Source: Comamonadaceae bacterium
Lineage (GTDB): Bacteria; Pseudomonadota; Gammaproteobacteria; Burkholderiales; Burkholderiaceae_C
Direction of reading: 5' to 3'
Assembly (NCBI GenBank): GCA_947375135.1
Contig: CANCER010000002.1
Location: 62,001 to 126,000, forward strand
Length of the DNA stretch: 64,000 nt
Both the position numbers and the translations under genes were made by a program. Positions 1 to 64,000 of this stretch are shown here, piece by piece. The notes under the pieces were generated by a model. That model did not search any database. It saw only the letters and a list, made by a program, of their open reading frames with translations, and was not told where the DNA came from. The first letter of the stretch is position 1; every line of letters starts with the position of its first letter.

Positions 1-220
1 CGCGCGCAATGTTCAGGCCCTGCGATCCCTCGGGCATGGCGCAGCCGCAGATCAGGTCTTCAATCGAATGCGGGTCCAGCGTGGGCACCTGGGCCAGCGC
101 GGCCTGCAGAACCTTGACCAGCAGATCGTCCGGGCGGGTGTTGCGGAAGTAGCCGCGGTGCGAGCGGCCAATGGGCGTGCGCGTGGCGGCAACGATGTAG
201 GCGTCTTGTACTTGTTTCAT
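1..220 (-). CDS. acetyl-CoA acyltransferase (thiolase), N-terminal part, cut by window edge
   Basis: Seventy-three codons of the N-terminus are visible, beginning MKQVQDAYIVAATRTPIGRS and continuing to CGCAMPEGSQGLN, the typical opening of thiolase-family acetyl-CoA C-acyltransferases (FadA). These enzymes perform the last, thiolytic step of beta-oxidation. The catalytic cysteine, expected near residue 90, lies outside the window. A purine-rich AAGGAA ribosome-binding site precedes the ATG. The gene lies 45 bp downstream of the FadB-type gene on the same strand, so the two probably form a fadBA-like operon. Family assignment is firm; chain-length specificity cannot be judged. Confidence 0.85.
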   Translation of the reverse strand, partial: MKQVQDAYIVAATRTPIGRSHRGYFRNTRPDDLLVKVLQAALAQVPTLDPHSIEDLICGCAMPEGSQGLNIAR

Positions 221-265
221 GGTGTTCCTTTTCGATCACATAGGTGCGTGTTCGCAGCCGCCTTG

Positions 266-2698
266 TTAGTTGCGAACCGGCTTGCCGGTCGACATCATTC
301 CCATGATCCGTTCCTGGGTCTTGGGGTTGTTGAGCAGCGACCCAAAGGCCCGGCGCTCCAGCGTCATCAAATACTCTTCGTTCACCAGCGTGCCGGCATC
401 CACATCGCCGCCACACACCACCTCGGCAATCAGCGAGGCGATGTGGAAATCATGGGCACTGATAAAGCCGCCGTCGCGCATATTCACCAGCGAGCCCTTG
501 ATGGTGGCGATACCACTGCGCCCAGCCACCTGAAATGGCCGGCGATGCGGCGCCCGGTAACCTGACGCACTCAGGGCACGGGCCTCATTGAGGGCGACAA
601 ACAGCAGCTCGTCCTTGTGCGGCACGACCACGTCACTCTCCAGCAAATAGCCCAGCTTGCGCGACTCCAGCGCGCTGGCCCCCACCTTGGCCATGGCGGC
701 GGCGGTAAAGCCGTCGGTCAGGAAGGGCAGCAGGTCCTTGCCCGTAGACAGGGTGGCGTTCTCGGCCGCACGGCGTGCGATGTAGGTGAGGCCACCGGCA
801 CCGGGCACCAGGCCCACGCCGACTTCAACCAGACCGATATAGCTTTCCATGGCCACCACGCGTTTGCTCGAATACACGGCCAGTTCGCAACCACCACCGA
901 GCGCCAGACCGCGCACGGCAGACACCACAGGCACATTGGAGTAGCGCAGCTTGAGCATCATCTCCTGCATCTCGGCCTCAGCACCCTCAATCGCCTTGAC
1001 GCCGCCCAGCATGAAGGCAGGCAGCATGGCCTGCAGATCGGCACCGGCGGAGAACATGTCGTCGGGCGACCAGATCACCAAACCCTGGTAACTCTGCTCG
1101 GCCAGAACTTGGGCCTGCAACAGGCCCTCGACCACGCCCGGGCCGATGGCGTGCATCTTGGTCTTGATACTGGCGATCAGCACATCGGCGTCCAGACTGC
1201 CGGGCTGGCCCAGCGTCCACAGGCGGATGTGCTCGTCTTCATGCACGGTGCTGCCGGCTGTCTTGGCGTTGGCGGCCTGGGCACCCAGCACGCTTTCGGG
1301 GAAATGTTGGCGGGCATACACGGGCAGCTGGCGCACCGGCACAAACTGTTGCGTCGTCGGATTCCAGGAGCCTTGCGGGGTGTGCACACCACCTGCCTGG
1401 GCGACAGGCCCCTTGAACACCCAGTCCGGCAGCGGTGCGTTGCACAACGCCTTGCCCGCGTCAATGTCTTCCTGCACCATCTGCGCCACTTCCAGCCAGC
1501 CGGCCTCCTGCCACAGCTCAAACGGGCCCTGCTGCATACCGAAACCCCAGCGCATGCAAAGGTCCACATCACGGGCGTTGTCAGCAATCGAAGCCAGATG
1601 GATGGCGGCGTAGTGGAAGCTGTTGCGCAGAATCGCCCACAGGAACTGGCCCTGCGCGCCTTCGGCATTGCGCAGCAGCTTGAGGCGTTCGGCCGCCGGC
1701 TTTTTCAGCATGCGGGCATAGACCTCGTCGGCCTTCTCGCCGCCGGGCACATAGTCCTTGCTCGCCATATCAAAGCGCAAGACGTCGCGGCCCACCTTCT
1801 TGAAGAAACCGGCCTTGGCCTTCTGGCCCAGGTTGCCCAGCTCCAGCAGGGTCTTCAGCACCTCGGGGGTGGCGAAGCTGGCGTAGAACGGATCGAACGT
1901 GCCTGCCCCTGCGGTAGCGTCGCCGCTCAGCGTGTCCTGCAGCGTCTTGATCACATGGCCCATGGTGTCCAGGCCCACCACGTCAGCGGTGCGGAAGGTA
2001 CCGGAATTGGCGCGGCCCAGCTTCTTGCCGGTCAGGTCGTCGACCACATCAAAGGTCAGGCCGAAGTTCTGCACCTCTTGCATGGTGGCCAGCATGCCGG
2101 CGACACCGACGCGGTTGGCGATGAAGTTGGGGGAATCCTTGGCCCGCACCACGCCCTTGCCCAGGTTGCGGGTGACAAAGGTTTCCAGGTCGTCCAGCAC
2201 ATCCGGTTGCGTGGTAGGCGTGTTGATCAGTTCCACCAACGCCATGTAGCGCGGCGGGTTGAAGAAGTGGATGCCACAAAAGCGCGGCTTGATTTCTTCG
2301 GGCAGCGCTTCGCTCAACTTCGTGATGGACAGGCCGGAGGTGTTGCTGGCCACGATGGCGTGGGGGGCGATGAAGGGCGCGATTTTTTTGTAGAGATCGA
2401 GCTTCCAGTCCATGCGCTCGGCAATCGCCTCGATGATGAGGTCGCAGCCCAGCAGCAGGTCCATGTGCTCTTCGTAATTCGCCTGCTGGATCAGCACTGC
2501 GTCTTCGGCAACACCCAGCGGCGCAGGCTTCTGCTTCTTCAACGCTTCTACCGCACGGGTGACGATGCCGTTTTTAGGGCCTTCTTTGGCAGGAAGGTCG
2601 AACAAAACCACCGGCACCTTGACGTTGACGAGGTGCGCAGCAATCTGCGCCCCCATGACACCGGCACCGAGCACGGCTACTTTTCGAACATTACGCAC
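266..2698 (-). CDS. FadB-type 3-hydroxyacyl-CoA dehydrogenase / enoyl-CoA hydratase
   Basis: This 810-residue multifunctional beta-oxidation enzyme hydrates trans-2-enoyl-CoA and oxidises the 3-hydroxyacyl-CoA with NAD+. The dehydrogenase comes first: a Rossmann motif GAGVMGAQIAAHLVN starts near residue 11, followed by the HFFNPP active-site region. The crotonase domain is C-terminal (about 490 onward, with GLALGGGCELA and VEVGVGLVPGAGG). This order is the reverse of E. coli FadB and is common in beta-proteobacterial homologues. A GGAG ribosome-binding site lies upstream. Its neighbours (thiolase downstream, acyl-CoA dehydrogenase upstream) complete the pathway. It should act in the cytoplasm on medium- to long-chain acyl-CoAs, though chain length is inferred. 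Confidence 0.92.
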   Translation of the reverse strand: MRNVRKVAVLGAGVMGAQIAAHLVNVKVPVVLFDLPAKEGPKNGIVTRAVEALKKQKPAPLGVAEDAVLIQQANYEEHMDLLLGCDLIIEAIAERMDWKLDLYKKIAPFIAPHAIVASNTSGLSITKLSEALPEEIKPRFCGIHFFNPPRYMALVELINTPTTQPDVLDDLETFVTRNLGKGVVRAKDSPNFIANRVGVAGMLATMQEVQNFGLTFDVVDDLTGKKLGRANSGTFRTADVVGLDTMGHVIKTLQDTLSGDATAGAGTFDPFYASFATPEVLKTLLELGNLGQKAKAGFFKKVGRDVLRFDMASKDYVPGGEKADEVYARMLKKPAAERLKLLRNAEGAQGQFLWAILRNSFHYAAIHLASIADNARDVDLCMRWGFGMQQGPFELWQEAGWLEVAQMVQEDIDAGKALCNAPLPDWVFKGPVAQAGGVHTPQGSWNPTTQQFVPVRQLPVYARQHFPESVLGAQAANAKTAGSTVHEDEHIRLWTLGQPGSLDADVLIASIKTKMHAIGPGVVEGLLQAQVLAEQSYQGLVIWSPDDMFSAGADLQAMLPAFMLGGVKAIEGAEAEMQEMMLKLRYSNVPVVSAVRGLALGGGCELAVYSSKRVVAMESYIGLVEVGVGLVPGAGGLTYIARRAAENATLSTGKDLLPFLTDGFTAAAMAKVGASALESRKLGYLLESDVVVPHKDELLFVALNEARALSASGYRAPHRRPFQVAGRSGIATIKGSLVNMRDGGFISAHDFHIASLIAEVVCGGDVDAGTLVNEEYLMTLERRAFGSLLNNPKTQERIMGMMSTGKPVRN

Positions 2699-2742
2699 AG
2701 ACTACTCCTTCACTTGAAACTTGCTTGCAGCTCTTACCGGAA

Positions 2743-3177
2743 TCACTCGACGCGATGCCAGACCTGGGTGCGGTAGATGAAGCCGATATAACCCCGCATC
2801 TCCATGCTCTTGCCGCCGTCCACGGGTTTGAGGCGGGTCTTGTAGGTACTGCCCTTGGCCGGATCGAGGATTTCACCGCCGCCCCACAGACCTTTGTCGT
2901 CCGCGTCCTGGCGCACGTTGCGGATGATGGCCATGCCCAGCACCGGCTTGTCCTTGCGGTCGTCGCTGCACTTGTCGCACTTGTTGTCCTGCTTGGCGGG
3001 ATCGAAGATCTTCTCGATAGTGCCGGTCAGCACGCCACCGCTCTCAGAAATACGCACCAGGGATTTTTCGGTCTTGCCATCGTCATCAATCGTCTTCCAC
3101 AAACCCACCGGTGTCATCTGCGCCATGGCGCATACGGAAGACAGGGCCAGGGTCAAAGCTGCTGCAGCACGCATCAT
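2743..3177 (-). CDS. DUF2147 family exported protein
   Basis: This 144-residue protein has a clear signal peptide (MMRAAAALTLALSSVCAMA, cleavage after AMA). The mature domain begins TPVGLWKTIDDDGKTEKSLV and holds the GLWGGGEILDP stretch typical of DUF2147 proteins. It should be periplasmic. The family has no established reaction; members often sit next to fatty-acid-use genes in Burkholderiales, as here between the FadB-type enzyme and the acyl-CoA dehydrogenase. A CDKC pair could form a disulfide. Family assignment is good; function unknown. Confidence 0.85.
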   Translation of the reverse strand: MMRAAAALTLALSSVCAMAQMTPVGLWKTIDDDGKTEKSLVRISESGGVLTGTIEKIFDPAKQDNKCDKCSDDRKDKPVLGMAIIRNVRQDADDKGLWGGGEILDPAKGSTYKTRLKPVDGGKSMEMRGYIGFIYRTQVWHRVE

Positions 3178-3215
3178 GTCGATCTCCTCGTTGTTATGAA
3201 AGCAGGGTTGAAAGT

Positions 3216-5012
3216 TCAGGCAAACACCGCATCGGTATCCATCAGCGCGCGGGCGCCGGTGCGTGCGGTGCGCATGGCGGTGGCTGTCTCGGGAAAGAGC
3301 TTGGCGAAATAGAAGCGCGCAGTCTGCAGCTTGGCCACATAGAACGTATCCGCGTTACCCGCTGCAATCTCCCGCAAGGCGACCTGTGCCATACGCGCCC
3401 AGAAGTAGCCGAACACCATATGGCCGGCCACCCGCAAATAGTCCACGGCCGCAGCACCGACTTCATCCGGGTTCTGGAAGGCTTTGAAACCGAGCTCGGT
3501 GGTGAACTTGGTCATCTGCTCACCCAGGATGGCGATGGGTGTGATGAACTCGGCCATCTTCTCGTTGACGCCCTCCTCTGCCACCAGCTGGCCGATCAGC
3601 TTGCCGAATTTTTTCAGCGTGGCGCCGTTGTTGGACAGCACCTTGCGGCCCAGCAGGTCCAGTGCCTGGATGGTGTTGGTGCCCTCGTAAATCAGGTTGA
3701 TGCGGGAATCGCGCACAAACTGCTCCATGCCGCTTTGCTTGATGTAGCCGTGGCCGCCAAACACCTGCATGCAGCCCGAAGTCGCTGTCCAGCCGTTGTC
3801 GGTGATAAAGCCTTTGACGATGGGGGTGAGCAGGGCCAGCATCTCGGCGCTGTCCTTGCGCACTTTCTCCTCCGGGTGGAAATGCTCTTTCTCCAGCAGC
3901 ATCGAGCAGTAAGTCAAGAGTGCGCGGCCGCCTTCGGCATAGGCCTTGGCCGTGAGCAGCATCTTGCGCACATCGGGGTGCACGAGGATGGGGTCGGCAG
4001 GCAGCTCCTTGGCCTTGGGGCCGGAGAGCGCGCGCATCTGGATGCGGTCCCTGGCATAGACCAGCGCGTTCTGGTAGGCCACTTCGGTCAACCCCAAGGA
4101 CTGGTTGCCCACACCCAGGCGCGCCGCATTCATCATCACGAACATGCCCTGCATGCCCTTGTTGGGCTGGCCCACCAGCGTGCCCACGGCGCCATCCAGC
4201 ACCATCTGGCAGGTGGCGCTGCCGTTGATGCCCATCTTGTGCTCTAGGCCGCCGCAGAAGATGCCGTTGCGCTCGCCCAGCGAGCCGTCCGCGTTGACGT
4301 GGAACTTGGGCACGATGAACAGGCTCACGCCCTTGATGCCAGGGGGCGCGTCGGTCATGCGCGCCAGCACCAGGTGCACGATGTTGTCTGCCAGGTCGTG
4401 TTCGCCGGCGCTGATGAAAATCTTGTTGCCGGTGATCTTGTAGGTGCCGTCCGGCTGCGGCTCGGCCTTGGTGCGCATCAGGCCCAGGTCGGTGCCGCAA
4501 TGCGGTTCGGTCAGGCACATGGAGCCGGTCCATTCACCGCTGGTCATCTTGTGCAGATAGGTCTGCTTTTGCGCATCGGTGCCGTGCTCGCGCAGGGCGG
4601 CGGAGGCGCCGTGCGTCAGGCCGGGGTACATGGTCCAGGCCTGGTTGGCACTGTTCATCATTTCGTAGAACAACTGGTTCACCACCAGCGGCAGGTCCTG
4701 GCCGCCGAAGTTGGCATCGCAAGCCAAGGCGGCCCAACCGCCGTCGATGTACTGGCGGTAGGCTTCCTTAAAGCCTTTGGGCGTGGTGACGGCGTGGCTG
4801 GTCTGGTCCAGGCTGCAGCCCTCGGCATCGCCGCTGACGTTGAGCGGAAAGATCACCTCGGCCGCAAACTTGCCGCCCTCTTCCAGCACAGCGTTGACCG
4901 TGTCGGCGTCGAGTTCGGCGTGCTTGGGGATTTGCTGCAAGTCGTCCATCACGTGGAGCAGCTCGTGCATCACAAACTGCATGTCGCGCAGGGGTGGCGT
5001 ATAGGTAGGCAT
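3216..5012 (-). CDS. acyl-CoA dehydrogenase, long (~600-residue) type
   Basis: This FAD-dependent enzyme makes the first double bond in beta-oxidation. At 598 residues it is longer than the classical ~390-residue family and matches the subgroup with an extra C-terminal domain. Visible landmarks are MCLTEPHCGTDLG (flavin/substrate region, about 160-175) and GGHGYIKQSGMEQFVRDSR followed by IYEGTNTIQ, which carries the likely catalytic glutamate (about 430-455). It lies 30 bp downstream of a TetR gene and upstream of the DUF2147 and FadB-type genes, all on the same strand, so they are probably co-transcribed. Confidence 0.92.
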   Translation of the reverse strand: MPTYTPPLRDMQFVMHELLHVMDDLQQIPKHAELDADTVNAVLEEGGKFAAEVIFPLNVSGDAEGCSLDQTSHAVTTPKGFKEAYRQYIDGGWAALACDANFGGQDLPLVVNQLFYEMMNSANQAWTMYPGLTHGASAALREHGTDAQKQTYLHKMTSGEWTGSMCLTEPHCGTDLGLMRTKAEPQPDGTYKITGNKIFISAGEHDLADNIVHLVLARMTDAPPGIKGVSLFIVPKFHVNADGSLGERNGIFCGGLEHKMGINGSATCQMVLDGAVGTLVGQPNKGMQGMFVMMNAARLGVGNQSLGLTEVAYQNALVYARDRIQMRALSGPKAKELPADPILVHPDVRKMLLTAKAYAEGGRALLTYCSMLLEKEHFHPEEKVRKDSAEMLALLTPIVKGFITDNGWTATSGCMQVFGGHGYIKQSGMEQFVRDSRINLIYEGTNTIQALDLLGRKVLSNNGATLKKFGKLIGQLVAEEGVNEKMAEFITPIAILGEQMTKFTTELGFKAFQNPDEVGAAAVDYLRVAGHMVFGYFWARMAQVALREIAAGNADTFYVAKLQTARFYFAKLFPETATAMRTARTGARALMDTDAVFA

Positions 5013-5042
5013 GGTGGGGCTCCTGAATAGTTCTTAGCGGTC

Positions 5043-5735
5043 TTAAAGGTCTTGGACGGCCCGGGCACCGTAGCGCTCCAGGATGTTGGCGAATGCGGTG
5101 TTGGCACGCTCCAGCGAACCGGGGTTCTTCAAAAAGCGGGCCTCGTAATGCAACGCGAGGATCAGGCCGTGGATTTCAAAGACGATCTGGTGCGGGTCGG
5201 CACCGGTGCCCAGATGGCCGCTGGTCTGCGCCTGGACGATGGCCCGAAACAGCGCCTGCAACCAGGTCTGCACCGAGTTGGCCAGGGCATCGCGCACCGG
5301 GCCGGGCCGGTCATCAAACTCGACGGCACCGCTGATAAAAATGCAGCCAGACTGGATTTCCACCGCCACGCGTTTCATCCAGTTGCCAAACAGCGCCTGC
5401 ACCCGGGGCAGGCCGTGGGGCTCCTGCAACGCGGGGTAAAAAATTTCCTGCTCGAAGCGGCTGAAGTACTCGCGGATGACGGAGATCTGCAACTCCTCGC
5501 GCGAGCCGAAATGGGCGAACACGCCGGACTTGCTCATCCGCGTGACCTCGGCAAGGGCACCAATGCTCAAGCCTTCCAGGCCGATCTGGGTGGCCAGGCC
5601 CAGGGCGGCCTCAATGATCGCCGCCTTGGTCTGCTGGCCTTTTTGCATGGCGCGGGGCGCGCCATCGCGCAAACCGGGCACCGGCGTGGCCAGCCCCTTG
5701 CCGGCGTGTGACGCAGTACCTGATGAAGTTGCCAT
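5043..5735 (-). CDS. TetR/AcrR family regulator of the beta-oxidation operon
   Basis: The helix-turn-helix domain is clear (TKAAIIEAALGLATQIGLEG, then SIGALAEVTRMSKSGVFAHF), followed by a TetR ligand domain. The frame is open up to 5801, but that start lies inside the palindromic operator at 5771-5794, so I place the start at the internal ATG MATSSG (230 residues); an ATG at 5648 is another option. It leads the tandem acyl-CoA dehydrogenase/FadB/thiolase set, so a fatty-acyl-CoA-responsive repressor is the natural reading. FadP, a TetR regulator proposed for beta-proteobacterial fatty-acid genes, is a candidate identity, not proven. Confidence 0.85.
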   Translation of the reverse strand: MATSSGTASHAGKGLATPVPGLRDGAPRAMQKGQQTKAAIIEAALGLATQIGLEGLSIGALAEVTRMSKSGVFAHFGSREELQISVIREYFSRFEQEIFYPALQEPHGLPRVQALFGNWMKRVAVEIQSGCIFISGAVEFDDRPGPVRDALANSVQTWLQALFRAIVQAQTSGHLGTGADPHQIVFEIHGLILALHYEARFLKNPGSLERANTAFANILERYGARAVQDL

Positions 5736-5770
5736 ATGCGGTGTGTTGAACCGGCGGGGGATACCGGTGA

Positions 5771-5794
5771 AAAATAGAACGATCGTGCTATTTT
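5771..5794. promoter_or_regulatory. palindromic operator, probable TetR binding site
   Basis: A 24-bp inverted repeat has arms AAAATAG and CTATTTT around the core ACGATCGT, with only one mismatched pair. It lies 36 bp before the chosen TetR start and after the end of slmA. Length and symmetry fit a TetR dimer site. The inferred role is autoregulation and control of the whole downstream fatty-acid operon. Confidence 0.7.
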
Positions 5795-5863
5795 GCAGCA
5801 TGCAGACACAACCCCACCGACCCGTGAGGGTTCTAGTTCACGCCTTCTATTTGCGCTGCGGGT

Positions 5864-6565
5864 TTACCCGAGCATGGTGGCCAGGCTGGCGTCCAGGTGT
5901 TCGGAGGGCAGGCGCTTGAAACCGGAGCGTACAAAGCGCTGCAGCCGCCCGACCACAAAGGCAGTCAAAACGGAAGCGCGCACCTGGGCGTCCACCGTGG
6001 GCGTGGGTGACGCCGGTGCCGCACTGGCGCGCAGGCATTGCTTGAGGGTGGCGTCTATCTTGTCAAATAGTTGGTTCATGCGCTGCTGCAGGCGCTCGTT
6101 TTCGAACACCAGGGCGTCACCGACCATGACGCGTGCCATGCCGGGGTTCTTCTCGGAAAAATGCACCAACATGGCGATGATGCGCGCGCTCTGGCGTGCA
6201 CCAGCGCCTGCATCCTGGCCCAGCTCGCGCTCGACAATCTGGTTGGCCAAGGTGAACACCGACTGCTCAATGAACTCGATCAGCCCTTCGAACATCTGCG
6301 CCTTGCTGGCGAAATGCCGGTAGAGCGCGGCCTCGCTCACCTGCAGCCGCGCGGCCAGGGCCGCCGTGGTGATGCGGTCGCCGGCCGGTTGCTCGAGCAT
6401 GGCCGCCAGGGTTTGAAGGATCTGGATGCGCCGCTCTCCCGGCTTGGGACGCTTGCGCACCACCACAGACTCCGGCAAGGGTGCGGGAATGGTGTCCTCC
6501 GGGTCGTCGCCAAATGGCGCTGTGGGGTCGTCAGTCATAGGGTGCTGCGGCATGTATTGTTTCAT
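5864..6565 (-). CDS. slmA: nucleoid occlusion factor SlmA-like TetR protein
   Basis: This 233-residue TetR-fold protein has an HTH (RITTAALAARLQVSEAALYR, then HFASKAQMFEGLIEFIEQ) matching SlmA, which binds DNA and blocks FtsZ ring assembly over the nucleoid. The location downstream of argB and a two-component pair fits the usual Burkholderiales neighbourhood. The start is the ATG of MKQYMPQ, which overlaps the kinase stop as ATGA; a later ATG (MTDDPT, at 6538) is possible. The acidic N-terminal extension of about 40 residues is common in beta-proteobacterial members. A general TetR repressor cannot be excluded. Confidence 0.78.
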   Translation of the reverse strand: MKQYMPQHPMTDDPTAPFGDDPEDTIPAPLPESVVVRKRPKPGERRIQILQTLAAMLEQPAGDRITTAALAARLQVSEAALYRHFASKAQMFEGLIEFIEQSVFTLANQIVERELGQDAGAGARQSARIIAMLVHFSEKNPGMARVMVGDALVFENERLQQRMNQLFDKIDATLKQCLRASAAPASPTPTVDAQVRASVLTAFVVGRLQRFVRSGFKRLPSEHLDASLATMLG

Positions 6566-7974
6566 TCTCGCACAGGGTCCAGCAGCAGCCGAAAGCACAA
6601 ACCCCGCCCTTGGGCGCCACCCAGAATTTGCAGCGCACTGTGGTGTACGCGCGCAATTTCATCGGCAATCGCCAGGCCCAGGCCGTTGCCATCACCCGGT
6701 GTACCCGGCAGGCGGTAAAAGCGCTCCACCATGCGCGCGCGGGCTTCAGGCGGGACGCCCGGGCCATCGTCTTCCACTTCCAGAAAGGCCTGGGCGCCCT
6801 GGCCGTCCGGTGTCGCGCAGGTGCCGCAACGCAAGGTGACGCGGCCTGCTGCGGGGGTGTAGCGTACGGCGTTGTCCACCAGATTCACCAGCAGTTCGCG
6901 CAACAGCCAGGCATAGCCGTTGACGCGGACCTCACCGGCTTCGAGCCCCAGGTCGATGTGCTTGGCGGCAGCCGCGTCCAAAAAGTCTTCCAGCACCTCC
7001 TCGCACAAGGGCTTGAGTGCGACCGCCTGGCGCGGCTCGGAACTGCTGCTGCGCGCATCGGCTTTGGAGAGGGCCAGCAGCTGGTTGGCGAGCTGCGATG
7101 TTCTGCGGGTTGCATCGCGCAGCTTGCGTAACTGGTCGGCGCGCAAGGTAATGCTGTCTGCCTCGGGCATGGCCCAGGCCTCCACCTGCGCCTGAAGGCC
7201 TGCCAGCGGCGTGCGCAACTGGTGCGCCGCATCGGCCACAAAGCGGCGCTGGCTTTCGACCTGGGCATTGACCAACTCAAACAGACGGTTCAGTGACAGC
7301 ACCAGGGGCCGGACCTCTTGTGGTGAACCATCGGCGTCCAGCGGCGTGAGGTCACGGGGGGAGCGGCCCTCCACCGCATCCTTGAGTTCCAGCAGGGGGC
7401 GCAGGCCACGGCGCACGGCCCAGTTGACGGCAAAGGCCGCGCCCACGACCAACACCAGGTTCGGCAATGCCACCCGGAACCAGAGGCGGCGAAACCACTG
7501 CATACGCCTGTCGGAACCATCTGCCAGGCGCACCGTGAGCTCACCTGCGGCGCTGAGAACGCGTTGGCTGACAATGCGATACACCACGTAGCGATACTCC
7601 TGGCTGGAAAACTCGGGCTCATAAGTGGCTGGCGGGTAGTCGCCCAGCCAGGCGTCGCCCGTCAACACTTTGCCCTCGGTGGTGAGCACCGCATAGGCCG
7701 ACAGACCCGGGCGCGTGGACAAGAAGTCCTCAATCGCCGGCGTCATTTTGAAATTCAATGCCCCCTTGACCAGGCCTCTGCGGCCCACGATCGAGTCGAC
7801 CAGGGGCGCCACCAGTGTCAAAAGCTGGCGGTCCTGCTGGATGGCCGCCGTGTCTGCGAACTGAAAATCAAACCAGGTATTGAGTGCCGCCAGCAACAGC
7901 AAGGGTGCCAGCAGCAGCAGCAGCAAGCGCCTTTGCAGGCCCGGGCCCACCGTGACTTGCTGCGCTTGCGTCAA
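6562..7974 (-). CDS. sensor histidine kinase (TctE/QseC type)
   Basis: A membrane-bound kinase paired with the preceding response regulator. There is a TM segment near the N-terminus (LLLLLLAPLLLLAALNTW), a periplasmic 2CSK_N-like sensor domain, a second TM (LVLVVGAAFAVNWAV), a HAMP-like linker, H-box DAAHQLRTPL, N-box NLVDNAVRYTP and G boxes DDGPGVP and GDGNGLGLAI. The frame is open up to 8184 inside the regulator gene, but I start at a TTG whose TTGA overlaps the regulator stop (470 residues); a GTG a few codons later is also possible. The signal is unknown; relatives sense carboxylates or quorum/stress cues. Confidence 0.88.
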   Translation of the reverse strand: MTQAQQVTVGPGLQRRLLLLLLAPLLLLAALNTWFDFQFADTAAIQQDRQLLTLVAPLVDSIVGRRGLVKGALNFKMTPAIEDFLSTRPGLSAYAVLTTEGKVLTGDAWLGDYPPATYEPEFSSQEYRYVVYRIVSQRVLSAAGELTVRLADGSDRRMQWFRRLWFRVALPNLVLVVGAAFAVNWAVRRGLRPLLELKDAVEGRSPRDLTPLDADGSPQEVRPLVLSLNRLFELVNAQVESQRRFVADAAHQLRTPLAGLQAQVEAWAMPEADSITLRADQLRKLRDATRRTSQLANQLLALSKADARSSSSEPRQAVALKPLCEEVLEDFLDAAAAKHIDLGLEAGEVRVNGYAWLLRELLVNLVDNAVRYTPAAGRVTLRCGTCATPDGQGAQAFLEVEDDGPGVPPEARARMVERFYRLPGTPGDGNGLGLAIADEIARVHHSALQILGGAQGRGLCFRLLLDPVRE

Positions 7975-8684
7975 GCTGCGTCCACCCGCTCCAGCCGGTA
8001 GCCAAAACCGCGAATCGAACGCAAGGCGATGCCATGGGGCTCCAGCTTGGCGCGCAGGCGCGAAATGTAGACCTCCACGGCGTTGGGCGTAATTTCCTTG
8101 TCCCAGCCGGTCAGGGCCTGCAGCAGCTTGTCCTTGTTGGCGGGCTTGGGGGCTTGCAGCATCAGGTATTCCATCACCGTCCACTCGCGCGGGCCCAGTT
8201 CCAGCGGCAGCCTGGCGGCAAGGGAATTGCCTTCGCCCCGCAGTGCAGGCACATGGATGCAGGCCTGGCGCAAGGCCATATCCAACTCCAGCGGACCAAA
8301 GCGCAGCGCCGCCGATGTCGCTGCCTGCGAACGGCGCAACAGGGCGCGCAAGCGCGCCAGCAGCTCGGGCAGCTCATAGGGCTTGACCATGTAGTCGTCC
8401 GCGCCTTTGTCCAGACCCTGCACCCGGTCCTGCAGTGCGTCGCGGGCCGTCAGGATCAGTGCGGGCATGGTGTGGCCCTGCGCACGCAGCGCCTGGGTCA
8501 GTTGCAGCCCGTCCATGGCGGGCAGGCCGATATCAATCACGGCAATGTCAAAGGCCTCGGTACGGGTGACTTCCAGTGCGCGCTCGGCACTGCCGACCCA
8601 GTCCACCGCATAACCGGCGTTGGACAGGCCCAGCTTGATGCCGCTGGCTACCAGCACATCGTCTTCTACCAGCAGCAAGCGCAT
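7971..8684 (-). CDS. OmpR/PhoB-family response regulator
   Basis: This 237-residue regulator has the acidic pocket LLLVEDD, the phosphoacceptor D51 (VIDIGLPAMDG), the conserved lysine in YMVKPYELPELLARLRA and a C-terminal winged helix ending GFGYRLERVDAA. It resembles the TctD/QseB group and is coupled to the kinase gene by a 4-base stop/start overlap. It begins 6 bp after argB ends, so read-through from argB is possible. Target genes are unknown. Confidence 0.92.
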   Translation of the reverse strand: MRLLLVEDDVLVASGIKLGLSNAGYAVDWVGSAERALEVTRTEAFDIAVIDIGLPAMDGLQLTQALRAQGHTMPALILTARDALQDRVQGLDKGADDYMVKPYELPELLARLRALLRRSQAATSAALRFGPLELDMALRQACIHVPALRGEGNSLAARLPLELGPREWTVMEYLMLQAPKPANKDKLLQALTGWDKEITPNAVEVYISRLRAKLEPHGIALRSIRGFGYRLERVDAA

Positions 8685-8690
8685 ACCGCC

Positions 8691-9692
<1,002 letters not shown>

Positions 9693-9706
<14 letters not shown>

Positions 9707-9797
9707 GGTCTTGTACAGACTTGATCCCTTCTGGCAAGCGCAACTCTGCTGCAAGGCGGACGGCCTGTCCGTGGGTGTTGTGAAGAACCGTCGTTGT
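9693..9797 (-). pseudogene. vapB antitoxin N-terminal relic
   Basis: The frame reads TTTTVLHNTHGQAVRLAAEL and then RLPEGIKSV before a stop. This is the SpoVT/AbrB-like N-terminus of VapB antitoxins (N/S-x-S/G-Q-A-V-R-L-P). The rest of the antitoxin is missing. With the vapC tail it forms the scar of a vapBC module at the border between core genes and the glycan locus. Open frame continues upstream to 9905 without recognisable similarity. The 160 bp from 9798 to the next gene end hold nothing else I recognise. Confidence 0.55.
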
Positions 9798-9958
9798 GGT
9801 CAAGGTAAGGCGAAGCAGGTTGAAACTGGCGTCAGTGTATCGCGGCCAAATTGACAACTCCCGAGGCCTTGGGTGCCGCTCGAACCGTGGCGGCCCGCAG
9901 AACATGCGAAATTTTCAGCGAGGCGAGGTGGGGGAGGTGAAGGGCTTCCCTTCAAAGC

Positions 9959-11185
9959 TCACTGGGGCAGAAGGCTGCGCATCAATTGGACCAGGGTCAG
10001 GGTCTTGCGTCTCAGCTCGAAATGTTGCTGAAAATAAGCTTTGCCGTGGGCACCGAAGCGGCTGAGTTGGTCTGGCGTCATGCCCCGCATCCGCAGAACG
10101 GTCTGGGCCAGCGCGTGCACATCTCCAGCCGCACAGGCCAGACCTGCATCCGCCTGGACCAGGGTGCGTGCCACCTCGCCATTGCCGCTCACGATGATGG
10201 GCTTGGCGGCCGCCATGTAGACCTGCAGCTTATTGGGGATGGTGTGGCGGATGAGTAAATCGTCTTTGAGTGGAACCAGCAATACGGATGCTGCCGCGTA
10301 GACCGCATGGATTTCGTCGGCTGCTATCCATGCGTGCATGCGGATATTGATCAGCCCGAACCGGCTGATCTGTTCAGCCAGGCACTTGGCCTGGGTTCCG
10401 CCACCGATCAGATAAAACCGAATGTCGGGTCGATGCTGCAAAAGCCTGGCCGCAGCGACGACCGTATCCAACGATTGCACCGTACCCATGTTGCCTGCGT
10501 ATACGATCGAAAAATGCTGCCCGATTTCTTCCACCATCTGCTGACAGCTATTGTTGACGACCGTCTTGGTCGGCGCCATCCCCGATGAATTGGGGTGGTA
10601 AATGATTTTTTCCGGTGAACCGCCGCGCTGTTGCACAGACGCACGAAAGCCCTCCGAGGAAATGAGCAAGAGATCGGCATGGCGGTAGATAAAGCGCACC
10701 ACCCGCTCGACCACGCCCAACAGGAGTTTGTTGCGCACGAAACCCGTGGAGACAAGCGCCTCTGGCCAAAGGTCCTGCACCCACAGCACCAGGGGAATGC
10801 CGCGGATCCAGGCAAAGAAAAGCGCCGGCAAGGCCTGCAACAAGGGTGAAGGCGCATAGACAAACACCACATCGAAGCGCTTCTTTCGCATTGCAAAAGG
10901 CCCCAATAGACACCCCGACACAATGAACGAGAGGTAGTTCAGCGCCAGGTCCCTGGCCCGCCCCAAACGGCGTGGACGCAACGGCAAGCGGACTACATCC
11001 ATGCCTTGATGCACTTCCCGCTGCACCCCCACGGCTTTGTAGCCCGGGAAAATGGCGCCACCGGGATAGTTGGGCTTGCCGGTAAGCAAGGTAAGGTCTT
11101 CGCCGGCCTCCACCAGGCTGAGAGCAACCTCATTGATATGGAAATGCTCGGGCCAGAAGTACTGGGTCCACAGGAGGATTTTCAC
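9959..11185 (-). CDS. glycosyltransferase family 4 (WbuB/WcaI-like)
   Basis: A 408-residue GT-B enzyme. The N-terminus KILLWTQYFWPEHFHINEVA and GKPNYPGGAIFPGYK are typical of WbuB/WcaI-like transferases; the donor-binding half contains YAGNMGTVQSLDTVV. A GTG start overlaps the stop of the preceding gene (GTGA). It is the last gene of the first glycan module. Sugar specificity cannot be read from the sequence. Confidence 0.88.
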   Translation of the reverse strand: MKILLWTQYFWPEHFHINEVALSLVEAGEDLTLLTGKPNYPGGAIFPGYKAVGVQREVHQGMDVVRLPLRPRRLGRARDLALNYLSFIVSGCLLGPFAMRKKRFDVVFVYAPSPLLQALPALFFAWIRGIPLVLWVQDLWPEALVSTGFVRNKLLLGVVERVVRFIYRHADLLLISSEGFRASVQQRGGSPEKIIYHPNSSGMAPTKTVVNNSCQQMVEEIGQHFSIVYAGNMGTVQSLDTVVAAARLLQHRPDIRFYLIGGGTQAKCLAEQISRFGLINIRMHAWIAADEIHAVYAAASVLLVPLKDDLLIRHTIPNKLQVYMAAAKPIIVSGNGEVARTLVQADAGLACAAGDVHALAQTVLRMRGMTPDQLSRFGAHGKAYFQQHFELRRKTLTLVQLMRSLLPQ

Positions 11186-12207
11186 CGCAGTGCCTCTTCC
11201 AGGAACTGCGACGCCGAGTAGATCCGCAACGGGTGCTCCGGGTCCCCCAGAAAGCGCCTCAGGGCCCGCGCCATGGACATAGCAGACAGGGCATCGAAGG
11301 TTTGCACCGGGCAGGCCACGTCCCGCACATAGTCCAGTTCGGCCGCAATGATGGGCAAGCCGTGCTGTGCGGCCTCAATCAGTGGCAGCCCGAAAGACTC
11401 GGTCAACGAAGGATAGACCAGGGCCGCAGCGTTGCCGTAGAGACGATCCACCTCGGCGGCTGAAAGCGTCCCCAGGTTGACGATCTTCAGGCCCAACTGC
11501 GAAGCATGACGTTCAATGTCTCGGGCGAGTGCGGGATATTGCTGCTGGTCAACGGTCAGGGCCAGGGTGGGCTTGAGCCCGGCATCCGCCAGAAGGCGCC
11601 AGGCCTGCAGCAGGCGCTGATGGTTCTTGTGGGCCTCACCACTGGCGACGTAGACAAAATCGAACGGCTTGGGTGCAGTGCTGCCAAGCGACGCCGTATC
11701 TGGCGTGGCTTGCACGGCAAACGGAACCACTACCACGGGTACCGGACGCTTCAACCAGGAACTGAGGACTGTGGCCACCGTGGGCGTCTGCACCATGTAG
11801 CGATGGCAGTGGCCCTGCAGGTGCTTGCCCCACAAGCGTTCGATCGTGATGCGCAACCGGGTTTTCCAGGCAAAGCCCGTCAAGGGGCTGCGCTCCAGCA
11901 GCAACCGGTTCTGGATGAGCACCACCACCCGGGCCCGCAGCGGAAATAGCGGCGGCAAACTGTGCAGGCAGAGCACGGTGTCGCCTGCCCGGGCGCTGCG
12001 CCACAGCTGCCATTCGGCATGGAGACGAGAGCCGATCCGGTTGCGTACCAAAAGGGTGGTCTCCCGGGAGAAAGCCGGGGACACAGCCTGCATGCGGTAA
12101 TCGATGATGGCCTGGTCGATGCGGCCTGCAGAGGCAGCATCCAGTGCTTCCATCAGGACGCGCCCACCCCCCGTGTGCAGGTTGGGGGCAAACAGAATGG
12201 TGGCCAT
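11182..12207 (-). CDS. glycosyltransferase family 4
   Basis: A 341-residue GT-B transferase. It begins MATILFAPNLHTGGGRVLME, with the donor-site region YVASGEAHKNHQRLLQAW and YPSLTESFGLPLIEAAQHG (the E-x7-E element of GT4). An in-frame TTG two codons earlier exists, but the ATG is preferred. It sits 10 bp after the GT2 gene and overlaps the next gene by 4 bases. Donor and acceptor are unknown. Confidence 0.87.
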   Translation of the reverse strand: MATILFAPNLHTGGGRVLMEALDAASAGRIDQAIIDYRMQAVSPAFSRETTLLVRNRIGSRLHAEWQLWRSARAGDTVLCLHSLPPLFPLRARVVVLIQNRLLLERSPLTGFAWKTRLRITIERLWGKHLQGHCHRYMVQTPTVATVLSSWLKRPVPVVVVPFAVQATPDTASLGSTAPKPFDFVYVASGEAHKNHQRLLQAWRLLADAGLKPTLALTVDQQQYPALARDIERHASQLGLKIVNLGTLSAAEVDRLYGNAAALVYPSLTESFGLPLIEAAQHGLPIIAAELDYVRDVACPVQTFDALSAMSMARALRRFLGDPEHPLRIYSASQFLEEALR

Positions 12208-12217
12208 GGGCAACTCG

Positions 12218-13213
12218 TTAGCGAGCGGGACGCTTGGCCACCGCCTGCATCCACTGGCGTAGCTTGGCCCGCTGCGTCGGGTCGAGCCAGCCAGGCAGGC
12301 ACCGGGCGATTAGGTGATACAGCGTGCCGGTCAAGTACCCCAGGTGCAACGTAAACCGGCCCACGCCATGCGTCGCCGCACGCCCCTGGGCGATCTTGGC
12401 GGCATCCGGAAAGCCGCGTTTCCAGAAGCTCTGCGCCAGCCCGGCGTATAGACGCCCGGGCCCCAGTGCCTGCGTAATGGGCAGGTCTTCATCGCGCAGA
12501 TCACGGGCAAAAGCTGCATGCATGACCTGGCACTCGTGCCGCGCCAGCCTCGACTGGGTAAAGATGCCTTGCTGAGGGTGGCAGCGGGCCGCCACCAGCA
12601 CCTCCGGCAGGTGCACAAAGCGGTGCCGGGCTGCCAGGCGGAACCAGAGCTCGTAATCCTGCGTGGTGCGCAACGCCGCAACAAAGCCTCCGGCTGCGTG
12701 CAACAGACGGGCCGGTATCAGCAGGGTGCAACCGTTGATGTTGCTGCGGCATGCCAAGCGCCAGCGAAAGCCTTGGGGGGAGGTGTCGTGCAGGCAGATG
12801 TCGGTATGGCGGCCGTCATCAGAAAAAAGGCGGTAGTCCGCGTAAACCACCATATCTTCACCGGGTGATGCCGCCATCAGGGCGAGCTGCAGTTCGATTT
12901 TCCGGGGCTCGTAGAGGTCGTCATGGCTGAGCCAGCTGAAGAAGCTTCCACGCATCACCGACAACCCCAGGTTCAGCGCGGATGCCACCCCGCCATTGGC
13001 CTGACGGATGTAACGAATGCGGCTACCGTAAGCTCGCGCAATGCGCTCCGTTTGGCCGCCGTCCTGGCTGCCGTCGTTGACGACGATGACCTCGCAGTGC
13101 GGGTACGTTTGCGCAAGCGCGCTGTCAATGGCCTGCGCCAGATAGTTGGCTCCGTTGTAGACCGGGATGACGATGCTCACACGGGGGTCAACTGAAGCGG
13201 ATGGGTGGCTCAT
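12218..13213 (-). CDS. glycosyltransferase family 2
   Basis: A GT-A fold enzyme of 331 residues: VSIVIPVYNGANYLAQAIDS at the nucleotide-binding end, VVNDGSQDGG, and WLSHDDLYEPRKIE carrying the D-x-D-like metal site (about residue 98). Its ATG overlaps the stop of the ABC ATPase gene (ATGA). A C-terminal stretch rich in basic residues may associate with the membrane. Probably adds one sugar to the exported glycan. Confidence 0.88.
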   Translation of the reverse strand: MSHPSASVDPRVSIVIPVYNGANYLAQAIDSALAQTYPHCEVIVVNDGSQDGGQTERIARAYGSRIRYIRQANGGVASALNLGLSVMRGSFFSWLSHDDLYEPRKIELQLALMAASPGEDMVVYADYRLFSDDGRHTDICLHDTSPQGFRWRLACRSNINGCTLLIPARLLHAAGGFVAALRTTQDYELWFRLAARHRFVHLPEVLVAARCHPQQGIFTQSRLARHECQVMHAAFARDLRDEDLPITQALGPGRLYAGLAQSFWKRGFPDAAKIAQGRAATHGVGRFTLHLGYLTGTLYHLIARCLPGWLDPTQRAKLRQWMQAVAKRPAR

Positions 13214-14589
13214 ACGGCTTTTACAGCGTAGCAGCGCATCTGGATGAGATCCAGTGGCGCGCCCACAATGACACCGTCGATAGAGGTCTCGATCACCTTG
13301 AACAGCACCGCGTCGTGCATCCAGTCCATGTGCACATGCTCGGTCAGCGTGCCTTCGCCGATGGCCGCGGTAATCGAGTAATCGCCCAGGGCCAGGATGG
13401 GCAAGCGAAAGCCAAATTCCACCTCCCAGAACTGGCCCTGGTCTGCCGCCACGGGATGGTTTTTGTAAGCGTGGTAGGTGTTGCCGCCGATCAGCGGCTG
13501 CCCCAGACGGTCCTTGATGATGAATCCCACGATGGGCATGGCGACGTCATGTACCGCCTGGATTTGCACGCGCACACGCACCTCGCGTCCGCCCGTGCAG
13601 ATGTCCAGCACATGCCCATTGGGGGACAGGAACTTCACATCGAGGATGCGGGCATTTCCATTGCCGTGCCGCTTGGATTCGGCATTGAAGCCGAAACACG
13701 CGATTTTTTGCGTACCCGGATCCAAGCTGCCATCCTGCGCGGTGGCGACCCTTGCATGGAGCAGCGTAGCGCCTGCCTCAACGGCCGCAGACGGCTCAAC
13801 CGGGGACTCCTGGACGGTTGGGCCGGCGCGCTCTTCGGACTCCGGTGCGCGTTCTGCGCCGGTTTGCATGAAGGCGTAGTAGCGCTCGCAGGTTTCCTTG
13901 GCGCTGCCGCGAAAGCGCAGCTCGCCTGCCTCGATCCAGATCGCCTCATCGCAAAACGCGGTGACGGCGCCCATATCGTGGCTCACAAACAGGATAGAGC
14001 CGCGCTTCTTGAAATCGCGCAGGAATCGCATGCACTTCTGGGTAAAAGCGGCATCACCCACCGACAGCGCTTCATCGATGATCAGCACGTCAGCATCGAC
14101 GTGTGCGATGACCGAAAACGCCAAGCGTGCCTGCATGCCGCTGGAGTACGTCTTGACCGGCCTGTCGATGAACTCGCCGATGCCAGCGAAATTTTCGATC
14201 GCGGGCATCCGCTCATGGACTTCCTTACTGGACAGGCCATACAGGCTGCCATACATCAGGGCATTCTGTCGCCCCGTGAAATCGGGGTTGAAGCCAGAGC
14301 CCAGCTCCAGCACGGCCGCAACGCGGCCCTGCACAACCACCTTGCCCTCCGTGGCCTGCATGGTACCCGTGAGAATTTGCAGCAAGGTGCTTTTGCCCGC
14401 ACCATTGCGTCCGATGATGCCCACGCACTGGCCACGGCGGACCTCGAAGGAAATACCTTTGAGGGCATGGAAGTCGTGGTGGTAGTTGCGCCAACGCTTG
14501 AAGAGCAGCTGTTTGACGCGATCCTGAGGGCGGGCATAGATTTCATAGACCTTGCGAACCCCGCGAATATCGATGGCAATATCTTCCAT
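13210..14589 (-). CDS. wzt: polysaccharide ABC exporter ATPase with glycan-binding C-domain
   Basis: The N-terminal ~240 residues form an ABC domain of the ABCH/Wzt type: Walker A IIGRNGAGKSTLLQ, signature YSSGMQARLAF, Walker B VLIIDEALSVGDAAF. The remaining ~200 residues form a beta-sandwich with the Wzt C-terminal pattern (KFLSPNGHVLDICTGG, GFIIKDRLGQPLIGGNT). In O9a-type systems this domain binds the modified non-reducing end of the finished glycan before export. It lies 3 bp after its permease gene. The neighbouring methyltransferase could supply the end cap. Confidence 0.93.
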   Translation of the reverse strand: MEDIAIDIRGVRKVYEIYARPQDRVKQLLFKRWRNYHHDFHALKGISFEVRRGQCVGIIGRNGAGKSTLLQILTGTMQATEGKVVVQGRVAAVLELGSGFNPDFTGRQNALMYGSLYGLSSKEVHERMPAIENFAGIGEFIDRPVKTYSSGMQARLAFSVIAHVDADVLIIDEALSVGDAAFTQKCMRFLRDFKKRGSILFVSHDMGAVTAFCDEAIWIEAGELRFRGSAKETCERYYAFMQTGAERAPESEERAGPTVQESPVEPSAAVEAGATLLHARVATAQDGSLDPGTQKIACFGFNAESKRHGNGNARILDVKFLSPNGHVLDICTGGREVRVRVQIQAVHDVAMPIVGFIIKDRLGQPLIGGNTYHAYKNHPVAADQGQFWEVEFGFRLPILALGDYSITAAIGEGTLTEHVHMDWMHDAVLFKVIETSIDGVIVGAPLDLIQMRCYAVKAV

Positions 14590-14592
14590 GCT

Positions 14593-15408
14593 TCACACCA
14601 TATCGGCAAAACCGGGGCGCAGTCCCACGAACACCTTGGTGCCGATCCAAGCCACAGCCACTGCAGCGAGCACATAGATCAGGTAGCCCTGTGGCAGTTC
14701 GACAGCCCCGTGCAGACCGCTGCCGCGCACTGCCTCTACGACCAGCGTGAGCGGATTGAGGTAGAGAACGGGGCGAACGGCCGACGGAACGTTGGAGATA
14801 GGATAGAGAACCGGCGACATGAACATCAGCACCTGCGTTACCAGCGGCACCAGATTGGTGAGGTCGCGGAAGTACACGCCCATGGCAGCCAGCGCCCAGC
14901 ACAGGCCAGCGATCAGCAACACAAAGGGTGCCAGGTAGAGCGGCACCAACAGCACCGTCCAACTCACTCCACCTTGCAAAAGCGCCACCAGCGCCAGCCA
15001 GAGCGAGAAGCCAATGAAAAACTGCACCATAGCCCCGGCGATCACGGGAACGATCAAAAGCTCCAGCGGGAATACCACCTTCTTGACGTAGTTGGGGTTT
15101 TGCAGCACCAGGCCGGCTGCGCGGTTCACGCATTCCGCAAAAATATTGAAGACCAGCAACCCCGGAAACAGCGCCAGCGCGAAATACGCAATACCGTCGC
15201 CCTGTGCGCCCCAGCGCGATTTCATGAACACCCCGAACACCACGGTGTACATACCCAGCAACAAGAGTGGCTGCAGGACCAGCCAACCGACCCCAAGCAT
15301 CGATCCCGTCACACGGCCGTGAATCTCCCGGTACACCATGTGGCCCAGCAGGCCCCGATAGCGCAACACCATGGCGGGCATACCTAGCAGTGTTTTCAGT
15401 GCGCTCAT
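14593..15408 (-). CDS. wzm: polysaccharide ABC exporter permease
   Basis: A membrane permease of the ABC-2 type, about six TM helices in 271 residues. I start at MSALKTLLG, whose ATG overlaps the preceding methyltransferase stop (ATGA); the frame is open further upstream, but that part overlaps the methyltransferase gene and lacks family similarity. Conserved Wzm features are REIHGRVTGSMLGVGWLVLQ, NPNYVKKVVFPLE and GVYFRDLTNLVPL. Pairs with the following ATPase to move an undecaprenyl-linked glycan to the periplasm. Confidence 0.92.
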   Translation of the reverse strand: MSALKTLLGMPAMVLRYRGLLGHMVYREIHGRVTGSMLGVGWLVLQPLLLLGMYTVVFGVFMKSRWGAQGDGIAYFALALFPGLLVFNIFAECVNRAAGLVLQNPNYVKKVVFPLELLIVPVIAGAMVQFFIGFSLWLALVALLQGGVSWTVLLVPLYLAPFVLLIAGLCWALAAMGVYFRDLTNLVPLVTQVLMFMSPVLYPISNVPSAVRPVLYLNPLTLVVEAVRGSGLHGAVELPQGYLIYVLAAVAVAWIGTKVFVGLRPGFADMV

Positions 15409-16412
15409 ATGGCAGGGTCGGCTTGGCAACGCAGGCGATGCAGTACCGCCTGCGCCGCCGGACCAAAGGCTTGCACCGCTTCGAACTGCTGCAGGTAATG
15501 GATCAAGGCCGGCAAGTTGATGATGGTTCGGCGCAGTACTTCCAGGGGCAGGCCCGGTTGCTCGGCCATCAACTCCAGTGGCACGACCAGGGTGTTGCAC
15601 TTGGGCACCGCGTTAACCAGATGGCTCCATTCGGAAAACCGCACATCGATGACCAGGACGTCATTGCGCGCCAGCTGAAAGAACGATGGCAGCGCTTCTG
15701 AGACCAGGATCAGCCGGGGTTCTTGCCGCACTGGAACGATCGGCGAGATGATGGAATAGAACGCGCCAAACGCGCCGTAGCTTGATGAATGGTAGTCCTC
15801 GCAGATCACATGCGTGGCCTCTGGAAACTCCTGCGGCATCCAACCCGACAGATGTTTCTGCGTGCTGCCATGCGGGATGTCACCCCAATCCGAAGGTGTG
15901 TCGTGGACTTCGTGGGGCATGAAACCCAGCGGCGTGTACACAACCACTTGCACCCTGGCAACGCGGATCGCTTCCTGCAGCAGGGCTTCGCCTTCCTCTT
16001 TCTCGATGTGCTCGATCACATCGAGCAGAAAAATCGTGTCTATGCTCTTGTCCAACATGGAGCCCAGATAGGGTGTGGCGAAAGAGTTGACGACCAGTTT
16101 GTCCGGGTAGGTGTTCACCAACTGGTCCGCATAGGGGCGCCAAGGCTCCACCAGAATGTGCACCGGACAGTCCAACAGGCGCTGCGGGCGCAAGCCCGGT
16201 CCAATGTCAGCACAGGTCACCGATGGCGCCAGCAGGCCTGCAGCAATGTGGTGGAGATCTTCCTTGCTGCAATACAGCGACTGGCCAACCTGCAGGTCCG
16301 GCACCTGGATTTTCAGCCCGTGGGAGCCCACCAGAAAATAGCGCAGCTGATTGAGCTGGTTTTGCAGCAAACGGTTTTCCTGCACGAGTGCATCGACGAC
16401 TTTGGCGCTCAT
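15405..16412 (-). CDS. class I SAM methyltransferase of the glycan module
   Basis: Residues 1-25 look helical (VQENRLLQNQLNQLRYFL, coiled-coil-like). A Rossmann methyltransferase core follows with TCADIGPGLRPQRLL (SAM-binding loop) and DTIFLLDVIEHIEKEEGE, 335 residues in all. ATGA overlaps join it to both neighbours, so it is translationally coupled to the ABC permease. That position suggests methylation of the glycan, perhaps at its end. This is inference; O- versus N-methylation and target are unknown. Confidence 0.8.
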   Translation of the reverse strand: MSAKVVDALVQENRLLQNQLNQLRYFLVGSHGLKIQVPDLQVGQSLYCSKEDLHHIAAGLLAPSVTCADIGPGLRPQRLLDCPVHILVEPWRPYADQLVNTYPDKLVVNSFATPYLGSMLDKSIDTIFLLDVIEHIEKEEGEALLQEAIRVARVQVVVYTPLGFMPHEVHDTPSDWGDIPHGSTQKHLSGWMPQEFPEATHVICEDYHSSSYGAFGAFYSIISPIVPVRQEPRLILVSEALPSFFQLARNDVLVIDVRFSEWSHLVNAVPKCNTLVVPLELMAEQPGLPLEVLRRTIINLPALIHYLQQFEAVQAFGPAAQAVLHRLRCQADPAI

Positions 16413-17632
16413 GCGGCGTCTCCCAGAAGCTTGCGAAGCGGCTGCAGTTCGGCGGAGTCAGAAAACTCGCGGCTTACCAGGCTGCGTGCGTCCCGGTAGC
16501 GCGCCCTTCGGGCCTCATAGCCGGCCTCCAACAGCTGATTCACGAACGTTGCGGGACTTTTTTTCACTTCGATATTGCAGTAGTGGTTGGGGTAGTGCTT
16601 GTCCAGGAAGCGGTGAACTCCCGAAAACGTGGGCGCGCAGGCCAGGATGGGCAGGCCTGCGGCCAGGTAGACGCGGGCCTTGGAGGGAAAGGACAGGCGG
16701 GCCGTCTCTTCATGACCGGCCGCCGTGGGATAGGGCAGCAACGCCACATCCCATTTCGAGATGCGCCGTATGAGTTCATCGCGCTCCAGATGGCCATGTG
16801 AAATCACCTCTGTGCCGGCCATATGCACCGGTGCGCTGGAGCCGAACAGGTGAATCACCACCTCGCGCCCGCTGGCTCGTAACACCGAGCGGAGTGCTTC
16901 CACCGTACGCACCAGTTCCTGCCCGGCATAGAACTGCCCTACAAACACGGCATGCAGGGCGCGCGGGTCACGAATCGCAAGAAAACGGGGCTCGTCGAGC
17001 AATTGCTGCCGGATGAAGTTGTCCAGGCGAATGGCCGGTTTGCCCTGGGCTTCGAGTTGTTCCTTCCACGCATCGCTAGGGACAATATTGACCAGGGCGT
17101 TCTGTTCCAAGCGCGACAGGAGACCCTGGGCAACACGGATGATGCGACGCGGGTACTGGCGGTGCCCCATCCACCAGGAGAGCGGGTCCCACTGCTGAAG
17201 CACATAGGGCTTTCGGGCCATCCAGGCAACGATACGGTAAGCAATCACAGGCCGCTCACCCTGCACCACGAACCACACGAGGTGTGACGGATCGCGCCGC
17301 ACCCTCAGGCCCAGTTTCACCGCGGTGGCCAGCAGCGAGGCCAGGGCCAGCGCGGTCTTGACCGCGAACACCGGCTTGGCAAACAGCGGAGCGCAGCGCA
17401 ACAGAAAATTGCAGGCCCGCACCAGGAAGGTGAGCAGGCGACCGTACGTTGTACCCACGATGGCAATGGTGATGCAGTTGGGCGGCAGCTTGACCCCGGT
17501 ATCCAGACGGGACTGGTTGAACCAGTAGAAACGGAACTGGTACTCTGCCAGGCCCGACATGGCCTGGTTGAGGACCTGCCCGGCCGTGTAGCGCGCATCA
17601 GGCGGTACGTCGGACACAATGATGATGTTCAT
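16409..17632 (-). CDS. GT4-like glycosyltransferase, divergent
   Basis: The frame is open up to 17863 inside the upstream gene; I start at MNIIIVSDVPPDARYTAGQV (407 residues), with MTKS four codons earlier as alternative. The two-domain GT-B layout is inferred from HAVFVGQFYAGQELVRTVEA, IHLFGSSAPVHMAGTEVISH and LPYPTAAGHEETARLSFPSK, which resembles the donor-side part of GT4. A hydrophobic segment (LVRACNFLLRCAPLFAKPVF) suggests peripheral membrane binding. The 5' end overlaps the neighbouring GT gene by 35 bp. Confidence 0.72.
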   Translation of the reverse strand: MNIIIVSDVPPDARYTAGQVLNQAMSGLAEYQFRFYWFNQSRLDTGVKLPPNCITIAIVGTTYGRLLTFLVRACNFLLRCAPLFAKPVFAVKTALALASLLATAVKLGLRVRRDPSHLVWFVVQGERPVIAYRIVAWMARKPYVLQQWDPLSWWMGHRQYPRRIIRVAQGLLSRLEQNALVNIVPSDAWKEQLEAQGKPAIRLDNFIRQQLLDEPRFLAIRDPRALHAVFVGQFYAGQELVRTVEALRSVLRASGREVVIHLFGSSAPVHMAGTEVISHGHLERDELIRRISKWDVALLPYPTAAGHEETARLSFPSKARVYLAAGLPILACAPTFSGVHRFLDKHYPNHYCNIEVKKSPATFVNQLLEAGYEARRARYRDARSLVSREFSDSAELQPLRKLLGDAA

Positions 17633-18839
17633 ACTCTTCGTCATACAGGGTCGCCAGGCTCTTACAGAACTGGTCCAGGTTGTAGTGTTCTGCGGCATAG
17701 GCTTGCCGTGCTTGGCGCCGCCCGCCATGGTGTTTGTGCGCAAAGACGGCTGCCTCGAAGACCTCGGCATAGGCTTGTGGGTCGTGTTCGCTGCAAATCC
17801 CGTGCAGCGGCGCGTCGACCAGTTCCGGCAGCGCCGTGCCATAGGTGACGATAGGGCAGGCACCTGCTGCCATAGCTTCTATGGCCATGAGTCCGAACGC
17901 CTCCGCCTTGGACGGCATCAGGAAAAAATCCATGGCCGCGTAGTACGCCTCAATGGTCTCGTCGCCAATCCAGCCGGCATCGATGATCTGGAAATTGGGC
18001 GACAGTCCTTCGCAAAAACCTTTTTCCTGAAACGTGATGACCGTTAGCGGCGTGCCGGGATAGTTGGCCGACAGCCGCTGCAGCGCCGCGCGTACCAGGC
18101 CGATGCCCTTGTAGTCTGAATAGACCGCCCGAAAACCCACGACGATGTGCTCACCCGGGATACCCAGCTGCTCCTTGGCGGCTTGCTGCGACATGGGGTC
18201 GGCCGACTTCACGCCGAAGGGGAGCACGCGGGTTCGCAAAAAGTCCCGGTAGACCGAGCGCTGCACCAAGTCCTGCATGTGTTCAGAGGCGACGATGACC
18301 AATGGATCTATCTGCTTGACCACTGCGCGCCTTTCTTCCAGGTTGCGTGCGCAGCGGTCACGGTGCACGCGGAAGTGGTAGTCAAGATGGGGGCAAGCTT
18401 GGCAACCGGTCTCGAATCCCTCGCAACCCAGCGCGTAGATACAGTGACCATTGAGCATGAAGGGATCGTGCCAGGTCCACACCACGGGCTTGCCCGCTGC
18501 GATGCGCAGCCAGTCCTGCACCGAGAGATATTCTTCGTGAACGATATGGAAGTGCAGCACATCGGCCTGCTGATGGAACGGCAGCGCGGTGAAAGCACCG
18601 GCGTTTCGGTGGTAACCATTGATGTTTCCCGTGTAGCGCCCCAGCTTGGCCAAGGCCCGGGTGCCCACGCGAGCCGGGTTTCCCAGCGCCTGCTGGACCA
18701 CATCCGCCGGACCCCGCCGCTCTGTCCAGCAGGCAAATCGGGCACTCCAGCCGTAGGCCTCAAAACCGCCCCTGGCATCCAGGTTATTGAAACGCCGACC
18801 GATCGTGTCGTGCTTCGAAATGTTCAGTGCAACACGCAT
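17598..18839 (-). CDS. glycosyltransferase family 4
   Basis: A 413-residue GT-B protein. Motifs include VLHFHIVHEEYLSVQDWLRI, TWHDPFMLNGHCIYALGC, the donor-side VGFRAVYSDYKGIGLVRAAL and MPSKAEAFGLMAIEAMAAG (E-x7-E). It carries a cysteine-rich stretch (GCEGFETGCQACPHLD) seen in WcaC/WcaL-like transferases. It starts 2 bp after the oxygenase gene. Sugar specificity unknown. Confidence 0.87.
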   Translation of the reverse strand: MRVALNISKHDTIGRRFNNLDARGGFEAYGWSARFACWTERRGPADVVQQALGNPARVGTRALAKLGRYTGNINGYHRNAGAFTALPFHQQADVLHFHIVHEEYLSVQDWLRIAAGKPVVWTWHDPFMLNGHCIYALGCEGFETGCQACPHLDYHFRVHRDRCARNLEERRAVVKQIDPLVIVASEHMQDLVQRSVYRDFLRTRVLPFGVKSADPMSQQAAKEQLGIPGEHIVVGFRAVYSDYKGIGLVRAALQRLSANYPGTPLTVITFQEKGFCEGLSPNFQIIDAGWIGDETIEAYYAAMDFFLMPSKAEAFGLMAIEAMAAGACPIVTYGTALPELVDAPLHGICSEHDPQAYAEVFEAAVFAHKHHGGRRQARQAYAAEHYNLDQFCKSLATLYDEEYEHHHCVRRTA

Positions 18840-18841
18840 GC

Positions 18842-19624
18842 TCAGTAGTAATTACGTTCGCGGTTGCCGCGCTTATCAAGCAGGTCGCGCTTCTTCCACA
18901 AGGCGCTGTGCGGGCTTTCAACCACGACCTGCTCACCCGGTCGGCCTTCCTTGGTGTAGTAGTACAGCAGGATGGAGCGGCGGGGAACGCCTTCCGGAAA
19001 ATTCACCGGATCGGGTAATCCGTGGAAGCTCTTGTCGTGCGAGTCAAAGATCACCAGCCGGTTGAACAGCGGCGCCACCTTCTTCAGGCAGGTTTCGCCG
19101 TTTTCGTCGTAAACACCGAACTCGCCCCCCCAGTTGTCCTGCCATTCGGGGTTGAGGTAGACCAGTGCATTGAGGCGGCGGTTCAACCCCGAAGCGTCGT
19201 GGTAGTTGCCATCCACATGCACATCCAGCAAGCCGCCTCGCATGGTGACGTTCAGGCCGCCGCCGGTGAAATAGGGGTCAGGCATGATTTTCTCGATACC
19301 CATGACCCGGGACATGGCCTGCAGAAACGGTGCGCTGTTAAGGATACGCACCGCATCCACGATTCCTTCCGGAATATCGAACTCCGACCGCCACACGGTG
19401 CGGTACTTGATTTCAATATCGGCATCGTTGGCGCTCTCCCAACCTAGCTCTGTGATGGCCGGGAACCTGCGCAGGCACTCGTCGGCGAGTTCCTGGGGAA
19501 AGAAGTCATCGATCACCACATGCTTGAACGGCGCGGCAAAGTAGTCGATGCCCTCGCGCGCGGCAGTGAGGCGATTGCACGCAAGCTCGGAAAATTGCTT
19601 CAGTTGTTGTTGATTGAATGTCAT
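18842..19624 (-). CDS. 2-oxoglutarate/Fe(II)-dependent oxygenase
   Basis: A 260-residue protein with a double-stranded beta-helix fold of the prolyl-4-hydroxylase type. Likely iron ligands are H136 and D138 (LLDVHVDGN) and H201 (DKSFHGLPDP); R216 (PRRSILLYYY) probably binds 2-oxoglutarate. Such enzymes hydroxylate an unactivated carbon of a substrate. Placement inside a glycan operon, between a glycosyltransferase and a UDP-sugar epimerase, suggests a sugar, amino-sugar substituent or lipid carrier as target; that is inference. Confidence 0.85.
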   Translation of the reverse strand: MTFNQQQLKQFSELACNRLTAAREGIDYFAAPFKHVVIDDFFPQELADECLRRFPAITELGWESANDADIEIKYRTVWRSEFDIPEGIVDAVRILNSAPFLQAMSRVMGIEKIMPDPYFTGGGLNVTMRGGLLDVHVDGNYHDASGLNRRLNALVYLNPEWQDNWGGEFGVYDENGETCLKKVAPLFNRLVIFDSHDKSFHGLPDPVNFPEGVPRRSILLYYYTKEGRPGEQVVVESPHSALWKKRDLLDKRGNRERNYY

Positions 19625-19636
19625 GGCATCTTCCTT

Positions 19637-20761
19637 TCATTTGCTCCACACCACGCGATTGACGAAATCGGTGTAGCTCAGAACGACTTTGAGAATTTTT
19701 TCAGAAACGGCTCCGCCCAGATAGTCCGGCGGGGTCTGTGCAGCGCCCTGTGCATTGCCGCGCTGGGTGACCGTCACACGTATGGCATCCAGTACGTTGT
19801 CGGGGCGTAGGCCGCACATGATGAGCGTGCCCTGGTCCATACCTTCCGGGCGCTCGTGGGCATTGCGAATGGTGACGGCAGGAAAGCCCAACAGCGACGC
19901 TTCTTCGGTAATGGTGCCGCTGTCAGACACCACGCAATAGGCATCCATCTGCAGCCGCACATAGTCAGTAAAGCCGAAGGGCTTGAGGAAGCGAATGCGG
20001 TTGTCCAGGTCTTGTGGGTTCAGTGCTTCCAGTCGCTTACGCGTGCGCGGATGGGTGGAGACGATGACAGGCATGTCGTGCTCCGCAGCCAGGGCCTGCA
20101 GGGTCTTAAGCAGGTTGTCCAGGTTTTCGGGCGAGTCGACATTTTCCTCGCGGTGGCAGCTCACAAGAAAATAGCGTCCGACCTGCAAGCCCAAACGGGA
20201 GACCGCGTCCGATGCTTCGATCTGCATCTTGTGATGCGCAAGCACCTCCGGCATGTGCGAGCCTGACTTGATGATCCGGTCGGGCGGGATGCCTTCTGCG
20301 ATCAGATAACGCCTGCCATGCTCCGTGAGCACCACGTTGATATCGCTCAGATGGTCCAGCACCTTGCGGTTGAGCTCTTCCGGCACGCGCTGGTCAAAGC
20401 AGCGGTTTCCTGCCTCCATATGAAAGACCGGAATTTTGCGGCGCTTCGCAGAAATCACCGACAGGCAGGAGTTGGTGTCACCGTAGAGCAGCACTGCATC
20501 CGGTTTCTCGGCCTCCATGACCTCGTCCGATTTTTCAATCACCCGGGCAATCGTCTGCGCGGCATTGTCACCCACCGCATTCAAGAAATGATCGGGCTTG
20601 CGTATGCCCATGTCATCAAAGAACACCTGGTTGAGCTCGTAGTCGAAATTCTGCCCCGTGTGCACGAGTACGTGCCGGGTGTGCCTGTCGAATTCCGCGA
20701 TCACCCTGGACATCTTGATTAGCTCGGGCCGGGTGCCCACGATGGTCATGACCTTAAGCAC
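19637..20761 (-). CDS. UDP-GlcNAc 2-epimerase family enzyme (WecB/WbjD/WbvD type)
   Basis: A non-hydrolysing UDP-HexNAc 2-epimerase of 374 residues. Signature stretches are MTIVGTRPELIKMSRVIAEF, LLYGDTNSCLSVI and SDSGTITEEASLLGFPAV. A GTG start (GTG-CTT-AAG-GTC) fits relatives beginning MKVMTIVGTRPE; the internal ATG at 20749 is the alternative. It overlaps the preceding dehydratase gene by 8 bp. In the L-FucNAc/L-QuiNAc routes this enzyme performs the final 2-epimerisation, and the two upstream genes fit that pathway better than ManNAc synthesis. Confidence 0.88.
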   Translation of the reverse strand: MLKVMTIVGTRPELIKMSRVIAEFDRHTRHVLVHTGQNFDYELNQVFFDDMGIRKPDHFLNAVGDNAAQTIARVIEKSDEVMEAEKPDAVLLYGDTNSCLSVISAKRRKIPVFHMEAGNRCFDQRVPEELNRKVLDHLSDINVVLTEHGRRYLIAEGIPPDRIIKSGSHMPEVLAHHKMQIEASDAVSRLGLQVGRYFLVSCHREENVDSPENLDNLLKTLQALAAEHDMPVIVSTHPRTRKRLEALNPQDLDNRIRFLKPFGFTDYVRLQMDAYCVVSDSGTITEEASLLGFPAVTIRNAHERPEGMDQGTLIMCGLRPDNVLDAIRVTVTQRGNAQGAAQTPPDYLGGAVSEKILKVVLSYTDFVNRVVWSK

Positions 20762-21764
20762 GGAGCTGCTCCTGTACGAAATCGAGCCTGAGCAGCATCT
20801 TCTTCACGCCCTCAAGATCCAGCCGGAGTGTGTTGTGCGAGGTGTAGTCTTCGAAGCTGGCGATTTCGGTTTCGCCCTCCACCGAGAATTTGGAGTAGTT
20901 GAGATCACGGTTGTCAGCCGGAATGCGGTAGTACTGCCCCATATCTTCGGCGTGCGCCAGTTCTTCACGGGAGACGAGCGACTCATAGAGCTTTTCGCCG
21001 TGCCGGGTTCCAATCACCCGAACCGCATTTTCCTTGCCGAAGATGTCGCTCAAGGCGCGGGCCAACACCTCGATCGTGGAGGCTGGCGCCTTTTGCACAA
21101 AAATATCACCCTGGCGCGCGTGTTCAAACGCATGAATCACCAGATCGACCGATTCATCCAGAGACATCAGGAAGCGGGTCATATGGGGGTCGGTAATAGT
21201 GAGTTCCCGACCCTCTTTTAACTGGCCGATAAAAAGGGGAATGACCGAGCCGCGCGAGGCCATCACGTTGCCATAACGGGTCGCGCAAAAAACGGTTTCA
21301 CCGGCTGCGCGCATACGAGACTTGGCGACCATCAGCTTTTCCATCATGGCCTTGGAAAGGCCCATGGCATTGATGGGGTACACCGCCTTGTCCGTGCTCA
21401 ACACGATGACGCGCTCGACGTCGTTGGCGATGGCGGCATTCATGACGTTCTCGGCGCCCTGCACGTTGGTGCGCACGGCCTCCATCGGGTAGAACTCACA
21501 GGATGGCACCTGTTTGAGGGCCGCGGCATGAAAGACATAGTTCACGCCCTTCATGGCCTCACTGACACTGTCCGGGTTGCGGATGTCGCCAATATAAAAC
21601 TTGAGCTTGGGATGGTGGAAAGCAATCCGCATGTCCTCCTGTTTCTTCTCATCGCGACTGAAGATGCGGATTTCTCTTACATCGGTTTGCAGGAAGCGCT
21701 TTAGCACCGCGTTGCCAAAAGAGCCGGTACCACCGGTAATCATCAAGACCTTGTCGAGAAACAT
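20754..21764 (-). CDS. UDP-GlcNAc 4,6-dehydratase/5-epimerase (FnlA/WbjB/CapE type)
   Basis: An extended SDR of 336 residues: nucleotide-binding ITGGTGSFGNAVLKRF, FHAAALKQVPSCEFYPMEAV and STDKAVYPINAMGLSKAMME. The usual YxxxK is replaced by MxxxK (MGLSK), a hallmark of UDP-GlcNAc 4,6-dehydratases. It closely resembles WbjB/FnlA/CapE, which dehydrate and 5-epimerise UDP-GlcNAc toward 6-deoxy-L-hexoses. It is followed by the 2-epimerase and preceded by the 4-reductase-like gene, giving a complete three-step set. Confidence 0.9.
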   Translation of the reverse strand: MFLDKVLMITGGTGSFGNAVLKRFLQTDVREIRIFSRDEKKQEDMRIAFHHPKLKFYIGDIRNPDSVSEAMKGVNYVFHAAALKQVPSCEFYPMEAVRTNVQGAENVMNAAIANDVERVIVLSTDKAVYPINAMGLSKAMMEKLMVAKSRMRAAGETVFCATRYGNVMASRGSVIPLFIGQLKEGRELTITDPHMTRFLMSLDESVDLVIHAFEHARQGDIFVQKAPASTIEVLARALSDIFGKENAVRVIGTRHGEKLYESLVSREELAHAEDMGQYYRIPADNRDLNYSKFSVEGETEIASFEDYTSHNTLRLDLEGVKKMLLRLDFVQEQLRA

Positions 21765-21781
21765 TGGAATGTCCTTTCTAT

Positions 21782-22636
21782 TTATCTAAACCCATGCATG
21801 CTGTGCACCAATTGCTCCCAATCGGGTGCTACGTATCCGGTTGCCTGTTCGAAGCGCCCGGCATTGAGTGAGCGGTCAATGACCAAAGAGTCATCGGGAA
21901 TCACGTCGATGTCTTTCTGGTAGACGCGTGCCACCAGCTTGAGCAACTCGTACTTATTGATAGGCTGCGCTGCAACATGAAAGAGTCCATGCAAGTCAGG
22001 ACGTGGGAGCACCGCGTCTCGCACGACGCACGCCAGCTCTACCGTAGGCAAGCCTGAAAAAATGGCCTTGGTATAGCCCTTGACGGCGGCATTCTGTGCG
22101 AGAAACCAGCCCACCAGGCTGCGATGGCCGGCCAGTTCATGGCCGATGATGGAAGTGCGCAGCGTGATGGCGTGGGGGTATTCCACCTCCCCAAGCAGCT
22201 TGGAGCGGCCGTAGAGATCAGCAGCATCGGGAAAGTCGTCTTCCAAATAGTTTCCCCGTACGCCGGAGAAGACGCAATCCGTGCTGATGTGAACCAGACG
22301 CGCCCCCGCAGCCTGGCACAGCGCAGCCAGCCGATGGGGGAGCATGGTGTTAATGGGAACGGCTAACAGCGGGTCGTTGGCATCTGCCAGTTGCTTCACA
22401 AGCCCTACGCAGTTGATGACGACATCAGGTTGCGTAGCGGCAAAAGCTCTCAGCAGCGAGTCGGGGTGTTCAACATCCACGCCGACAACCAGTCGATCGG
22501 ACAGTTCCCCGGAAAAATGGCGTCTGGCAGCTTCACTGCGAACGGTGCCATGGGTTTGAAAGCCGGGCACGGAGGACAGGAGGCGGAACATGGCATTACC
22601 CAGCATGCCTGTCACACCCAACACCAAAATTTTCAT
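21782..22636 (-). CDS. RmlD-like NDP-4-keto-6-deoxysugar reductase
   Basis: A 284-residue SDR with KILVLGVTGMLGNAMFRLL, INCVGLVKQ and HISTDCVFSGVRGNY and then YGRSK (YxxxK). It belongs to the RmlD-like sugar-nucleotide reductases and lacks the C-terminal cupin of CapF/WbjC. The WbvB/WbvR/WbvD set of Vibrio cholerae O37 uses an RmlD-like reductase and yields UDP-L-QuiNAc, whereas WbjC-type sets yield UDP-L-FucNAc. By that analogy L-QuiNAc is the more likely product. It is the first gene of the first glycan module. Confidence 0.82.
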   Translation of the reverse strand: MKILVLGVTGMLGNAMFRLLSSVPGFQTHGTVRSEAARRHFSGELSDRLVVGVDVEHPDSLLRAFAATQPDVVINCVGLVKQLADANDPLLAVPINTMLPHRLAALCQAAGARLVHISTDCVFSGVRGNYLEDDFPDAADLYGRSKLLGEVEYPHAITLRTSIIGHELAGHRSLVGWFLAQNAAVKGYTKAIFSGLPTVELACVVRDAVLPRPDLHGLFHVAAQPINKYELLKLVARVYQKDIDVIPDDSLVIDRSLNAGRFEQATGYVAPDWEQLVHSMHGFR

Positions 22637-23326
22637 CGCAAACCTTCAACGCTCCCTCGATAGGGGACGATTTTTTCTACTTGTTTGGAACGCAAGCAAC
22701 ACTAATTAGCGCGACAAAGGGAGCGGTCGACTAACTGTTCAATAAACGCTGCGGATTGGTCACCATGAGGTCCGTGACGAACTCAATAGGATGAAGCGAC
22801 TCGACAGATTTACTGGTTGCTGCAAAAGATTTGTATGGGGTTGGATGACATCCGAACAACCCCTTTTTTAGCTCTTTGGCTGCCCATGCCTTTGCGCGTG
22901 GCAGCTGATCCAACACCCTCCCCGCGTTTGCCACCCATCTCTACATAGGGGTAACAAACAGTGGCCATGGACCTAACCGAAAGTGAAGTGCGGCCTCCCG
23001 TTTAGACCGCAATGAGCTTTAGCAAATTCTACTCTAACCGAAGTTATGCACGCCTTCGCCCATTCTGGAAAGCCAAGGGTTGTTCATGTCTCCAGCGACT
23101 TTTTCCCTGGGTGCGCTGCGCGCTGAAGGTGCACCACGGGCACGATTAAGCCACCGAGGGCGACTTTGGATTTATGTTGCATGTGATTCTGGAGGAAGGC
23201 AGCAGGTCAGGCTTTTTTGGGTGTCAACACACGAAACTCCCAGGGTTGGAGAGCAATCAAAGGCTAAAAGTTGTTAGCTTTCATGTACGTACCGCGACTC
23301 GCCTCCCTTTTGTTACGCTCGCCAAG
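22637..23326. other. intergenic region between first and second glycan modules
   Basis: About 690 bp with no convincing gene. The promoter of the 9.9-22.6 kb operon should lie at its left end; a TTGTTT/TAAT-like AT-rich stretch is seen near 22680-22710, too weak to call. A 67-codon minus-strand frame (22731-22934, including RVLDQLPRAKAWAAKELKKG) faintly recalls a transposase segment but is not assignable. Base composition changes across this region, so it may be an old junction. Confidence 0.4.
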
Positions 23327-24436
23327 TCACTTTAGCAAACATCGATATAAGTCCACGTACGAATTTACCATTTGGTTGGCAGTAAAGTATCTCCAGTACC
23401 GCTCCTCCGCGCGAATTCCCATTGCAGTCGCCATCGCCGGGTTCTCCCACAGGCAACGCATCGCGTGGCGCAAAGCTGTGGCATCGCCTGGAGGTACAAC
23501 CAGACCAGTTTCTTTACCAATATTTATGTAAGTAGTACCAGTGCCTATTTCACTGGAAATCATAGGTTTGCCGTACATGGCACCTTCCAGCAGGGATACT
23601 CCAAATGCTTCAGAACGAAGATGGGAGGGGAATAGAACCGCATAACATAATGTTAAAAGTGCATCTTTATCGAAGTCAGATAAATAGCCCACAAAATGAA
23701 CATTTATTAAGCCGAGCTTTTTTGCTTGAGACTTAAGTTCATACTCAATGGGTCCTGCTCCCACAATTACTATCGGATAGTTTGTACCCTGCGCTGCTTC
23801 TAACAATATGTGCAGGCCTTTGTAATAGCGCAATACACCTATGAAGAGAAAAAATTTATCGCCTATTGTTTTTCTCCAATTCTCCATTCGCTGAGAAGAT
23901 GAGTGCAAATAGCTTGATTTATCCAATCCAATGGGGATAACACTTACCTTGTGTTTATATTTTCCTAACACTGCGCTGGTCTCAAGGTAGTTGGGCGAGG
24001 TTGCCACAATGCGGGTAATATCCCCTAGAAATATAGACTTTAACGGCCTATACAACTTGAGCCAATTTTTTTGACGAATAATATCTGAATGGTACGTCAG
24101 TACTGTAGGCTGTTTTACGCGCACTGCAAAATGGACCAGATCCATGAATGGCCATGGAAAGTGATAATGGACAATGTCTGCTTTCTTCACCAATTGCGCA
24201 AAGTGAAATAATGCCGAGACAGAAAAACCCGTCGACGCAATTTGAACGTCCATTCGGGCGCGATGTGCGAGATAACCATCCATTGCGGTTGTACGCTCTA
24301 CTTGCTGCGTAGTCAGTGAAAGGACATCAGTCTTGACACCAAATTTAGAGCAACCCGTGGCAATCTGGTGAATAACTTGTTCGATACCTCCCATGGAGTC
24401 CGGGAACGCTGTCTTATAAAAATGTAATACACGCAT
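23327..24436 (-). CDS. glycosyltransferase family 4
   Basis: A 369-residue GT-B transferase opening RVLHFYKTAFPDSMGGIEQV (the glycine-rich acceptor-side loop), with FFLFIGVLRYYKGLHILLEA and LFPSHLRSEAFGVSLLEGAM on the donor side (E-x7-E). The gene is AT-richer than the preceding module. It is the last gene of its run and lies 12 bp after the GT2 gene. Specificity unknown. Confidence 0.9.
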   Translation of the reverse strand: MRVLHFYKTAFPDSMGGIEQVIHQIATGCSKFGVKTDVLSLTTQQVERTTAMDGYLAHRARMDVQIASTGFSVSALFHFAQLVKKADIVHYHFPWPFMDLVHFAVRVKQPTVLTYHSDIIRQKNWLKLYRPLKSIFLGDITRIVATSPNYLETSAVLGKYKHKVSVIPIGLDKSSYLHSSSQRMENWRKTIGDKFFLFIGVLRYYKGLHILLEAAQGTNYPIVIVGAGPIEYELKSQAKKLGLINVHFVGYLSDFDKDALLTLCYAVLFPSHLRSEAFGVSLLEGAMYGKPMISSEIGTGTTYINIGKETGLVVPPGDATALRHAMRCLWENPAMATAMGIRAEERYWRYFTANQMVNSYVDLYRCLLK

Positions 24437-24448
24437 CGAGATTGAATA

Positions 24449-25192
24449 TTAACCTACAACAGACTTCCACCACACAGAATAAGGTCGAGCAAGCCACCAT
24501 CTCAACGGAAGGGTGCCATGGTACTTGCGTACGACATCTATTGCTTCTTGGTAATGCCTATAGCGTAATGTTCTTGTCTTTGTTGCAGGATGCTCCCGGT
24601 TAACGGCAACGTAGTGATCCAAGAACTTTAAAACTCCTACATGTTTAAACAGACGCCACCACAAGTCATAGTCCATTGCCATGTGCAAACTGCTATCAAC
24701 CCCACCTATCGCCTCCCACGCCGACCTGCGAATGAGGGTTGCAGGTTGCGAAATAATGCAACGTGAAGCCAAACGTTTCTCATCAAACGATTCTACCCAT
24801 ACCGGTGATTTACATCCGGATCCTTGCTTCACATTCCAACACCGCCCGTATACAGCAGACGCTTGCGGGTGAGACTGAATTTCTTCGAGTAGTTTCCTCA
24901 TACCCCCTTCCAAATACCAGTCGTCACTGTTAAGCCAGCAAACAAATGGTGCGCTACCCATGGCTATTCCTTCGTTGACAGCCGCCGCTTGGCCATTGTC
25001 GGCCCCGCTGCGCCATCCGGATAGACGGTGACTCCATTGGCGAATTACATCGAGTGAATCGTCTGTAGACCCGCCGTCCAGAACAAACACCTCTACAGGA
25101 ACATCTTGCTGGAAAATGGAATCCAGAGCCTCGCCCAAAAATCGTCCTTGATTGAAAGACGGCACAGCGACGGTGATAACAGGTTTAAACAC
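24449..25192 (-). CDS. glycosyltransferase family 2
   Basis: A 247-residue GT-A enzyme with ITVAVPSFNQGRFLGEALDS, VLDGGSTDDSLDVI and CWLNSDDWYLEGGMRKLL (acidic metal site). The PSFNQGRFL variant groups it with WcaA/WfgD-like transferases. The start is a GTG. It is similar in layout to the GT2 at 28.6-29.4 kb, suggesting related steps in the two parts of the module. Confidence 0.9.
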   Translation of the reverse strand: MFKPVITVAVPSFNQGRFLGEALDSIFQQDVPVEVFVLDGGSTDDSLDVIRQWSHRLSGWRSGADNGQAAAVNEGIAMGSAPFVCWLNSDDWYLEGGMRKLLEEIQSHPQASAVYGRCWNVKQGSGCKSPVWVESFDEKRLASRCIISQPATLIRRSAWEAIGGVDSSLHMAMDYDLWWRLFKHVGVLKFLDHYVAVNREHPATKTRTLRYRHYQEAIDVVRKYHGTLPLRWWLARPYSVWWKSVVG

Positions 25193-25237
25193 AGACTAAA
25201 ACACTTTGATAAAAATATTCGAGAAATAAGAATTAAT

Positions 25238-26254
25238 TTACAAAATCAAAATATGCTTCAATCTCTCAACTTGCGCCTGAACCATCCTTTGCAACATTTC
25301 GTCGAAGCTAATCAAAGGCTTCCAATTCAACGTACGTTCTGCTTTGGAAGCGTTCGCTAGTGTTTGCCATGTTTCTAGTGGTCGAAAAAAATCCGCATCA
25401 CTGTATACTGAATCTTTCCAATCCAATCCCACGCATCCATAAGCGACTTCGCAAAGTTCTCGCAAGGTGTGTAAATTTCCTGTTCCAACAACAAAATCAT
25501 CTGGCTGACCGTATTGCAGCATCAGCCACATGGCACGAACAAAATCTCTTGCATGCCCCCAATCTCTGGCCACGTCCAAGTTACCCAAGGCCAATTTTCC
25601 ATTTGCAACGATGGGGTGACCCCTTTCATTTAAATCTGGAGAATTCTTAATTTTAAGTACCGCGCAGGCAGCACCGTACGCAACTTTCTGAGCCACAAAA
25701 CCTAGCGGTCGTCGTTCACTTTCATGGTTAAAAAGGATGCCACAAGATATATACATCTGGTGGCTCTCTCGATATATATGTGCCATTTGATGATCATACA
25801 CCTTGCTCGCAGCATACGGGTTTGAAGGATTAAAGGCGGTTTTTTCATCTTGAGACACCTCTTTGGACTGTCCAAACATCTCAGATGATGAAGCATGGTA
25901 AATCCGTGCTTGAGGGCAAACGCGTCTAGCGGCTTCAAAAACTCTGACTGCACCCATGCCGTTGATTGTCAAGGTTTCTAGCGCTCGAACCCATGACTCT
26001 CGGGGACTGGATTGAGACGCCAGATTGTAGATTTCTTTCGGTGCAGCCTTTGTGAGCGCAGATTCGATATCGATACTCTCCGCTATATCACCGAAATGGA
26101 CTGCGATCTCGTTCTTCAGATGGCTTATGCTGTGCTGTTTTAACCAGCTTTCTTTTCGGACAAAACCATGCACTTCGTAGCCCTTCTCCAAAAGCAGCTC
26201 AGCCAAATAGGAACCGTCTTGTCCCGTAATACCCGTAATAAAGGCACGTTTCAT
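25238..26254 (-). CDS. GDP-mannose 4,6-dehydratase-like enzyme
   Basis: An extended SDR, 338 residues, with [20 protein letters not shown] (the Gmd signature), YHASSSEMFGQSKE and NPYAASKVYDHQ (YxxxK), plus GILFNHESERR. It is clearly in the GDP-mannose 4,6-dehydratase group. It differs from the canonical Gmd at 45.6-46.7 kb and lacks an adjacent reductase, so its product may be GDP-4-keto-6-deoxymannose for another enzyme, or the substrate may differ. It is coupled to the upstream GT4 by an ATGA overlap. Confidence 0.82.
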   Translation of the reverse strand: MKRAFITGITGQDGSYLAELLLEKGYEVHGFVRKESWLKQHSISHLKNEIAVHFGDIAESIDIESALTKAAPKEIYNLASQSSPRESWVRALETLTINGMGAVRVFEAARRVCPQARIYHASSSEMFGQSKEVSQDEKTAFNPSNPYAASKVYDHQMAHIYRESHQMYISCGILFNHESERRPLGFVAQKVAYGAACAVLKIKNSPDLNERGHPIVANGKLALGNLDVARDWGHARDFVRAMWLMLQYGQPDDFVVGTGNLHTLRELCEVAYGCVGLDWKDSVYSDADFFRPLETWQTLANASKAERTLNWKPLISFDEMLQRMVQAQVERLKHILIL

Positions 26255-27408
26255 TTCAAGTTTGATCTCTTTGGGCTATGTACCGCCTCTTTGTATAGGT
26301 CCAGAAGTGCCAGCGCACTCTGCTTCCATTCAAATCGCTCTGCTTGTGCAGTAGCAAGCATACTTAAACGGTGCCGCTCTGCGGGATCACGGGACAATCG
26401 GAACATCGTATCGGCCCACGCCTCCGTGTCTTCTGCATTCAACAACACAGCTGCCGAACCAGCCACCTCCGGCAGTGAACTGTTATCACTTGTTATCGTC
26501 GCCGCACCAAACTGCATGCCCTCAAGCACCGGAAGCCCAAACCCCTCAAATAATGATGGATACATATTTGCATAACAGTTTCTATATAGCCAAATCAACT
26601 CATCATCAGAAACATAACCGGTCATAACAACATGATTTTCGATTCCCAGTGTCTTGACTTGCTTCTCGAAATTATCCATCAACCAGCCCTGCCCTCCAAC
26701 CAATACAAGCGGCATTGCCTCGCCACCTTTTTTCAAATAACTGGCGTAAGATTCAGCTAAGCGGTATTGATTTTTACGTGGCTCAATGGTCCCTACATTT
26801 AGCCAGAACTTGCCAGAAGTAATGTCAATCAGTGTCTTGGGACGTCTACCTTTTGAGGAGTTTTCGATAAACCGTGAGCAAGGATAAATGACACGAACCC
26901 TATCCGCCGGAAAGTGGGGAAATATTTTTAGATAATGAGCCCTTGATGCTTCAGATATAGCGACCACCCAGTCTGCAGCCATAGCAGATCTAAAAACGCC
27001 ATCGAAACACCCGATCCTGTTCGTCTCTGTAGTCCAATCTGGATCTACTGTAAAACCCATGTCATAGAATGTATACACAAGTCGACTGGACTTCAATTGG
27101 AGCGGACACCAGAAATTATTCGAATGCACTATTTCTGGTTGCCCCAGAACTGCCTCGAGTTGTGTATCATTCCAAAAGCCTCTCGCGTACTCGCGCGTTA
27201 AATGCCTGGGTCCGTATCTAACATTGCGCCCCGGATAGGGGTTACGTACTGGCATGAGTGCATCAAAGTAAAAATCTCCAAAGCTTGGAAATAAAAAGTA
27301 CCGATGTTCAGGTGCCAACTCCAACATAGCCTGCACCATGGCATGAGAATAAAATCCACAGCCTGCTTTTCCAGCTCCAGTTTGGGATACATCGAAACAA
27401 ATTTTCAT
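26251..27408 (-). CDS. glycosyltransferase family 4 (mannosyltransferase-like)
   Basis: A 385-residue GT-B transferase: KICFDVSQTGAGKAGCGFYS, the middle HSNNFWCPLQLKSSRLVYTF, the donor-side NVGTIEPRKNQYRLAESYAS and YPSLFEGFGLPVLEGMQFGA (E-x7-E). This layout is shared with WbaZ/MtfB-like mannosyl- or rhamnosyltransferases. It is the first gene of the 23.3-27.4 kb run. Exact sugar not determinable. Confidence 0.88.
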   Translation of the reverse strand: MKICFDVSQTGAGKAGCGFYSHAMVQAMLELAPEHRYFLFPSFGDFYFDALMPVRNPYPGRNVRYGPRHLTREYARGFWNDTQLEAVLGQPEIVHSNNFWCPLQLKSSRLVYTFYDMGFTVDPDWTTETNRIGCFDGVFRSAMAADWVVAISEASRAHYLKIFPHFPADRVRVIYPCSRFIENSSKGRRPKTLIDITSGKFWLNVGTIEPRKNQYRLAESYASYLKKGGEAMPLVLVGGQGWLMDNFEKQVKTLGIENHVVMTGYVSDDELIWLYRNCYANMYPSLFEGFGLPVLEGMQFGAATITSDNSSLPEVAGSAAVLLNAEDTEAWADTMFRLSRDPAERHRLSMLATAQAERFEWKQSALALLDLYKEAVHSPKRSNLK

Positions 27409-28561
27409 TTAAGGCCTAAATTCAGAATAAACGCAGGAACAAGGTTTTTAATGGATCAAGCAAATCATTCTTCTTGATTAATAACCAGCTGCCCAATTCT
27501 ATGTATACAGCAAAAGATAGTGCGAACATAAATTAAGTATAGAGTTTCTGAAAAACTTAATGAAATTTAGTTTCAAGTCACTATCTTGCATACATCATTA
27601 TAAATATTAATTTACAATTCAATGCAATCAGCCTCAAGAATTCATCAGACTTCATTTCTCTAACCTCCGCAATCCTTGCGACTAAATATAATTTTTGATT
27701 CCCATTAATTACAGCCTCAAGCTACAACATTTCGCTATTTATAATAAAATTATTAATAATAGTCGCACAAATTCATAATCGAATTTATGCCTCATTTATT
27801 TTGTTCAATTATATATTTATTACTCTTATTTTTATCTCGAAAAATTAGGCAAATTATTTTTTAATATTTAATATAATGACGCATGATCGGAATGTACTTC
27901 GCCAAATTTATTATATACATCAATAACAATATTCGCACATGCGTTGCTGACATCTACATTTCCAAGGGTTAAAAACCTACGGTCTGGAACATGTCCAGTC
28001 ATCGGTAAGGCGTGGAGCTATTGTCGTCATACATCTGGCTATCTTTCATCTTACGCTCGCAAAAAGGCATATCATCCAGCATTTGTTTTCTCACATCCGG
28101 CGAGATAGAATTTTAAATTAATGTCACTCATGAAGAATAGTCCAAGAATTCAATGTATTTGCTGACGAAAATATATTTCGTTCAACATGATAAAATATGT
28201 AATATCTACAAGATCAACACCATTACAAATTTCAAATCCAATCAACCGCTTTATTTTTTTTAATTCATAGCAGTTAATATAATTGAGAATCATGACAACA
28301 TGTCGATGTTTGACACAGACGGTGTTTTCTATAAAATATCTTATTATATATTTAATATTTCCTAAAATTTGCAAATTCGCGAATCGACTATTGACAGCAA
28401 ATTTAAAATTCTCTATCTCAAACCTATCATTCATAGAACCAATTTAAAACCTATCATCATTTCTAGCATCCATGGCTGCTGTATTTTTATTATCCAATTT
28501 ACATAAATTAAAAATACGCGAGACTTTGATTACTTATACTTTAATTTTCCGAATTACAACA
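27409..28561. other. AT-rich region with gene relics
   Basis: About 1.15 kb, the most AT-rich stretch in the window. It should contain the promoter of the run ending at 23.3 kb. Two minus-strand frames are worth naming: 27868-28002 (44 codons, MTGHVPDRRFLTLGNVDVSN and onward), which reads like a genuine protein C-terminus, and 28150-28434 (94 codons, rich in Ile/Asn/Tyr), which could be chance. Neither can be assigned to a family. The likely explanation is the decayed end of a lost gene. Confidence 0.4.
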
Positions 28562-29422
28562 CTAATTAAACATCCAACCCATAATTTTTTTAACCATTAG
28601 TTTTGAAATCCTCCGATTCCATCTAATAGCCGAATGTATAGATGATATAGCCACCCTCATTTTAAATAAATACGGTCTTTTTCTTCTGTTAATTTGGCGC
28701 TCGATTTTAGCATGTGCGTAGTTAAACAACCACCGATCCGGCACCGTACCCAAGAGATCCTTCAGCATGCAGTTGATCTCTTTATGTACCTGAACACGTG
28801 ATCCCAAGGTTTTGTTATCTGAATAAAGTCTAGAACCAGCCAATTTGGATTGGATGTATCCGAAAACAACTCCATTTAAACCCAACCGCAACCAATATTC
28901 ATAATCCATACAGTAAGAAAGCGATTCATCTAGAAATCCATACTTTACAATTACACTTCGCCGGAAAAATAATGCTGGTTGACATATAAAACAGGTTTCC
29001 TTAAGGCGTTCAAAATTCCAAGTCTCTGTCGGATAGGATTCAAATGCTTTATCATTCAAGTCGATGTGATCTGCCATGCCATACGCGACTTCAACATTTG
29101 GGTTGTCTTTAAAATAGTCAGCTACCTTCTGCAGAGCACCCTCATAATAAATATCATCAGAATTTATCCAACCTATTATTTCACCATCGGTGGATTTTAT
29201 GCCTTGATTCACTGCATCTGTCTGACCACGGTCTCTCTTGGATATCCAATGCACTCCTGGTTCGAAGTCTTTAAGTACTTGAACAGTGCAGTCGCTGCTA
29301 CCACCATCAAAGACAACATGCTCCAGCTCAACGCCTACAAGTTTTTGGCACGCAACACTTTGTAGAGTTCGTTCGATAAATTGACCCTGGTTATAGGATG
29401 GCGTGACTATGCTTATTTTCAT
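28562..29422 (-). CDS. glycosyltransferase family 2
   Basis: A 286-residue GT-A enzyme with ISIVTPSYNQGQFIERTLQS, VVFDGGSSDCTVQVL, GWINSDDIYYEGALQKVADY (metal-binding acidic pair) and CMDYEYWLRLGLNG. A basic C-terminus may contact the membrane. It is coupled to the following GT4 gene by ATGA. AT-rich codon use matches its neighbours. Confidence 0.9.
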   Translation of the reverse strand: MKISIVTPSYNQGQFIERTLQSVACQKLVGVELEHVVFDGGSSDCTVQVLKDFEPGVHWISKRDRGQTDAVNQGIKSTDGEIIGWINSDDIYYEGALQKVADYFKDNPNVEVAYGMADHIDLNDKAFESYPTETWNFERLKETCFICQPALFFRRSVIVKYGFLDESLSYCMDYEYWLRLGLNGVVFGYIQSKLAGSRLYSDNKTLGSRVQVHKEINCMLKDLLGTVPDRWLFNYAHAKIERQINRRKRPYLFKMRVAISSIHSAIRWNRRISKLMVKKIMGWMFN

Positions 29423-31074
29423 GTACTTCTTAAAATTTTTGACATGAGTTGCAATCTTTCACCATCTTTATTTATTACAATAAAATTGGTAATCATCAAA
29501 GATATCTCTCTTTTATCATCACCCATTCCCATATTAAAAGGAATAAGCGTTGGACTAATATTGATATTAAAACAACCTCCTTCCCGTGAAACCGGAAAAA
29601 TTAGTGTGCTATGGTTACCGCGCTTAATATATATCTTACGCTTGAAAGTTCCAGTATCATTAGTAACTTTTATGTTTGATTTTGGATACCAAAGCCAGTC
29701 GGGGGCAAAAAACTCAATTTCAATAGACTGAGAGCCGTTAGATGGAGGAAGGTTTATAATCAGGTTGGGCTCAACCCATCCATCGGTATAAAAACCTGAA
29801 AGTTGTGGATCAATGCTATTTTTTTCGATTGAAGACTTGAACAGTGTCATATATTCATTAGCCATACGATCGGCATCGAGAAAGAGTGCGGCTCTTGACG
29901 TACCCTTTGTACGCAGTTCGCACCGCAAAATATCATTTTCCACCAAGTTCCTTATAGCCATTGCGATCTGATCAGGCACACGGGGATCAAATAAAAGAGC
30001 GGCATTACCAGCCACTTCAGGAAGCGAGGTCAGGTTGCTACAAGCGACTGGCACCCCAGACGCCATGGCCTCAATAACAGGCAAACCGAACCCTTCATAT
30101 AGCGAAGGAAATATCACGCCTCTGCAATTCGCCATAAGCACAGCAATATCACTATCAGGAAGGAAACCGGGGAAAAATATACGGTCTGCAAGATGCAGTG
30201 CTGCGGCAGCTTGTTTCAGATAATCTAGCCGCTCCCCGGATGCACCAGTGCAAACCAACCTTATTTCTGGTGGTAAGCCGACTTTACAGGCCATTCCGAA
30301 GGCCGTGAACAGCATTTCATGGTTTTTGTGACGCCAAAAATTTGCTGGATACAGGAGGTAAAGTTGCGGCTTCAGTTCAAGACGATTCAGCACAGTATTT
30401 TCAACATATGGCGCCGCTTCCAAACGTCTCGCCATGCGTAGATATATTGTCTGAATACGATCTGGGGCAATATTGCCATGAGCAATTCCAACCGTGCGTG
30501 AATATTCAGATATTGCGACCAAACCAGTTGCTCGCTGGCATGCATCCAAAAATGTGTGATCTCTATGTGCAACATCTGCTGGATCAAAGAACTCAGGATG
30601 GGTCTTATACTGGAGATCGTAAATAATGCATACCGTCGGTATCCCAATTTCAAAAAAGGTGGGAGCCGTAAATGGACAAAATAATAAATCTACACCCATT
30701 TCACGTAATAAACTACGTCGGGTTGTACGACGCTTGATTGTTATATTTAATTTATATCCAACCAGGCCGACCACTCTTCTTAATCTGCCCGGCAAATGTG
30801 GAAGAATCGCCCTTGCAATGGATATCAACCTGACGCGTACAGACGTGGCGGGCACAGCACTTGCTTGTTCAATAACCATTAATCGTCTGAGATTGGAGCG
30901 GTCTAATTTGGCAAGTTCCTCATGGGTTTTCTGATGGGTTAAAAGCACAAATTTTGCATGAGGCTCCAAAGCCGCTAGTAATTGGATTAGCTCCAACACG
31001 AAAATTTTAGCGCCGCCATTTTCACCTCCGGGTAAAATGGGTGTGAGATCTACAGCAATCAGTTTTCCTTTCAC
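29419..31074 (-). CDS. glycosyltransferase family 4 with C-terminal beta-rich domain
   Basis: The frame is open from 31128, but I take the GTG whose GTGA overlaps the methyltransferase stop (551 residues, starting VKGKLIAVDLTPILPGGENG). The GT4 part (1-~420) includes LLYPANFWRHKNHEMLFTAF and FPSLYEGFGLPVIEAMASG. The last ~125 residues (VEPNLIINLPPSNGSQSIEI, then RKIYIKRGNHSTLIFPVSRE) look all-beta and are not part of ordinary GT4 enzymes. The extra domain may bind glycan. Sugar specificity unknown. Confidence 0.85.
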   Translation of the reverse strand: MKGKLIAVDLTPILPGGENGGAKIFVLELIQLLAALEPHAKFVLLTHQKTHEELAKLDRSNLRRLMVIEQASAVPATSVRVRLISIARAILPHLPGRLRRVVGLVGYKLNITIKRRTTRRSLLREMGVDLLFCPFTAPTFFEIGIPTVCIIYDLQYKTHPEFFDPADVAHRDHTFLDACQRATGLVAISEYSRTVGIAHGNIAPDRIQTIYLRMARRLEAAPYVENTVLNRLELKPQLYLLYPANFWRHKNHEMLFTAFGMACKVGLPPEIRLVCTGASGERLDYLKQAAAALHLADRIFFPGFLPDSDIAVLMANCRGVIFPSLYEGFGLPVIEAMASGVPVACSNLTSLPEVAGNAALLFDPRVPDQIAMAIRNLVENDILRCELRTKGTSRAALFLDADRMANEYMTLFKSSIEKNSIDPQLSGFYTDGWVEPNLIINLPPSNGSQSIEIEFFAPDWLWYPKSNIKVTNDTGTFKRKIYIKRGNHSTLIFPVSREGGCFNINISPTLIPFNMGMGDDKREISLMITNFIVINKDGERLQLMSKILRST

Positions 31075-32045
31075 TTTTCTCTTTCCATTTCTTTCACCAT
31101 ATTGGTCAGCGTGCCAATCTGCTCCCACCTTGCATATCTGTCAGCTTCACAATGTTTTAATTGTTCAATAAGCGCAATCTCCCTCTCCCGAAGATCGAGC
31201 AACGCTTGTGCCATACGGCCACTTGCAGAAGAAAGAAGTACCTGTTCAGAAACTCTTGTTGTGTTTTCTTTGAGCGGTTGTCTGCTCACAACGAAATACA
31301 TGTCGTAATGACTGAAAATCGCAGACTCGAACTTTATATACTTGGCATTGCATAATCCAAATAATTGCGAAACCGAATCTCTAGTAAAAAGAAACAAGTG
31401 CTCATCAGATTTAAGTTGTTCCAAAAATGGAGCTTTACTTTCCAGTAATTCTGAGTAGTTCATTTCACTCTTAAACTGCGGTGTTTGAACTAATATGAAT
31501 CCATCTGGTTTCAGTAGTTTAAAACATTGATTCAACGTCTGTACGGGTTCAGGAAGATGTTCGAGTACATCCATTATTACGATAATGTCAAGGCTGTCAT
31601 TAGGGATATTCAAATTTTCAATGGGTCCAATATCTACTGGGATGTTGAAAGTTTTCTTTCCAAAATTCACGACCCATGGGCTCATTTCAATACCTGACGC
31701 CTTATAGCCAGCTTGATTCATGAGCGCAACAAAACTCCCATGTGAACAGCCTAATTCCAGAACCTTCGCACTTGGCAATTTGTACTTAAGCAGTGTAACT
31801 AGCCAATGCAAGTTTCTCTCAGTCAAATCATTTCTGGATCTCATATGGATATCCGGATAGCCTAGATCTAGGTTTTGATGATTTAACCAATATTGCTTTC
31901 CATAAAAGTCATGTTCATCATTTTTTACTTTTAACTGCTCCGGTGACATTCCAACCAACGATACTAATGTTTGGCATTTGTCGCAAACAGAGTATTCTGA
32001 GCTAAACAACCTTAAAACCTCATTCCCACACCAACATTTGCTCAT
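31071..32045 (-). CDS. SAM methyltransferase with N-terminal zinc site and coiled-coil tail
   Basis: Starting at MSKCWCGN (324 residues; the frame extends 14 codons upstream into the next gene). An N-terminal cysteine cluster (CWC ... CDKC) could bind zinc as in C-methyltransferases of sugar pathways. The SAM loop is KVLELGCSHGSFVALM, followed by DIIVIMDVLEHLPEP. The final ~50 residues are charged and helical (LREREIALIEQLKHCEADRY), a probable coiled coil. With the following methyltransferase and the ABC exporter it could form a chain-capping unit (inference). Confidence 0.82.
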   Translation of the reverse strand: MSKCWCGNEVLRLFSSEYSVCDKCQTLVSLVGMSPEQLKVKNDEHDFYGKQYWLNHQNLDLGYPDIHMRSRNDLTERNLHWLVTLLKYKLPSAKVLELGCSHGSFVALMNQAGYKASGIEMSPWVVNFGKKTFNIPVDIGPIENLNIPNDSLDIIVIMDVLEHLPEPVQTLNQCFKLLKPDGFILVQTPQFKSEMNYSELLESKAPFLEQLKSDEHLFLFTRDSVSQLFGLCNAKYIKFESAIFSHYDMYFVVSRQPLKENTTRVSEQVLLSSASGRMAQALLDLREREIALIEQLKHCEADRYARWEQIGTLTNMVKEMEREK

Positions 32046-32050
32046 TTCAC

Positions 32051-32908
32051 TCACCTGGCTTTGCGTAAGAAAAATACAGCACCACATCCATCCCGTCTGT
32101 CAGTCTCCATTTCAAGCAAGCCTTGAAATATTTTTCGGTATGCTTTCGAAAAGCTCGTATTTTTGCTTAAATAAGAATATATTTTTGAGCCGAACTCCGG
32201 ACCGGCAGCCTCTTTTAAATGCCAAACGCTATCCATCATTAACCACGCTATTCCGTTATTTTTTGGCAATATGGGATAGTGCTCTATAACTGAGAGGCCC
32301 GCGTAGGAAAACCTCGTGATCCATTCATCTACCGAAAGTGGATTTGAAAGATGATGATAAGTCAGGAAATCACGCTGTAAGGTCTCGGCAATGGCAACAT
32401 TGCCGGTAGATGCCACAGCTTTCGGCAGAAGAGACCAGTCAATAAATCTGTTCGTAACAACACTGCATAAAAGTGATCCACCAGGTTTCAGGCAGCGGAA
32501 TATTTCTGCGATCACTAGATCAAGATCATCCATGTGCTCCAACGAACAATTAGCAAACACATGATCAAAACTTGAATCCTGTTCCGGGACTTTATGCGCA
32601 GGCCCCACATGTACGCTACGGTACACCCCGGATTTTCGGCTAAGCTCAGCAACCGATAAATCATGATCCACACCGACAACATTATTCAAATTCGGCCATA
32701 AGAGACGAAAGTATTTTCCATCTCCACATCCCAAATCGAGCACTTTCCCTTTGAGGCGATAATTTTGATAAGCCGCATACTCCCAAGCTCTCCAGTGACT
32801 CAATGGGGGTATGTTTGCATAAATAGCAGTAACTGCGTCATATCCTTTTAATATCTGGCGGTTAGATAATTCTATTGTCTTCAATCTGAAAATCTCACTT
32901 TTGATCAA
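32051..32908 (-). CDS. class I SAM methyltransferase
   Basis: A 285-residue protein with GKVLDLGCGDGKYFRLLWP (SAM loop), FANCSLEHMDDLDLVIAEIF and LKPGGSLLCSVVTNR. The longest frame begins with TTG, overlapping the ABC ATPase stop region by 14 bp; an in-frame TTG eight codons later, preceded by a GTGAG-like site, is an alternative. It lies between the exporter ATPase and a second methyltransferase. Target unknown. Confidence 0.8.
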   Translation of the reverse strand: MIKSEIFRLKTIELSNRQILKGYDAVTAIYANIPPLSHWRAWEYAAYQNYRLKGKVLDLGCGDGKYFRLLWPNLNNVVGVDHDLSVAELSRKSGVYRSVHVGPAHKVPEQDSSFDHVFANCSLEHMDDLDLVIAEIFRCLKPGGSLLCSVVTNRFIDWSLLPKAVASTGNVAIAETLQRDFLTYHHLSNPLSVDEWITRFSYAGLSVIEHYPILPKNNGIAWLMMDSVWHLKEAAGPEFGSKIYSYLSKNTSFSKAYRKIFQGLLEMETDRRDGCGAVFFLRKAR

Positions 32909-34322
32909 TTCTAAAATCGAAACTACCTGGGAGGTCAGCTATTCCATGGTGCGTCAAAGCAGGTCCATTCGTTACCTTCCTCCAACCCACAGAAATCACA
33001 CCTGCTGCTGGCAGATGGCACAACCGGGTAATCCTTGAAAAAAACTCCTCATGCCCCATTTTTGACACATTCATATAACTTTCGGCGTCGATCGTTGCAA
33101 GGCCGATCTCATAGGAGTATTCGCCTATTTCTAACTTTAATTCCACACATTGACGACACTGAATACGGGTTCCAGCGGACAATTTACCAGGCGCCATTCC
33201 AAAATATTCCAGCGATCCTTTTCCATGAACATTGATTCCTCTCTCATTTTGTAAAACCAATCCGGCTAGTGGCACTCCGATCGGGTGAGACAGTGTAAAT
33301 TCGTAATAAAAAACTGCAGTTTCACCTTGAGAAAAACTGTTGCAAGGCACGCCTTCCGAATCACATACAACGTAACCGGTGCAAGTTCCCCATCCATTTG
33401 AAACCTCGGAGGCAGTGTGTACCCTCCTAAAGCATTCTATAGCCGGCCATTGTTCGGGATTAATTGATGCCGATTTAACACTATCTTCAGTGTCATTGAT
33501 AGTATCAAATACAGCTTTGGATCTGTTATTCTGCTCCTGCAAATAATAATGCTTAGTTGCTTGTATAGCAGGGCCTAGATACATTTGATGCCCATTTTTC
33601 AGCAATAAGGCATTTTTACAAAACTGTTCTACCTCCGTCATAGCATGCGTAACAAGCAGTATGGCTGCACCCGATTGTCTGAGCTGCTCCAGTCGTGCAT
33701 AACATTTTTGGCGAAAAAAGATATCGCCAACTGCAAGCGCCTCGTCAATGATTACTATAGATGCATCAATATGCGCCTGGACCGCAAAAGCAAGTCGTAC
33801 ATACATTCCACTTGAATAGGTCTTTACCGGCTGATTAATAAATTCACCGATATCTGCGAACTCGATGATTTGCTGGTATTTGGTGTCAATTTCATATTTC
33901 GTCAGACCTAGGATGCGACCATTCAGATAGACATTCTCCTTCCCTGTGAAGTCAGGATTAAATCCGCTACCAAGTTCAAGCAGAGCTGCTACCCTTCCCT
34001 TGATCACGACTTCTCCACTGGTAGGTGTCAATGTTCCGGCTATTATTTGTAAAAGTGTGCTTTTGCCGCTTCCGTTGCGACCGATAATGCCCATCGTTTC
34101 ACCACGACGAAGCTGAAAGGATATGTTATGAAGCGCCCTAAACTCACGATAGTATGGAGAAGATGCTTTTACGCCAGTCAGTCCAAGTGATGTAACAAAC
34201 CGGTTGAGCAGACTGTAAAATGGAGGAACCACCATTTGTTTAAGACGATCGGGAGGTTTATCATAGATTTCGTAGCGTTTACTAAGATTTCTCACATCAA
34301 TAAGAATGTCTTCAGATGACAT
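32895..34322 (-). CDS. wzt: second polysaccharide ABC exporter ATPase with C-terminal glycan domain
   Basis: Start at MSSEDILIDVRNLSKRYEIY (475 residues); the open frame upstream overlaps the permease. ABC core: Walker A IIGRNGSGKSTLLQ, signature YSSGMYVRLAFA, Walker B IVIIDEALAVGDIFF. The C-terminal ~200 residues form the Wzt-type sandwich (YVVCDSEGVPCNSFSQGETA, GLVLQNERGINVHG). It overlaps the permease gene by 11 bp. The C-domain differs clearly from that of the ATPase at 13.2-14.6 kb, so the two exporters probably recognise different glycan ends. Confidence 0.93.
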   Translation of the reverse strand: MSSEDILIDVRNLSKRYEIYDKPPDRLKQMVVPPFYSLLNRFVTSLGLTGVKASSPYYREFRALHNISFQLRRGETMGIIGRNGSGKSTLLQIIAGTLTPTSGEVVIKGRVAALLELGSGFNPDFTGKENVYLNGRILGLTKYEIDTKYQQIIEFADIGEFINQPVKTYSSGMYVRLAFAVQAHIDASIVIIDEALAVGDIFFRQKCYARLEQLRQSGAAILLVTHAMTEVEQFCKNALLLKNGHQMYLGPAIQATKHYYLQEQNNRSKAVFDTINDTEDSVKSASINPEQWPAIECFRRVHTASEVSNGWGTCTGYVVCDSEGVPCNSFSQGETAVFYYEFTLSHPIGVPLAGLVLQNERGINVHGKGSLEYFGMAPGKLSAGTRIQCRQCVELKLEIGEYSYEIGLATIDAESYMNVSKMGHEEFFSRITRLCHLPAAGVISVGWRKVTNGPALTHHGIADLPGSFDFRIDQK

Positions 34323-35145
34323 CTGAAAATCCCTTACGTGTCTTCTGAAACCACCAGAAGCCAGCCTGAGATAAAAATATACCCACGAAGAAGCTGATAC
34401 CCCACTGCTTCCAATCAATAGGCTTGCCCCACAACATCAATTCGCGCAATTGGATTACCGGTAAGGTGATAGGGTTCCAGATCAGAAGCGCACGATAGCT
34501 TTCCGGTAATACGTCTAGCGGATAGAAAATGGGAGCTAGAAAAATTGCTACGCTTGATACCATTGCTATCATCTGAGATAAGTCCCTCAGGTACACCCCC
34601 AGGGATGCGAATATCCACGAAAAACCGAGCATCATAAATATCAATGGCAGTATGACTACTGGAATCAAGAGAGATCCCATATGGACTTCTGTGCCGGTTA
34701 TCAAGCAGAAAAAAAGCAATACTGCAAAGCTGACTAAAAAATTCAGGAAGGCAGATAATAAGGCCATCCAGATCAGTGCTTCGAGTGGAAATACAACCTT
34801 CTTCACGTAACTCGCATGCGCTGTGATCAAACCTGGCGCCCGGTTGAGACACTCTGCAAAGAAGCTATGCACAATCATTCCGGAGAATAGAACAATGGCG
34901 AAGGTGACTTTGCTTTCTTCACCTGTTCCCCATCGTGCCTTGAAGGCTACGCTGAAAACCATCGTATAGATAGCGAGTATCAATAAAGGATTGAGCAGAG
35001 ACCACAATACTCCCAACATGGAGCCTTTGTATCGGCCAAAAAAATCACGACGCACCAAGTCTTTTATAAGACCCCAGTTCTTATAGATACTTGCTATGGA
35101 CTGCATAGTATTCAAGTATATTGACTTGATCACGTTCGCCTGCAT
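34312..35145 (-). CDS. wzm: second polysaccharide ABC exporter permease
   Basis: A 277-residue ABC-2-type permease with about six TM helices: LVRRDFFGRYKGSMLGVLWS, then NPLLILAIYTMVFSVAF, the conserved HASYVKKVVFPLEALIW and GVYLRDLSQMIAMV. It is the first gene of the second ABC module, with its promoter in the region after 35145. Works with the overlapping ATPase to export a lipid-linked glycan. Confidence 0.93.
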   Translation of the reverse strand: MQANVIKSIYLNTMQSIASIYKNWGLIKDLVRRDFFGRYKGSMLGVLWSLLNPLLILAIYTMVFSVAFKARWGTGEESKVTFAIVLFSGMIVHSFFAECLNRAPGLITAHASYVKKVVFPLEALIWMALLSAFLNFLVSFAVLLFFCLITGTEVHMGSLLIPVVILPLIFMMLGFSWIFASLGVYLRDLSQMIAMVSSVAIFLAPIFYPLDVLPESYRALLIWNPITLPVIQLRELMLWGKPIDWKQWGISFFVGIFLSQAGFWWFQKTRKGFSDVI

Positions 35146-35776
35146 ACACTTGTAAATTGCTCAGTGTTCTTATGCGACTGATTTCTTGAAAATGAATTTT
35201 TCGTAGCGCAGGCTGCGCTGGGTAAAGGATGGGACAGTGACATCTGTAATTGAGCCGCTTGAGGTCACTTTTTGAGTGTTTTGTAATTGTAGACTACGCT
35301 CCAATTTTAGAAATTTAAATTTATGTCTGTGGCTGGGGTCGCCCCGTCGCACCACATTCGGCGCTTTGAGGCGCATTATGGGAGCCTCGCAAGTGAAGGA
35401 CTGTCGCCGCTTGGCGCCCGTGCAACGTGCAACGTGTTTTCGGGTTGGGCCGCTCGGCGCGGCGATTGGTCCGCGGTCTCCGTGTCATCTTTCTGTCGGT
35501 GCCAAAGGGGGATTCTTGTCTCTCTTCAAATGCCATATGCTGATCACGTCGCCTGTCCGCGCAAGTGAAACCAAGCCGGAATGGCGCTGAAATGCGCCCG
35601 TGCCCGCTCGTGTTGCAGCAGGCAGGTTTGCTACGACTGCTAAGATTGACCCGGAGACGGGACCCACAGGTGCGCCTTACTGCCCACCGAAATCGACTCT
35701 CTTTTCCCATCCAAGCCTTGCGCAGAAGGAGGCCTGGTTCCACAGGTTCATCTGCTCCATACCAGGGACTAAGCGC
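35146..35776. other. divergent intergenic region
   Basis: About 630 bp between the minus-strand ABC module and the plus-strand GT-C/UbiA operon, so it should hold both promoters. The left part is AT-rich and contains a perfect small hairpin (AGCGCA-GGC-TGCGCT, 35205-35219). The right part is GC-rich with open frames on both strands that show no family resemblance. An AAGGAGG sequence at 35725-35731 is not followed by a usable start codon. No JUMPstart/ops element was recognised. Confidence 0.4.
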
Positions 35777-38700
35777 GTGACTTTCTTTATCTCCTTGCTG
35801 CTGCTTGGCTGGTCTTCTCTTCGCGTCAGCACCCGATTCGGCAGTTCATCGTCCGATCGGTTTTGGATAGGCATAGCGAGCGTGATGCTACAAATCGGCT
35901 CGACCGCGAGCCTCACCTCTTTGGTCCATCAAATGAACGCGGGCGCCTGGTTGCTCGTTCAAGTATCCACTTGTGCGGTGGTCCTGTTGTGCACAAGGCC
36001 GGTACACCATCCGGGTGATGGCGCACTCTCATTGCGCTGGAGCCTGCGGCGCTCGCGGCTGCTTTCGTTTACTGCCGCGCTCTCTCCCTGGGGACTGATG
36101 GCACTCATGGCCATTGGCGCGATGCTCGCCCTTTCGTTGACGGTTCAGGCGACAACTCCGATCTACGCCGGCGATGACAAGATGTACCACGCCTCGCGCG
36201 TGATCTATTGGATTCAGCACCAGACCGTATTTCCATTCGACACACACAACGTCCGGCAGACGATCACACCTTTTGGAAGCGAGTTGTTTTTCTTGTGGCC
36301 GGTGCTCCTGACAAAAGTCGAGGTTGTGGGTCGTCTGGTCTTTTGGCTGGCCTATCCATTGGCGGCGACAGGCCAATATCTTTTGTTGCGCAGTATGCGG
36401 CTGAGCCGCACGATTTCCTTGGTTGGGGTATTGATTCTGATTTCAACGCCGCTCGTAGCCACAAGCGCTATCGGGCTCAAGCCAGAACTTTGGTCGGTTG
36501 TATCCTTGATTGGTGTCGCCTATTGTCTTGTTTCCATCTGCCTCACGCCGAACACAACGAAGACACATTATTTCCTCCTGGGCATATTCGCGGTAATAAG
36601 CGTCAATATTCGCGCTTTTCCGGTTGCAATGCTTCCCAGCCTGGTAGTGACTATGTGGTGGACCCACAGTACTTTTTCATTTGCCACGCGGCTAAAAATC
36701 CTTGCGTCCGGAATGCTGTGTGCAGGCCTTATGAGTTCGCTGCTCATTCCCCTCGTTTTTAATTCTGCACGCTATCACCACCCGCTGGGCCCAACGGAAG
36801 TTCGGCACCAGGTTGCAGCCGATTTCACGCCCAGGGTGATTTATACCCACGCCGTTCGTTTTGCATTTTTGTTAATGGAGTTGCCAGACGTTCCAACTGC
36901 CGTAGAGACAAGAAATATCCTCAGCACCACAGGCAACCAATTGATTACGGATATTGGGGCGAATGTTCCCTTGACTTGGGAAAATGACAGCCCGTGGCCT
37001 GGAAGATTCACATACGCCCTACCGGAGCACGCAAAGAGGTTCTCGCTGGCAGGGCTTTTGTGGATTCCCATACTGTGCCTTGCGACTTTGCTGTTTATAC
37101 GCAATGTTGTTGCAACATGGCCACGTGTGAAGTTGACGGCTGTTTCAGCCCAAACCCTCATGGCAATTCCTTTGTTGGCTGCAGTCCTTTTCGGTGCCAG
37201 ATGGATCGTCCATTCAGAGGTGCCAGCACGTTTCCTCGTTGGCCCCTATTCACTGTGGCTGAGTATTGCGGTCGCCATCTGTGGACCTTACTTCTCCTCA
37301 CGCAAATTTGCGCACGCACTGGCTGCAATCATCATTTCGTATTCGGTTTACCAGCCCATCAGCACCCAGGCGTTCAGTGCCATACAGGCACTCGCCGCGC
37401 CCATAACGATAAATGCAATTAATCAGCCTTTCGAACAAGCTCTTGATTTGATGCCGCTTGGCTCACGGATTCTTTTTGTAGGAAACCAGGACGCGCCCGA
37501 CTATCCTCTCTTTTCACCCGGTACTCGCTATTCGAATGCGGTGATTCCTTGGGGCTTGGCGCCTTTTGATGCGGCAAGAATGCGGCACTTAATCGAATCG
37601 GAAAAAGCAACCCATATCTTGATTCAGGACATTGAGCGTGAGTCAGTCAGTTGGCTTCCCCCTCTCAATATCGGAGACATGCTTGTTTGGCTGGCTCAGG
37701 AACCCGGACTAAAGGAAGTTCCACTCAGCACGCCGTACATGCGACTTTTTGAAACCACCAATCCCATGAAAATGGACGACCGTTCTTTTCAATTAGTGCA
37801 AGTGCCAGCCCAGACACCCCTGGTTACCGTTGGCAAAACTCTATGGACCCAGGTAGGCATCCACCCCGCGACTCTGAAGACTCCCTGGCCGGTCGAGAGT
37901 CTGGGCACCGTCAAAAGTGGTTTCCTGTGGATGGGTCAGGGACCCGCAGAGGGTCTTGAAGTGGGTCTGTGGTCGCGCCAAGACCGCGCTGTGGATGTGC
38001 GAGTGGATGTTTCTCCCGGCCCCAGCCTGACCACGCAGGGGCGCAGAATCATGCTGCTGCACGACGGACTGGCGGCCGGTGACGTACAGACCTTCAAGGG
38101 CGATGCGTCAATTGTGTTCCCCGTCACGCTGCATGCCGGACACAATGTGCTGAACTTCTTAGCACTGGATGCCGCGACGGTTAAACGCATGCCAAATGGC
38201 GATGAACGGCACTTGGTGATCGGTCTTCACTCGGTTCGGATCGACGCCTCGCCAAAAAGGGCTGATGCTCCGCCAGCGCTGCCGGAAAAGGCGAATGCCC
38301 AGGCGCAACTCACGAGTAACGACGACTTCGGCCAGAGTGCAAAAACGGCGATAGACCGGATCAACCGCCATCAACAGCTCGAGGGTTACTGGCTCACCAC
38401 TTACACGAGGGAAGAACGCTTTGAGCGTCCCAAGCTGGAAATGAATACGTTTGTGACATCCATGATGGTGGACCTGCTAAGCGCCGCGGTGATCCCGACT
38501 GATTTGGGGGCCAACATGGAGCGGGCGCGGGCGCATCTGGGCAGCCAGATCGAAGCCGACGGACTGGTTCGCTACCATGGTCGCCCTGACGCCGCAGCAA
38601 TGCGGACGCTGGGGCTTTGCCCCATCACACCGGACACAGACGACACGGCCTTGGTGTGGCGAATCGCGCCTGGTGCAAACGCATTGCGAGCATCCGCTCT

Positions 38701-39346
38701 TGCGCAGCTCATGGACTACCGCACGCCGGAGGGCCTTTATAAAACATGGCTCGGGCAATCCAATGCGTACCAATGCATCAATCCTGGCGCGGACCCGAAT
38801 CCTGCCGATGTCGGCATACAGATGCATATGCTCATGCTACTGGCACAAACCGACCCGGCTGCCGCGCGCACGCTCTGTGGTGCGCTCCGCCAGGCAATCG
38901 ACCAGGACCGGCTCTGGGTGTACTACCGCCGGGCGCCATTGGTTCCGCTCCTGCGCCAGGCCGACCTGAAAGCGGCCGGCTGCACGGTTCAACTGCCGCC
39001 TTCGCGCATTCACACAGACATTCCTGATCAGCTTAGCTGGGTGACCGCGACCCAGATACTGCAACGCATGGACCACAGCAGCGGACAGCTACCCACCACC
39101 GCTGAAGTTCGGGAGGTGCTTCAAGCGCTGTCCAAAGAGGACTTCGCGCCGCTACGCCTGAACCCGCCCATGCTTTATCACAACGATCTCAGCGCTTCGG
39201 TGCGCAGGTTCTATTGGTCGGAGGACATTGGGTATGCGATTTGGTTGCGCCTGTATTCCGAAAGTGTGCGCCGTGGACTGCTGCTCACCAGCTACGGAAG
39301 CGAAAAGGGGGCGACCGGCGGTTCCAGCAAGCCCAAGCCCCAATGA
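35777..39346 (+). CDS. GT-C-like membrane protein fused to alpha-toroid domain with DXDD motif
   Basis: I choose the GTG preceded by CCAGGGA (1189 residues, starting VTFFISLLLLGW); the frame is open back to a GTG at 35600. Three parts are visible. (a) Residues ~1-560: many TM helices with the loop motif GDDKMYHASRVIYW (132-145) and THNVRQTITPFGSELFF, as in uncharacterised GT-C transferases that use polyprenyl-phosphate sugars. (b) ~690-830: a beta-sandwich-like stretch. (c) ~850-1175: a soluble helical domain with QQLEGYW (QW-like) and PDTDDTALVW, i.e. the class II terpene cyclase/squalene-hopene cyclase DXDD motif at 953-956. It overlaps the UbiA gene by ATGA. Function unknown; each domain call rests on motifs. 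Confidence 0.7.
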   Translation: MTFFISLLLLGWSSLRVSTRFGSSSSDRFWIGIASVMLQIGSTASLTSLVHQMNAGAWLLVQVSTCAVVLLCTRPVHHPGDGALSLRWSLRRSRLLSFTAALSPWGLMALMAIGAMLALSLTVQATTPIYAGDDKMYHASRVIYWIQHQTVFPFDTHNVRQTITPFGSELFFLWPVLLTKVEVVGRLVFWLAYPLAATGQYLLLRSMRLSRTISLVGVLILISTPLVATSAIGLKPELWSVVSLIGVAYCLVSICLTPNTTKTHYFLLGIFAVISVNIRAFPVAMLPSLVVTMWWTHSTFSFATRLKILASGMLCAGLMSSLLIPLVFNSARYHHPLGPTEVRHQVAADFTPRVIYTHAVRFAFLLMELPDVPTAVETRNILSTTGNQLITDIGANVPLTWENDSPWPGRFTYALPEHAKRFSLAGLLWIPILCLATLLFIRNVVATWPRVKLTAVSAQTLMAIPLLAAVLFGARWIVHSEVPARFLVGPYSLWLSIAVAICGPYFSSRKFAHALAAIIISYSVYQPISTQAFSAIQALAAPITINAINQPFEQALDLMPLGSRILFVGNQDAPDYPLFSPGTRYSNAVIPWGLAPFDAARMRHLIESEKATHILIQDIERESVSWLPPLNIGDMLVWLAQEPGLKEVPLSTPYMRLFETTNPMKMDDRSFQLVQVPAQTPLVTVGKTLWTQVGIHPATLKTPWPVESLGTVKSGFLWMGQGPAEGLEVGLWSRQDRAVDVRVDVSPGPSLTTQGRRIMLLHDGLAAGDVQTFKGDASIVFPVTLHAGHNVLNFLALDAATVKRMPNGDERHLVIGLHSVRIDASPKRADAPPALPEKANAQAQLTSNDDFGQSAKTAIDRINRHQQLEGYWLTTYTREERFERPKLEMNTFVTSMMVDLLSAAVIPTDLGANMERARAHLGSQIEADGLVRYHGRPDAAAMRTLGLCPITPDTDDTALVWRIAPGANALRASALAQLMDYRTPEGLYKTWLGQSNAYQCINPGADPNPADVGIQMHMLMLLAQTDPAAARTLCGALRQAIDQDRLWVYYRRAPLVPLLRQADLKAAGCTVQLPPSRIHTDIPDQLSWVTATQILQRMDHSSGQLPTTAEVREVLQALSKEDFAPLRLNPPMLYHNDLSASVRRFYWSEDIGYAIWLRLYSESVRRGLLLTSYGSEKGATGGSSKPKPQ

Positions 39347-40230
39347 TCGAACCACCAAAAGGGGGCAAATTCTTCATGCGACTGTTATCGACCATTCGTT
39401 TGGAAGAGGTTCTGGTACTGCAGGGTGCGCCCCTTTTTGGCGCCCTCTTTTCGCTGGGAACATTCAACCGCCATAGCGCCGTGGCCCTCCTGCTGCTGGC
39501 AGTAGGAAGTAGTTTGCTCGTCGCTCACGTCTTCCTGGTCAACGATTGGTCTGGAATCAACCACGACCTACGGGACCCGTCGCGGTCAGCTGGCGTGTTC
39601 CTAAATCGTGGCGTACGCCGCGCCGAGGTAGGTGCTTTGTCCTTGGTTCTGCTGGTGCTCAGCATGGTACTGTTCAGCCAATTGGGCGGAGTCACTCTGA
39701 GTATCGGGCTGATGATGGCGATGGCCAGTGCGCTGTATTCCGTTCCTGGCATCCATTTCAAGGGGGTGCCGGTGCTCAACTCCGCACTTCACCTGCTCAG
39801 CGGCTTGCTTCACTTTTTGCTTGGTTATTCGGTGTTCCACGCCCTCGACGGAAGGTCACTGGAAATCGGCTGTTTCTTCGCCGCCATATTCAGCGCGGGA
39901 CACCTCACCCACGAGGTTCGCGACTACGGGGCGGATTTGCGAAACGGCATCAGGACCAATGCCGTGCAGTTCGGCAAGGTGAGGAGTTTTCTCGCTGGAT
40001 TTGCGCTATTCACGTTGGCCGATGGCTTGCTCCTGCTGCTGGCGATCAGGGGAACCGTGCCCTACAGCCTCGTGCTTGTTGCCGCGCTTTACCCCCTGCA
40101 TTGCTACTGGGCGCTGGGGACGCTGCGCAGTGGGCTCACGTTTGACAGTGTGCGCCAGCATCAATTGCACTATCGCGGACTGTACGCGTGCATTGGCGTG
40201 ATCATGGTGGTTTCTTTGCTGTTAACATAA
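39343..40230 (+). CDS. UbiA-family prenyltransferase
   Basis: An integral membrane protein, 295 residues from the ATG that overlaps the preceding stop (ATGA); the in-frame ATG at 39376 (MRLLSTIRLEE) is the alternative. Aspartate-rich motif 1 reads NDWSGINHD (67-75), so the central Asp of NDxxDxxxD is Gly. Motif 2 is DYGAD followed by LRNGIRTN (194-206). About eight TM helices. UbiA enzymes move prenyl groups onto aromatic rings, glycerol phosphate or phosphoribose. The tight link to the GT-C/DXDD gene suggests a shared isoprenoid substrate (inference). No quinone or haem genes are nearby. Confidence 0.8.
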   Translation: MIEPPKGGKFFMRLLSTIRLEEVLVLQGAPLFGALFSLGTFNRHSAVALLLLAVGSSLLVAHVFLVNDWSGINHDLRDPSRSAGVFLNRGVRRAEVGALSLVLLVLSMVLFSQLGGVTLSIGLMMAMASALYSVPGIHFKGVPVLNSALHLLSGLLHFLLGYSVFHALDGRSLEIGCFFAAIFSAGHLTHEVRDYGADLRNGIRTNAVQFGKVRSFLAGFALFTLADGLLLLLAIRGTVPYSLVLVAALYPLHCYWALGTLRSGLTFDSVRQHQLHYRGLYACIGVIMVVSLLLT

Positions 40231-40320
40231 ACTTTCCCCCCAAAGACACTGCACGTTGCCCATCAGATACAACGACCGGGCGCCGCAGACGGCGCCAGTC
40301 GCTGGCTGACCCGATTCGGT

Positions 40321-41358
40321 TCAAGCGTTCTCGCTTAAACAGCCAACCTTCAAACCGGCTGGTTTCTGCTCTGCAGCATCGCCCACAAAGAGGCGCTTTC
40401 GGAAGTCCGCGACGGTTAGCCTCAGTCCCTCTTCCAGTGCAACGACCGGCGCCCAGCCGAGCGCCTTCTGTGCAAGGCTGATATCCGGCATGCGCTGACG
40501 GGGATCGTCTTGGGGTAATGGCTTGCTGACGACACAGGATGTCGAATCGCACTCTGCGATGATCCGGGCGGCCAGCTCCAGCATGCTGCATTCCTGCGGG
40601 TTACCAAGGTTCACAGGGCCGTTAAATCCGTCGTCGCTGTGCATTAACCGCATCAAACCTTCCACGGTGTCATCCACATAGCAAAATGCGCGTGTCTGGC
40701 TTCCATCGCCATACAGCGTAAGCGGCTCAGCACGCAGCGCCTGAAGCACGAAGTTAGAGACTACGCGACCATCGTCAAATTGCATCCGCGGGCCGTAGGT
40801 ATTGAATATGCGTGCCACCTTGATCCGCAGGCCGTACTGGCGGAAGTAGTCAAAACACAATGTTTCCGCGCACCGCTTTCCCTCGTCATAGCACGCTCTC
40901 GGGCCAATGGGATTCACATTACCCCAATATGCTTCTCGCTGCGGATGCTGGATCGGATCACCGTACACCTCGCTTGTTGAAGCCTGCAAGACCCTGGCTT
41001 GCAACCGCATGGCCAGGTCCAGCGCATTCATGATCCCCAGCACATTGGTACGCATGGTTTGGACTGCGTCACGCTGGTAATGAACAGGTGATGCAGGGCA
41101 AGCTAAATTGAATATGAAGTCCACTTCCGCATGAAATGGCGCAGTGACGTCGCCGTACATCAATACAAACCGTGGATGATCCAACAGGTGAGCAATGTTG
41201 GATGAACTACTGGTGCAAAAATTATCGAAACAAATGACATGGAAACCATCGCGCAGCAAGCGTTCACACAAATGTCCGCCAATAAATCCTGCCCCCCCAG
41301 TAACCAGAATACGAGTTCCCATCTTATTATCCCGGTTGGCAGGCGTAACACCACTCAT
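40321..41358 (-). CDS. UDP-glucuronate decarboxylase-like (UDP-xylose synthase) enzyme
   Basis: An extended SDR, 345 residues, matching [62 protein letters not shown] (YxxxK) and [17 protein letters not shown] oxidises and decarboxylates UDP-GlcA to UDP-xylose. The ATG overlapping the upstream GT2 stop (ATGA) is chosen; MGTRILV at 41322 is possible. It ends about 90 bp from the UbiA gene, tail to tail; a GGCGCC inverted pair in that gap (near 40274-40292) may form a hairpin but lacks a T-run. No Ugd-type UDP-glucose dehydrogenase is seen in the window. Confidence 0.9.
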
Positions 41359-42044
41359 CTGAAAATATTATATTTAGCAATGCAGTATAAAGCACGCATT
41401 CCATCTCTCCAGCCAATTTTCTTGCCTTCTTCATAGGTCCTACCAAAATAAGAAATTCCGACCTCGTAGATACGGCAACCGGTTTTCGCAATCTTGGCTG
41501 TAATCTCCGGTTCAAATCCAAATCGATTTTCTTCAATGCGGATGGACTGAATTATTTCCCGCCTGAATACCTTGTAACCACACTCCATGTCGGTTAGATT
41601 CAGATTCGTAAGCATATTGGAGAACAGGGTAAGAAAGCCGTTAGCAACTCGATGCCAAAAATACATCACGCGATGTGGGTTCGCACCGGCAAAGCGTGAC
41701 CCGAAAACCACGTCAGCCTTATTCTCCAATATCGGCTTAATCAAGGCTGGATAGTCCTGTGGATCATATTCAAGATCCGCATCCTGAATAATAACTAAGT
41801 CGCCAGTTGCCAGTTGGATACCCGATCGGATGGCAGCGCCCTTGCCCTGATTGCAATCATGAAAAACAAGTTTATCAATCCTTCCCGCAACTTGCTTTAA
41901 AAGTAACTCCCTTGTCCCATCATTTGAAAAATCATCTATAACTATGACCTCCTTAGTAAAATCCGGAACTGCACAGACTGCATCGATAATTGCGCATATT
42001 GTTGTTTTTTCATTAAAACAGGGAATTATAATAGTCAACTTCAT
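41355..42044 (-). CDS. glycosyltransferase family 2 (dolichol-phosphate-mannose-synthase-like)
   Basis: A 229-residue GT-A enzyme resembling DPM1: [68 protein letters not shown] (metal site) and the [11 protein letters not shown] region. DPM-like enzymes make polyprenyl-phosphate sugars, the donors used by GT-C transferases. It is therefore a plausible supplier for the GT-C-like protein 2 kb away, though on the opposite strand. No C-terminal TM helices are present. Confidence 0.88.
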
Positions 42045-42177
42045 TAAATAATAACTCTATTCGCAACAATTCATCTTAAATTTCATTATTAAAATACAAT
42101 AAATTAATTCAATTTACTGACATGTCGTATTGGTTTTCGGCCTTCGTGCGGTACATTTCCCTCGCTACATAGGCCAG

Positions 42178-42712
42178 TCATTCGTATACTCCCATTAGTT
42201 TGCCAATCACCATGCATAAATTAAACAGTCCAAACTGCGTAAAGGTTGGGGAGATATTCTTCTTCAGCCCGCGATGGCACACTGTCAACAAACCAACTGA
42301 AGCTTGATGACTTGAAAGGTATGCCCCAAGTTGTCCCTCATGTCGGCCTTGCCCTTCTCGCACTTGTCGATCATCGCATCCAGCGCTTCGTACTTGTTCA
42401 ATGCCTTCCTCCCGGCAAATGGGTACATGCGAGGTACCTTCGGTTTTGGCATCTGTACGCTTTGCGATGCCTCGGTATCTCGCATCACCGACTGCATATC
42501 TCTGTTCATCATGGAACCTATTGCTGCATTCAACCACCTCACTCAAGGGGCCCGCAGTGCCATGTACGGTCCATACGAGACCCGGCTTGACGACAACGTG
42601 GACTTGGACGCCAAGGTATACCTGCCAGCCCTTTTTGCTCGAGTGCATTTCAGGTTCGCCGTGATGGTCTTTTTTCGTGGTCGTCGAGCGTTCGGCAATC
42701 AAGATCGCGGGA
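42178..42712 (-). pseudogene. IS5-family transposase relic
   Basis: Minus-strand translation shows the C-terminal half of an IS5 transposase: NPAILIAERSTTTKKDHHGE, PEMHSSKKGWQVYLGVQVHV and then the YAVGDARYRGIAKR equivalent of the second Asp region. The frame then breaks (the DMRDNLGHTFQVIK segment lies in another frame) and returns with TQFGLFNLCMVIGKLM. At least two frameshifts; N-terminus missing; its left end abuts the dehydratase gene stop. The 130 bp at 42045-42177 is AT-rich and shows no gene. Confidence 0.75.
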
Positions 42713-44575
42713 TTAAGCCACCGACAAATACCCCTGCACATGGCGCAAAAACACGGCCTTGATGCCCACCTGGTCGTTGGCATTGGCCGCTTGCAAAAGT
42801 TGCTCCAGCTCGCCTTGCAACTGCGCCCAGGGCAGGAAAGGCTCGCGCGCCTTCATGATGCGCGGGTGCTCTGTGGGCTCGGGGTTGTCACCGATCAGCA
42901 GCTCTTCATACAACTTCTCCCCAGGCCGTAGCCCGGTGATGGCAATCTCGATGTCGCCGTGCGGATTGGCTGCGTTGCGCTCGCTCAGGCCCGAGAGGTG
43001 CAGCATGCGCCGCGCCAGATCCATGATCTTGATGGGCTGGCCCATGTCCAGCACAAACACATCACCGCCCTGCCCCATGGCGCCGGCCTGCAGCACCAGT
43101 TGGGCCGCCTCCGGGATGGTCATGAAGTAGCGAGTGACCTCGGGGTCGGTCACGGTGAGCGGCCCGCCGGACGCCAACTGCTTGCGAAACAGCGGCACCA
43201 CGCTGCCACTGGAACCCAGCACATTGCCAAAACGCACCATCGAAAACAGCGTTTGCGGATGCGCTTGTGCGTAAGCCTGCAGCACCAGCTCAGCCATGCG
43301 CTTGGTGGCACCCATCACGTTGGTGGGGCGCACTGCCTTGTCCGTGCTAATGAGCACGAAACGGTGCACGCCGGCAGCCACCGCCGCCTGCGCCATGTGC
43401 AGCGTCCCAAACACATTGTTGCGCACACCCTCGCCCGGGTTGTCTTCCACCATGGGCACATGCTTGTAGGCCGCTGCGTGGTAAACCGTGGCCGGGCGGT
43501 AGCTGTCAAAAATAGACTGCAGGCGCTCGGGGTTGGACACGCTGGCCAGCAGCGGCACGAGTTGCACCGCAGAGCCCAGACTCGCACACAGGGCCAGCAG
43601 CTCCTGGTGAATGGAATACAGCCCAAACTCGTTGTGGTCCAACAGCAGCAACTGGCGGGGCTTTTGCGCCACGATCTGGCGCGTCAACTCGCTGCCAATG
43701 CTGCCGCCCGCGCCGCTGACCAGCACCACCTGTCCGGCCAGATCGCGGGCCAGTAGATCGGTACGCGGCGGCACCGGCTCGCGGCCCAGCAGGTCTTCAA
43801 TGTCGAGCTCGCGAAGGTCCTGCACCGTGACTTTGCCGCTGGTGAGGTCCGCCATGCTGGGCAGGGAGCGCACATGCACCGGTAGACCTTCCAGCGACTG
43901 GATGATCTTGTTGCGCCGCTCGCGCGTGGCGCTGGGCATGGCCAAAAGAATATCGCTGATCTTGTGGCGCGGCACCAGCGCCAGGATGTCATCCGAGGCA
44001 AAGATCGGCATGCCGTTGATGCTGCGACCAATCTTGGTGGCATCGTCATCCACAAAACCCACCAGCTTGAACTGGCCGGACACCTGCAAGGCGGAAGCGG
44101 TTTGCACGCCCGCAGTGCCCGCGCCGTAAACCAGCAGATTACCGCTGTACCCCGAGCCCAGCAACGGGATGCCGGCCAGCCAGAAGCGGGCCATGGCGCG
44201 GCTCAGGCCCACCAACACCAAAAAAATCAGCGGCTGCAGCACACCCAAGGTGCGGGGTACACCAATCCAATGCTTCCACAGCAGCACCACCGTGAGCAGC
44301 AGCGAATACAGGAGCACTGCCTTGGCCGTTGCGTTCAAGGCCGCCTGGCCGGTGTAGCGGAAGATAGCCCGGTACAAGCCGAAGCGCATGAAGATGGGCA
44401 GCGCCAGCGCAGGAGTCAGTCCATACACATACCACTGGGCGTCTACCGGACGCGCCCATACATCCAAGCGAAGACCAAACGCGATCCAAGTGGCCAGCAA
44501 GGCCAGACCGATGTCCACCAAAGCGACTACGGCCTGCTTGCCCCAGCGGGGCATGGTCAAGACATGGCTACGCAT
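42713..44575 (-). CDS. WbpM/CapD-type NDP-sugar 4,6-dehydratase, membrane bound
   Basis: A 620-residue protein with four N-terminal TM helices (1-~115), a CoA-binding-like Rossmann unit (~130-260) and a C-terminal SDR (GAGGSIGSELTRQIV, YHAAAYKHVPMVEDN). STDKAVRPTNVMGATKR has MxxxK in place of YxxxK, as in WbpM. Such enzymes convert UDP-GlcNAc to UDP-4-keto-6-deoxy-GlcNAc at the inner membrane. With the 4-reductase-like and sugar-phosphate transferase genes at 46.8-48.3 kb it makes a D-QuiNAc/D-FucNAc initiation route likely. Confidence 0.92.
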   Translation of the reverse strand: MRSHVLTMPRWGKQAVVALVDIGLALLATWIAFGLRLDVWARPVDAQWYVYGLTPALALPIFMRFGLYRAIFRYTGQAALNATAKAVLLYSLLLTVVLLWKHWIGVPRTLGVLQPLIFLVLVGLSRAMARFWLAGIPLLGSGYSGNLLVYGAGTAGVQTASALQVSGQFKLVGFVDDDATKIGRSINGMPIFASDDILALVPRHKISDILLAMPSATRERRNKIIQSLEGLPVHVRSLPSMADLTSGKVTVQDLRELDIEDLLGREPVPPRTDLLARDLAGQVVLVSGAGGSIGSELTRQIVAQKPRQLLLLDHNEFGLYSIHQELLALCASLGSAVQLVPLLASVSNPERLQSIFDSYRPATVYHAAAYKHVPMVEDNPGEGVRNNVFGTLHMAQAAVAAGVHRFVLISTDKAVRPTNVMGATKRMAELVLQAYAQAHPQTLFSMVRFGNVLGSSGSVVPLFRKQLASGGPLTVTDPEVTRYFMTIPEAAQLVLQAGAMGQGGDVFVLDMGQPIKIMDLARRMLHLSGLSERNAANPHGDIEIAITGLRPGEKLYEELLIGDNPEPTEHPRIMKAREPFLPWAQLQGELEQLLQAANANDQVGIKAVFLRHVQGYLSVA

Positions 44576-44611
44576 GCTGCTGCGACGGCAAAGGAAAGGC
44601 CCTGTCAGGCG

Positions 44612-45571
44612 TCACAGGCCACGCTGCAAAAAGTCCTGGTAGGCGGCAGACAAGCCCTGAGGCAGCGTGGTCCTGGCGCTCCAGCCCAAGGCGTTGAGTT
44701 TGCTGCTGTCCATCCACTTGCGCGGCGCGCCGTCGGGCTTGCTGGTGTCAAAAGTGACTGCGCCGGTGTAACCCACCGCCTGCGCCACGGCATGTGCGAC
44801 CTCGGCAATCGTGACATCGCTGCCCGAACCGACGTTGATATGGCTTTGCATGGGCTTGGTCTGCGACTGGTAAGTGGCCAGCGGCAACTGCATCACAAAC
44901 ACACTGGCGGCGGCCATGTCATTCACAAACAGGAACTCGCGGCGCGGCGTGCCCGTACCCCAGATGGCTACCTCGGGGGCACCGCTGACTTTGGCCTCGT
45001 GAAAGCGGCGAATCAGCGCCGGAATCACGTGGCTGTTTTCCGGGTGGTAGTTGTCGCCCGGGCCATAGAGGTTGGTAGGCATCACGCTGCGGTAGTCACG
45101 ACCGTACTGGCGGTTGTAGCTCTCGCACAGCTTGATGCCGGCAATCTTGGCCACGCCATAGGGCTCGTTGGTGGGCTCCAGCATGCCGGACAGCAAAGCG
45201 TCTTCGGTCATGGGCTGGGGTGCCAGGCGCGGGTAAATGCAGCTGGACCCCAGAAACAGCAACTTCTGCACCCCATTCACGTGGGCCGCATGGATCACAT
45301 TGGCCTGCACCATCAGGTTGTCGTAGATAAAGTCAGCGGGGTAGGTGTTGTTGGCGTGGATGCCGCCCACCTTGGCGGCTGCCATGTAAACCTGCGTGGG
45401 CCGCTCAGTCGCAAAAAAGTCATGCACGGCCTGCTGGTTGCACAGGTCGATTTCCTTGCGGCTACGGCTAATAATTTGCTCTGGCCCCACGCCCTGGGCC
45501 AGCAGGGTGCGCACGATTCCCGAGCCGACCATCCCGTTGTGGCCGGCAACAAAGTACTTTTCAGTTTTCAT
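44612..45571 (-). CDS. fcl: GDP-L-fucose synthase
   Basis: Epimerase-reductase converting GDP-4-keto-6-deoxymannose to GDP-L-fucose. From [18 protein letters not shown] (319 residues) it shows [16 protein letters not shown], then [18 protein letters not shown] (YxxxK) and [20 protein letters not shown]. It overlaps gmd by 11 bp, the classical gmd-fcl pair. The frame is open 18 codons further upstream inside gmd, with no family similarity there. Confidence 0.95.
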
Positions 45572-46706
45572 GGCCGACCGCCACCTTGTATCCATGGCTT
45601 TGCAGCAACGCATGGCGCTTGGCATGGTTCAGGTCGTTAGCCACCATCTCTTTGCACATTTCCTGGGCCGTGATCTCGGGCACCCAACCCAATTCAGCCT
45701 TGGCGCGGCTGGCGTCACCCAGCAGGGTTTCCACTTCCGCAGGGCGAAAATATCGTGTGTCCACCTTGACGATGACATCGCCCACCTTGAGCGCCGGGGC
45801 GCTGTCGCCCGTGATCGCAACCACCACAGCCTGTTCATTGACGCCCTCACCTTCAAAGCGCAGGGTAAGCCCCAAGGCTTCTGCCGTCCACTGAATGAAC
45901 TCGCGCACGCTGTACTGCTTGCCGGTGGCAATGACGAAGTCTTTGGCCACCTCTTGCTGCAGCATCATCCACTGCATACGCACGTAATCCTTGGCATGAC
46001 CCCAGTCGCGCAGGGCACTCATGTTGCCCATGTAAATGCAGCTCTCCAGCCCTTGGGCGATATTGGCCAAGCCGCGGGTGATCTTGCGGGTGACAAAGGT
46101 CTCGCCACGGCGCGGGCTCTCATGGTTGAACAGCACACCGTTGCAGGCGTACATGCCGTAGGCTTCGCGGTAGTTGACCGTGATCCAGTAAGCGTAGAGC
46201 TTGGCCACTGCGTAGGGGCTGCGCGGGTAAAACGGGGTGCTTTCCTTTTGCGGAATTTCTTGTACCAGGCCGTACAACTCGCTGGTGGACGCCTGATAAA
46301 AACGCGTCTTCTTCTCCAAGCCCAGGATGCGGATAGCCTCCAGCAGCCGCAAGGTACCCATGCCGTCCACATCGGCCGTGTACTCGGGGCTCTCGAAACT
46401 CACCGCCACATGGCTTTGCGCACCGAGGTTGTAGACCTCGTCCGGTTGCACCTGCTGGATGATGCGGGTGAGGTTGCTGGTATCACTCAGATCACCGTAA
46501 TGCAGCTTGAGCTTGGGGCCGCCTGCCTCAGAAGTCAGGTGGGGGTCCTGGTAGATGTGGTCGATACGATCGGTATTGAAGGAGCTGGCGCGGCGCTTGA
46601 TGCCGTGCACCTCGTAGCCTTTTTCAAGCAGAAGTTCTGCCAGGTAGGAGCCGTCCTGGCCGGTGATCCCGGTGATGAGGGCGACTTTGGGTTTTTGATG
46701 TTGCAT
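45561..46706 (-). CDS. gmd: GDP-mannose 4,6-dehydratase
   Basis: A canonical Gmd of 381 residues starting [20 protein letters not shown]. Landmarks: [36 protein letters not shown] (YxxxK) and [20 protein letters not shown]. It makes the precursor of GDP-L-fucose for the overlapping fcl. The region of about residues 270-300 carries a short insertion relative to E. coli Gmd ([20 protein letters not shown]), seen in other beta-proteobacteria. Confidence 0.96.
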
Positions 46707-46807
46707 TAGGGTTAGTTTGAGGTGACAGGTGAGGCATTTTAAAGGGATACCCTCCCCCACACTCAACTCACTCCATTTGAAACATGGTTACGTTTTTTAA
46801 CCCAAAT

Positions 46808-47368
46808 TTAATGCGTTACACCCTCACGCTTCAACACTTTTAGTACGGTAAGGACCACTATCTTTAGGTCGAACCACAGTGTCTTACGCTGCAAATACTG
46901 CACATCCAGCGCCACCTTTTCAGGTATGGGTAACTCGTCACGCCCGTTTACCTGTGCCCACCCGGTAAGGCCAGGTACCAAGGTGTGCACTGCAGCCTGC
47001 GTGCGCAGCTCGATCAGGTCGGCCTGGTTGAACAATGCAGGCCTGGGGCCTACGATGCTCATGTCGCCGCGGATGATGCTCCAGAGCTGAGGCAGTTCGT
47101 CCAGGCTACTTTTGCGCAGGAAACCGCCTATGGGCGTGAGGTATTGCTCCGGGCGCGTCAGCAAGTGGGTGGCCACCGCGGGCGTGTTGATGCGCATGCT
47201 GCGAAACTTCGGCATCTTGAAAACCACGTTGTTGCGTCCCACACGGTCAGACCAATACAAGGCCGGGCCTTTGGATGTGATGCGCACGGCCACTGCCACC
47301 AACAGAATGGGGATGAGCAACAACAGCACTGCGCAACCCGAGAGCAAAAGGTCAAGTGATCGTTTCAT
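46808..47368 (-). CDS. initiating undecaprenyl-phosphate sugar-1-phosphate transferase (PglC/WreU type)
   Basis: A small monotopic phosphoglycosyl transferase, 186 residues from MKRSLDLLL. One N-terminal hydrophobic segment (SGCAVLLLLIPILLVAVAV) is followed by KMPKFRSM, FLRKSSLDELPQLWSIIRGD (Asp-Glu catalytic pair) and MSIVGPRPAL. It moves a sugar phosphate from a UDP-sugar to undecaprenyl phosphate. ATGA coupling to the upstream 4-reductase-like gene suggests a UDP-6-deoxy-HexNAc donor such as UDP-D-QuiNAc. Confidence 0.93.
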   Translation of the reverse strand: MKRSLDLLLSGCAVLLLLIPILLVAVAVRITSKGPALYWSDRVGRNNVVFKMPKFRSMRINTPAVATHLLTRPEQYLTPIGGFLRKSSLDELPQLWSIIRGDMSIVGPRPALFNQADLIELRTQAAVHTLVPGLTGWAQVNGRDELPIPEKVALDVQYLQRKTLWFDLKIVVLTVLKVLKREGVTH

Positions 47369-48300
47369 TGTTTTGATGTACCTTTGTATGCCCGCACCAA
47401 ACCGCTGCTTACGGAATGGGGCGGCACCCAACCCAGCAGCGTTCTGGCCTTCGCAATATCAACCTGCAAACTATCGCAGAGCCTGTGGATGGCGGCACCT
47501 TGCCCCAGGCAAGTGCCTGCCAGCAACAACAAACCTGCGGGCACGGGCAATAGGCGCGCCGTGACGCCAGCGGCACACGCCATGGCGCGCACCAGTTCCG
47601 TGGTGGAAAGGTCTTGCCCGTCGCTCACCAGAAAGGTCTGGTTCGCAGCATTCGGGTGCGCTACACAGGTGGCGATAAAGTCCACCAAATTACCCAGGCC
47701 AACCAGGCTTCTCTGGTTATGTATGCCGCCCAAAGGCAGCGGCCAGGCGCGCGCAACCAGACGCATGAGGGATGCGAAATTGGCCTTCACGCCGGGACCA
47801 TAAACCAGTGGAGAGCGGATGATGACAAACTCCATGGCATGCTGATGGGCCAGCCGTTTCAACTCCTCTTCGGCTTGGTACTTACTCCAGGCGTAGGCGT
47901 CCTGGGGTGCCGGAGCATCGTTCTCTGTGAATGGGTGGCCGGGCGCTGTACTTTCGCCGTTGACCTTCACGGTGCTGACAAAGACAAAGCGTTTGACCCC
48001 GGCACGCGCGGCGGCCAGCACAAGATTGCGGGTCGCGATGGTGTTGACGGCGTCAAACAAAGCAACGGGGTCGGCGACGGTTTCTTGCATCACATGCACG
48101 CGCGCGGCCAGATGCACCACAACGTCACATCCTGCCACGGCCTCTGCCCACGAAGTGGCAGCGCTGATTTCGCCAACAGCAATCGAACCGGGCCCAAGGT
48201 CTCGTCTAACCACCTTGATCACGCTATGCCCCAAGACCGCAAGCAAATCACAAAGGGCGGCACCCACAAAACCGGTGGCACCAGTTACACAAATTTTCAT
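47365..48300 (-). CDS. WbpV/WreQ-type NDP-4-keto-6-deoxy-HexNAc reductase
   Basis: An SDR of 311 residues: KICVTGATGFVGAALCDLLA, VVHLAARVHVMQE, FVSTVKVNGESTAPGHPFTE and AYAWSKYQAEEELKR (YxxxK). The VKVNGE/PFTE pattern is typical of the WbpV/WreQ group, which reduce UDP-4-keto-6-deoxy-GlcNAc to UDP-D-QuiNAc. It is adjacent to the initiating transferase and near the WbpM-type dehydratase. A UDP-galactose 4-epimerase-like role is the alternative. Confidence 0.85.
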   Translation of the reverse strand: MKICVTGATGFVGAALCDLLAVLGHSVIKVVRRDLGPGSIAVGEISAATSWAEAVAGCDVVVHLAARVHVMQETVADPVALFDAVNTIATRNLVLAAARAGVKRFVFVSTVKVNGESTAPGHPFTENDAPAPQDAYAWSKYQAEEELKRLAHQHAMEFVIIRSPLVYGPGVKANFASLMRLVARAWPLPLGGIHNQRSLVGLGNLVDFIATCVAHPNAANQTFLVSDGQDLSTTELVRAMACAAGVTARLLPVPAGLLLLAGTCLGQGAAIHRLCDSLQVDIAKARTLLGWVPPHSVSSGLVRAYKGTSKQ

Positions 48301-49430
48301 GGCGACCTAGGTTGCACCTGCGCATAGACCGCCAGTGTCTCCGCAATAACGCGTTGCGACGAAAACTCGGCTTCAGCACGCAAGCGACCCTTTTGCCCCA
48401 TTGCACACCTTAGGTTCCGGTTGACGATTAGTTTTTCCAATGCCGCTGCCAACGGTGCGCTTTCTTTTATCGGTACGAGATAGCCGTTCACTCCGTCCTC
48501 AACCACGTCACGACAACCTATGGCATCTGTAGTAACAATGGGCAGACCGGCTGCGGCAGCCTCCAGCAGCGACTTGGGTAAGCCTTCGCGGTAAGAAGGT
48601 AAGCAGACGATATGCGCTTGCCGCAACACATCAGCCACGTCGTCCCGCCATCCCCACCATTCCACACCGCTTTTGCCATTCCAAGACTGCAGGATCTCAG
48701 CAGAAATTGAAGCCGGATTGCCAGGGTCAGGGCTTCCCACCAATATGAAGCGTGCATCCACGCCCGATTCGTGTAGCAACTCTGCTGCGCCCAAGAACTC
48801 CATGATCCCCTTGTCGCGCAGCATGCGCGCAATCAACATGACAACAGGCACGCCGGCAGGCTCAGGATGGGGCTCGAACTCAGCGAGATTGATACCCGCA
48901 CCGCGGATCAACAAGGTATCCATCTTCCTAGCAGCACCTGCTATGACAAAGTAATTGAGGTCGTGCGCATTTTCAAAAATGACACGGCTGCCTTTTGGAT
49001 TCAGAAGCAAACGATAGGCCAGCTTGATCAGCGGGCGCAAGAGCCTTGCCTTTGTGTCTGAGGACGAAAAAGCGTAGCCCATACCGACTGGTGCATTCAC
49101 CACCGAAGCGATGCCCAACATGCGCGCGATCAAGGTTCCGTAAAAAATAGGCTTGGCCGCTATGTGGTGAACAATGTCGGGGCGCTCTTGCGCATAGATG
49201 TTGTATACGGATTGAAGCATCGACAAATCCCGCAGCGGATTAATGCTGCGGCGCTCAAAGTCGACAGGGATAAGCTTTAAGCCCGCATTGCGAATGTAGT
49301 CACCATGATTTTTTTCACGCGTAACCACCACCACCTCGTATCCTGCGTCTCGTGCAGCGACGGCCCTTTCAAGGAAGTGCGAACAGAAGAACCAGTCTTC
49401 CGATATGAAAAAGAGAATTTTTTTAGTCAT
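48297..49430 (-). CDS. glycosyltransferase family 4
   Basis: Starts at MTKKILFFISEDWFFCSHFL (377 residues; 16 extra codons upstream overlap the GT2 gene). GT-B features: HIAAKPIFYGTLIARMLGIA, VVMLIARMLRDKGIMEFLGA and LPSYREGLPKSLLEAAAAGL (E-x7-E). The relatives include PglA/WbpX-like enzymes adding the second sugar to a bacillosamine- or QuiNAc-type lipid, which fits its position next to the initiating transferase. Overlaps both neighbours by 4-8 bp. Confidence 0.88.
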   Translation of the reverse strand: MTKKILFFISEDWFFCSHFLERAVAARDAGYEVVVVTREKNHGDYIRNAGLKLIPVDFERRSINPLRDLSMLQSVYNIYAQERPDIVHHIAAKPIFYGTLIARMLGIASVVNAPVGMGYAFSSSDTKARLLRPLIKLAYRLLLNPKGSRVIFENAHDLNYFVIAGAARKMDTLLIRGAGINLAEFEPHPEPAGVPVVMLIARMLRDKGIMEFLGAAELLHESGVDARFILVGSPDPGNPASISAEILQSWNGKSGVEWWGWRDDVADVLRQAHIVCLPSYREGLPKSLLEAAAAGLPIVTTDAIGCRDVVEDGVNGYLVPIKESAPLAAALEKLIVNRNLRCAMGQKGRLRAEAEFSSQRVIAETLAVYAQVQPRSP

Positions 49431-50298
49431 GGCGGCGAGCGCCGTATTGTGCCAAACAGTGTGTGAGTTGTTGCTCAACGTTTTTGTTAACTGGCTCGCT
49501 CATGCGTGCAAAGAATAGTCGTTGCAGGCCTGGCAACGCGCATAAGCAATCGATAGACACCTTGGCCGTAGCAGACACGAGGGCTAGTGCTGCATTTTTC
49601 CACTCGCGCCGTTTGGCAAACAAGCTCAACTGGGCTGATAGCAGTGACCTCCGGGCGACTAAGGTGCGCCGCAGTTGAAACGGACCCTGGCGGTAAGCCA
49701 GCAACACATCCTCCAGGCAGGCAAAGCGGCTATGTTTACAACTGCGCAACAGCAGTTCCTGGTCTTCGGCCCGCAGGACCTCAGGCAATCGATACGCGTG
49801 CTGCAAGAACCAACTGCGTTGCCCCATCCAGCTGGGATGGGGCAACGGAATGTTGCGCCACGGCTGGGCGCACAGGCTCTCGTGGGACGCCCCAAAAGGA
49901 AGCAAGCCCATGCTTTCCCCTTGGTCCCGGAATACCACTGCGCGGCAGCCAACCAAGTCAACCTCAGGATGTGCTTGCAGGTAGGCAACCTGTTTTTCAA
50001 AACGTGTCGGAAAGCAGATGTCGTCAGCGTCCATGCGTGCAATCAAGCGACCCTTGGCGAGTGCAACGCCTTGGTTAAGCCTGGTCGGTAATCCAAGCCT
50101 GCGGGAGTCACCTAGCACTCGGATTCGAGAATCGCCAAACGACGCGGCGATAGCAGCCGAGTCGTCACTCGAACCGTCGTTTAAAAAGAGGATTTCAAAA
50201 TCCGAAAAAGTCTGCACTAGTAACGAGTGCAAGGCCAACCCCACGGTTACAGACCCATTGCAGCAAGGCAACAAGACGGATACTAAAGGCTCAATCAT
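49423..50298 (-). CDS. glycosyltransferase family 2
   Basis: A 291-residue GT-A protein with VSVLLPCCNGSVTVGLALHS, LFLNDGSSDDSAAI and RLIARMDADDICFPTRFEK (DxDD metal site). The ATG MIEPLV is preferred to a GTG three codons upstream. The C-terminal region (SLFAKRREWKNAALALVSAT) is amphipathic. Specificity unknown. Confidence 0.88.
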   Translation of the reverse strand: MIEPLVSVLLPCCNGSVTVGLALHSLLVQTFSDFEILFLNDGSSDDSAAIAASFGDSRIRVLGDSRRLGLPTRLNQGVALAKGRLIARMDADDICFPTRFEKQVAYLQAHPEVDLVGCRAVVFRDQGESMGLLPFGASHESLCAQPWRNIPLPHPSWMGQRSWFLQHAYRLPEVLRAEDQELLLRSCKHSRFACLEDVLLAYRQGPFQLRRTLVARRSLLSAQLSLFAKRREWKNAALALVSATAKVSIDCLCALPGLQRLFFARMSEPVNKNVEQQLTHCLAQYGARRHD

Positions 50299-50371
50299 GA
50301 CAGGCACCAGCTAGACAGCGAAAACCGCAAATTAAAAGCAAAATTCTTGTTCCAATACGCATTAACTTCAT

Positions 50372-51247
50372 TTAAAGGGTAACCCAACTCGGGGGCAACA
50401 AATCACACGTATCAACGTCGGCAGCAAACCACTTAGCAGGTGCAATGACGATTTTGGAATTGTTAGCATTCAACCATGCACCCCACCAGCTAAACGAACT
50501 GTTTGCAATTATATTGTGCTTACAAAGACTCATGAGACGCATATCGTTAAAACTATTAGCACCGGAATTATTGCTAACAAAGTGACAAGGGGCTGAGGGA
50601 CTAATATTCGCCTTTGCCCATTCAATATCATCTGAAAATACAAAGAATTCAGGGCTTGAAATACGCGCCATTATGTAACGTGTGGCTGAAGTGAAGTATT
50701 CGACAGAACACGCACCATGATAAGCGACATTTTTGGTGCTAATAAAATCACCTCGGCGCACATGGATACTTATTGAGTTTACTCTGGAAATCAGTTCGGT
50801 CCATTTTACATTTTCAGGATTTATAATAGACCCAAACTTAAAGCTCTCTCTTACTTCATTAGCATAATTCATAAAATACTTTTCCGACTGCCAATAGCCG
50901 CTCAAATATCCACAATCGGAGACTTTCGACTCGAGATCGGTATACGGAAAACCCGATTCCATGAGAAGGGAAGACTTGCGTAATGGCGTCATCCAGACCC
51001 GCTTCAAAATTCTTCTCACAAGAGGCGAATATTGCCAACCCAAAATGTCCTTCAGGTCTTGTTCAGATGCTAAAGCACTTTGCGATTTAAAAACTCTTTC
51101 AAGCTCATAACCATGATGCTGCGAATAACTGGAGAAGCCGGAAACGTCCAGCTTAAAATTCATATTTCTGCTTCGCGCCAATGCCAAGCCCGCAGCGTAC
51201 TGAAACATCTGATTTCCAAGACCGCCGATAATTTCGGAAACAATCAT
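50372..51247 (-). CDS. alpha-1,2-fucosyltransferase-like (GT11)
   Basis: A 291-residue enzyme starting MIVSEIIGGLGNQMFQYAAG, the GT11 N-terminal signature. It also has ISIHVRRGDFISTKN (HxRRxD GDP-fucose site) and NIIANSSFSWWGAWLNANN. It would transfer fucose from the GDP-L-fucose made by gmd/fcl 6 kb downstream in the same module. AT-richer than those genes. The upstream frame of 14 codons overlaps the flippase gene and is not used. Confidence 0.92.
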   Translation of the reverse strand: MIVSEIIGGLGNQMFQYAAGLALARSRNMNFKLDVSGFSSYSQHHGYELERVFKSQSALASEQDLKDILGWQYSPLVRRILKRVWMTPLRKSSLLMESGFPYTDLESKVSDCGYLSGYWQSEKYFMNYANEVRESFKFGSIINPENVKWTELISRVNSISIHVRRGDFISTKNVAYHGACSVEYFTSATRYIMARISSPEFFVFSDDIEWAKANISPSAPCHFVSNNSGANSFNDMRLMSLCKHNIIANSSFSWWGAWLNANNSKIVIAPAKWFAADVDTCDLLPPSWVTL

Positions 51248-51251
51248 AATT

Positions 51252-52739
51252 TTATACCGAGCCCAATTTGGATTCGAGCAGTCTTCCAAGTGCGTGATTA
51301 CGCCTAAGAACTATAGCCGCCAATAAGCAACTGATGACGCCTCCGATGAAAACCGTCAACATGTTATGAAGCAGATCTCCGCCAGGAATCGGATAATAAA
51401 TTGATACCCATGTGCACAGGCCCATTATCAGAAATCCAAAAATGTATCGAGGCACATCGACTGATACAAAAATAATTCTCTGCATAAAAAAAATCATGGT
51501 GCAAACGGTCATCGCCCCTGCCACTACAAGTGAAATTGCCAGCGCAGTAATACTATGAAAATACCAATTCGAAAGCCATGCGCCAATCAGCACGACAACT
51601 GCACCCAATGCATAAGGCGGTATCAAACCACGCGTTCGGCGAATTGCACGGGCAGAATTTGACCACAAGTTAGTTGTGCAACGTGCGTATTCAATCAATG
51701 CACCAAATATTACATACCTTGTTGCAATATGGTAACGGGAGTCAGTTAGTATTTCAAGCAGTGCTGCGGAACAAACAGCATTGAACCCAGCCCAAATGGC
51801 ATATATCGGTGCAAGTACATTCATCAAGTCAGAGAGTGCCACACTTATTTGCATATCTGACTTTGCATCAGAAATACACCGAGAAAAATAAGGATAAAGA
51901 AACTGCATGGCGAGAGACTCAACAATTGCAGCCAATTGGCTTGTTATTCCAAGACCAACTGCAATATACCCGAGCTCTTTTGCCCCCCATATACTATCGA
52001 TCCAAAATTTGTACCCCGTATATTGAAGCCACATGAAGCCTGTTGCTGCGGCCAAAGGTACACAAAAGGCAAGAAATGTCGATCTACTCAAAAAATCAGA
52101 AAGGGGGAGATTTTTATTTGCATCAGCGATCATATTAGCTCCACGAGCAAGTGCACGCTTTGCGAAATATGCACCGACTGCAGCACCAAACGCCTGGCCT
52201 AATATCCAGTAAATTGCACCTTTATTAAAAAAAGTGAGTGCAACTGAAGTACCTAGACTAAGCAAGACCGTCAAGATTGCAAAAAATGCACTTTGAATAC
52301 GATACCCGAGCACATTCAGTAGGGTTACGTACATCATATTGGACGTAGCCACGTAAACGATGCTGGCAACGATCAAGCCAGCAGCCAGTCGCTTTGCAAT
52401 CGATGCATCACCCATAGAGTCAAATTCTATTGCCCATCCGAAAACCACAAGGAAAATAAAAAATGACACATAAAGAACATATTTCTCAAATTTCTTCATG
52501 TACGCCAATAGCTGACCGCCATCCCACCATGCGTGAGCATGCCTAAATACATGTTGATCAAGAGGATTAATTAAAAACAAACCACAAAAGGTTTGAAAGC
52601 CAATAAGCAAGACCCATTGCCCATAATCCAATGGCGCAAGTAGCGCAGTCATAATTCGTACACTGATTATTGCAATTAACGCCGTCAGTACACGACTCAC
52701 CATAACGACAAAAAAATCTCGACCCAAGAAAGCACTCAT
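51252..52739 (-). CDS. Wzx-type oligosaccharide flippase
   Basis: A 495-residue membrane protein with about 12-14 TM helices and the polysaccharide-transporter N-terminal pattern (FFVVMVSRVLTALIAIISVR, then IMTALLAPLDYGQWVLLIGF). It likely turns lipid-linked repeat units across the inner membrane. It is the only flippase in the window; no Wzy-like polymerase accompanies it. It sits 4 bp before the fucosyltransferase gene. Confidence 0.85.
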   Translation of the reverse strand: MSAFLGRDFFVVMVSRVLTALIAIISVRIMTALLAPLDYGQWVLLIGFQTFCGLFLINPLDQHVFRHAHAWWDGGQLLAYMKKFEKYVLYVSFFIFLVVFGWAIEFDSMGDASIAKRLAAGLIVASIVYVATSNMMYVTLLNVLGYRIQSAFFAILTVLLSLGTSVALTFFNKGAIYWILGQAFGAAVGAYFAKRALARGANMIADANKNLPLSDFLSRSTFLAFCVPLAAATGFMWLQYTGYKFWIDSIWGAKELGYIAVGLGITSQLAAIVESLAMQFLYPYFSRCISDAKSDMQISVALSDLMNVLAPIYAIWAGFNAVCSAALLEILTDSRYHIATRYVIFGALIEYARCTTNLWSNSARAIRRTRGLIPPYALGAVVVLIGAWLSNWYFHSITALAISLVVAGAMTVCTMIFFMQRIIFVSVDVPRYIFGFLIMGLCTWVSIYYPIPGGDLLHNMLTVFIGGVISCLLAAIVLRRNHALGRLLESKLGSV

Positions 52740-52772
52740 TAGATTATTTTGATGAATACGTAACCACTAGCA

Positions 52773-53720
52773 TCACTTCAATAAGTATCTTATTAATGCC
52801 TGCGCCCGTAATGGCAAAGCCGCATAAACCCTATTCGGCAGCCGAGAAAAATAGACATCCTTATAATCCATCCAAAAAGGCAAAACTGTATCCGAAATAT
52901 ATACGTTCTCAGCATCTTCAAAATGCAAATCTTCATATTTGAAAATTTTGTATCGCTCAAACAAACGATACCAGGTTTTTTTTGTTTCAGGATGCGATTT
53001 TAGTTTATGTTCATTTTTTTTAAACAAATACACATGCTCCATCAAATCAATAAGATCATTATCTTTACACAACTCAGTGACTTGATGCGCTGCATTTGTT
53101 GGTGTACAGATCAGTATTTCATTTGTGTATGCAAAATTGCCATTTAATTGCAGAATTCGTATGTAAAAATCAATATCAACCAGCCATTTCATTCGCTCAT
53201 CATATTGAACACCGAGGCCATTCCTATATATCGTGGCACTTGGGGCTCCAAAAACATTTCCAAAAAACAAGAACTCAGGCATGCTAGTGATATTCGCACA
53301 ATCCACAGCCTTAAGAATATTATTTCGGTTACGACCACCCACTACATCACTAACTAGGCTCGACCCAATAGCAATATTTGCTTTTGGGTTTTTATCAAGC
53401 ATTTCAACCATTGCCCGCAAAGCCCCAGGATGACTAAATTTATCATCATGGTGTAGCAGTTTTATGTACTCGCCTTTTGCAAGGCTCACCGCTTCATTCC
53501 AATTTGCAGGCGACCCCAAAGGGTTAGTATTACGATGATATGTAATATTCTGCACAACCGAAAATTCTCTTAATAAAACCTCAATTGAATCATCGGGCGT
53601 GTCGTCTGATACAACTATTTCATAATCGATAAAATCTTGTATTAATATTGAGTCCAAGGCTTTTCGAAAGTACTCAACCTGTTTGTAGGCAGGTATGCAG
53701 ATAGAGACTTTGGGAGACAT
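52773..53720 (-). CDS. glycosyltransferase family 2
   Basis: A 315-residue GT-A enzyme: VSICIPAYKQVEYFRKALDS, VVSDDTPDDSIEVL, EYIKLLHHDDKFSHPGALRA (acidic metal site) and KWLVDIDFYIRILQ. The ATG shares a base with the methyltransferase stop (TAATG). AT-rich, like its neighbours. Sugar specificity unknown. Confidence 0.9.
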   Translation of the reverse strand: MSPKVSICIPAYKQVEYFRKALDSILIQDFIDYEIVVSDDTPDDSIEVLLREFSVVQNITYHRNTNPLGSPANWNEAVSLAKGEYIKLLHHDDKFSHPGALRAMVEMLDKNPKANIAIGSSLVSDVVGGRNRNNILKAVDCANITSMPEFLFFGNVFGAPSATIYRNGLGVQYDERMKWLVDIDFYIRILQLNGNFAYTNEILICTPTNAAHQVTELCKDNDLIDLMEHVYLFKKNEHKLKSHPETKKTWYRLFERYKIFKYEDLHFEDAENVYISDTVLPFWMDYKDVYFSRLPNRVYAALPLRAQALIRYLLK

Positions 53721-54541
53721 TACGCTCCTCTATATTTTCGTACCAAGCGCATAACCCAAGGCCAGGCAACTAACGATTCAAAAATTATTTTCAACGGACC
53801 GGCACCATGGTAGCTTATTTCAACGTCAATCGAAGTAGCTCGGCTTAATGCAAATAAGTATTGGTAGGCTCTGGCCTCTCGATTCAATGCGAGCGATATT
53901 ATTCTGAATGGATTGGAGGCTAACTCTTTACGAGAGAACTCCGTGCGATAAAAACTGCGGCCAAGGATGCTTATATTTTCAACTTTTATTGCTAAGCCTT
54001 CAAAAAGACTCAACGCTGAGGACAAGGTGAAAAATCGGAGATGGGTTCGCTCAAGCAACCCTGAGTCAACGTAGCTAAATCTTCCATTCATCAACGCTAA
54101 TCGCACTCCACCGAACGCGACATTCGGGACTGATATGAGTATTTTTACCTCATCACCAAGACAGTCCAAAATCTCTGACATGAATGCCATTGGGTCGGGC
54201 GTATGTTCCATAACATCTGCAAGAACTACATAGTCATAGTTTTCTTCTTTAATTTTCGCAATGAATTCGCCCGCATATCCGACATAGAGGTGGCGGTAAA
54301 GTGGCAAGGCGAAACTTGCTGCAAAACGATTTGGCTCGACACCGTCTATTACAACACTCTTCCCAGCTCGCACAAGCAGTCGCGCCAGCACACCACTACC
54401 TGCCCCGACGTCCAAGATTTTGCTCCCATCGGGAATAATCTTTGATATCAGGCCAAGTGGGTGTGCTGCATCTGTAATTATTGATTCAATTACTGAATCA
54501 CCTATAGCATAGTTTTTTTCCGGTCTAGAAAACATCGTCAT
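53720..54541 (-). CDS. class I SAM methyltransferase
   Basis: A 273-residue protein with SKILDVGAGSGVLARLLVRA (SAM loop), DGVEPNRFAASFA, DYVVLADVMEHTPDPMAFMS and VKILISVPNVAFGGVRLALM. It is the first gene of the third glycan module; its promoter should lie just upstream of 54541. Probably methylates a sugar of the oligosaccharide, but the target is not evident. Confidence 0.83.
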   Translation of the reverse strand: MTMFSRPEKNYAIGDSVIESIITDAAHPLGLISKIIPDGSKILDVGAGSGVLARLLVRAGKSVVIDGVEPNRFAASFALPLYRHLYVGYAGEFIAKIKEENYDYVVLADVMEHTPDPMAFMSEILDCLGDEVKILISVPNVAFGGVRLALMNGRFSYVDSGLLERTHLRFFTLSSALSLFEGLAIKVENISILGRSFYRTEFSRKELASNPFRIISLALNREARAYQYLFALSRATSIDVEISYHGAGPLKIIFESLVAWPWVMRLVRKYRGA

Positions 54542-54965
54542 TTTATTATATTACACGCAGTTATTTTTTCATCAAGAATTGACTTAGCAATACAACGACA
54601 AAGCCATCGTCTACAAAATATTAATTCATCCCGCATAAAATAAAAAGCAATTTAAATCATCTTGGAAATCTTAATTTTCTAAACTAAGCTCCAATTAAAC
54701 GCATGAAATAGAAATTCGCCAAATACTCATCTACTGCACCTCATTACCTTCAATCGCCCATCAAGACAATCAAATTAGGTAGCGCGAGATTAATATTTAA
54801 GGCATATTAGAAAGGAAGCTACAAAAATCAATTTATTAGAAAAATATTCACGATCAACTTGTGAATATTTTTAGTGGCTTTGATGTGAGGGCCGTTCGGC
54901 ACTTCGAGCGACAACATCACCTGCAAGATTTACATTAATCTGGAGAGAGCATAGCTTACAACCGC
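54542..54965. other. AT-rich upstream region of the third glycan module
   Basis: About 420 bp without a credible gene. Base composition is very AT-rich and changes sharply at the direct-repeat copy beginning at 54966. It should contain the promoter for the 54.5-42.7 kb operon; many TATAAT-like sequences occur, so no single one can be named. Confidence 0.4.
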
Positions 54966-55160
54966 CTAAAAATGGATCCCCCGCATCATCTGCTGCAACG
55001 CCACCGCCTCCGCCTACGGCGACAGTTGCTGCTTTACAGGCTTCTCCACCGGCTTGGCCCCCTTGGCCGCTGGCGAATCCGGGAACATGCGAAAGCTGGT
55101 GTTCATGGCGATCTGGGCAATGCGGGGCACCAGGGCGTGCAGCACCTCGCCGGCAATTCC
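54966..55160 (-). pseudogene. duplicated 3' end of the fatty acyl-CoA reductase gene (copy A)
   Basis: This segment is nearly identical to 56525-56714, the true 3' end of the acyl-CoA reductase gene. It encodes the same tail (GEVLHALVPRIAQIAMNTSF, then RMFPDSPAAKGAKP) with one 6-bp difference and a few substitutions. It has no start of its own. The open frame that reads through it to 55235 is a fusion with unrelated sequence. Confidence 0.88.
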
Positions 55161-55191
55161 CGTTATGGGGCTACTTTGGGTTTCTCTGCCT

Positions 55192-56338
55192 TCATTCCAG
55201 TACCTTCCAATGGCCGCCTTTAGCCGGGCCAACACGAACCAATTTGCCGCTCACACGCAATTTTTGGACGAAACGCTGAATAGCACTTTCAGACTTGCCC
55301 AGCTGTTGGGCCAGCTCGGCGAGCGACGCCCCCGGCGTATCTGTGAGCCAGCCAAGGATCATGTCAGGTGTTTTCCCTGGCGTTTTCCCCAGCGTTTTCA
55401 CCGGCGTTTTTCCCGGCGCTGCTTCCAACGCACTGCCCTTTTTCAAGCGTACCAGTACGTCCGGAAGCGAAAAGGTCATGATGACAAAATCAGACTGCAC
55501 CCTCAACGTGGGGGCCGGGAGCTCTGCCTCCTGCATCAGGGCCGCAATTTTCAGGGTGCCGCGGCCACAGGTTTCTATCCGGCCCCGTCGGTAAAACCCC
55601 TTGGCGATCCGGGGGTTCCAGGGTTTGGATTCGTGCGGCAGGTAAAGCATCTCGAGGGTCAGCCCAAAGTTCAATTCACCAGGGGATCTCACTTCAAGCC
55701 GATCGTCATACAAGGCCACTGAAACCGAACCCGCTGGGTTGGAGTAGTCGCGATGAATAAAGGCATTGGCCAGCGCTTCACGCACGGCATCCACCAGCAG
55801 TGCATGAGTATCTACACGGGCTATTTGGCCGGGCACAATTTTTCCGGCTACGGTCATCCATGTAAAACAGTGCAACAGCAGCACGGCTAATTTAGTCGCC
55901 CTGCACTAACAAGCCCAGACCGCACAGCAAACCCATGGGGTCGCGCGTGCCAGGGTCTTCCATGCGGCCACGGCGAATGGCTTCTTCGGTGGTGACCACG
56001 AGTTCACGTGTGTCGAGCGCGTCGATAGTGCAAGTGCTAGCAGGTTGCATTTCCCAACGGTCGGTGTTGTGCAGGGATTCAACCAGCTACCGCTGGTAGG
56101 TGCTGCGGAGCATGACGCGGGTGGTGTTGAGCACCCGCTCGTAGGGAACACCACGAAAGGAAACAGGGCGTTGGCTTGCACGTTCAACGCGAGCAAGCAG
56201 CACCTCTAGCCTGGGACCATCTGGCTAGCCATGGCCATTGGCCAGCGCGAACAGGCTGCGGCAGGCACGGTCTTTCTCGGCAGTGGGCTTGTTGAGTTCC
56301 AGCGTCAAAGACTCGCCTGCGGCGATGATTACTTGGAG
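55192..56338 (-). pseudogene. AlbA_2-domain (COG2865-type) ATP-binding regulator, degenerate
   Basis: Joining three minus-strand frames gives most of an AlbA_2/HATPase_c_4 protein. The order is VIIAAGESLTLELNKPTAEK at the N-terminus, then VSFRGVPYERVLNTTR, ESLHNTDRWEM, TTEEAIRRGRMEDPGTRDPM with GLLCGLGLL, RAAVALF, VDAVREALANAFIHRDYS and LYDDRLEVRSPGELN, ending in a C-terminal winged helix (LAELAQQLGKSESAIQRFVQ). In-frame stops interrupt it after NGHG, STYQR and LVQGD, and a frameshift lies near 55860. Only the last 230 codons are open. Intact relatives act as DNA-binding/regulatory ATPases, sometimes in defence islands. Confidence 0.8.
55367..55414. repeat. four 12-bp tandem repeats (GKTP-like)
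   Basis: Four degenerate 12-bp units of the form RGYGTTTTYMCY run head to tail inside the AlbA_2 relic and encode GKTP-type tetrapeptides on the minus strand (GKTPVKTLGKTPGKTP). Such a linker between the ATPase-like and winged-helix domains is known in this family. Not CRISPR: no spacers. Confidence 0.8.
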
Positions 56339-56524
56339 GGCAGAGAGATTCACGACGAAGGACGATTCAATGAATGGACGCATCCACCATGCCGCGATGG
56401 CCAGCAACACAAATCTTCGAAGAACAAGGCATGCGGCAACGGTGTAATTGCGCCATCATTACCCACACGAGGCCAGCACGCCCGCGCTACTGCATCCGTC
56501 GAATTGCTACCAGGCGGCATCGGT

Positions 56525-56714
56525 CTAAAAATGTATCCCCCGCATCATCTGCTGCAACGCCACCGCCTCCGGCGACAGTTGCTGCTTCACAGGCTTGTCC
56601 CCCGGCTTGGCCCCCTTGGCCGCTGACGAATCCGGAAACATGCGAAAGCTGGTATTCATGGCGATCTGGGCAATGCGGGGCACCAGGGCGTGCAGCACCT
56701 CGCCGGCGATGCCC
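56525..56714 (-). repeat. direct repeat copy B (3' end of acyl-CoA reductase gene)
   Basis: Source copy of the ~190-bp direct repeat at 54966-55160, same orientation, 1.56 kb apart. The AlbA_2 relic lies between the two copies. The 186 bp from 56339 to 56524, between the relic and this copy, show no gene. Confidence 0.88.
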
Positions 56715-58534
56715 AGCCGGGTGGCCACGCGCACCGGCTTGAAGATGCAGGCCTCGGCCACCAGGTCAGCGGCCTCCTCGGGGGACAGGGTGGGCACGTT
56801 TTTGTAGATGTTGGTGGGCGCGATCATGGGGGTGCGCACCAACGGCATGTTGATGGTGGTGAACGAGATGCCCTGGTCGGCAAACTCGCTGGAGGCGCAG
56901 CGCGTCCAGGCATCCAGCGCGGCCTTGCTGGCGACATAGGCGCTAAAGCGCGGTGCGTTGGTCAGCACGCCGATCGAACTGATGTTGACCACATGGCCCT
57001 TCTTTTTGGCCACCATGCCGGGCAGCAGGCCCAAGGTGACGCGCAAGCTGCCGAAGTAGTTGAGCTGCATGGTGCGCTCGTAGTCGTGGAAGCGGTCGTA
57101 GCTGGACTCGATGGCGCGGCGGATCGACCGGCCGGCGTTGTTGATCAAAAAGTCCACGCCACCGTGGTTTTCCTGCAGCAACTTGGTGAAGCGGTCGCAA
57201 TCGGCCATGTCGGCAATGTCCACCGCATAGGGCACAAAGCGGTAGCCCCGGGCCTTGGCTTCCTTGCAGGCCTCGTCCAGCTTGCCCTGGTCGCGCCCGC
57301 AGATGAGGGTGATGGCGCCGGCCTCGGCAAACTTGTGGGCCGCAGCCAGGCCAATGCCGGACGAGCCGCCGGTCACCAGCACCACTTTGCCGCCCACCGT
57401 GCCGCGCAGGCTGTGGTCCAGGTGCAGGGCCGGGTCCAGGTGGCGCTCCCAGTAATCCCACAGGCGCCAGGCGTAGTCGGGCAGCTTGGGGCAGACGATG
57501 CCAGTGCCCTTGAGCGCGGCCTGCATGTAGCGGCAGTCAAAGCGCGTGGGGTAGTTCACAAAGGTCAGCATGTCGTCCGGCAGGCCCAGGTCCTTCATGA
57601 CGGCGTTGCGGATGCGGCGCACGGGCGCCAGCGCCATCAGGCCCTTGCTGATGCTGCGCGGGATAAAGCCCAAGAGCGCGGCGTTGATGAACACATTCAT
57701 CTTGGGCGCGTGCGCGGCTTTGCTGAAGATGTCCAGCACATCGCCCACGCGGTAGCCTTCCGGGTCCACCAGGTGGTAGCACTTTTTGGTAATGCCTGCC
57801 TTATGGCTGATGGCGTCCAGCGCGTCCACCACAAAGTCCACCGGCACGATGTTGATGCGCCCGCCTTCCAGGCCAATGGTGGGCATCCAGGGCGGCAATA
57901 TCTGGCGCATGCGCTGGATCAGTTTGAAGAAGTAATACGGCCCGTCAATCTTGTCCATCTCGCCGCTTTTGCTGTCGCCTACCACCATGGCCGGGCGGTA
58001 GACCGTCCAGGGTGTCTTGCATTCGGTGCGCACGATTTTTTCGCTCTCATGCTTGGTCAGGAAGTACGGGTGCTCGTAGTTCTCGGCTTCCTCGAACATG
58101 TCTTCGCGGAACACGCCCTCATACAGACCGGCCGCCGCAATGCTGGAGACGTGGTGGAAGTGCCCGGCGTCTATGGCCCGGGCCAGTTCCACGGTATTGC
58201 GGGTGCCCTCGATGTTGACGGCGATCTGGCTTTCGGCGTCAGCATTCAGATCGTAAATGGCGGCCAGGTGGTAGAAGTGGTCGATCTGCCCTTTCAGGGC
58301 TTTGAGGGTGTCGGCCGCAAGCCCCAGTTTTTTGCTGGTCAGGTCCCCCCACACCGGCAGGGCGCGGGCTGCACTTTTGGCGTCTTTCAGGCCCCAGAAT
58401 TCCCGCAGTGCGTCCACCTTGCCTGCGCTTTCCTTGCGGATCAAAAAGTGCACGACGGCACCCTTGCGCTCCAGCAACTTCTTGACGAGCCGCTTGCCAA
58501 TAAAGCCGGTTGCACCGGTAAGAAAATACTGCAT
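56525..58534 (-). CDS. bifunctional fatty acyl-CoA reductase (FACoAR, fatty alcohol forming)
   Basis: A 669-residue fusion of two SDR domains. The N-terminal one (1-~370) has FLTGATGFIGKRLVKKLL, HHVSSIAAAGLYEGVFREDM and YFLTKHESEK (YxxxK), as in fatty acyl-CoA reductases. The C-terminal one (~385-660) has VTGGSSGIGLAAAHKFAEAG, NNAGRSIRRAIESSYDRF and SAYVASKAALD. Domain order, length and many blocks match Marinobacter FACoAR, which reduces acyl-CoA to fatty alcohol via the aldehyde with NADPH. It may serve wax ester or fatty alcohol formation. Divergent from the PHA granule gene. Confidence 0.9.
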   Translation of the reverse strand: MQYFLTGATGFIGKRLVKKLLERKGAVVHFLIRKESAGKVDALREFWGLKDAKSAARALPVWGDLTSKKLGLAADTLKALKGQIDHFYHLAAIYDLNADAESQIAVNIEGTRNTVELARAIDAGHFHHVSSIAAAGLYEGVFREDMFEEAENYEHPYFLTKHESEKIVRTECKTPWTVYRPAMVVGDSKSGEMDKIDGPYYFFKLIQRMRQILPPWMPTIGLEGGRINIVPVDFVVDALDAISHKAGITKKCYHLVDPEGYRVGDVLDIFSKAAHAPKMNVFINAALLGFIPRSISKGLMALAPVRRIRNAVMKDLGLPDDMLTFVNYPTRFDCRYMQAALKGTGIVCPKLPDYAWRLWDYWERHLDPALHLDHSLRGTVGGKVVLVTGGSSGIGLAAAHKFAEAGAITLICGRDQGKLDEACKEAKARGYRFVPYAVDIADMADCDRFTKLLQENHGGVDFLINNAGRSIRRAIESSYDRFHDYERTMQLNYFGSLRVTLGLLPGMVAKKKGHVVNISSIGVLTNAPRFSAYVASKAALDAWTRCASSEFADQGISFTTINMPLVRTPMIAPTNIYKNVPTLSPEEAADLVAEACIFKPVRVATRLGIAGEVLHALVPRIAQIAMNTSFRMFPDSSAAKGAKPGDKPVKQQLSPEAVALQQMMRGIHF

Positions 58535-58684
58535 AGGTACTCCTTGTTATAGCCGGTCATTCTGACTGAAGCGCCAGAACACGCCGTTGAGCATAAACCC
58601 CAAGATCTCCCTTCTAGGAAGCGCTCCCTATAACTCCTGGGCGGGAACGCGTAGAGTGCAGACAGTTCAAACAGGAGACTTTCC

Positions 58685-59248
58685 ATGGTCACAAAGATTT
58701 CGAAAAAGGCCGCCCCACAGGCCGAGAGCGCACCACTGTCCAGCTCCGTCAAAGATTCCGCCCAGCAAATCTGGCAAGCTGGTTTGGGTGCGTTCACACG
58801 CGCGCAGGCTGAAGGCAGCAAGGCGTTCGAGGCGCTGGTCAAAGAGGGCGTGAGCATCCAACGCAAGACCCAGTCGGCAGCCGAAGAGCGCATTGCCGAG
58901 GCCACCAGCAAAATGACCAGCATGGCCACGGACATCACCAGCAAGGCCACAGGCCAGTGGGACAAGCTGGAAAGCATTTTTGAAGACCGCGTAGCCAAGG
59001 CGATGAACAAACTCGGCGTGCCTTCTGCCAAGGATGTGAATGCCCTCATCGAGCGCATCGACGCGCTCAACTTGGCAGTGCAACAGCTGTCCGGCAAAGC
59101 GCCAGCAAAAAAGACCGCCGTCAAAGCAGCAGACAAACCGGCAACAGCAGCGCCGGCAAAGAAAGCGGCAGCAAAAAAAGCCCCGACCAAGGCCGCCAGG
59201 AAAACTGCGGCGAAAGCCAAGCCAGCCGCTTCAAGCAAGCGGCCATGA
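58685..59248 (+). CDS. PHA granule-associated protein (PhaF/PhaI-like phasin)
   Basis: A 187-residue protein. Residues 1-~125 form an amphipathic phasin-like helix bundle (QQIWQAGLGAFTRAQAEGSK). From ~125 on, Lys/Ala/Pro repeats (AKKAAAKKAPTKAARKTAAK) resemble histone H1, as in PhaF. PhaF-type proteins coat polyhydroxyalkanoate granules and tie them to the nucleoid. A GGAG ribosome-binding site precedes the ATG. About 150 bp separates it from the divergent reductase gene, so the promoters share this space. Confidence 0.88.
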   Translation: MVTKISKKAAPQAESAPLSSSVKDSAQQIWQAGLGAFTRAQAEGSKAFEALVKEGVSIQRKTQSAAEERIAEATSKMTSMATDITSKATGQWDKLESIFEDRVAKAMNKLGVPSAKDVNALIERIDALNLAVQQLSGKAPAKKTAVKAADKPATAAPAKKAAAKKAPTKAARKTAAKAKPAASSKRP

Positions 59249-59276
59249 CGCAGGGCGCTGCCATCCAACCCACCCG

Positions 59277-59297
59277 AGGCGCCTAGGCGCCTTTTTT
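59277..59297 (+). terminator. Rho-independent terminator after the granule protein gene
   Basis: A 16-bp palindrome (AGGCGCC-TA-GGCGCCT, the last T shared with the run) followed by six T. It lies 29 bp after the phasin stop and before the patatin gene, so the two genes are separate units. Confidence 0.85.
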
Positions 59298-59355
59298 CAT
59301 GCTGCAAAGCAGCACACCAATTCGCGCAAGCCCCCTACACTTTGCCGGTACACCC

Positions 59356-60603
59356 ATGAAAGCACAACCCGAACAAGCACCCAGAATCGCGCTGGCACTG
59401 GCTGGCGGCGGGCCTTTGGGTGCGATTTACGAAGTCGGCGCGCTGTGCGCGCTGGAGGAGTCTTTGCTCGGGCTGGATTTCACCCGCTTGGAGCATTACG
59501 TAGGGGTGTCGGCCGGTGCTTTTATTGCCGCCTCGCTGGCCAATGGCATGGGGCCGCGCGCCCTGTACGCCGCTTTTATTGGCAACGACCTGTCCACCGC
59601 CGAGCGCTTTGACAGCTCCTGGCTGATGGAGCCCGCCTACGGCGAATTCGCCCGGCGGGGACGCATGCTGCCGGGCCTGCTGGCTACTGCGGCCTGGCAC
59701 CTCGCATTCGGGCGCAAGTCACTCGCCCGGGCTTTGGAAAGCCTGGCACCGGTCCTGCCCACCGGGGCGTTTTCCAACCGGCAGATCCACACGCAGCTGG
59801 CCCACCTGTTCAGCGCCCCCGGTCGCAGCAACGATTTTCGCAAGCTCAAGACCAAGCTCACCGTCGTTGCCACCAATCTGGACAGTTCAGAGTCCACGCC
59901 GTTTGGCCGCCCGGGCTGGGATCACATTCCCATTTCGCAAGCGGTGCAGGCCAGCTCTGCCCTGCCCGGCTTGTTCCCGCCGGTCGAGATTGAAGGCCAG
60001 TACTACGTGGACGGTGCCCTGAAAAAAACCCTGCACGCGTCGGTGGCCCTGGACGACGGCTTGGACTTGCTGATCTGCCTGAACCCGCTGGTGCCTTTTG
60101 ACGCCACCGCCCCCCTGAACGTGGACGCCATGGCCCATGTGCTGCCCTCGGCGCAACGCAAGATTCCGCGCATTGTGGAAGGCGGGTTGCCCTCGGTGCT
60201 GAGCCAGACCTTCCGCTCCCTGATTCACTCGCGCATGGAGCTGGGCATGCGGAACTACGCCAGCCAGTACCCGGACACCGACATCATCCTGATTGAACCG
60301 GACCACCGCGACCCCGAGCTGTACCTGGCCAACACCTTCAGCTACAGCCAGCGCCGCCATCTGGCCGAACACGCCTACCAGCAAACCCGCGAAATGCTGC
60401 GCTCGGAAGCCACCGGGCTGTCGGCCAAACTGCAATGGCACGGCATACGCCTGAACCATGCCGCGCTGGATGGCCCCAAACGCAGCCTGACCCAACCCGC
60501 CATTGCACCTACGCGCATCGGGCGTTCGATGGCGGGCCTGCAGCAGAGTCTGAACGACCTGACAGACTACGCCGCAAGCCGTGCCGCTGCCACCCGCCAC
60601 TAA
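59356..60603 (+). CDS. patatin-like phospholipase
   Basis: A 415-residue patatin: oxyanion loop ALAGGGPLGAIYEVGALCAL, nucleophile elbow GVSAGAFIAASLANG (Ser of GxSxG) and YYVDGALKKTLH with the catalytic Asp of the D-G-A/G dyad. It probably hydrolyses acyl esters of phospholipids or storage lipids in the cytoplasm. The start ATG MKAQPEQ is preferred over an upstream frame that overlaps the terminator. It is followed by a TetR gene 15 bp later. Confidence 0.9.
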   Translation: MKAQPEQAPRIALALAGGGPLGAIYEVGALCALEESLLGLDFTRLEHYVGVSAGAFIAASLANGMGPRALYAAFIGNDLSTAERFDSSWLMEPAYGEFARRGRMLPGLLATAAWHLAFGRKSLARALESLAPVLPTGAFSNRQIHTQLAHLFSAPGRSNDFRKLKTKLTVVATNLDSSESTPFGRPGWDHIPISQAVQASSALPGLFPPVEIEGQYYVDGALKKTLHASVALDDGLDLLICLNPLVPFDATAPLNVDAMAHVLPSAQRKIPRIVEGGLPSVLSQTFRSLIHSRMELGMRNYASQYPDTDIILIEPDHRDPELYLANTFSYSQRRHLAEHAYQQTREMLRSEATGLSAKLQWHGIRLNHAALDGPKRSLTQPAIAPTRIGRSMAGLQQSLNDLTDYAASRAAATRH

Positions 60604-60618
60604 GACCGGAATCTCCCT

Positions 60619-61284
60619 ATGGCCAAAAAAGCCCCCCGCCGCACCGCCGAACGCATTCTGGAAGTGACGCTGGAGCTGTTCAACCGCTTTGGCGAGCCCA
60701 ATGTGTCGACCACGCTGATCTCGGCGGAAATGGGCATCAGCCCCGGCAACCTGTACTACCACTACCCGGCCAAGGACGAACTGATCAACGCCTTGTTCGA
60801 CCGGTACGAGGCGGCACTGAACGAATTGCTGAATGCCAGTGACAACGTGCGCGATGTGGAAGACGCCTGGTTCTTCATGCACACGCTGTTTGAGCTGATC
60901 TGGCAATACCGCTTTTTGTACCGGGATCTGAACGATCTGCTGAGCAAAAACCGGCGCCTGGAAACGCACTTCCAATCGGTGCTCAAAAACAAAACCCGCT
61001 CGGTGCGGGCCCTGCTCGACAGCATGAGCCGCAGCGGTGCTATCCGCATGGACTCGCGCGAAATGGAACCCACGGCCACCAGCATGGTGGTGGTGCTGAC
61101 CTACTGGCTGAGTTTTGAATACGTGCGCGATCCGCGCAAGGCGCTGGAGCCCGAAAGTGCACAGGCCGCTTTGCTGCGCGGCGCCCACCATGTGCTGAAC
61201 CTGCTGGTGCCCTATCTGGAGGCCGGGCAGCGCACCCACCTGCTCAGTCTGGCGGGTGCCTACCATCCACCGCTGGAGCCTTGA
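60619..61284 (+). CDS. TetR/AcrR family regulator
   Basis: A 221-residue repressor-like protein with the HTH TAERILEVTLELFNRFGEPN, then ISAEMGISPGNLYYHYPAK, and a TetR_C_33-type ligand domain (MHTLFELIWQYRFLYRDLND). It lies 15 bp after the patatin gene and is probably co-transcribed, suggesting control of lipid turnover. The IS66 element begins 15 bp after its stop and has removed any terminator. Confidence 0.88.
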   Translation: MAKKAPRRTAERILEVTLELFNRFGEPNVSTTLISAEMGISPGNLYYHYPAKDELINALFDRYEAALNELLNASDNVRDVEDAWFFMHTLFELIWQYRFLYRDLNDLLSKNRRLETHFQSVLKNKTRSVRALLDSMSRSGAIRMDSREMEPTATSMVVVLTYWLSFEYVRDPRKALEPESAQAALLRGAHHVLNLLVPYLEAGQRTHLLSLAGAYHPPLEP

Positions 61285-61291
61285 AAAGGCT

Positions 61292-61299
61292 GGTTATGC
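61292..61299. repeat. target-site duplication, left (GGTTATGC)
   Basis: Eight bases identical to 63851-63858 flank the IS66 element. Eight bp is the usual duplication length of the IS66 family. Confidence 0.93.
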
Positions 61300-61325
61300 G
61301 TATGCGTCCCGCGAACACACCTTGA
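61300..61325. repeat. IS66 left terminal inverted repeat
   Basis: Begins GTATGCGTCCCGCGAACACA and pairs with the reverse complement of 63825-63850 at 20 of 26 positions; the block AACACAC and the TTGA that follows it are shared. Confidence 0.85.
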
Positions 61326-61357
61326 AGATGTAGTGACAACCGGAGATAGTGTGCGCG

Positions 61358-61738
61358 ATGAACATCATGCACACCATGGCGAGCGACGCTCGCCCCACCC
61401 AAGCCCCCAAGCGCCGGTTCTACAGCCCTGAACTCAAGCTGCAGGTTGTCGCAGCCTGCGCCCAACCCGGCACATCCATTGCCGGGGTGGCAATGCAGCA
61501 TGGCATCAACGCCAACATCGTGCACCGCTGGTTGCGCGAACACAGCCAGGGCACACTGATCAATCGACCACAGACCTTTGTGCCGGTCACCTTGAGCGCG
61601 GCCACAGAATCGGCGGCGGCCCTTCCCACTGGTGATATCCGCATTGAGGTTAAGCGTGCCAACACCAGCATCGTTGTGCACTGGCCGCTTGCCGGTGGTG
61701 CTGACTGCGCGCAGTGGCTGCGCGAGTGCTTGCTGTGA
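61358..61738 (+). CDS. tnpA: IS66 TnpA
   Basis: A 126-residue helix-turn-helix protein of the IS66 OrfA type: RRFYSPELKLQVVAACAQPG, then SIAGVAMQHGINANIVHRWL. A GTG at 61349 is in frame, but the ATG is better spaced from the GGAG site. It overlaps tnpB by GTGA. Needed with TnpB for IS66 transposition. Confidence 0.93.
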   Translation: MNIMHTMASDARPTQAPKRRFYSPELKLQVVAACAQPGTSIAGVAMQHGINANIVHRWLREHSQGTLINRPQTFVPVTLSAATESAAALPTGDIRIEVKRANTSIVVHWPLAGGADCAQWLRECLL

Positions 61739-62088
61739 TCCGTATTGATGCGGTCTGGCTCTCCACCGTGCCCCTGGACATGCGCGCCGGCACGGACACG
61801 GCGCTGGCCCGTGTGGTCGGCGTATTCGGTGCCGCCCACCCGCATACGGCCTACCTCTTTGCCAATCGGCGCGCCAACCGCATGAAGGTGCTGGTGCATG
61901 ATGGAATCGGCATCTGGCTGGCAGCCCGGCGGCTGCACCAAGGACACTTCGCCTGGCCCCAGGCGAGGGCGGCAAGTGCACCCGGTAGCGCTAATCGCGT
62001 GAGTTTGAGTCGCGCCCAATTGGACGCCTTGGTACTGGGCTTACCCTGGTCGCGCATTGGCGAGGGCGGCATTATCAGCGTGGTGTGA
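61735..62088 (+). CDS. tnpB: IS66 TnpB
   Basis: A 117-residue protein of the IS66 OrfB family: VWLSTVPLDMRAGTDTALAR, AYLFANRRANRMKVLVHDG and GIWLAARRLHQGHFAW. The GTG start overlaps the tnpA stop (GTGA). Auxiliary transposition protein of unresolved biochemistry. Confidence 0.94.
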   Translation: MIRIDAVWLSTVPLDMRAGTDTALARVVGVFGAAHPHTAYLFANRRANRMKVLVHDGIGIWLAARRLHQGHFAWPQARAASAPGSANRVSLSRAQLDALVLGLPWSRIGEGGIISVV

Positions 62089-62170
62089 TTCTGGATTGCG
62101 AGGTGTGTTTGTGTCTATTGGGGGATGCTGCCAATAGGCATTTTTACGTGGCGCGGGCACACTTGCATTC

Positions 62171-63814
62171 ATGGTTGTGGCCCCTGAATTACTGTCCAGT
62201 TTGAACGCAAAGCAACTGCGCGAACTTGCCCATGATTTGATCGCACAAATCGCCAATCGCGACCAGGCCATCATTGCGCGTGACCTACACATCGACGAAC
62301 GCAATCTGCACATCAGTGCGCTGGACCAACAAATCACCAGCCTAGATCAGACCATCACAGCCAAGGACCGCGAGATCCTGTACCGCCAAGCCAAGATCGA
62401 CCAGCTCACGCATGAGATGGCCGTGCTCAAACGCTGGAAGTTTGGCCGCAGCCGCGAACAACTCGATGCTGGCCAGGTTAGTCTGCTCGATGAGACCATT
62501 GATGCCGACATCGCCGCTATTGAGCAAGAGCTCCAGGACCTGGCCGCACCAACCACCCCAGCCAAAGAACTCCGCCAGCAGCCCAAACGCGCAGCCTTGC
62601 CGCTAGACCTGCCCCGCGTTGAGCTGCACCACGAACCCGACAGCACCACCTGCACCTGCGGCTGCCAATTGAAGCGCATCGGCGAAGACGTCAGCGAGAA
62701 GCTGGACTACACACCGGGCGTGCTCACGGTGCAGCGCCATGTCCGTGGCAAGTGGGCGTGTTCCGCGTGCAAGACCTTGACGCAAGCGCCGGTGCCCGCG
62801 CAGATCATCGACAAGGGCCTGCCCACGTCGGGCTTGCTGGCACAGGTGCTGGTGGCCAAGTATTCTGACCATCTGCCGCTGTACCGCCAGGAGGCCATCT
62901 TTGGGCGCTCCGGCTACGAAATAGCCCGCTCAACCTTGGGTGCCTGGGTGGGCGTGTGTGGAGTGCAGTTGCAGCCCCTGGTCAATGCGTTGAAGACGGC
63001 CATGTTCCGCTCAGCAGTGCTACATGCCGATGAGACCCCGGTGGCCATGCTCAAGCCGGGCAACAAGAAGACGCACCGAGCCTACCTCTGGGCTTATGCA
63101 CCGGGAGCCTTCGAAGATTTAAAGTGCGTGATTTACGACTTCTGCGAATCCCGCGCCGGTGAGCATGCCAGAACATTCCTGGGAGACTGGAGCGGTGGCT
63201 TGGTTTGTGACGACTTCAGTGGCTACAAAGCCAGTTTCGGTGCAGCCATCACCGAGGTGGGCTGCATGGCGCACGCCCGACGCAAGTTCTTTGACCTGCA
63301 TGTCAGCAACAAGAGCGAGATTGCCCAGCAGGCACTGGTCTACATCGGGCAGTTGTATGAGGTCGAGCGGGAAGCAAAAAACCTCAGCGTCGATGAGCGC
63401 AGCCGCATGCGCCGGGACAAATCAAAACGGCTGGTCGATGCCTTGCACCAGTGGATGCTGTTGCAGCGCCAACGCGTCACGCACGGCACGGCCACCGCCC
63501 GCGCGCTGGACTACAGCTTAAAACGTTGGATTGCACTGACTCGGTTTGTGGAAGATGGGCGCTTGCCCATCGACAACAACTGGATCGAGAACCAGATTCG
63601 ACCAATTGCCATTGGCCGAGGCAACTGGTTGTTCGCGGGCTCACTGCGCGCGGGTCAACGGGCGGCCGCCGTGATGAGCCTGATCCAAAGCGCCAAGCTC
63701 AACGGGCACGACCCGTATGCCTACCTGAAGGATGTGCTGGCACGCTTGCCGACTCAGAAGAACAGCCGCATTGACGAACTGCTGCCCCACAACTGGACTC
63801 CTCTGAGCACGTAA
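62171..63814 (+). CDS. tnpC: IS66 transposase TnpC
   Basis: A 547-residue DDE transposase. An N-terminal leucine-rich coiled coil (LRELAHDLIAQIANRDQAII) precedes a zinc-finger-like CTCGC ... CSAC region. The catalytic core has VLHADETPVAML, LVCDDFSGYKASF and DNNWIENQIRPIAIGRGNW with the glutamate. Length is normal and no break is seen, so the element may be active. Confidence 0.96.
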   Translation: MVVAPELLSSLNAKQLRELAHDLIAQIANRDQAIIARDLHIDERNLHISALDQQITSLDQTITAKDREILYRQAKIDQLTHEMAVLKRWKFGRSREQLDAGQVSLLDETIDADIAAIEQELQDLAAPTTPAKELRQQPKRAALPLDLPRVELHHEPDSTTCTCGCQLKRIGEDVSEKLDYTPGVLTVQRHVRGKWACSACKTLTQAPVPAQIIDKGLPTSGLLAQVLVAKYSDHLPLYRQEAIFGRSGYEIARSTLGAWVGVCGVQLQPLVNALKTAMFRSAVLHADETPVAMLKPGNKKTHRAYLWAYAPGAFEDLKCVIYDFCESRAGEHARTFLGDWSGGLVCDDFSGYKASFGAAITEVGCMAHARRKFFDLHVSNKSEIAQQALVYIGQLYEVEREAKNLSVDERSRMRRDKSKRLVDALHQWMLLQRQRVTHGTATARALDYSLKRWIALTRFVEDGRLPIDNNWIENQIRPIAIGRGNWLFAGSLRAGQRAAAVMSLIQSAKLNGHDPYAYLKDVLARLPTQKNSRIDELLPHNWTPLST

Positions 63815-63824
63815 CCGCCACTCC

Positions 63825-63850
63825 GTCAATGTGTGTTGGCCGGTTGCTTA
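63825..63850. repeat. IS66 right terminal inverted repeat
   Basis: Ends ...GGCCGGTTGCTTAC; the reverse complement begins GTAAGC and matches the left end. It starts 10 bp after the tnpC stop. Confidence 0.85.
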
Positions 63851-63858
63851 CGGTTATG
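63851..63858. repeat. target-site duplication, right (GGTTATGC)
   Basis: Identical to 61292-61299; marks the right border of the IS66 insertion. The remaining 142 bp to the window end show no gene I recognise. Confidence 0.93.
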
Positions 63859-64000
63859 CGACATTAGACCGCCTTCACCACCACCGGTCACTTTGCCTAG
63901 GTCGGCTGTGCGATCTAAAAGCGCTGGTCACAACAGCATGCCAAAGACCAAGAACCCCTGCCGCAGGAGCCGACGCTGCTGCTAGCCTGGACCATGTTGC

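Follow-up and report, generated by a model that had tools for sequence, protein, structure and literature searches.

A toroid-like domain with a DXDD motif and its conserved UbiA-superfamily partner: a possible link between isoprenoid handling and lipid-linked pentose transfer

In the 64,000-nucleotide stretch of Comamonadaceae DNA analyzed here (the window), a toroid-like C-terminal domain with a DXDD acid motif is coupled by an ATGA overlap to a UbiA-superfamily protein. Domain and UbiA stood together in 8/8 loci found, and that the DXDD motif, a QW-like motif and the pairing are all kept is more than chance. We tentatively favor, somewhat short of an even chance, an extracytoplasmic toroid-like domain that forms with UbiA a core handling an isoprenoid chain, coupled to the transfer of a lipid-linked pentose, perhaps xylose.

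The gene pair and its recurrence

The first gene encodes a fusion protein. Its frame is open until 39346 on the + strand; candidate starts are a GTG at 35777 and, for the longest form, a GTG at 35600, and an AAGGAGG sequence lies near 35728, far from 35777. Positions 35777..38308 (+) hold an N-terminal membrane part, GT-C-like by hydropathy, and a soluble stretch that may be a beta-sandwich. The toroid-like domain follows at 38309..39346 (+), as seen in an eight-sequence alignment and with an HMM of QW units, and carries HQQLEGYW, PDTDDTAL and four invariant Cys. The UbiA gene (39343..40230, +) begins with an ATG that overlaps the stop of the fusion gene as ATGA. The two-gene unit described in the first-pass annotation is thus real, GDDKMYH, PDTDDTA and EGYW are all present in the fusion protein, and the pair indeed runs opposite to the flanking glycan genes, which form − strand blocks. 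These belong to a locus of the O-antigen type that includes Wzm/Wzt-like ABC genes; glycan genes also lie near locus L019. PDxDDTA occurs a single time in the 20,189 aa of non-overlapping ORFs of the whole window.

The eight loci comprise the window, one alphaproteobacterial MAG (locus L005) and six genomes of one family, labeled f230, of the same class as the window. Eight is a lower bound, because the searches scored limited first-look candidates and sampled larger groups, and one genome scan used six peptide patterns only. In 8/8 loci, domain and UbiA genes share the ATGA overlap with the UbiA ATG in frame, and the expectation that relatives would always lie beside UbiA held throughout. Domain and UbiA of the window and of the MAG are 42-48% identical to their f230 counterparts. 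The whole fusion protein, searched against 61 genomes, of which 36 were further members of the genus, matched the window's own genome alone. Neither plasmids, searched with the domain, nor viral contigs gave a relative. One further hit, G392 (E 7.7e-4, 81 positions), looked by eye like a fortuitous match: it covers a signal peptide and a solute-binding-protein-like stretch and lacks the motifs. The gene set is rare, and it lies in and near surface-sugar loci. Titles and abstract openings in the literature yielded no work in which a DXDD/toroid domain is fused to a GT-C protein or, within a glycan locus, stands together with UbiA.

Cyclase-type motifs in the C-terminal domain

The domain spans about 320 residues. 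All eight sequences of the alignment contain PD[TSA]DDTAL, so the DXDD motif is conserved among relatives as anticipated, and each carries one QW-like repeat, Q-x3-G-x-W. For comparison, PDxDDT was present in 11 of 12 fetched proteins strongly matching the squalene-hopene cyclase family, only 2 of these 11 having A as the next residue, and the fetched frames (n=12) showed 4-7 QW repeats by pattern. An HMM built from 73 QW units of 11 squalene-hopene cyclase-type proteins scored the N-terminal QW of the eight domains at E 3.9e-6 to 0.15. The best control reached 0.059 in 800 shuffles and 0.035 in 728 other frames; six of the eight domains beat every control, and those of the window and of locus L021 fell within the best controls. 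In hhalign comparisons of domain and cyclases, the QW repeat was found first with a score of 33, while 30 column shuffles reached no more than 22.4; the probability was only 11%.

Pfam, NCBIfam and PDB (limit E 10) returned unrelated chance rows for the domain, none better than E 0.04, and together with hhalign they gave no significant homology to a known class II terpene cyclase. An HMM of the cyclase DXDD segment, a nine-residue match, did not separate the window (E 0.6) from its best row, a shuffle at 0.27. AlphaFold models of the domain from a two-sequence input (window and MAG) had pLDDT values of 35.5 and 35.2, too low to assign a fold or to confirm the earlier 'alpha-toroid' label. The single domain of about 320 aa, set against the larger squalene-hopene cyclase form (frames of 656-703 aa), also weighs against a cyclase. 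Homology to class II cyclases is hence suggestive only, and cyclase catalysis is plausible, if unproven. The domain is conserved across the eight loci, corresponds to no model in Pfam or NCBIfam as searched here and was found solely with a divergent UbiA.

Each domain contains exactly four cysteines, invariant in 8/8, a feature absent from the first-pass annotation. In the MAG, the domain protein has one N-terminal hydrophobic segment. Both features would fit an oxidizing, extracytoplasmic site, and the domain is probably extracytoplasmic.

Among the other invariant positions of the alignment, ten are acidic and sixteen aromatic, and the conserved Trp/Tyr and acids would be equally suited to a domain that binds or cuts glycans. 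The domain might then have an alpha/alpha-barrel fold and edit a glycan as a glycoside hydrolase, lyase or epimerase, with the DXDD residues as catalytic acids. The four cysteines, the glycan locus of the window and the glycan genes near L019 would agree with such an enzyme; however, the QW-like repeat and PDxDDTA are cyclase-type, and no Pfam glycoside hydrolase or lyase model matched. We consider glycan editing improbable.

Membrane partners and neighboring genes

The Pfam score places the partner protein in the UbiA superfamily (PF01040, 60.5 bits versus a cut-off of 34.2; E 2e-16), and the nine hydrophobic segments correspond to the expected nine-helix size. The best NCBIfam row, PRK12875 at E 5.6e-12, is far under its cut-off. 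The nearest solved structures, 4tq3 (E 5e-6) and 6m31 (E 1.2e-4), presumably use prenyl diphosphates. Motif 2 reads RD[YW]xxD in 8/8 loci (RDYGAD in the window) and retains the canonical DxxxD. Motif 1 reads NDWxGxxxD in 8/8 (NDWSGINHD in the window); Gly here replaces one Asp of the canonical NDxxDxxxD, a single residue of a variable motif. N67, D68 and D75 of motif 1 and D194 and D198 of motif 2 are invariant. The genome encodes three other UbiA proteins; two of them show a canonical motif 1, and the third was not recovered by the motif search. As the Gly is found in 8/8 loci, the activity of this UbiA may be altered.

The first-pass annotation had offered a DPPR-synthase-like role as an alternative. 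The window UbiA did not match NF008978, which we take to be the decaprenyl-phosphate phosphoribosyltransferase model, at E<=0.001; another UbiA protein of the genome did at 1.1e-4, below the cut-off, and among 14 control genomes the model matched in 8 and exceeded its cut-off in 1. The Gly occupies the D251 position of DPPRS/PPPRS in 8/8 loci, as placed by motif position relative to PMC11127046. According to that paper, D251A abolished activity in vitro and lowered it severely in vivo. The missing model match and the loss of this important Asp weaken the DPPR-synthase alternative.

Up to residue ~504, the N-terminal membrane part of the window protein shows about 11 hydrophobic segments, and across window and relatives hydropathy gives 8-11; GT-C enzymes have 7-13 TM helices and an acidic first periplasmic loop. 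By eye, candidate acidic loops are GDDKMYH in the window protein and, in all six f230 proteins, GAGD. The earlier 'GT-C' label was not confirmed: the N-terminal 844 aa gave no Pfam row at E<=1, hydropathy is the sole source of the label, and the best PDB row was unrelated (E 1.6). Among the six f230 membrane parts, the best Pfam row was DUF2272 at E 0.13 in one; neither Pfam nor PDB placed window or f230 proteins in GT-C by family model or solved relative. Similarity between the window and the six f230 N-terminal parts was undetectable (best hhalign probability 0.2%), and in the MAG the membrane part is a separate gene. From this it follows that the module is the toroid-like domain plus UbiA, with an exchangeable GT-C-like partner. 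This exchangeability was not part of the first-pass annotation.

Two further genes adjoin the pair in 7/8 loci, neighbors likewise new relative to the first-pass annotation; the 16.9-kb L005 locus has neither. In the window, an SDR (40321..41358, −) has UDP-glucuronate decarboxylase (UDP-xylose synthase) as nearest solved relative, UXS1 being closest (PDB 4gll/2b69, E 3e-112 and 5.7e-112; next structural class E 1.2e-38). Beside it lies a GT2 protein of the polyprenyl-phosphate, DPMS/ArnC-like type (41355..42044, −; PDB 5mlz, E 4.3e-17), whose NCBIfam rows are AglJ/PpgS/ArnC-type models, all under cut-off. By tblastn, SDR and GT2 are 64-66% and 60-65% identical, respectively, in the six f230 loci.

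These neighbors might also serve to glycosylate side chains of a surface polysaccharide in the periplasm. The domain would then be a non-catalytic or glycan-acting GT-C accessory, comparable to the CBM of the GT136 ORF12, and UbiA would make or modify a lipid-linked pentose donor as in three-component pentofuranose systems. The O-antigen-type locus of the window with its ABC genes, the extra soluble domains of the membrane protein and the adjoining SDR and GT2 would all agree, and PMC11127046 describes a UbiA-type synthase, a flippase, an SDR epimerase and a CBM-bearing GT-C protein. However, the missing NF008978 match and the Gly at the D251 position in 8/8, given the impaired D251A variant (PMC11127046), speak against it, as do the lack of a phosphoribose phosphatase among the recurrent genes and the domain itself, which goes with UbiA and shows stronger conservation than the GT-C-like part. 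We regard side-chain glycosylation as a real possibility, albeit a doubtful one.

Alternatively, UbiA could be a flippase or scaffold. GT2 would make a polyprenyl-phosphate pentose, UbiA would move it, the GT-C-like protein would use it and the toroid-like domain would receive the lipid in the periplasm. Among the recurrent genes, GT2 is of the donor-synthase type and a GT-C-like protein is present, with no dedicated flippase; the motif-1 Asp is lost in 8/8, and UbiA overlaps the gene of a probably periplasmic domain. Yet the invariant motif residues look catalytic, and we know of no UbiA protein that flips lipids. A flippase role has, in our estimate, only a small chance of being right.

Proposed function and comparison with known systems

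For the isoprenoid-handling core that we favor, the following sequence may be envisaged. The SDR, given its close similarity to UDP-xylose synthases, would supply UDP-xylose, and GT2 would load the pentose onto polyprenyl phosphate. UbiA, as a member of its family, would move a prenyl group or join an isoprenoid to a small acceptor within the membrane. The periplasmic domain might take over this isoprenoid and protonate or cyclize it via its conserved DXDD motif, and either the product or a surface glycan could then receive the sugar from the attached or neighboring GT-C-like protein. Domain and UbiA remain 42-48% identical to f230 while the membrane part is dissimilar, hence these two likely share chemistry. 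GT-C-like protein, DXDD domain and UbiA may all serve one isoprenoid lipid, and there are hints that a ring-modified isoprenoid is built on a surface sugar or intended for one. The most far-reaching form is rather unlikely: a periplasmic class II cyclase, with UbiA as its translationally coupled partner and interchangeable lipid-dependent glycosyltransferases fused to it, would make a cyclized-isoprenoid pentose glycolipid or a terpenoid glycan cap. To our knowledge, a terpene-ring step outside the cytoplasm has no precedent. If true, the system would join terpene cyclization with extracytoplasmic lipid-linked glycosylation, chemistries so far treated apart, and bacteria could remodel an isoprenoid at the outer face of the inner membrane. 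Were the domain non-catalytic, it would still be conserved and without a model, and its association with a divergent UbiA, with a GT-C-like partner that can be exchanged and with a probable pathway to a pentose donor would remain. The system is directly testable in a cultured relative.

Three-component pentofuranose glycosylation combines PPPRS, a MATE flippase and GT136 (PMC11127046). The present loci resemble the systems described there in a UbiA-superfamily protein, a GT-C-like protein with extra domains, an SDR and, in the window, an O-antigen-type locus. In contrast, the UbiA described here is unmatched by the phosphoribosyltransferase model and lacks its Asp, GT2 and a UDP-xylose-synthase-like SDR recur instead of a phosphatase or flippase, and a toroid-like domain is present.

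With squalene-hopene-type class II cyclases, the domain shares PDxDDT and Q-x3-G-x-W, the QW lying ahead of DXDD. It differs in its size of ~320 aa, one recognizable QW, four invariant Cys and a probably extracytoplasmic location, in its fusion to a GT-C-like or HEAT partner and in the lack of a significant profile match. Like periplasmic glycosylation of the GtrB/ArnC type (Ara4N, O-antigen glucosylation), the loci combine a polyprenyl-phosphate GT2, a GT-C-like protein and a nucleotide-sugar SDR; as far as we know, those systems have neither the UbiA nor the DXDD domain present here. Meroterpenoid pathways, e.g., fungal and cyanobacterial ones, pair UbiA with a class II cyclase. As in these pathways, a UbiA prenyltransferase in the present loci is paired with a protein bearing DXDD. 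That protein probably has a periplasmic orientation here and is associated with glycosyltransferase-like proteins, and an aromatic-acceptor gene was not seen among the recurrent genes.

A conserved domain paired with UbiA

Gene 1 is an open frame on the + strand that may start with GTG at 35777 (1,189 aa) or with an upstream GTG at 35600 and ends at 39346, its last part (38309..39346, +) encoding the toroid-like domain. The whole protein found no match in Pfam (E<=0.1), NCBIfam (E<=1) or among PDB chains (E<=1). Gene 2 (+, ATG 39343 to 40230) encodes a UbiA-family protein, as the first-pass annotation had proposed, with a PF01040 score of 60.5 bits against the Pfam cut-off of 34.2. It is one of four PF01040 places in this genome (4.22 Mb, 89.9% complete). 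Another UbiA gene of the genome, L003 (G000:C1:28741-29469), carries the motif NDWFDRHVDAINEP, which we take to resemble (bacterio)chlorophyll synthase; judged by this motif, the organism may be phototrophic.

The occurrence of the set is rare and patchy. Scanning the whole gene 1 protein with six patterns against the genome_contigs collection (84,980 species) gave a sole relative, L005, in an alphaproteobacterial MAG. Within the genus of the window, where 36 further genomes were searched, the whole protein had no match. Profile searches with the domain hit 2/399 genomes in the window's order (its own and G392, the latter rejected as a chance row), 2/369 in the class and 2/249 in the phylum (each time its own and G798). 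In the family of G798 there were 6/147 hits and in its genus 5/8; the class (1/337) and order (1/96) of L005's genome returned L005 itself. We thus count at least eight distinct loci, a lower bound: the window, L005 and six of one family (f230) in the window's class.

UbiA directly follows the domain gene in 8/8 loci, with an in-frame ATG and a stop sharing ATGA; the overlap noted earlier in the window, at 39343, recurs in every locus found. An alignment of the eight domains spans about 320 residues, with 42-48% identity across lineages and 72-84% inside f230. H-Q-x3-G-x-W and P-D-x-D-D-T-A-L are invariant in all of them, so the predicted conservation of DXDD holds, as are ten acidic and sixteen aromatic positions. 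Four cysteine columns are likewise fully occupied, and the aligned domain has no further cysteine. This fixed even number suggests two disulfides and, in turn, an extracytoplasmic location, from which we infer the sidedness. In agreement with this, only one hydrophobic segment, at the N-terminus, precedes the HEAT repeats and the domain in the L005 chain.

The membrane partner is exchangeable. The window protein and its six f230 relatives carry, ahead of the domain, a part that crosses the membrane repeatedly (8-11 hydrophobic segments); window and f230 parts show no similarity to each other (hhalign best probability 0.2%; blastp pieces only, E 4.8 or worse). In L005, where the domain sits on HEAT repeats, the gene after UbiA, which likewise overlaps it by 4 bases, codes for a membrane protein of its own (548 aa). 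None of the membrane parts matches Pfam or PDB significantly, and the label GT-C-like therefore rests on hydropathy, an acidic first loop and context. Chemistry common to the loci should reside in the domain and UbiA and not in the GT-C-like part.

Possible activities of the domain and UbiA

Several observations speak for a class II terpene cyclase. PDxDDT is common to the domains and 11/12 frames strongly matching SQHop_cyclase_C, two of these 11 also having the following A. With an HMM built from 73 QW units of 11 cyclase frames (one partial frame excluded), the N-terminal QW of six domains had better E-values than any of the 800 shuffles or 728 other frames; the L021 (f230) and window domains were each outscored by one shuffle and one frame. 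In hhalign against cyclases, QW was found first, scoring above 30/30 column shuffles, and three of four weaker hits also lay on QW repeats. However, the QW hit probability was only 11%, a shuffle was the top row for the HMM of the squalene-hopene cyclase DXDD segment, the domain had no significant match in Pfam, NCBIfam or PDB, and only one domain is present. Two AlphaFold runs with the window and L005 rows gave largely helical, unusable models (pLDDT 35.5 and 35.2). SQHop_cyclase_C matches at E<=0.001 occur in 17/114 genomes of the window's class and not in the window's own genome. Cyclisation by the domain is plausible; a periplasmic cyclase, the bolder form of the isoprenoid-handling reading given below, we consider rather unlikely. 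A domain that cuts glycan, with the invariant acidic and aromatic positions on one side and the QW and PDxDDT motifs on the other, appears improbable.

The UbiA proteins have a canonical second motif, RD[YW]xxD, and in 8/8 a first motif NDW[AS]GxxxD with Gly in place of an Asp. By profile, the closest solved relatives are 4tq3 and the digeranylgeranylglyceryl phosphate synthase 6m31. The window UbiA has no match at E<=0.001 to NF008978, presumably the decaprenyl-phosphate phosphoribosyltransferase model, which rings in 8/14 control genomes and exceeds its cut-off in one. The characterised polyprenyl-phosphate phosphoribosyltransferase requires the equivalent Asp (D251) for activity in vitro, and without this residue its activity in vivo drops severely (PMC11127046). 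Given both the absent match and the Gly, the alternative that UbiA works as in the DPPR pathway is not supported. UbiA may have a changed substrate and may transfer prenyl groups; a flippase role, for which the altered motif 1 speaks and against which the canonical motif 2 speaks, seems improbable.

Neighbouring glycan genes

An SDR gene (40321..41358, -; 64-66% identity by tblastn) and a GT2 gene (41355..42044, -; 60-65%) adjoin the pair in the six f230 loci and, with the window, in 7/8; L005 has neither within 16.9 kb (tblastn, E<=1e-3). In the PDB, the SDR is closest to UDP-glucuronate decarboxylase/UDP-xylose synthase (E 3e-112; next class 1.2e-38), and the sugar is thus perhaps xylose. 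GT2 most resembles dolichyl-phosphate mannose synthase and ArnC-type enzymes. In the window, the SDR and GT2 genes (40321-42044) share 4 bases (41355-41358) and are convergent with the toroid-UbiA pair, whereas in the six f230 loci the SDR gene is transcribed away from the domain gene and the GT2 gene comes after UbiA in the same orientation. The four genes have hence been rearranged yet kept together.

Around the window copy, ABC transporter genes (one with a Wzt_C domain), glycosyltransferases and SDRs mark the region as O-antigen-type. A Wzm/Wzt-like exporter with Wzt_C occupies 32895-35145, the surrounding locus being of the ABC-dependent O-antigen type; the glycan block also contains a 495-aa frame (51252-52739) lacking Pfam and, at E<=1e-5, NCBIfam matches, and an IS66 transposase gene lies at the window edge (62171-63814). 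For f230, nine flanking frames, uncertain at this high GC, were scanned in four loci (L021 and L022 left out). They include two glycan genes in L019 (one for a GDP-mannose dehydratase, the other a GT-containing frame) and one epimerase-family protein in L018; the rest were Kelch/Ig-like, beta-lactamase-family or without match. Upstream of the L005 domain gene (L005:1707-7117) lie asparagine-synthase-like, sugar-transfer ATP-grasp, PqqD, HPr-kinase-like (sub-threshold) and sulfotransferase frames, a set that to us recalls lasso-type RiPP or exopolysaccharide loci.

With these neighbours, the set might be a periplasmic glycan side-chain system with the domain as accessory, a somewhat doubtful reading beside the core kept in 8/8 loci and the exchanged membrane partner. 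We tentatively prefer, as a possibility, that domain and UbiA form an isoprenoid-handling module coupled to lipid-linked pentose transfer.

Our literature search, judged by titles and abstract openings, found no DXDD/toroid domain fused to GT-C or paired with UbiA in a glycan locus. Among published systems, the three-component pentofuranose pathway (PMC11127046) comes closest. Compared with that pathway, the set has another UbiA type, no phosphatase or flippase among its recurrent genes, and an extra domain. It would belong to a known kind, lipid-linked extracytoplasmic glycosylation, to which a terpene step would possibly be a new addition.
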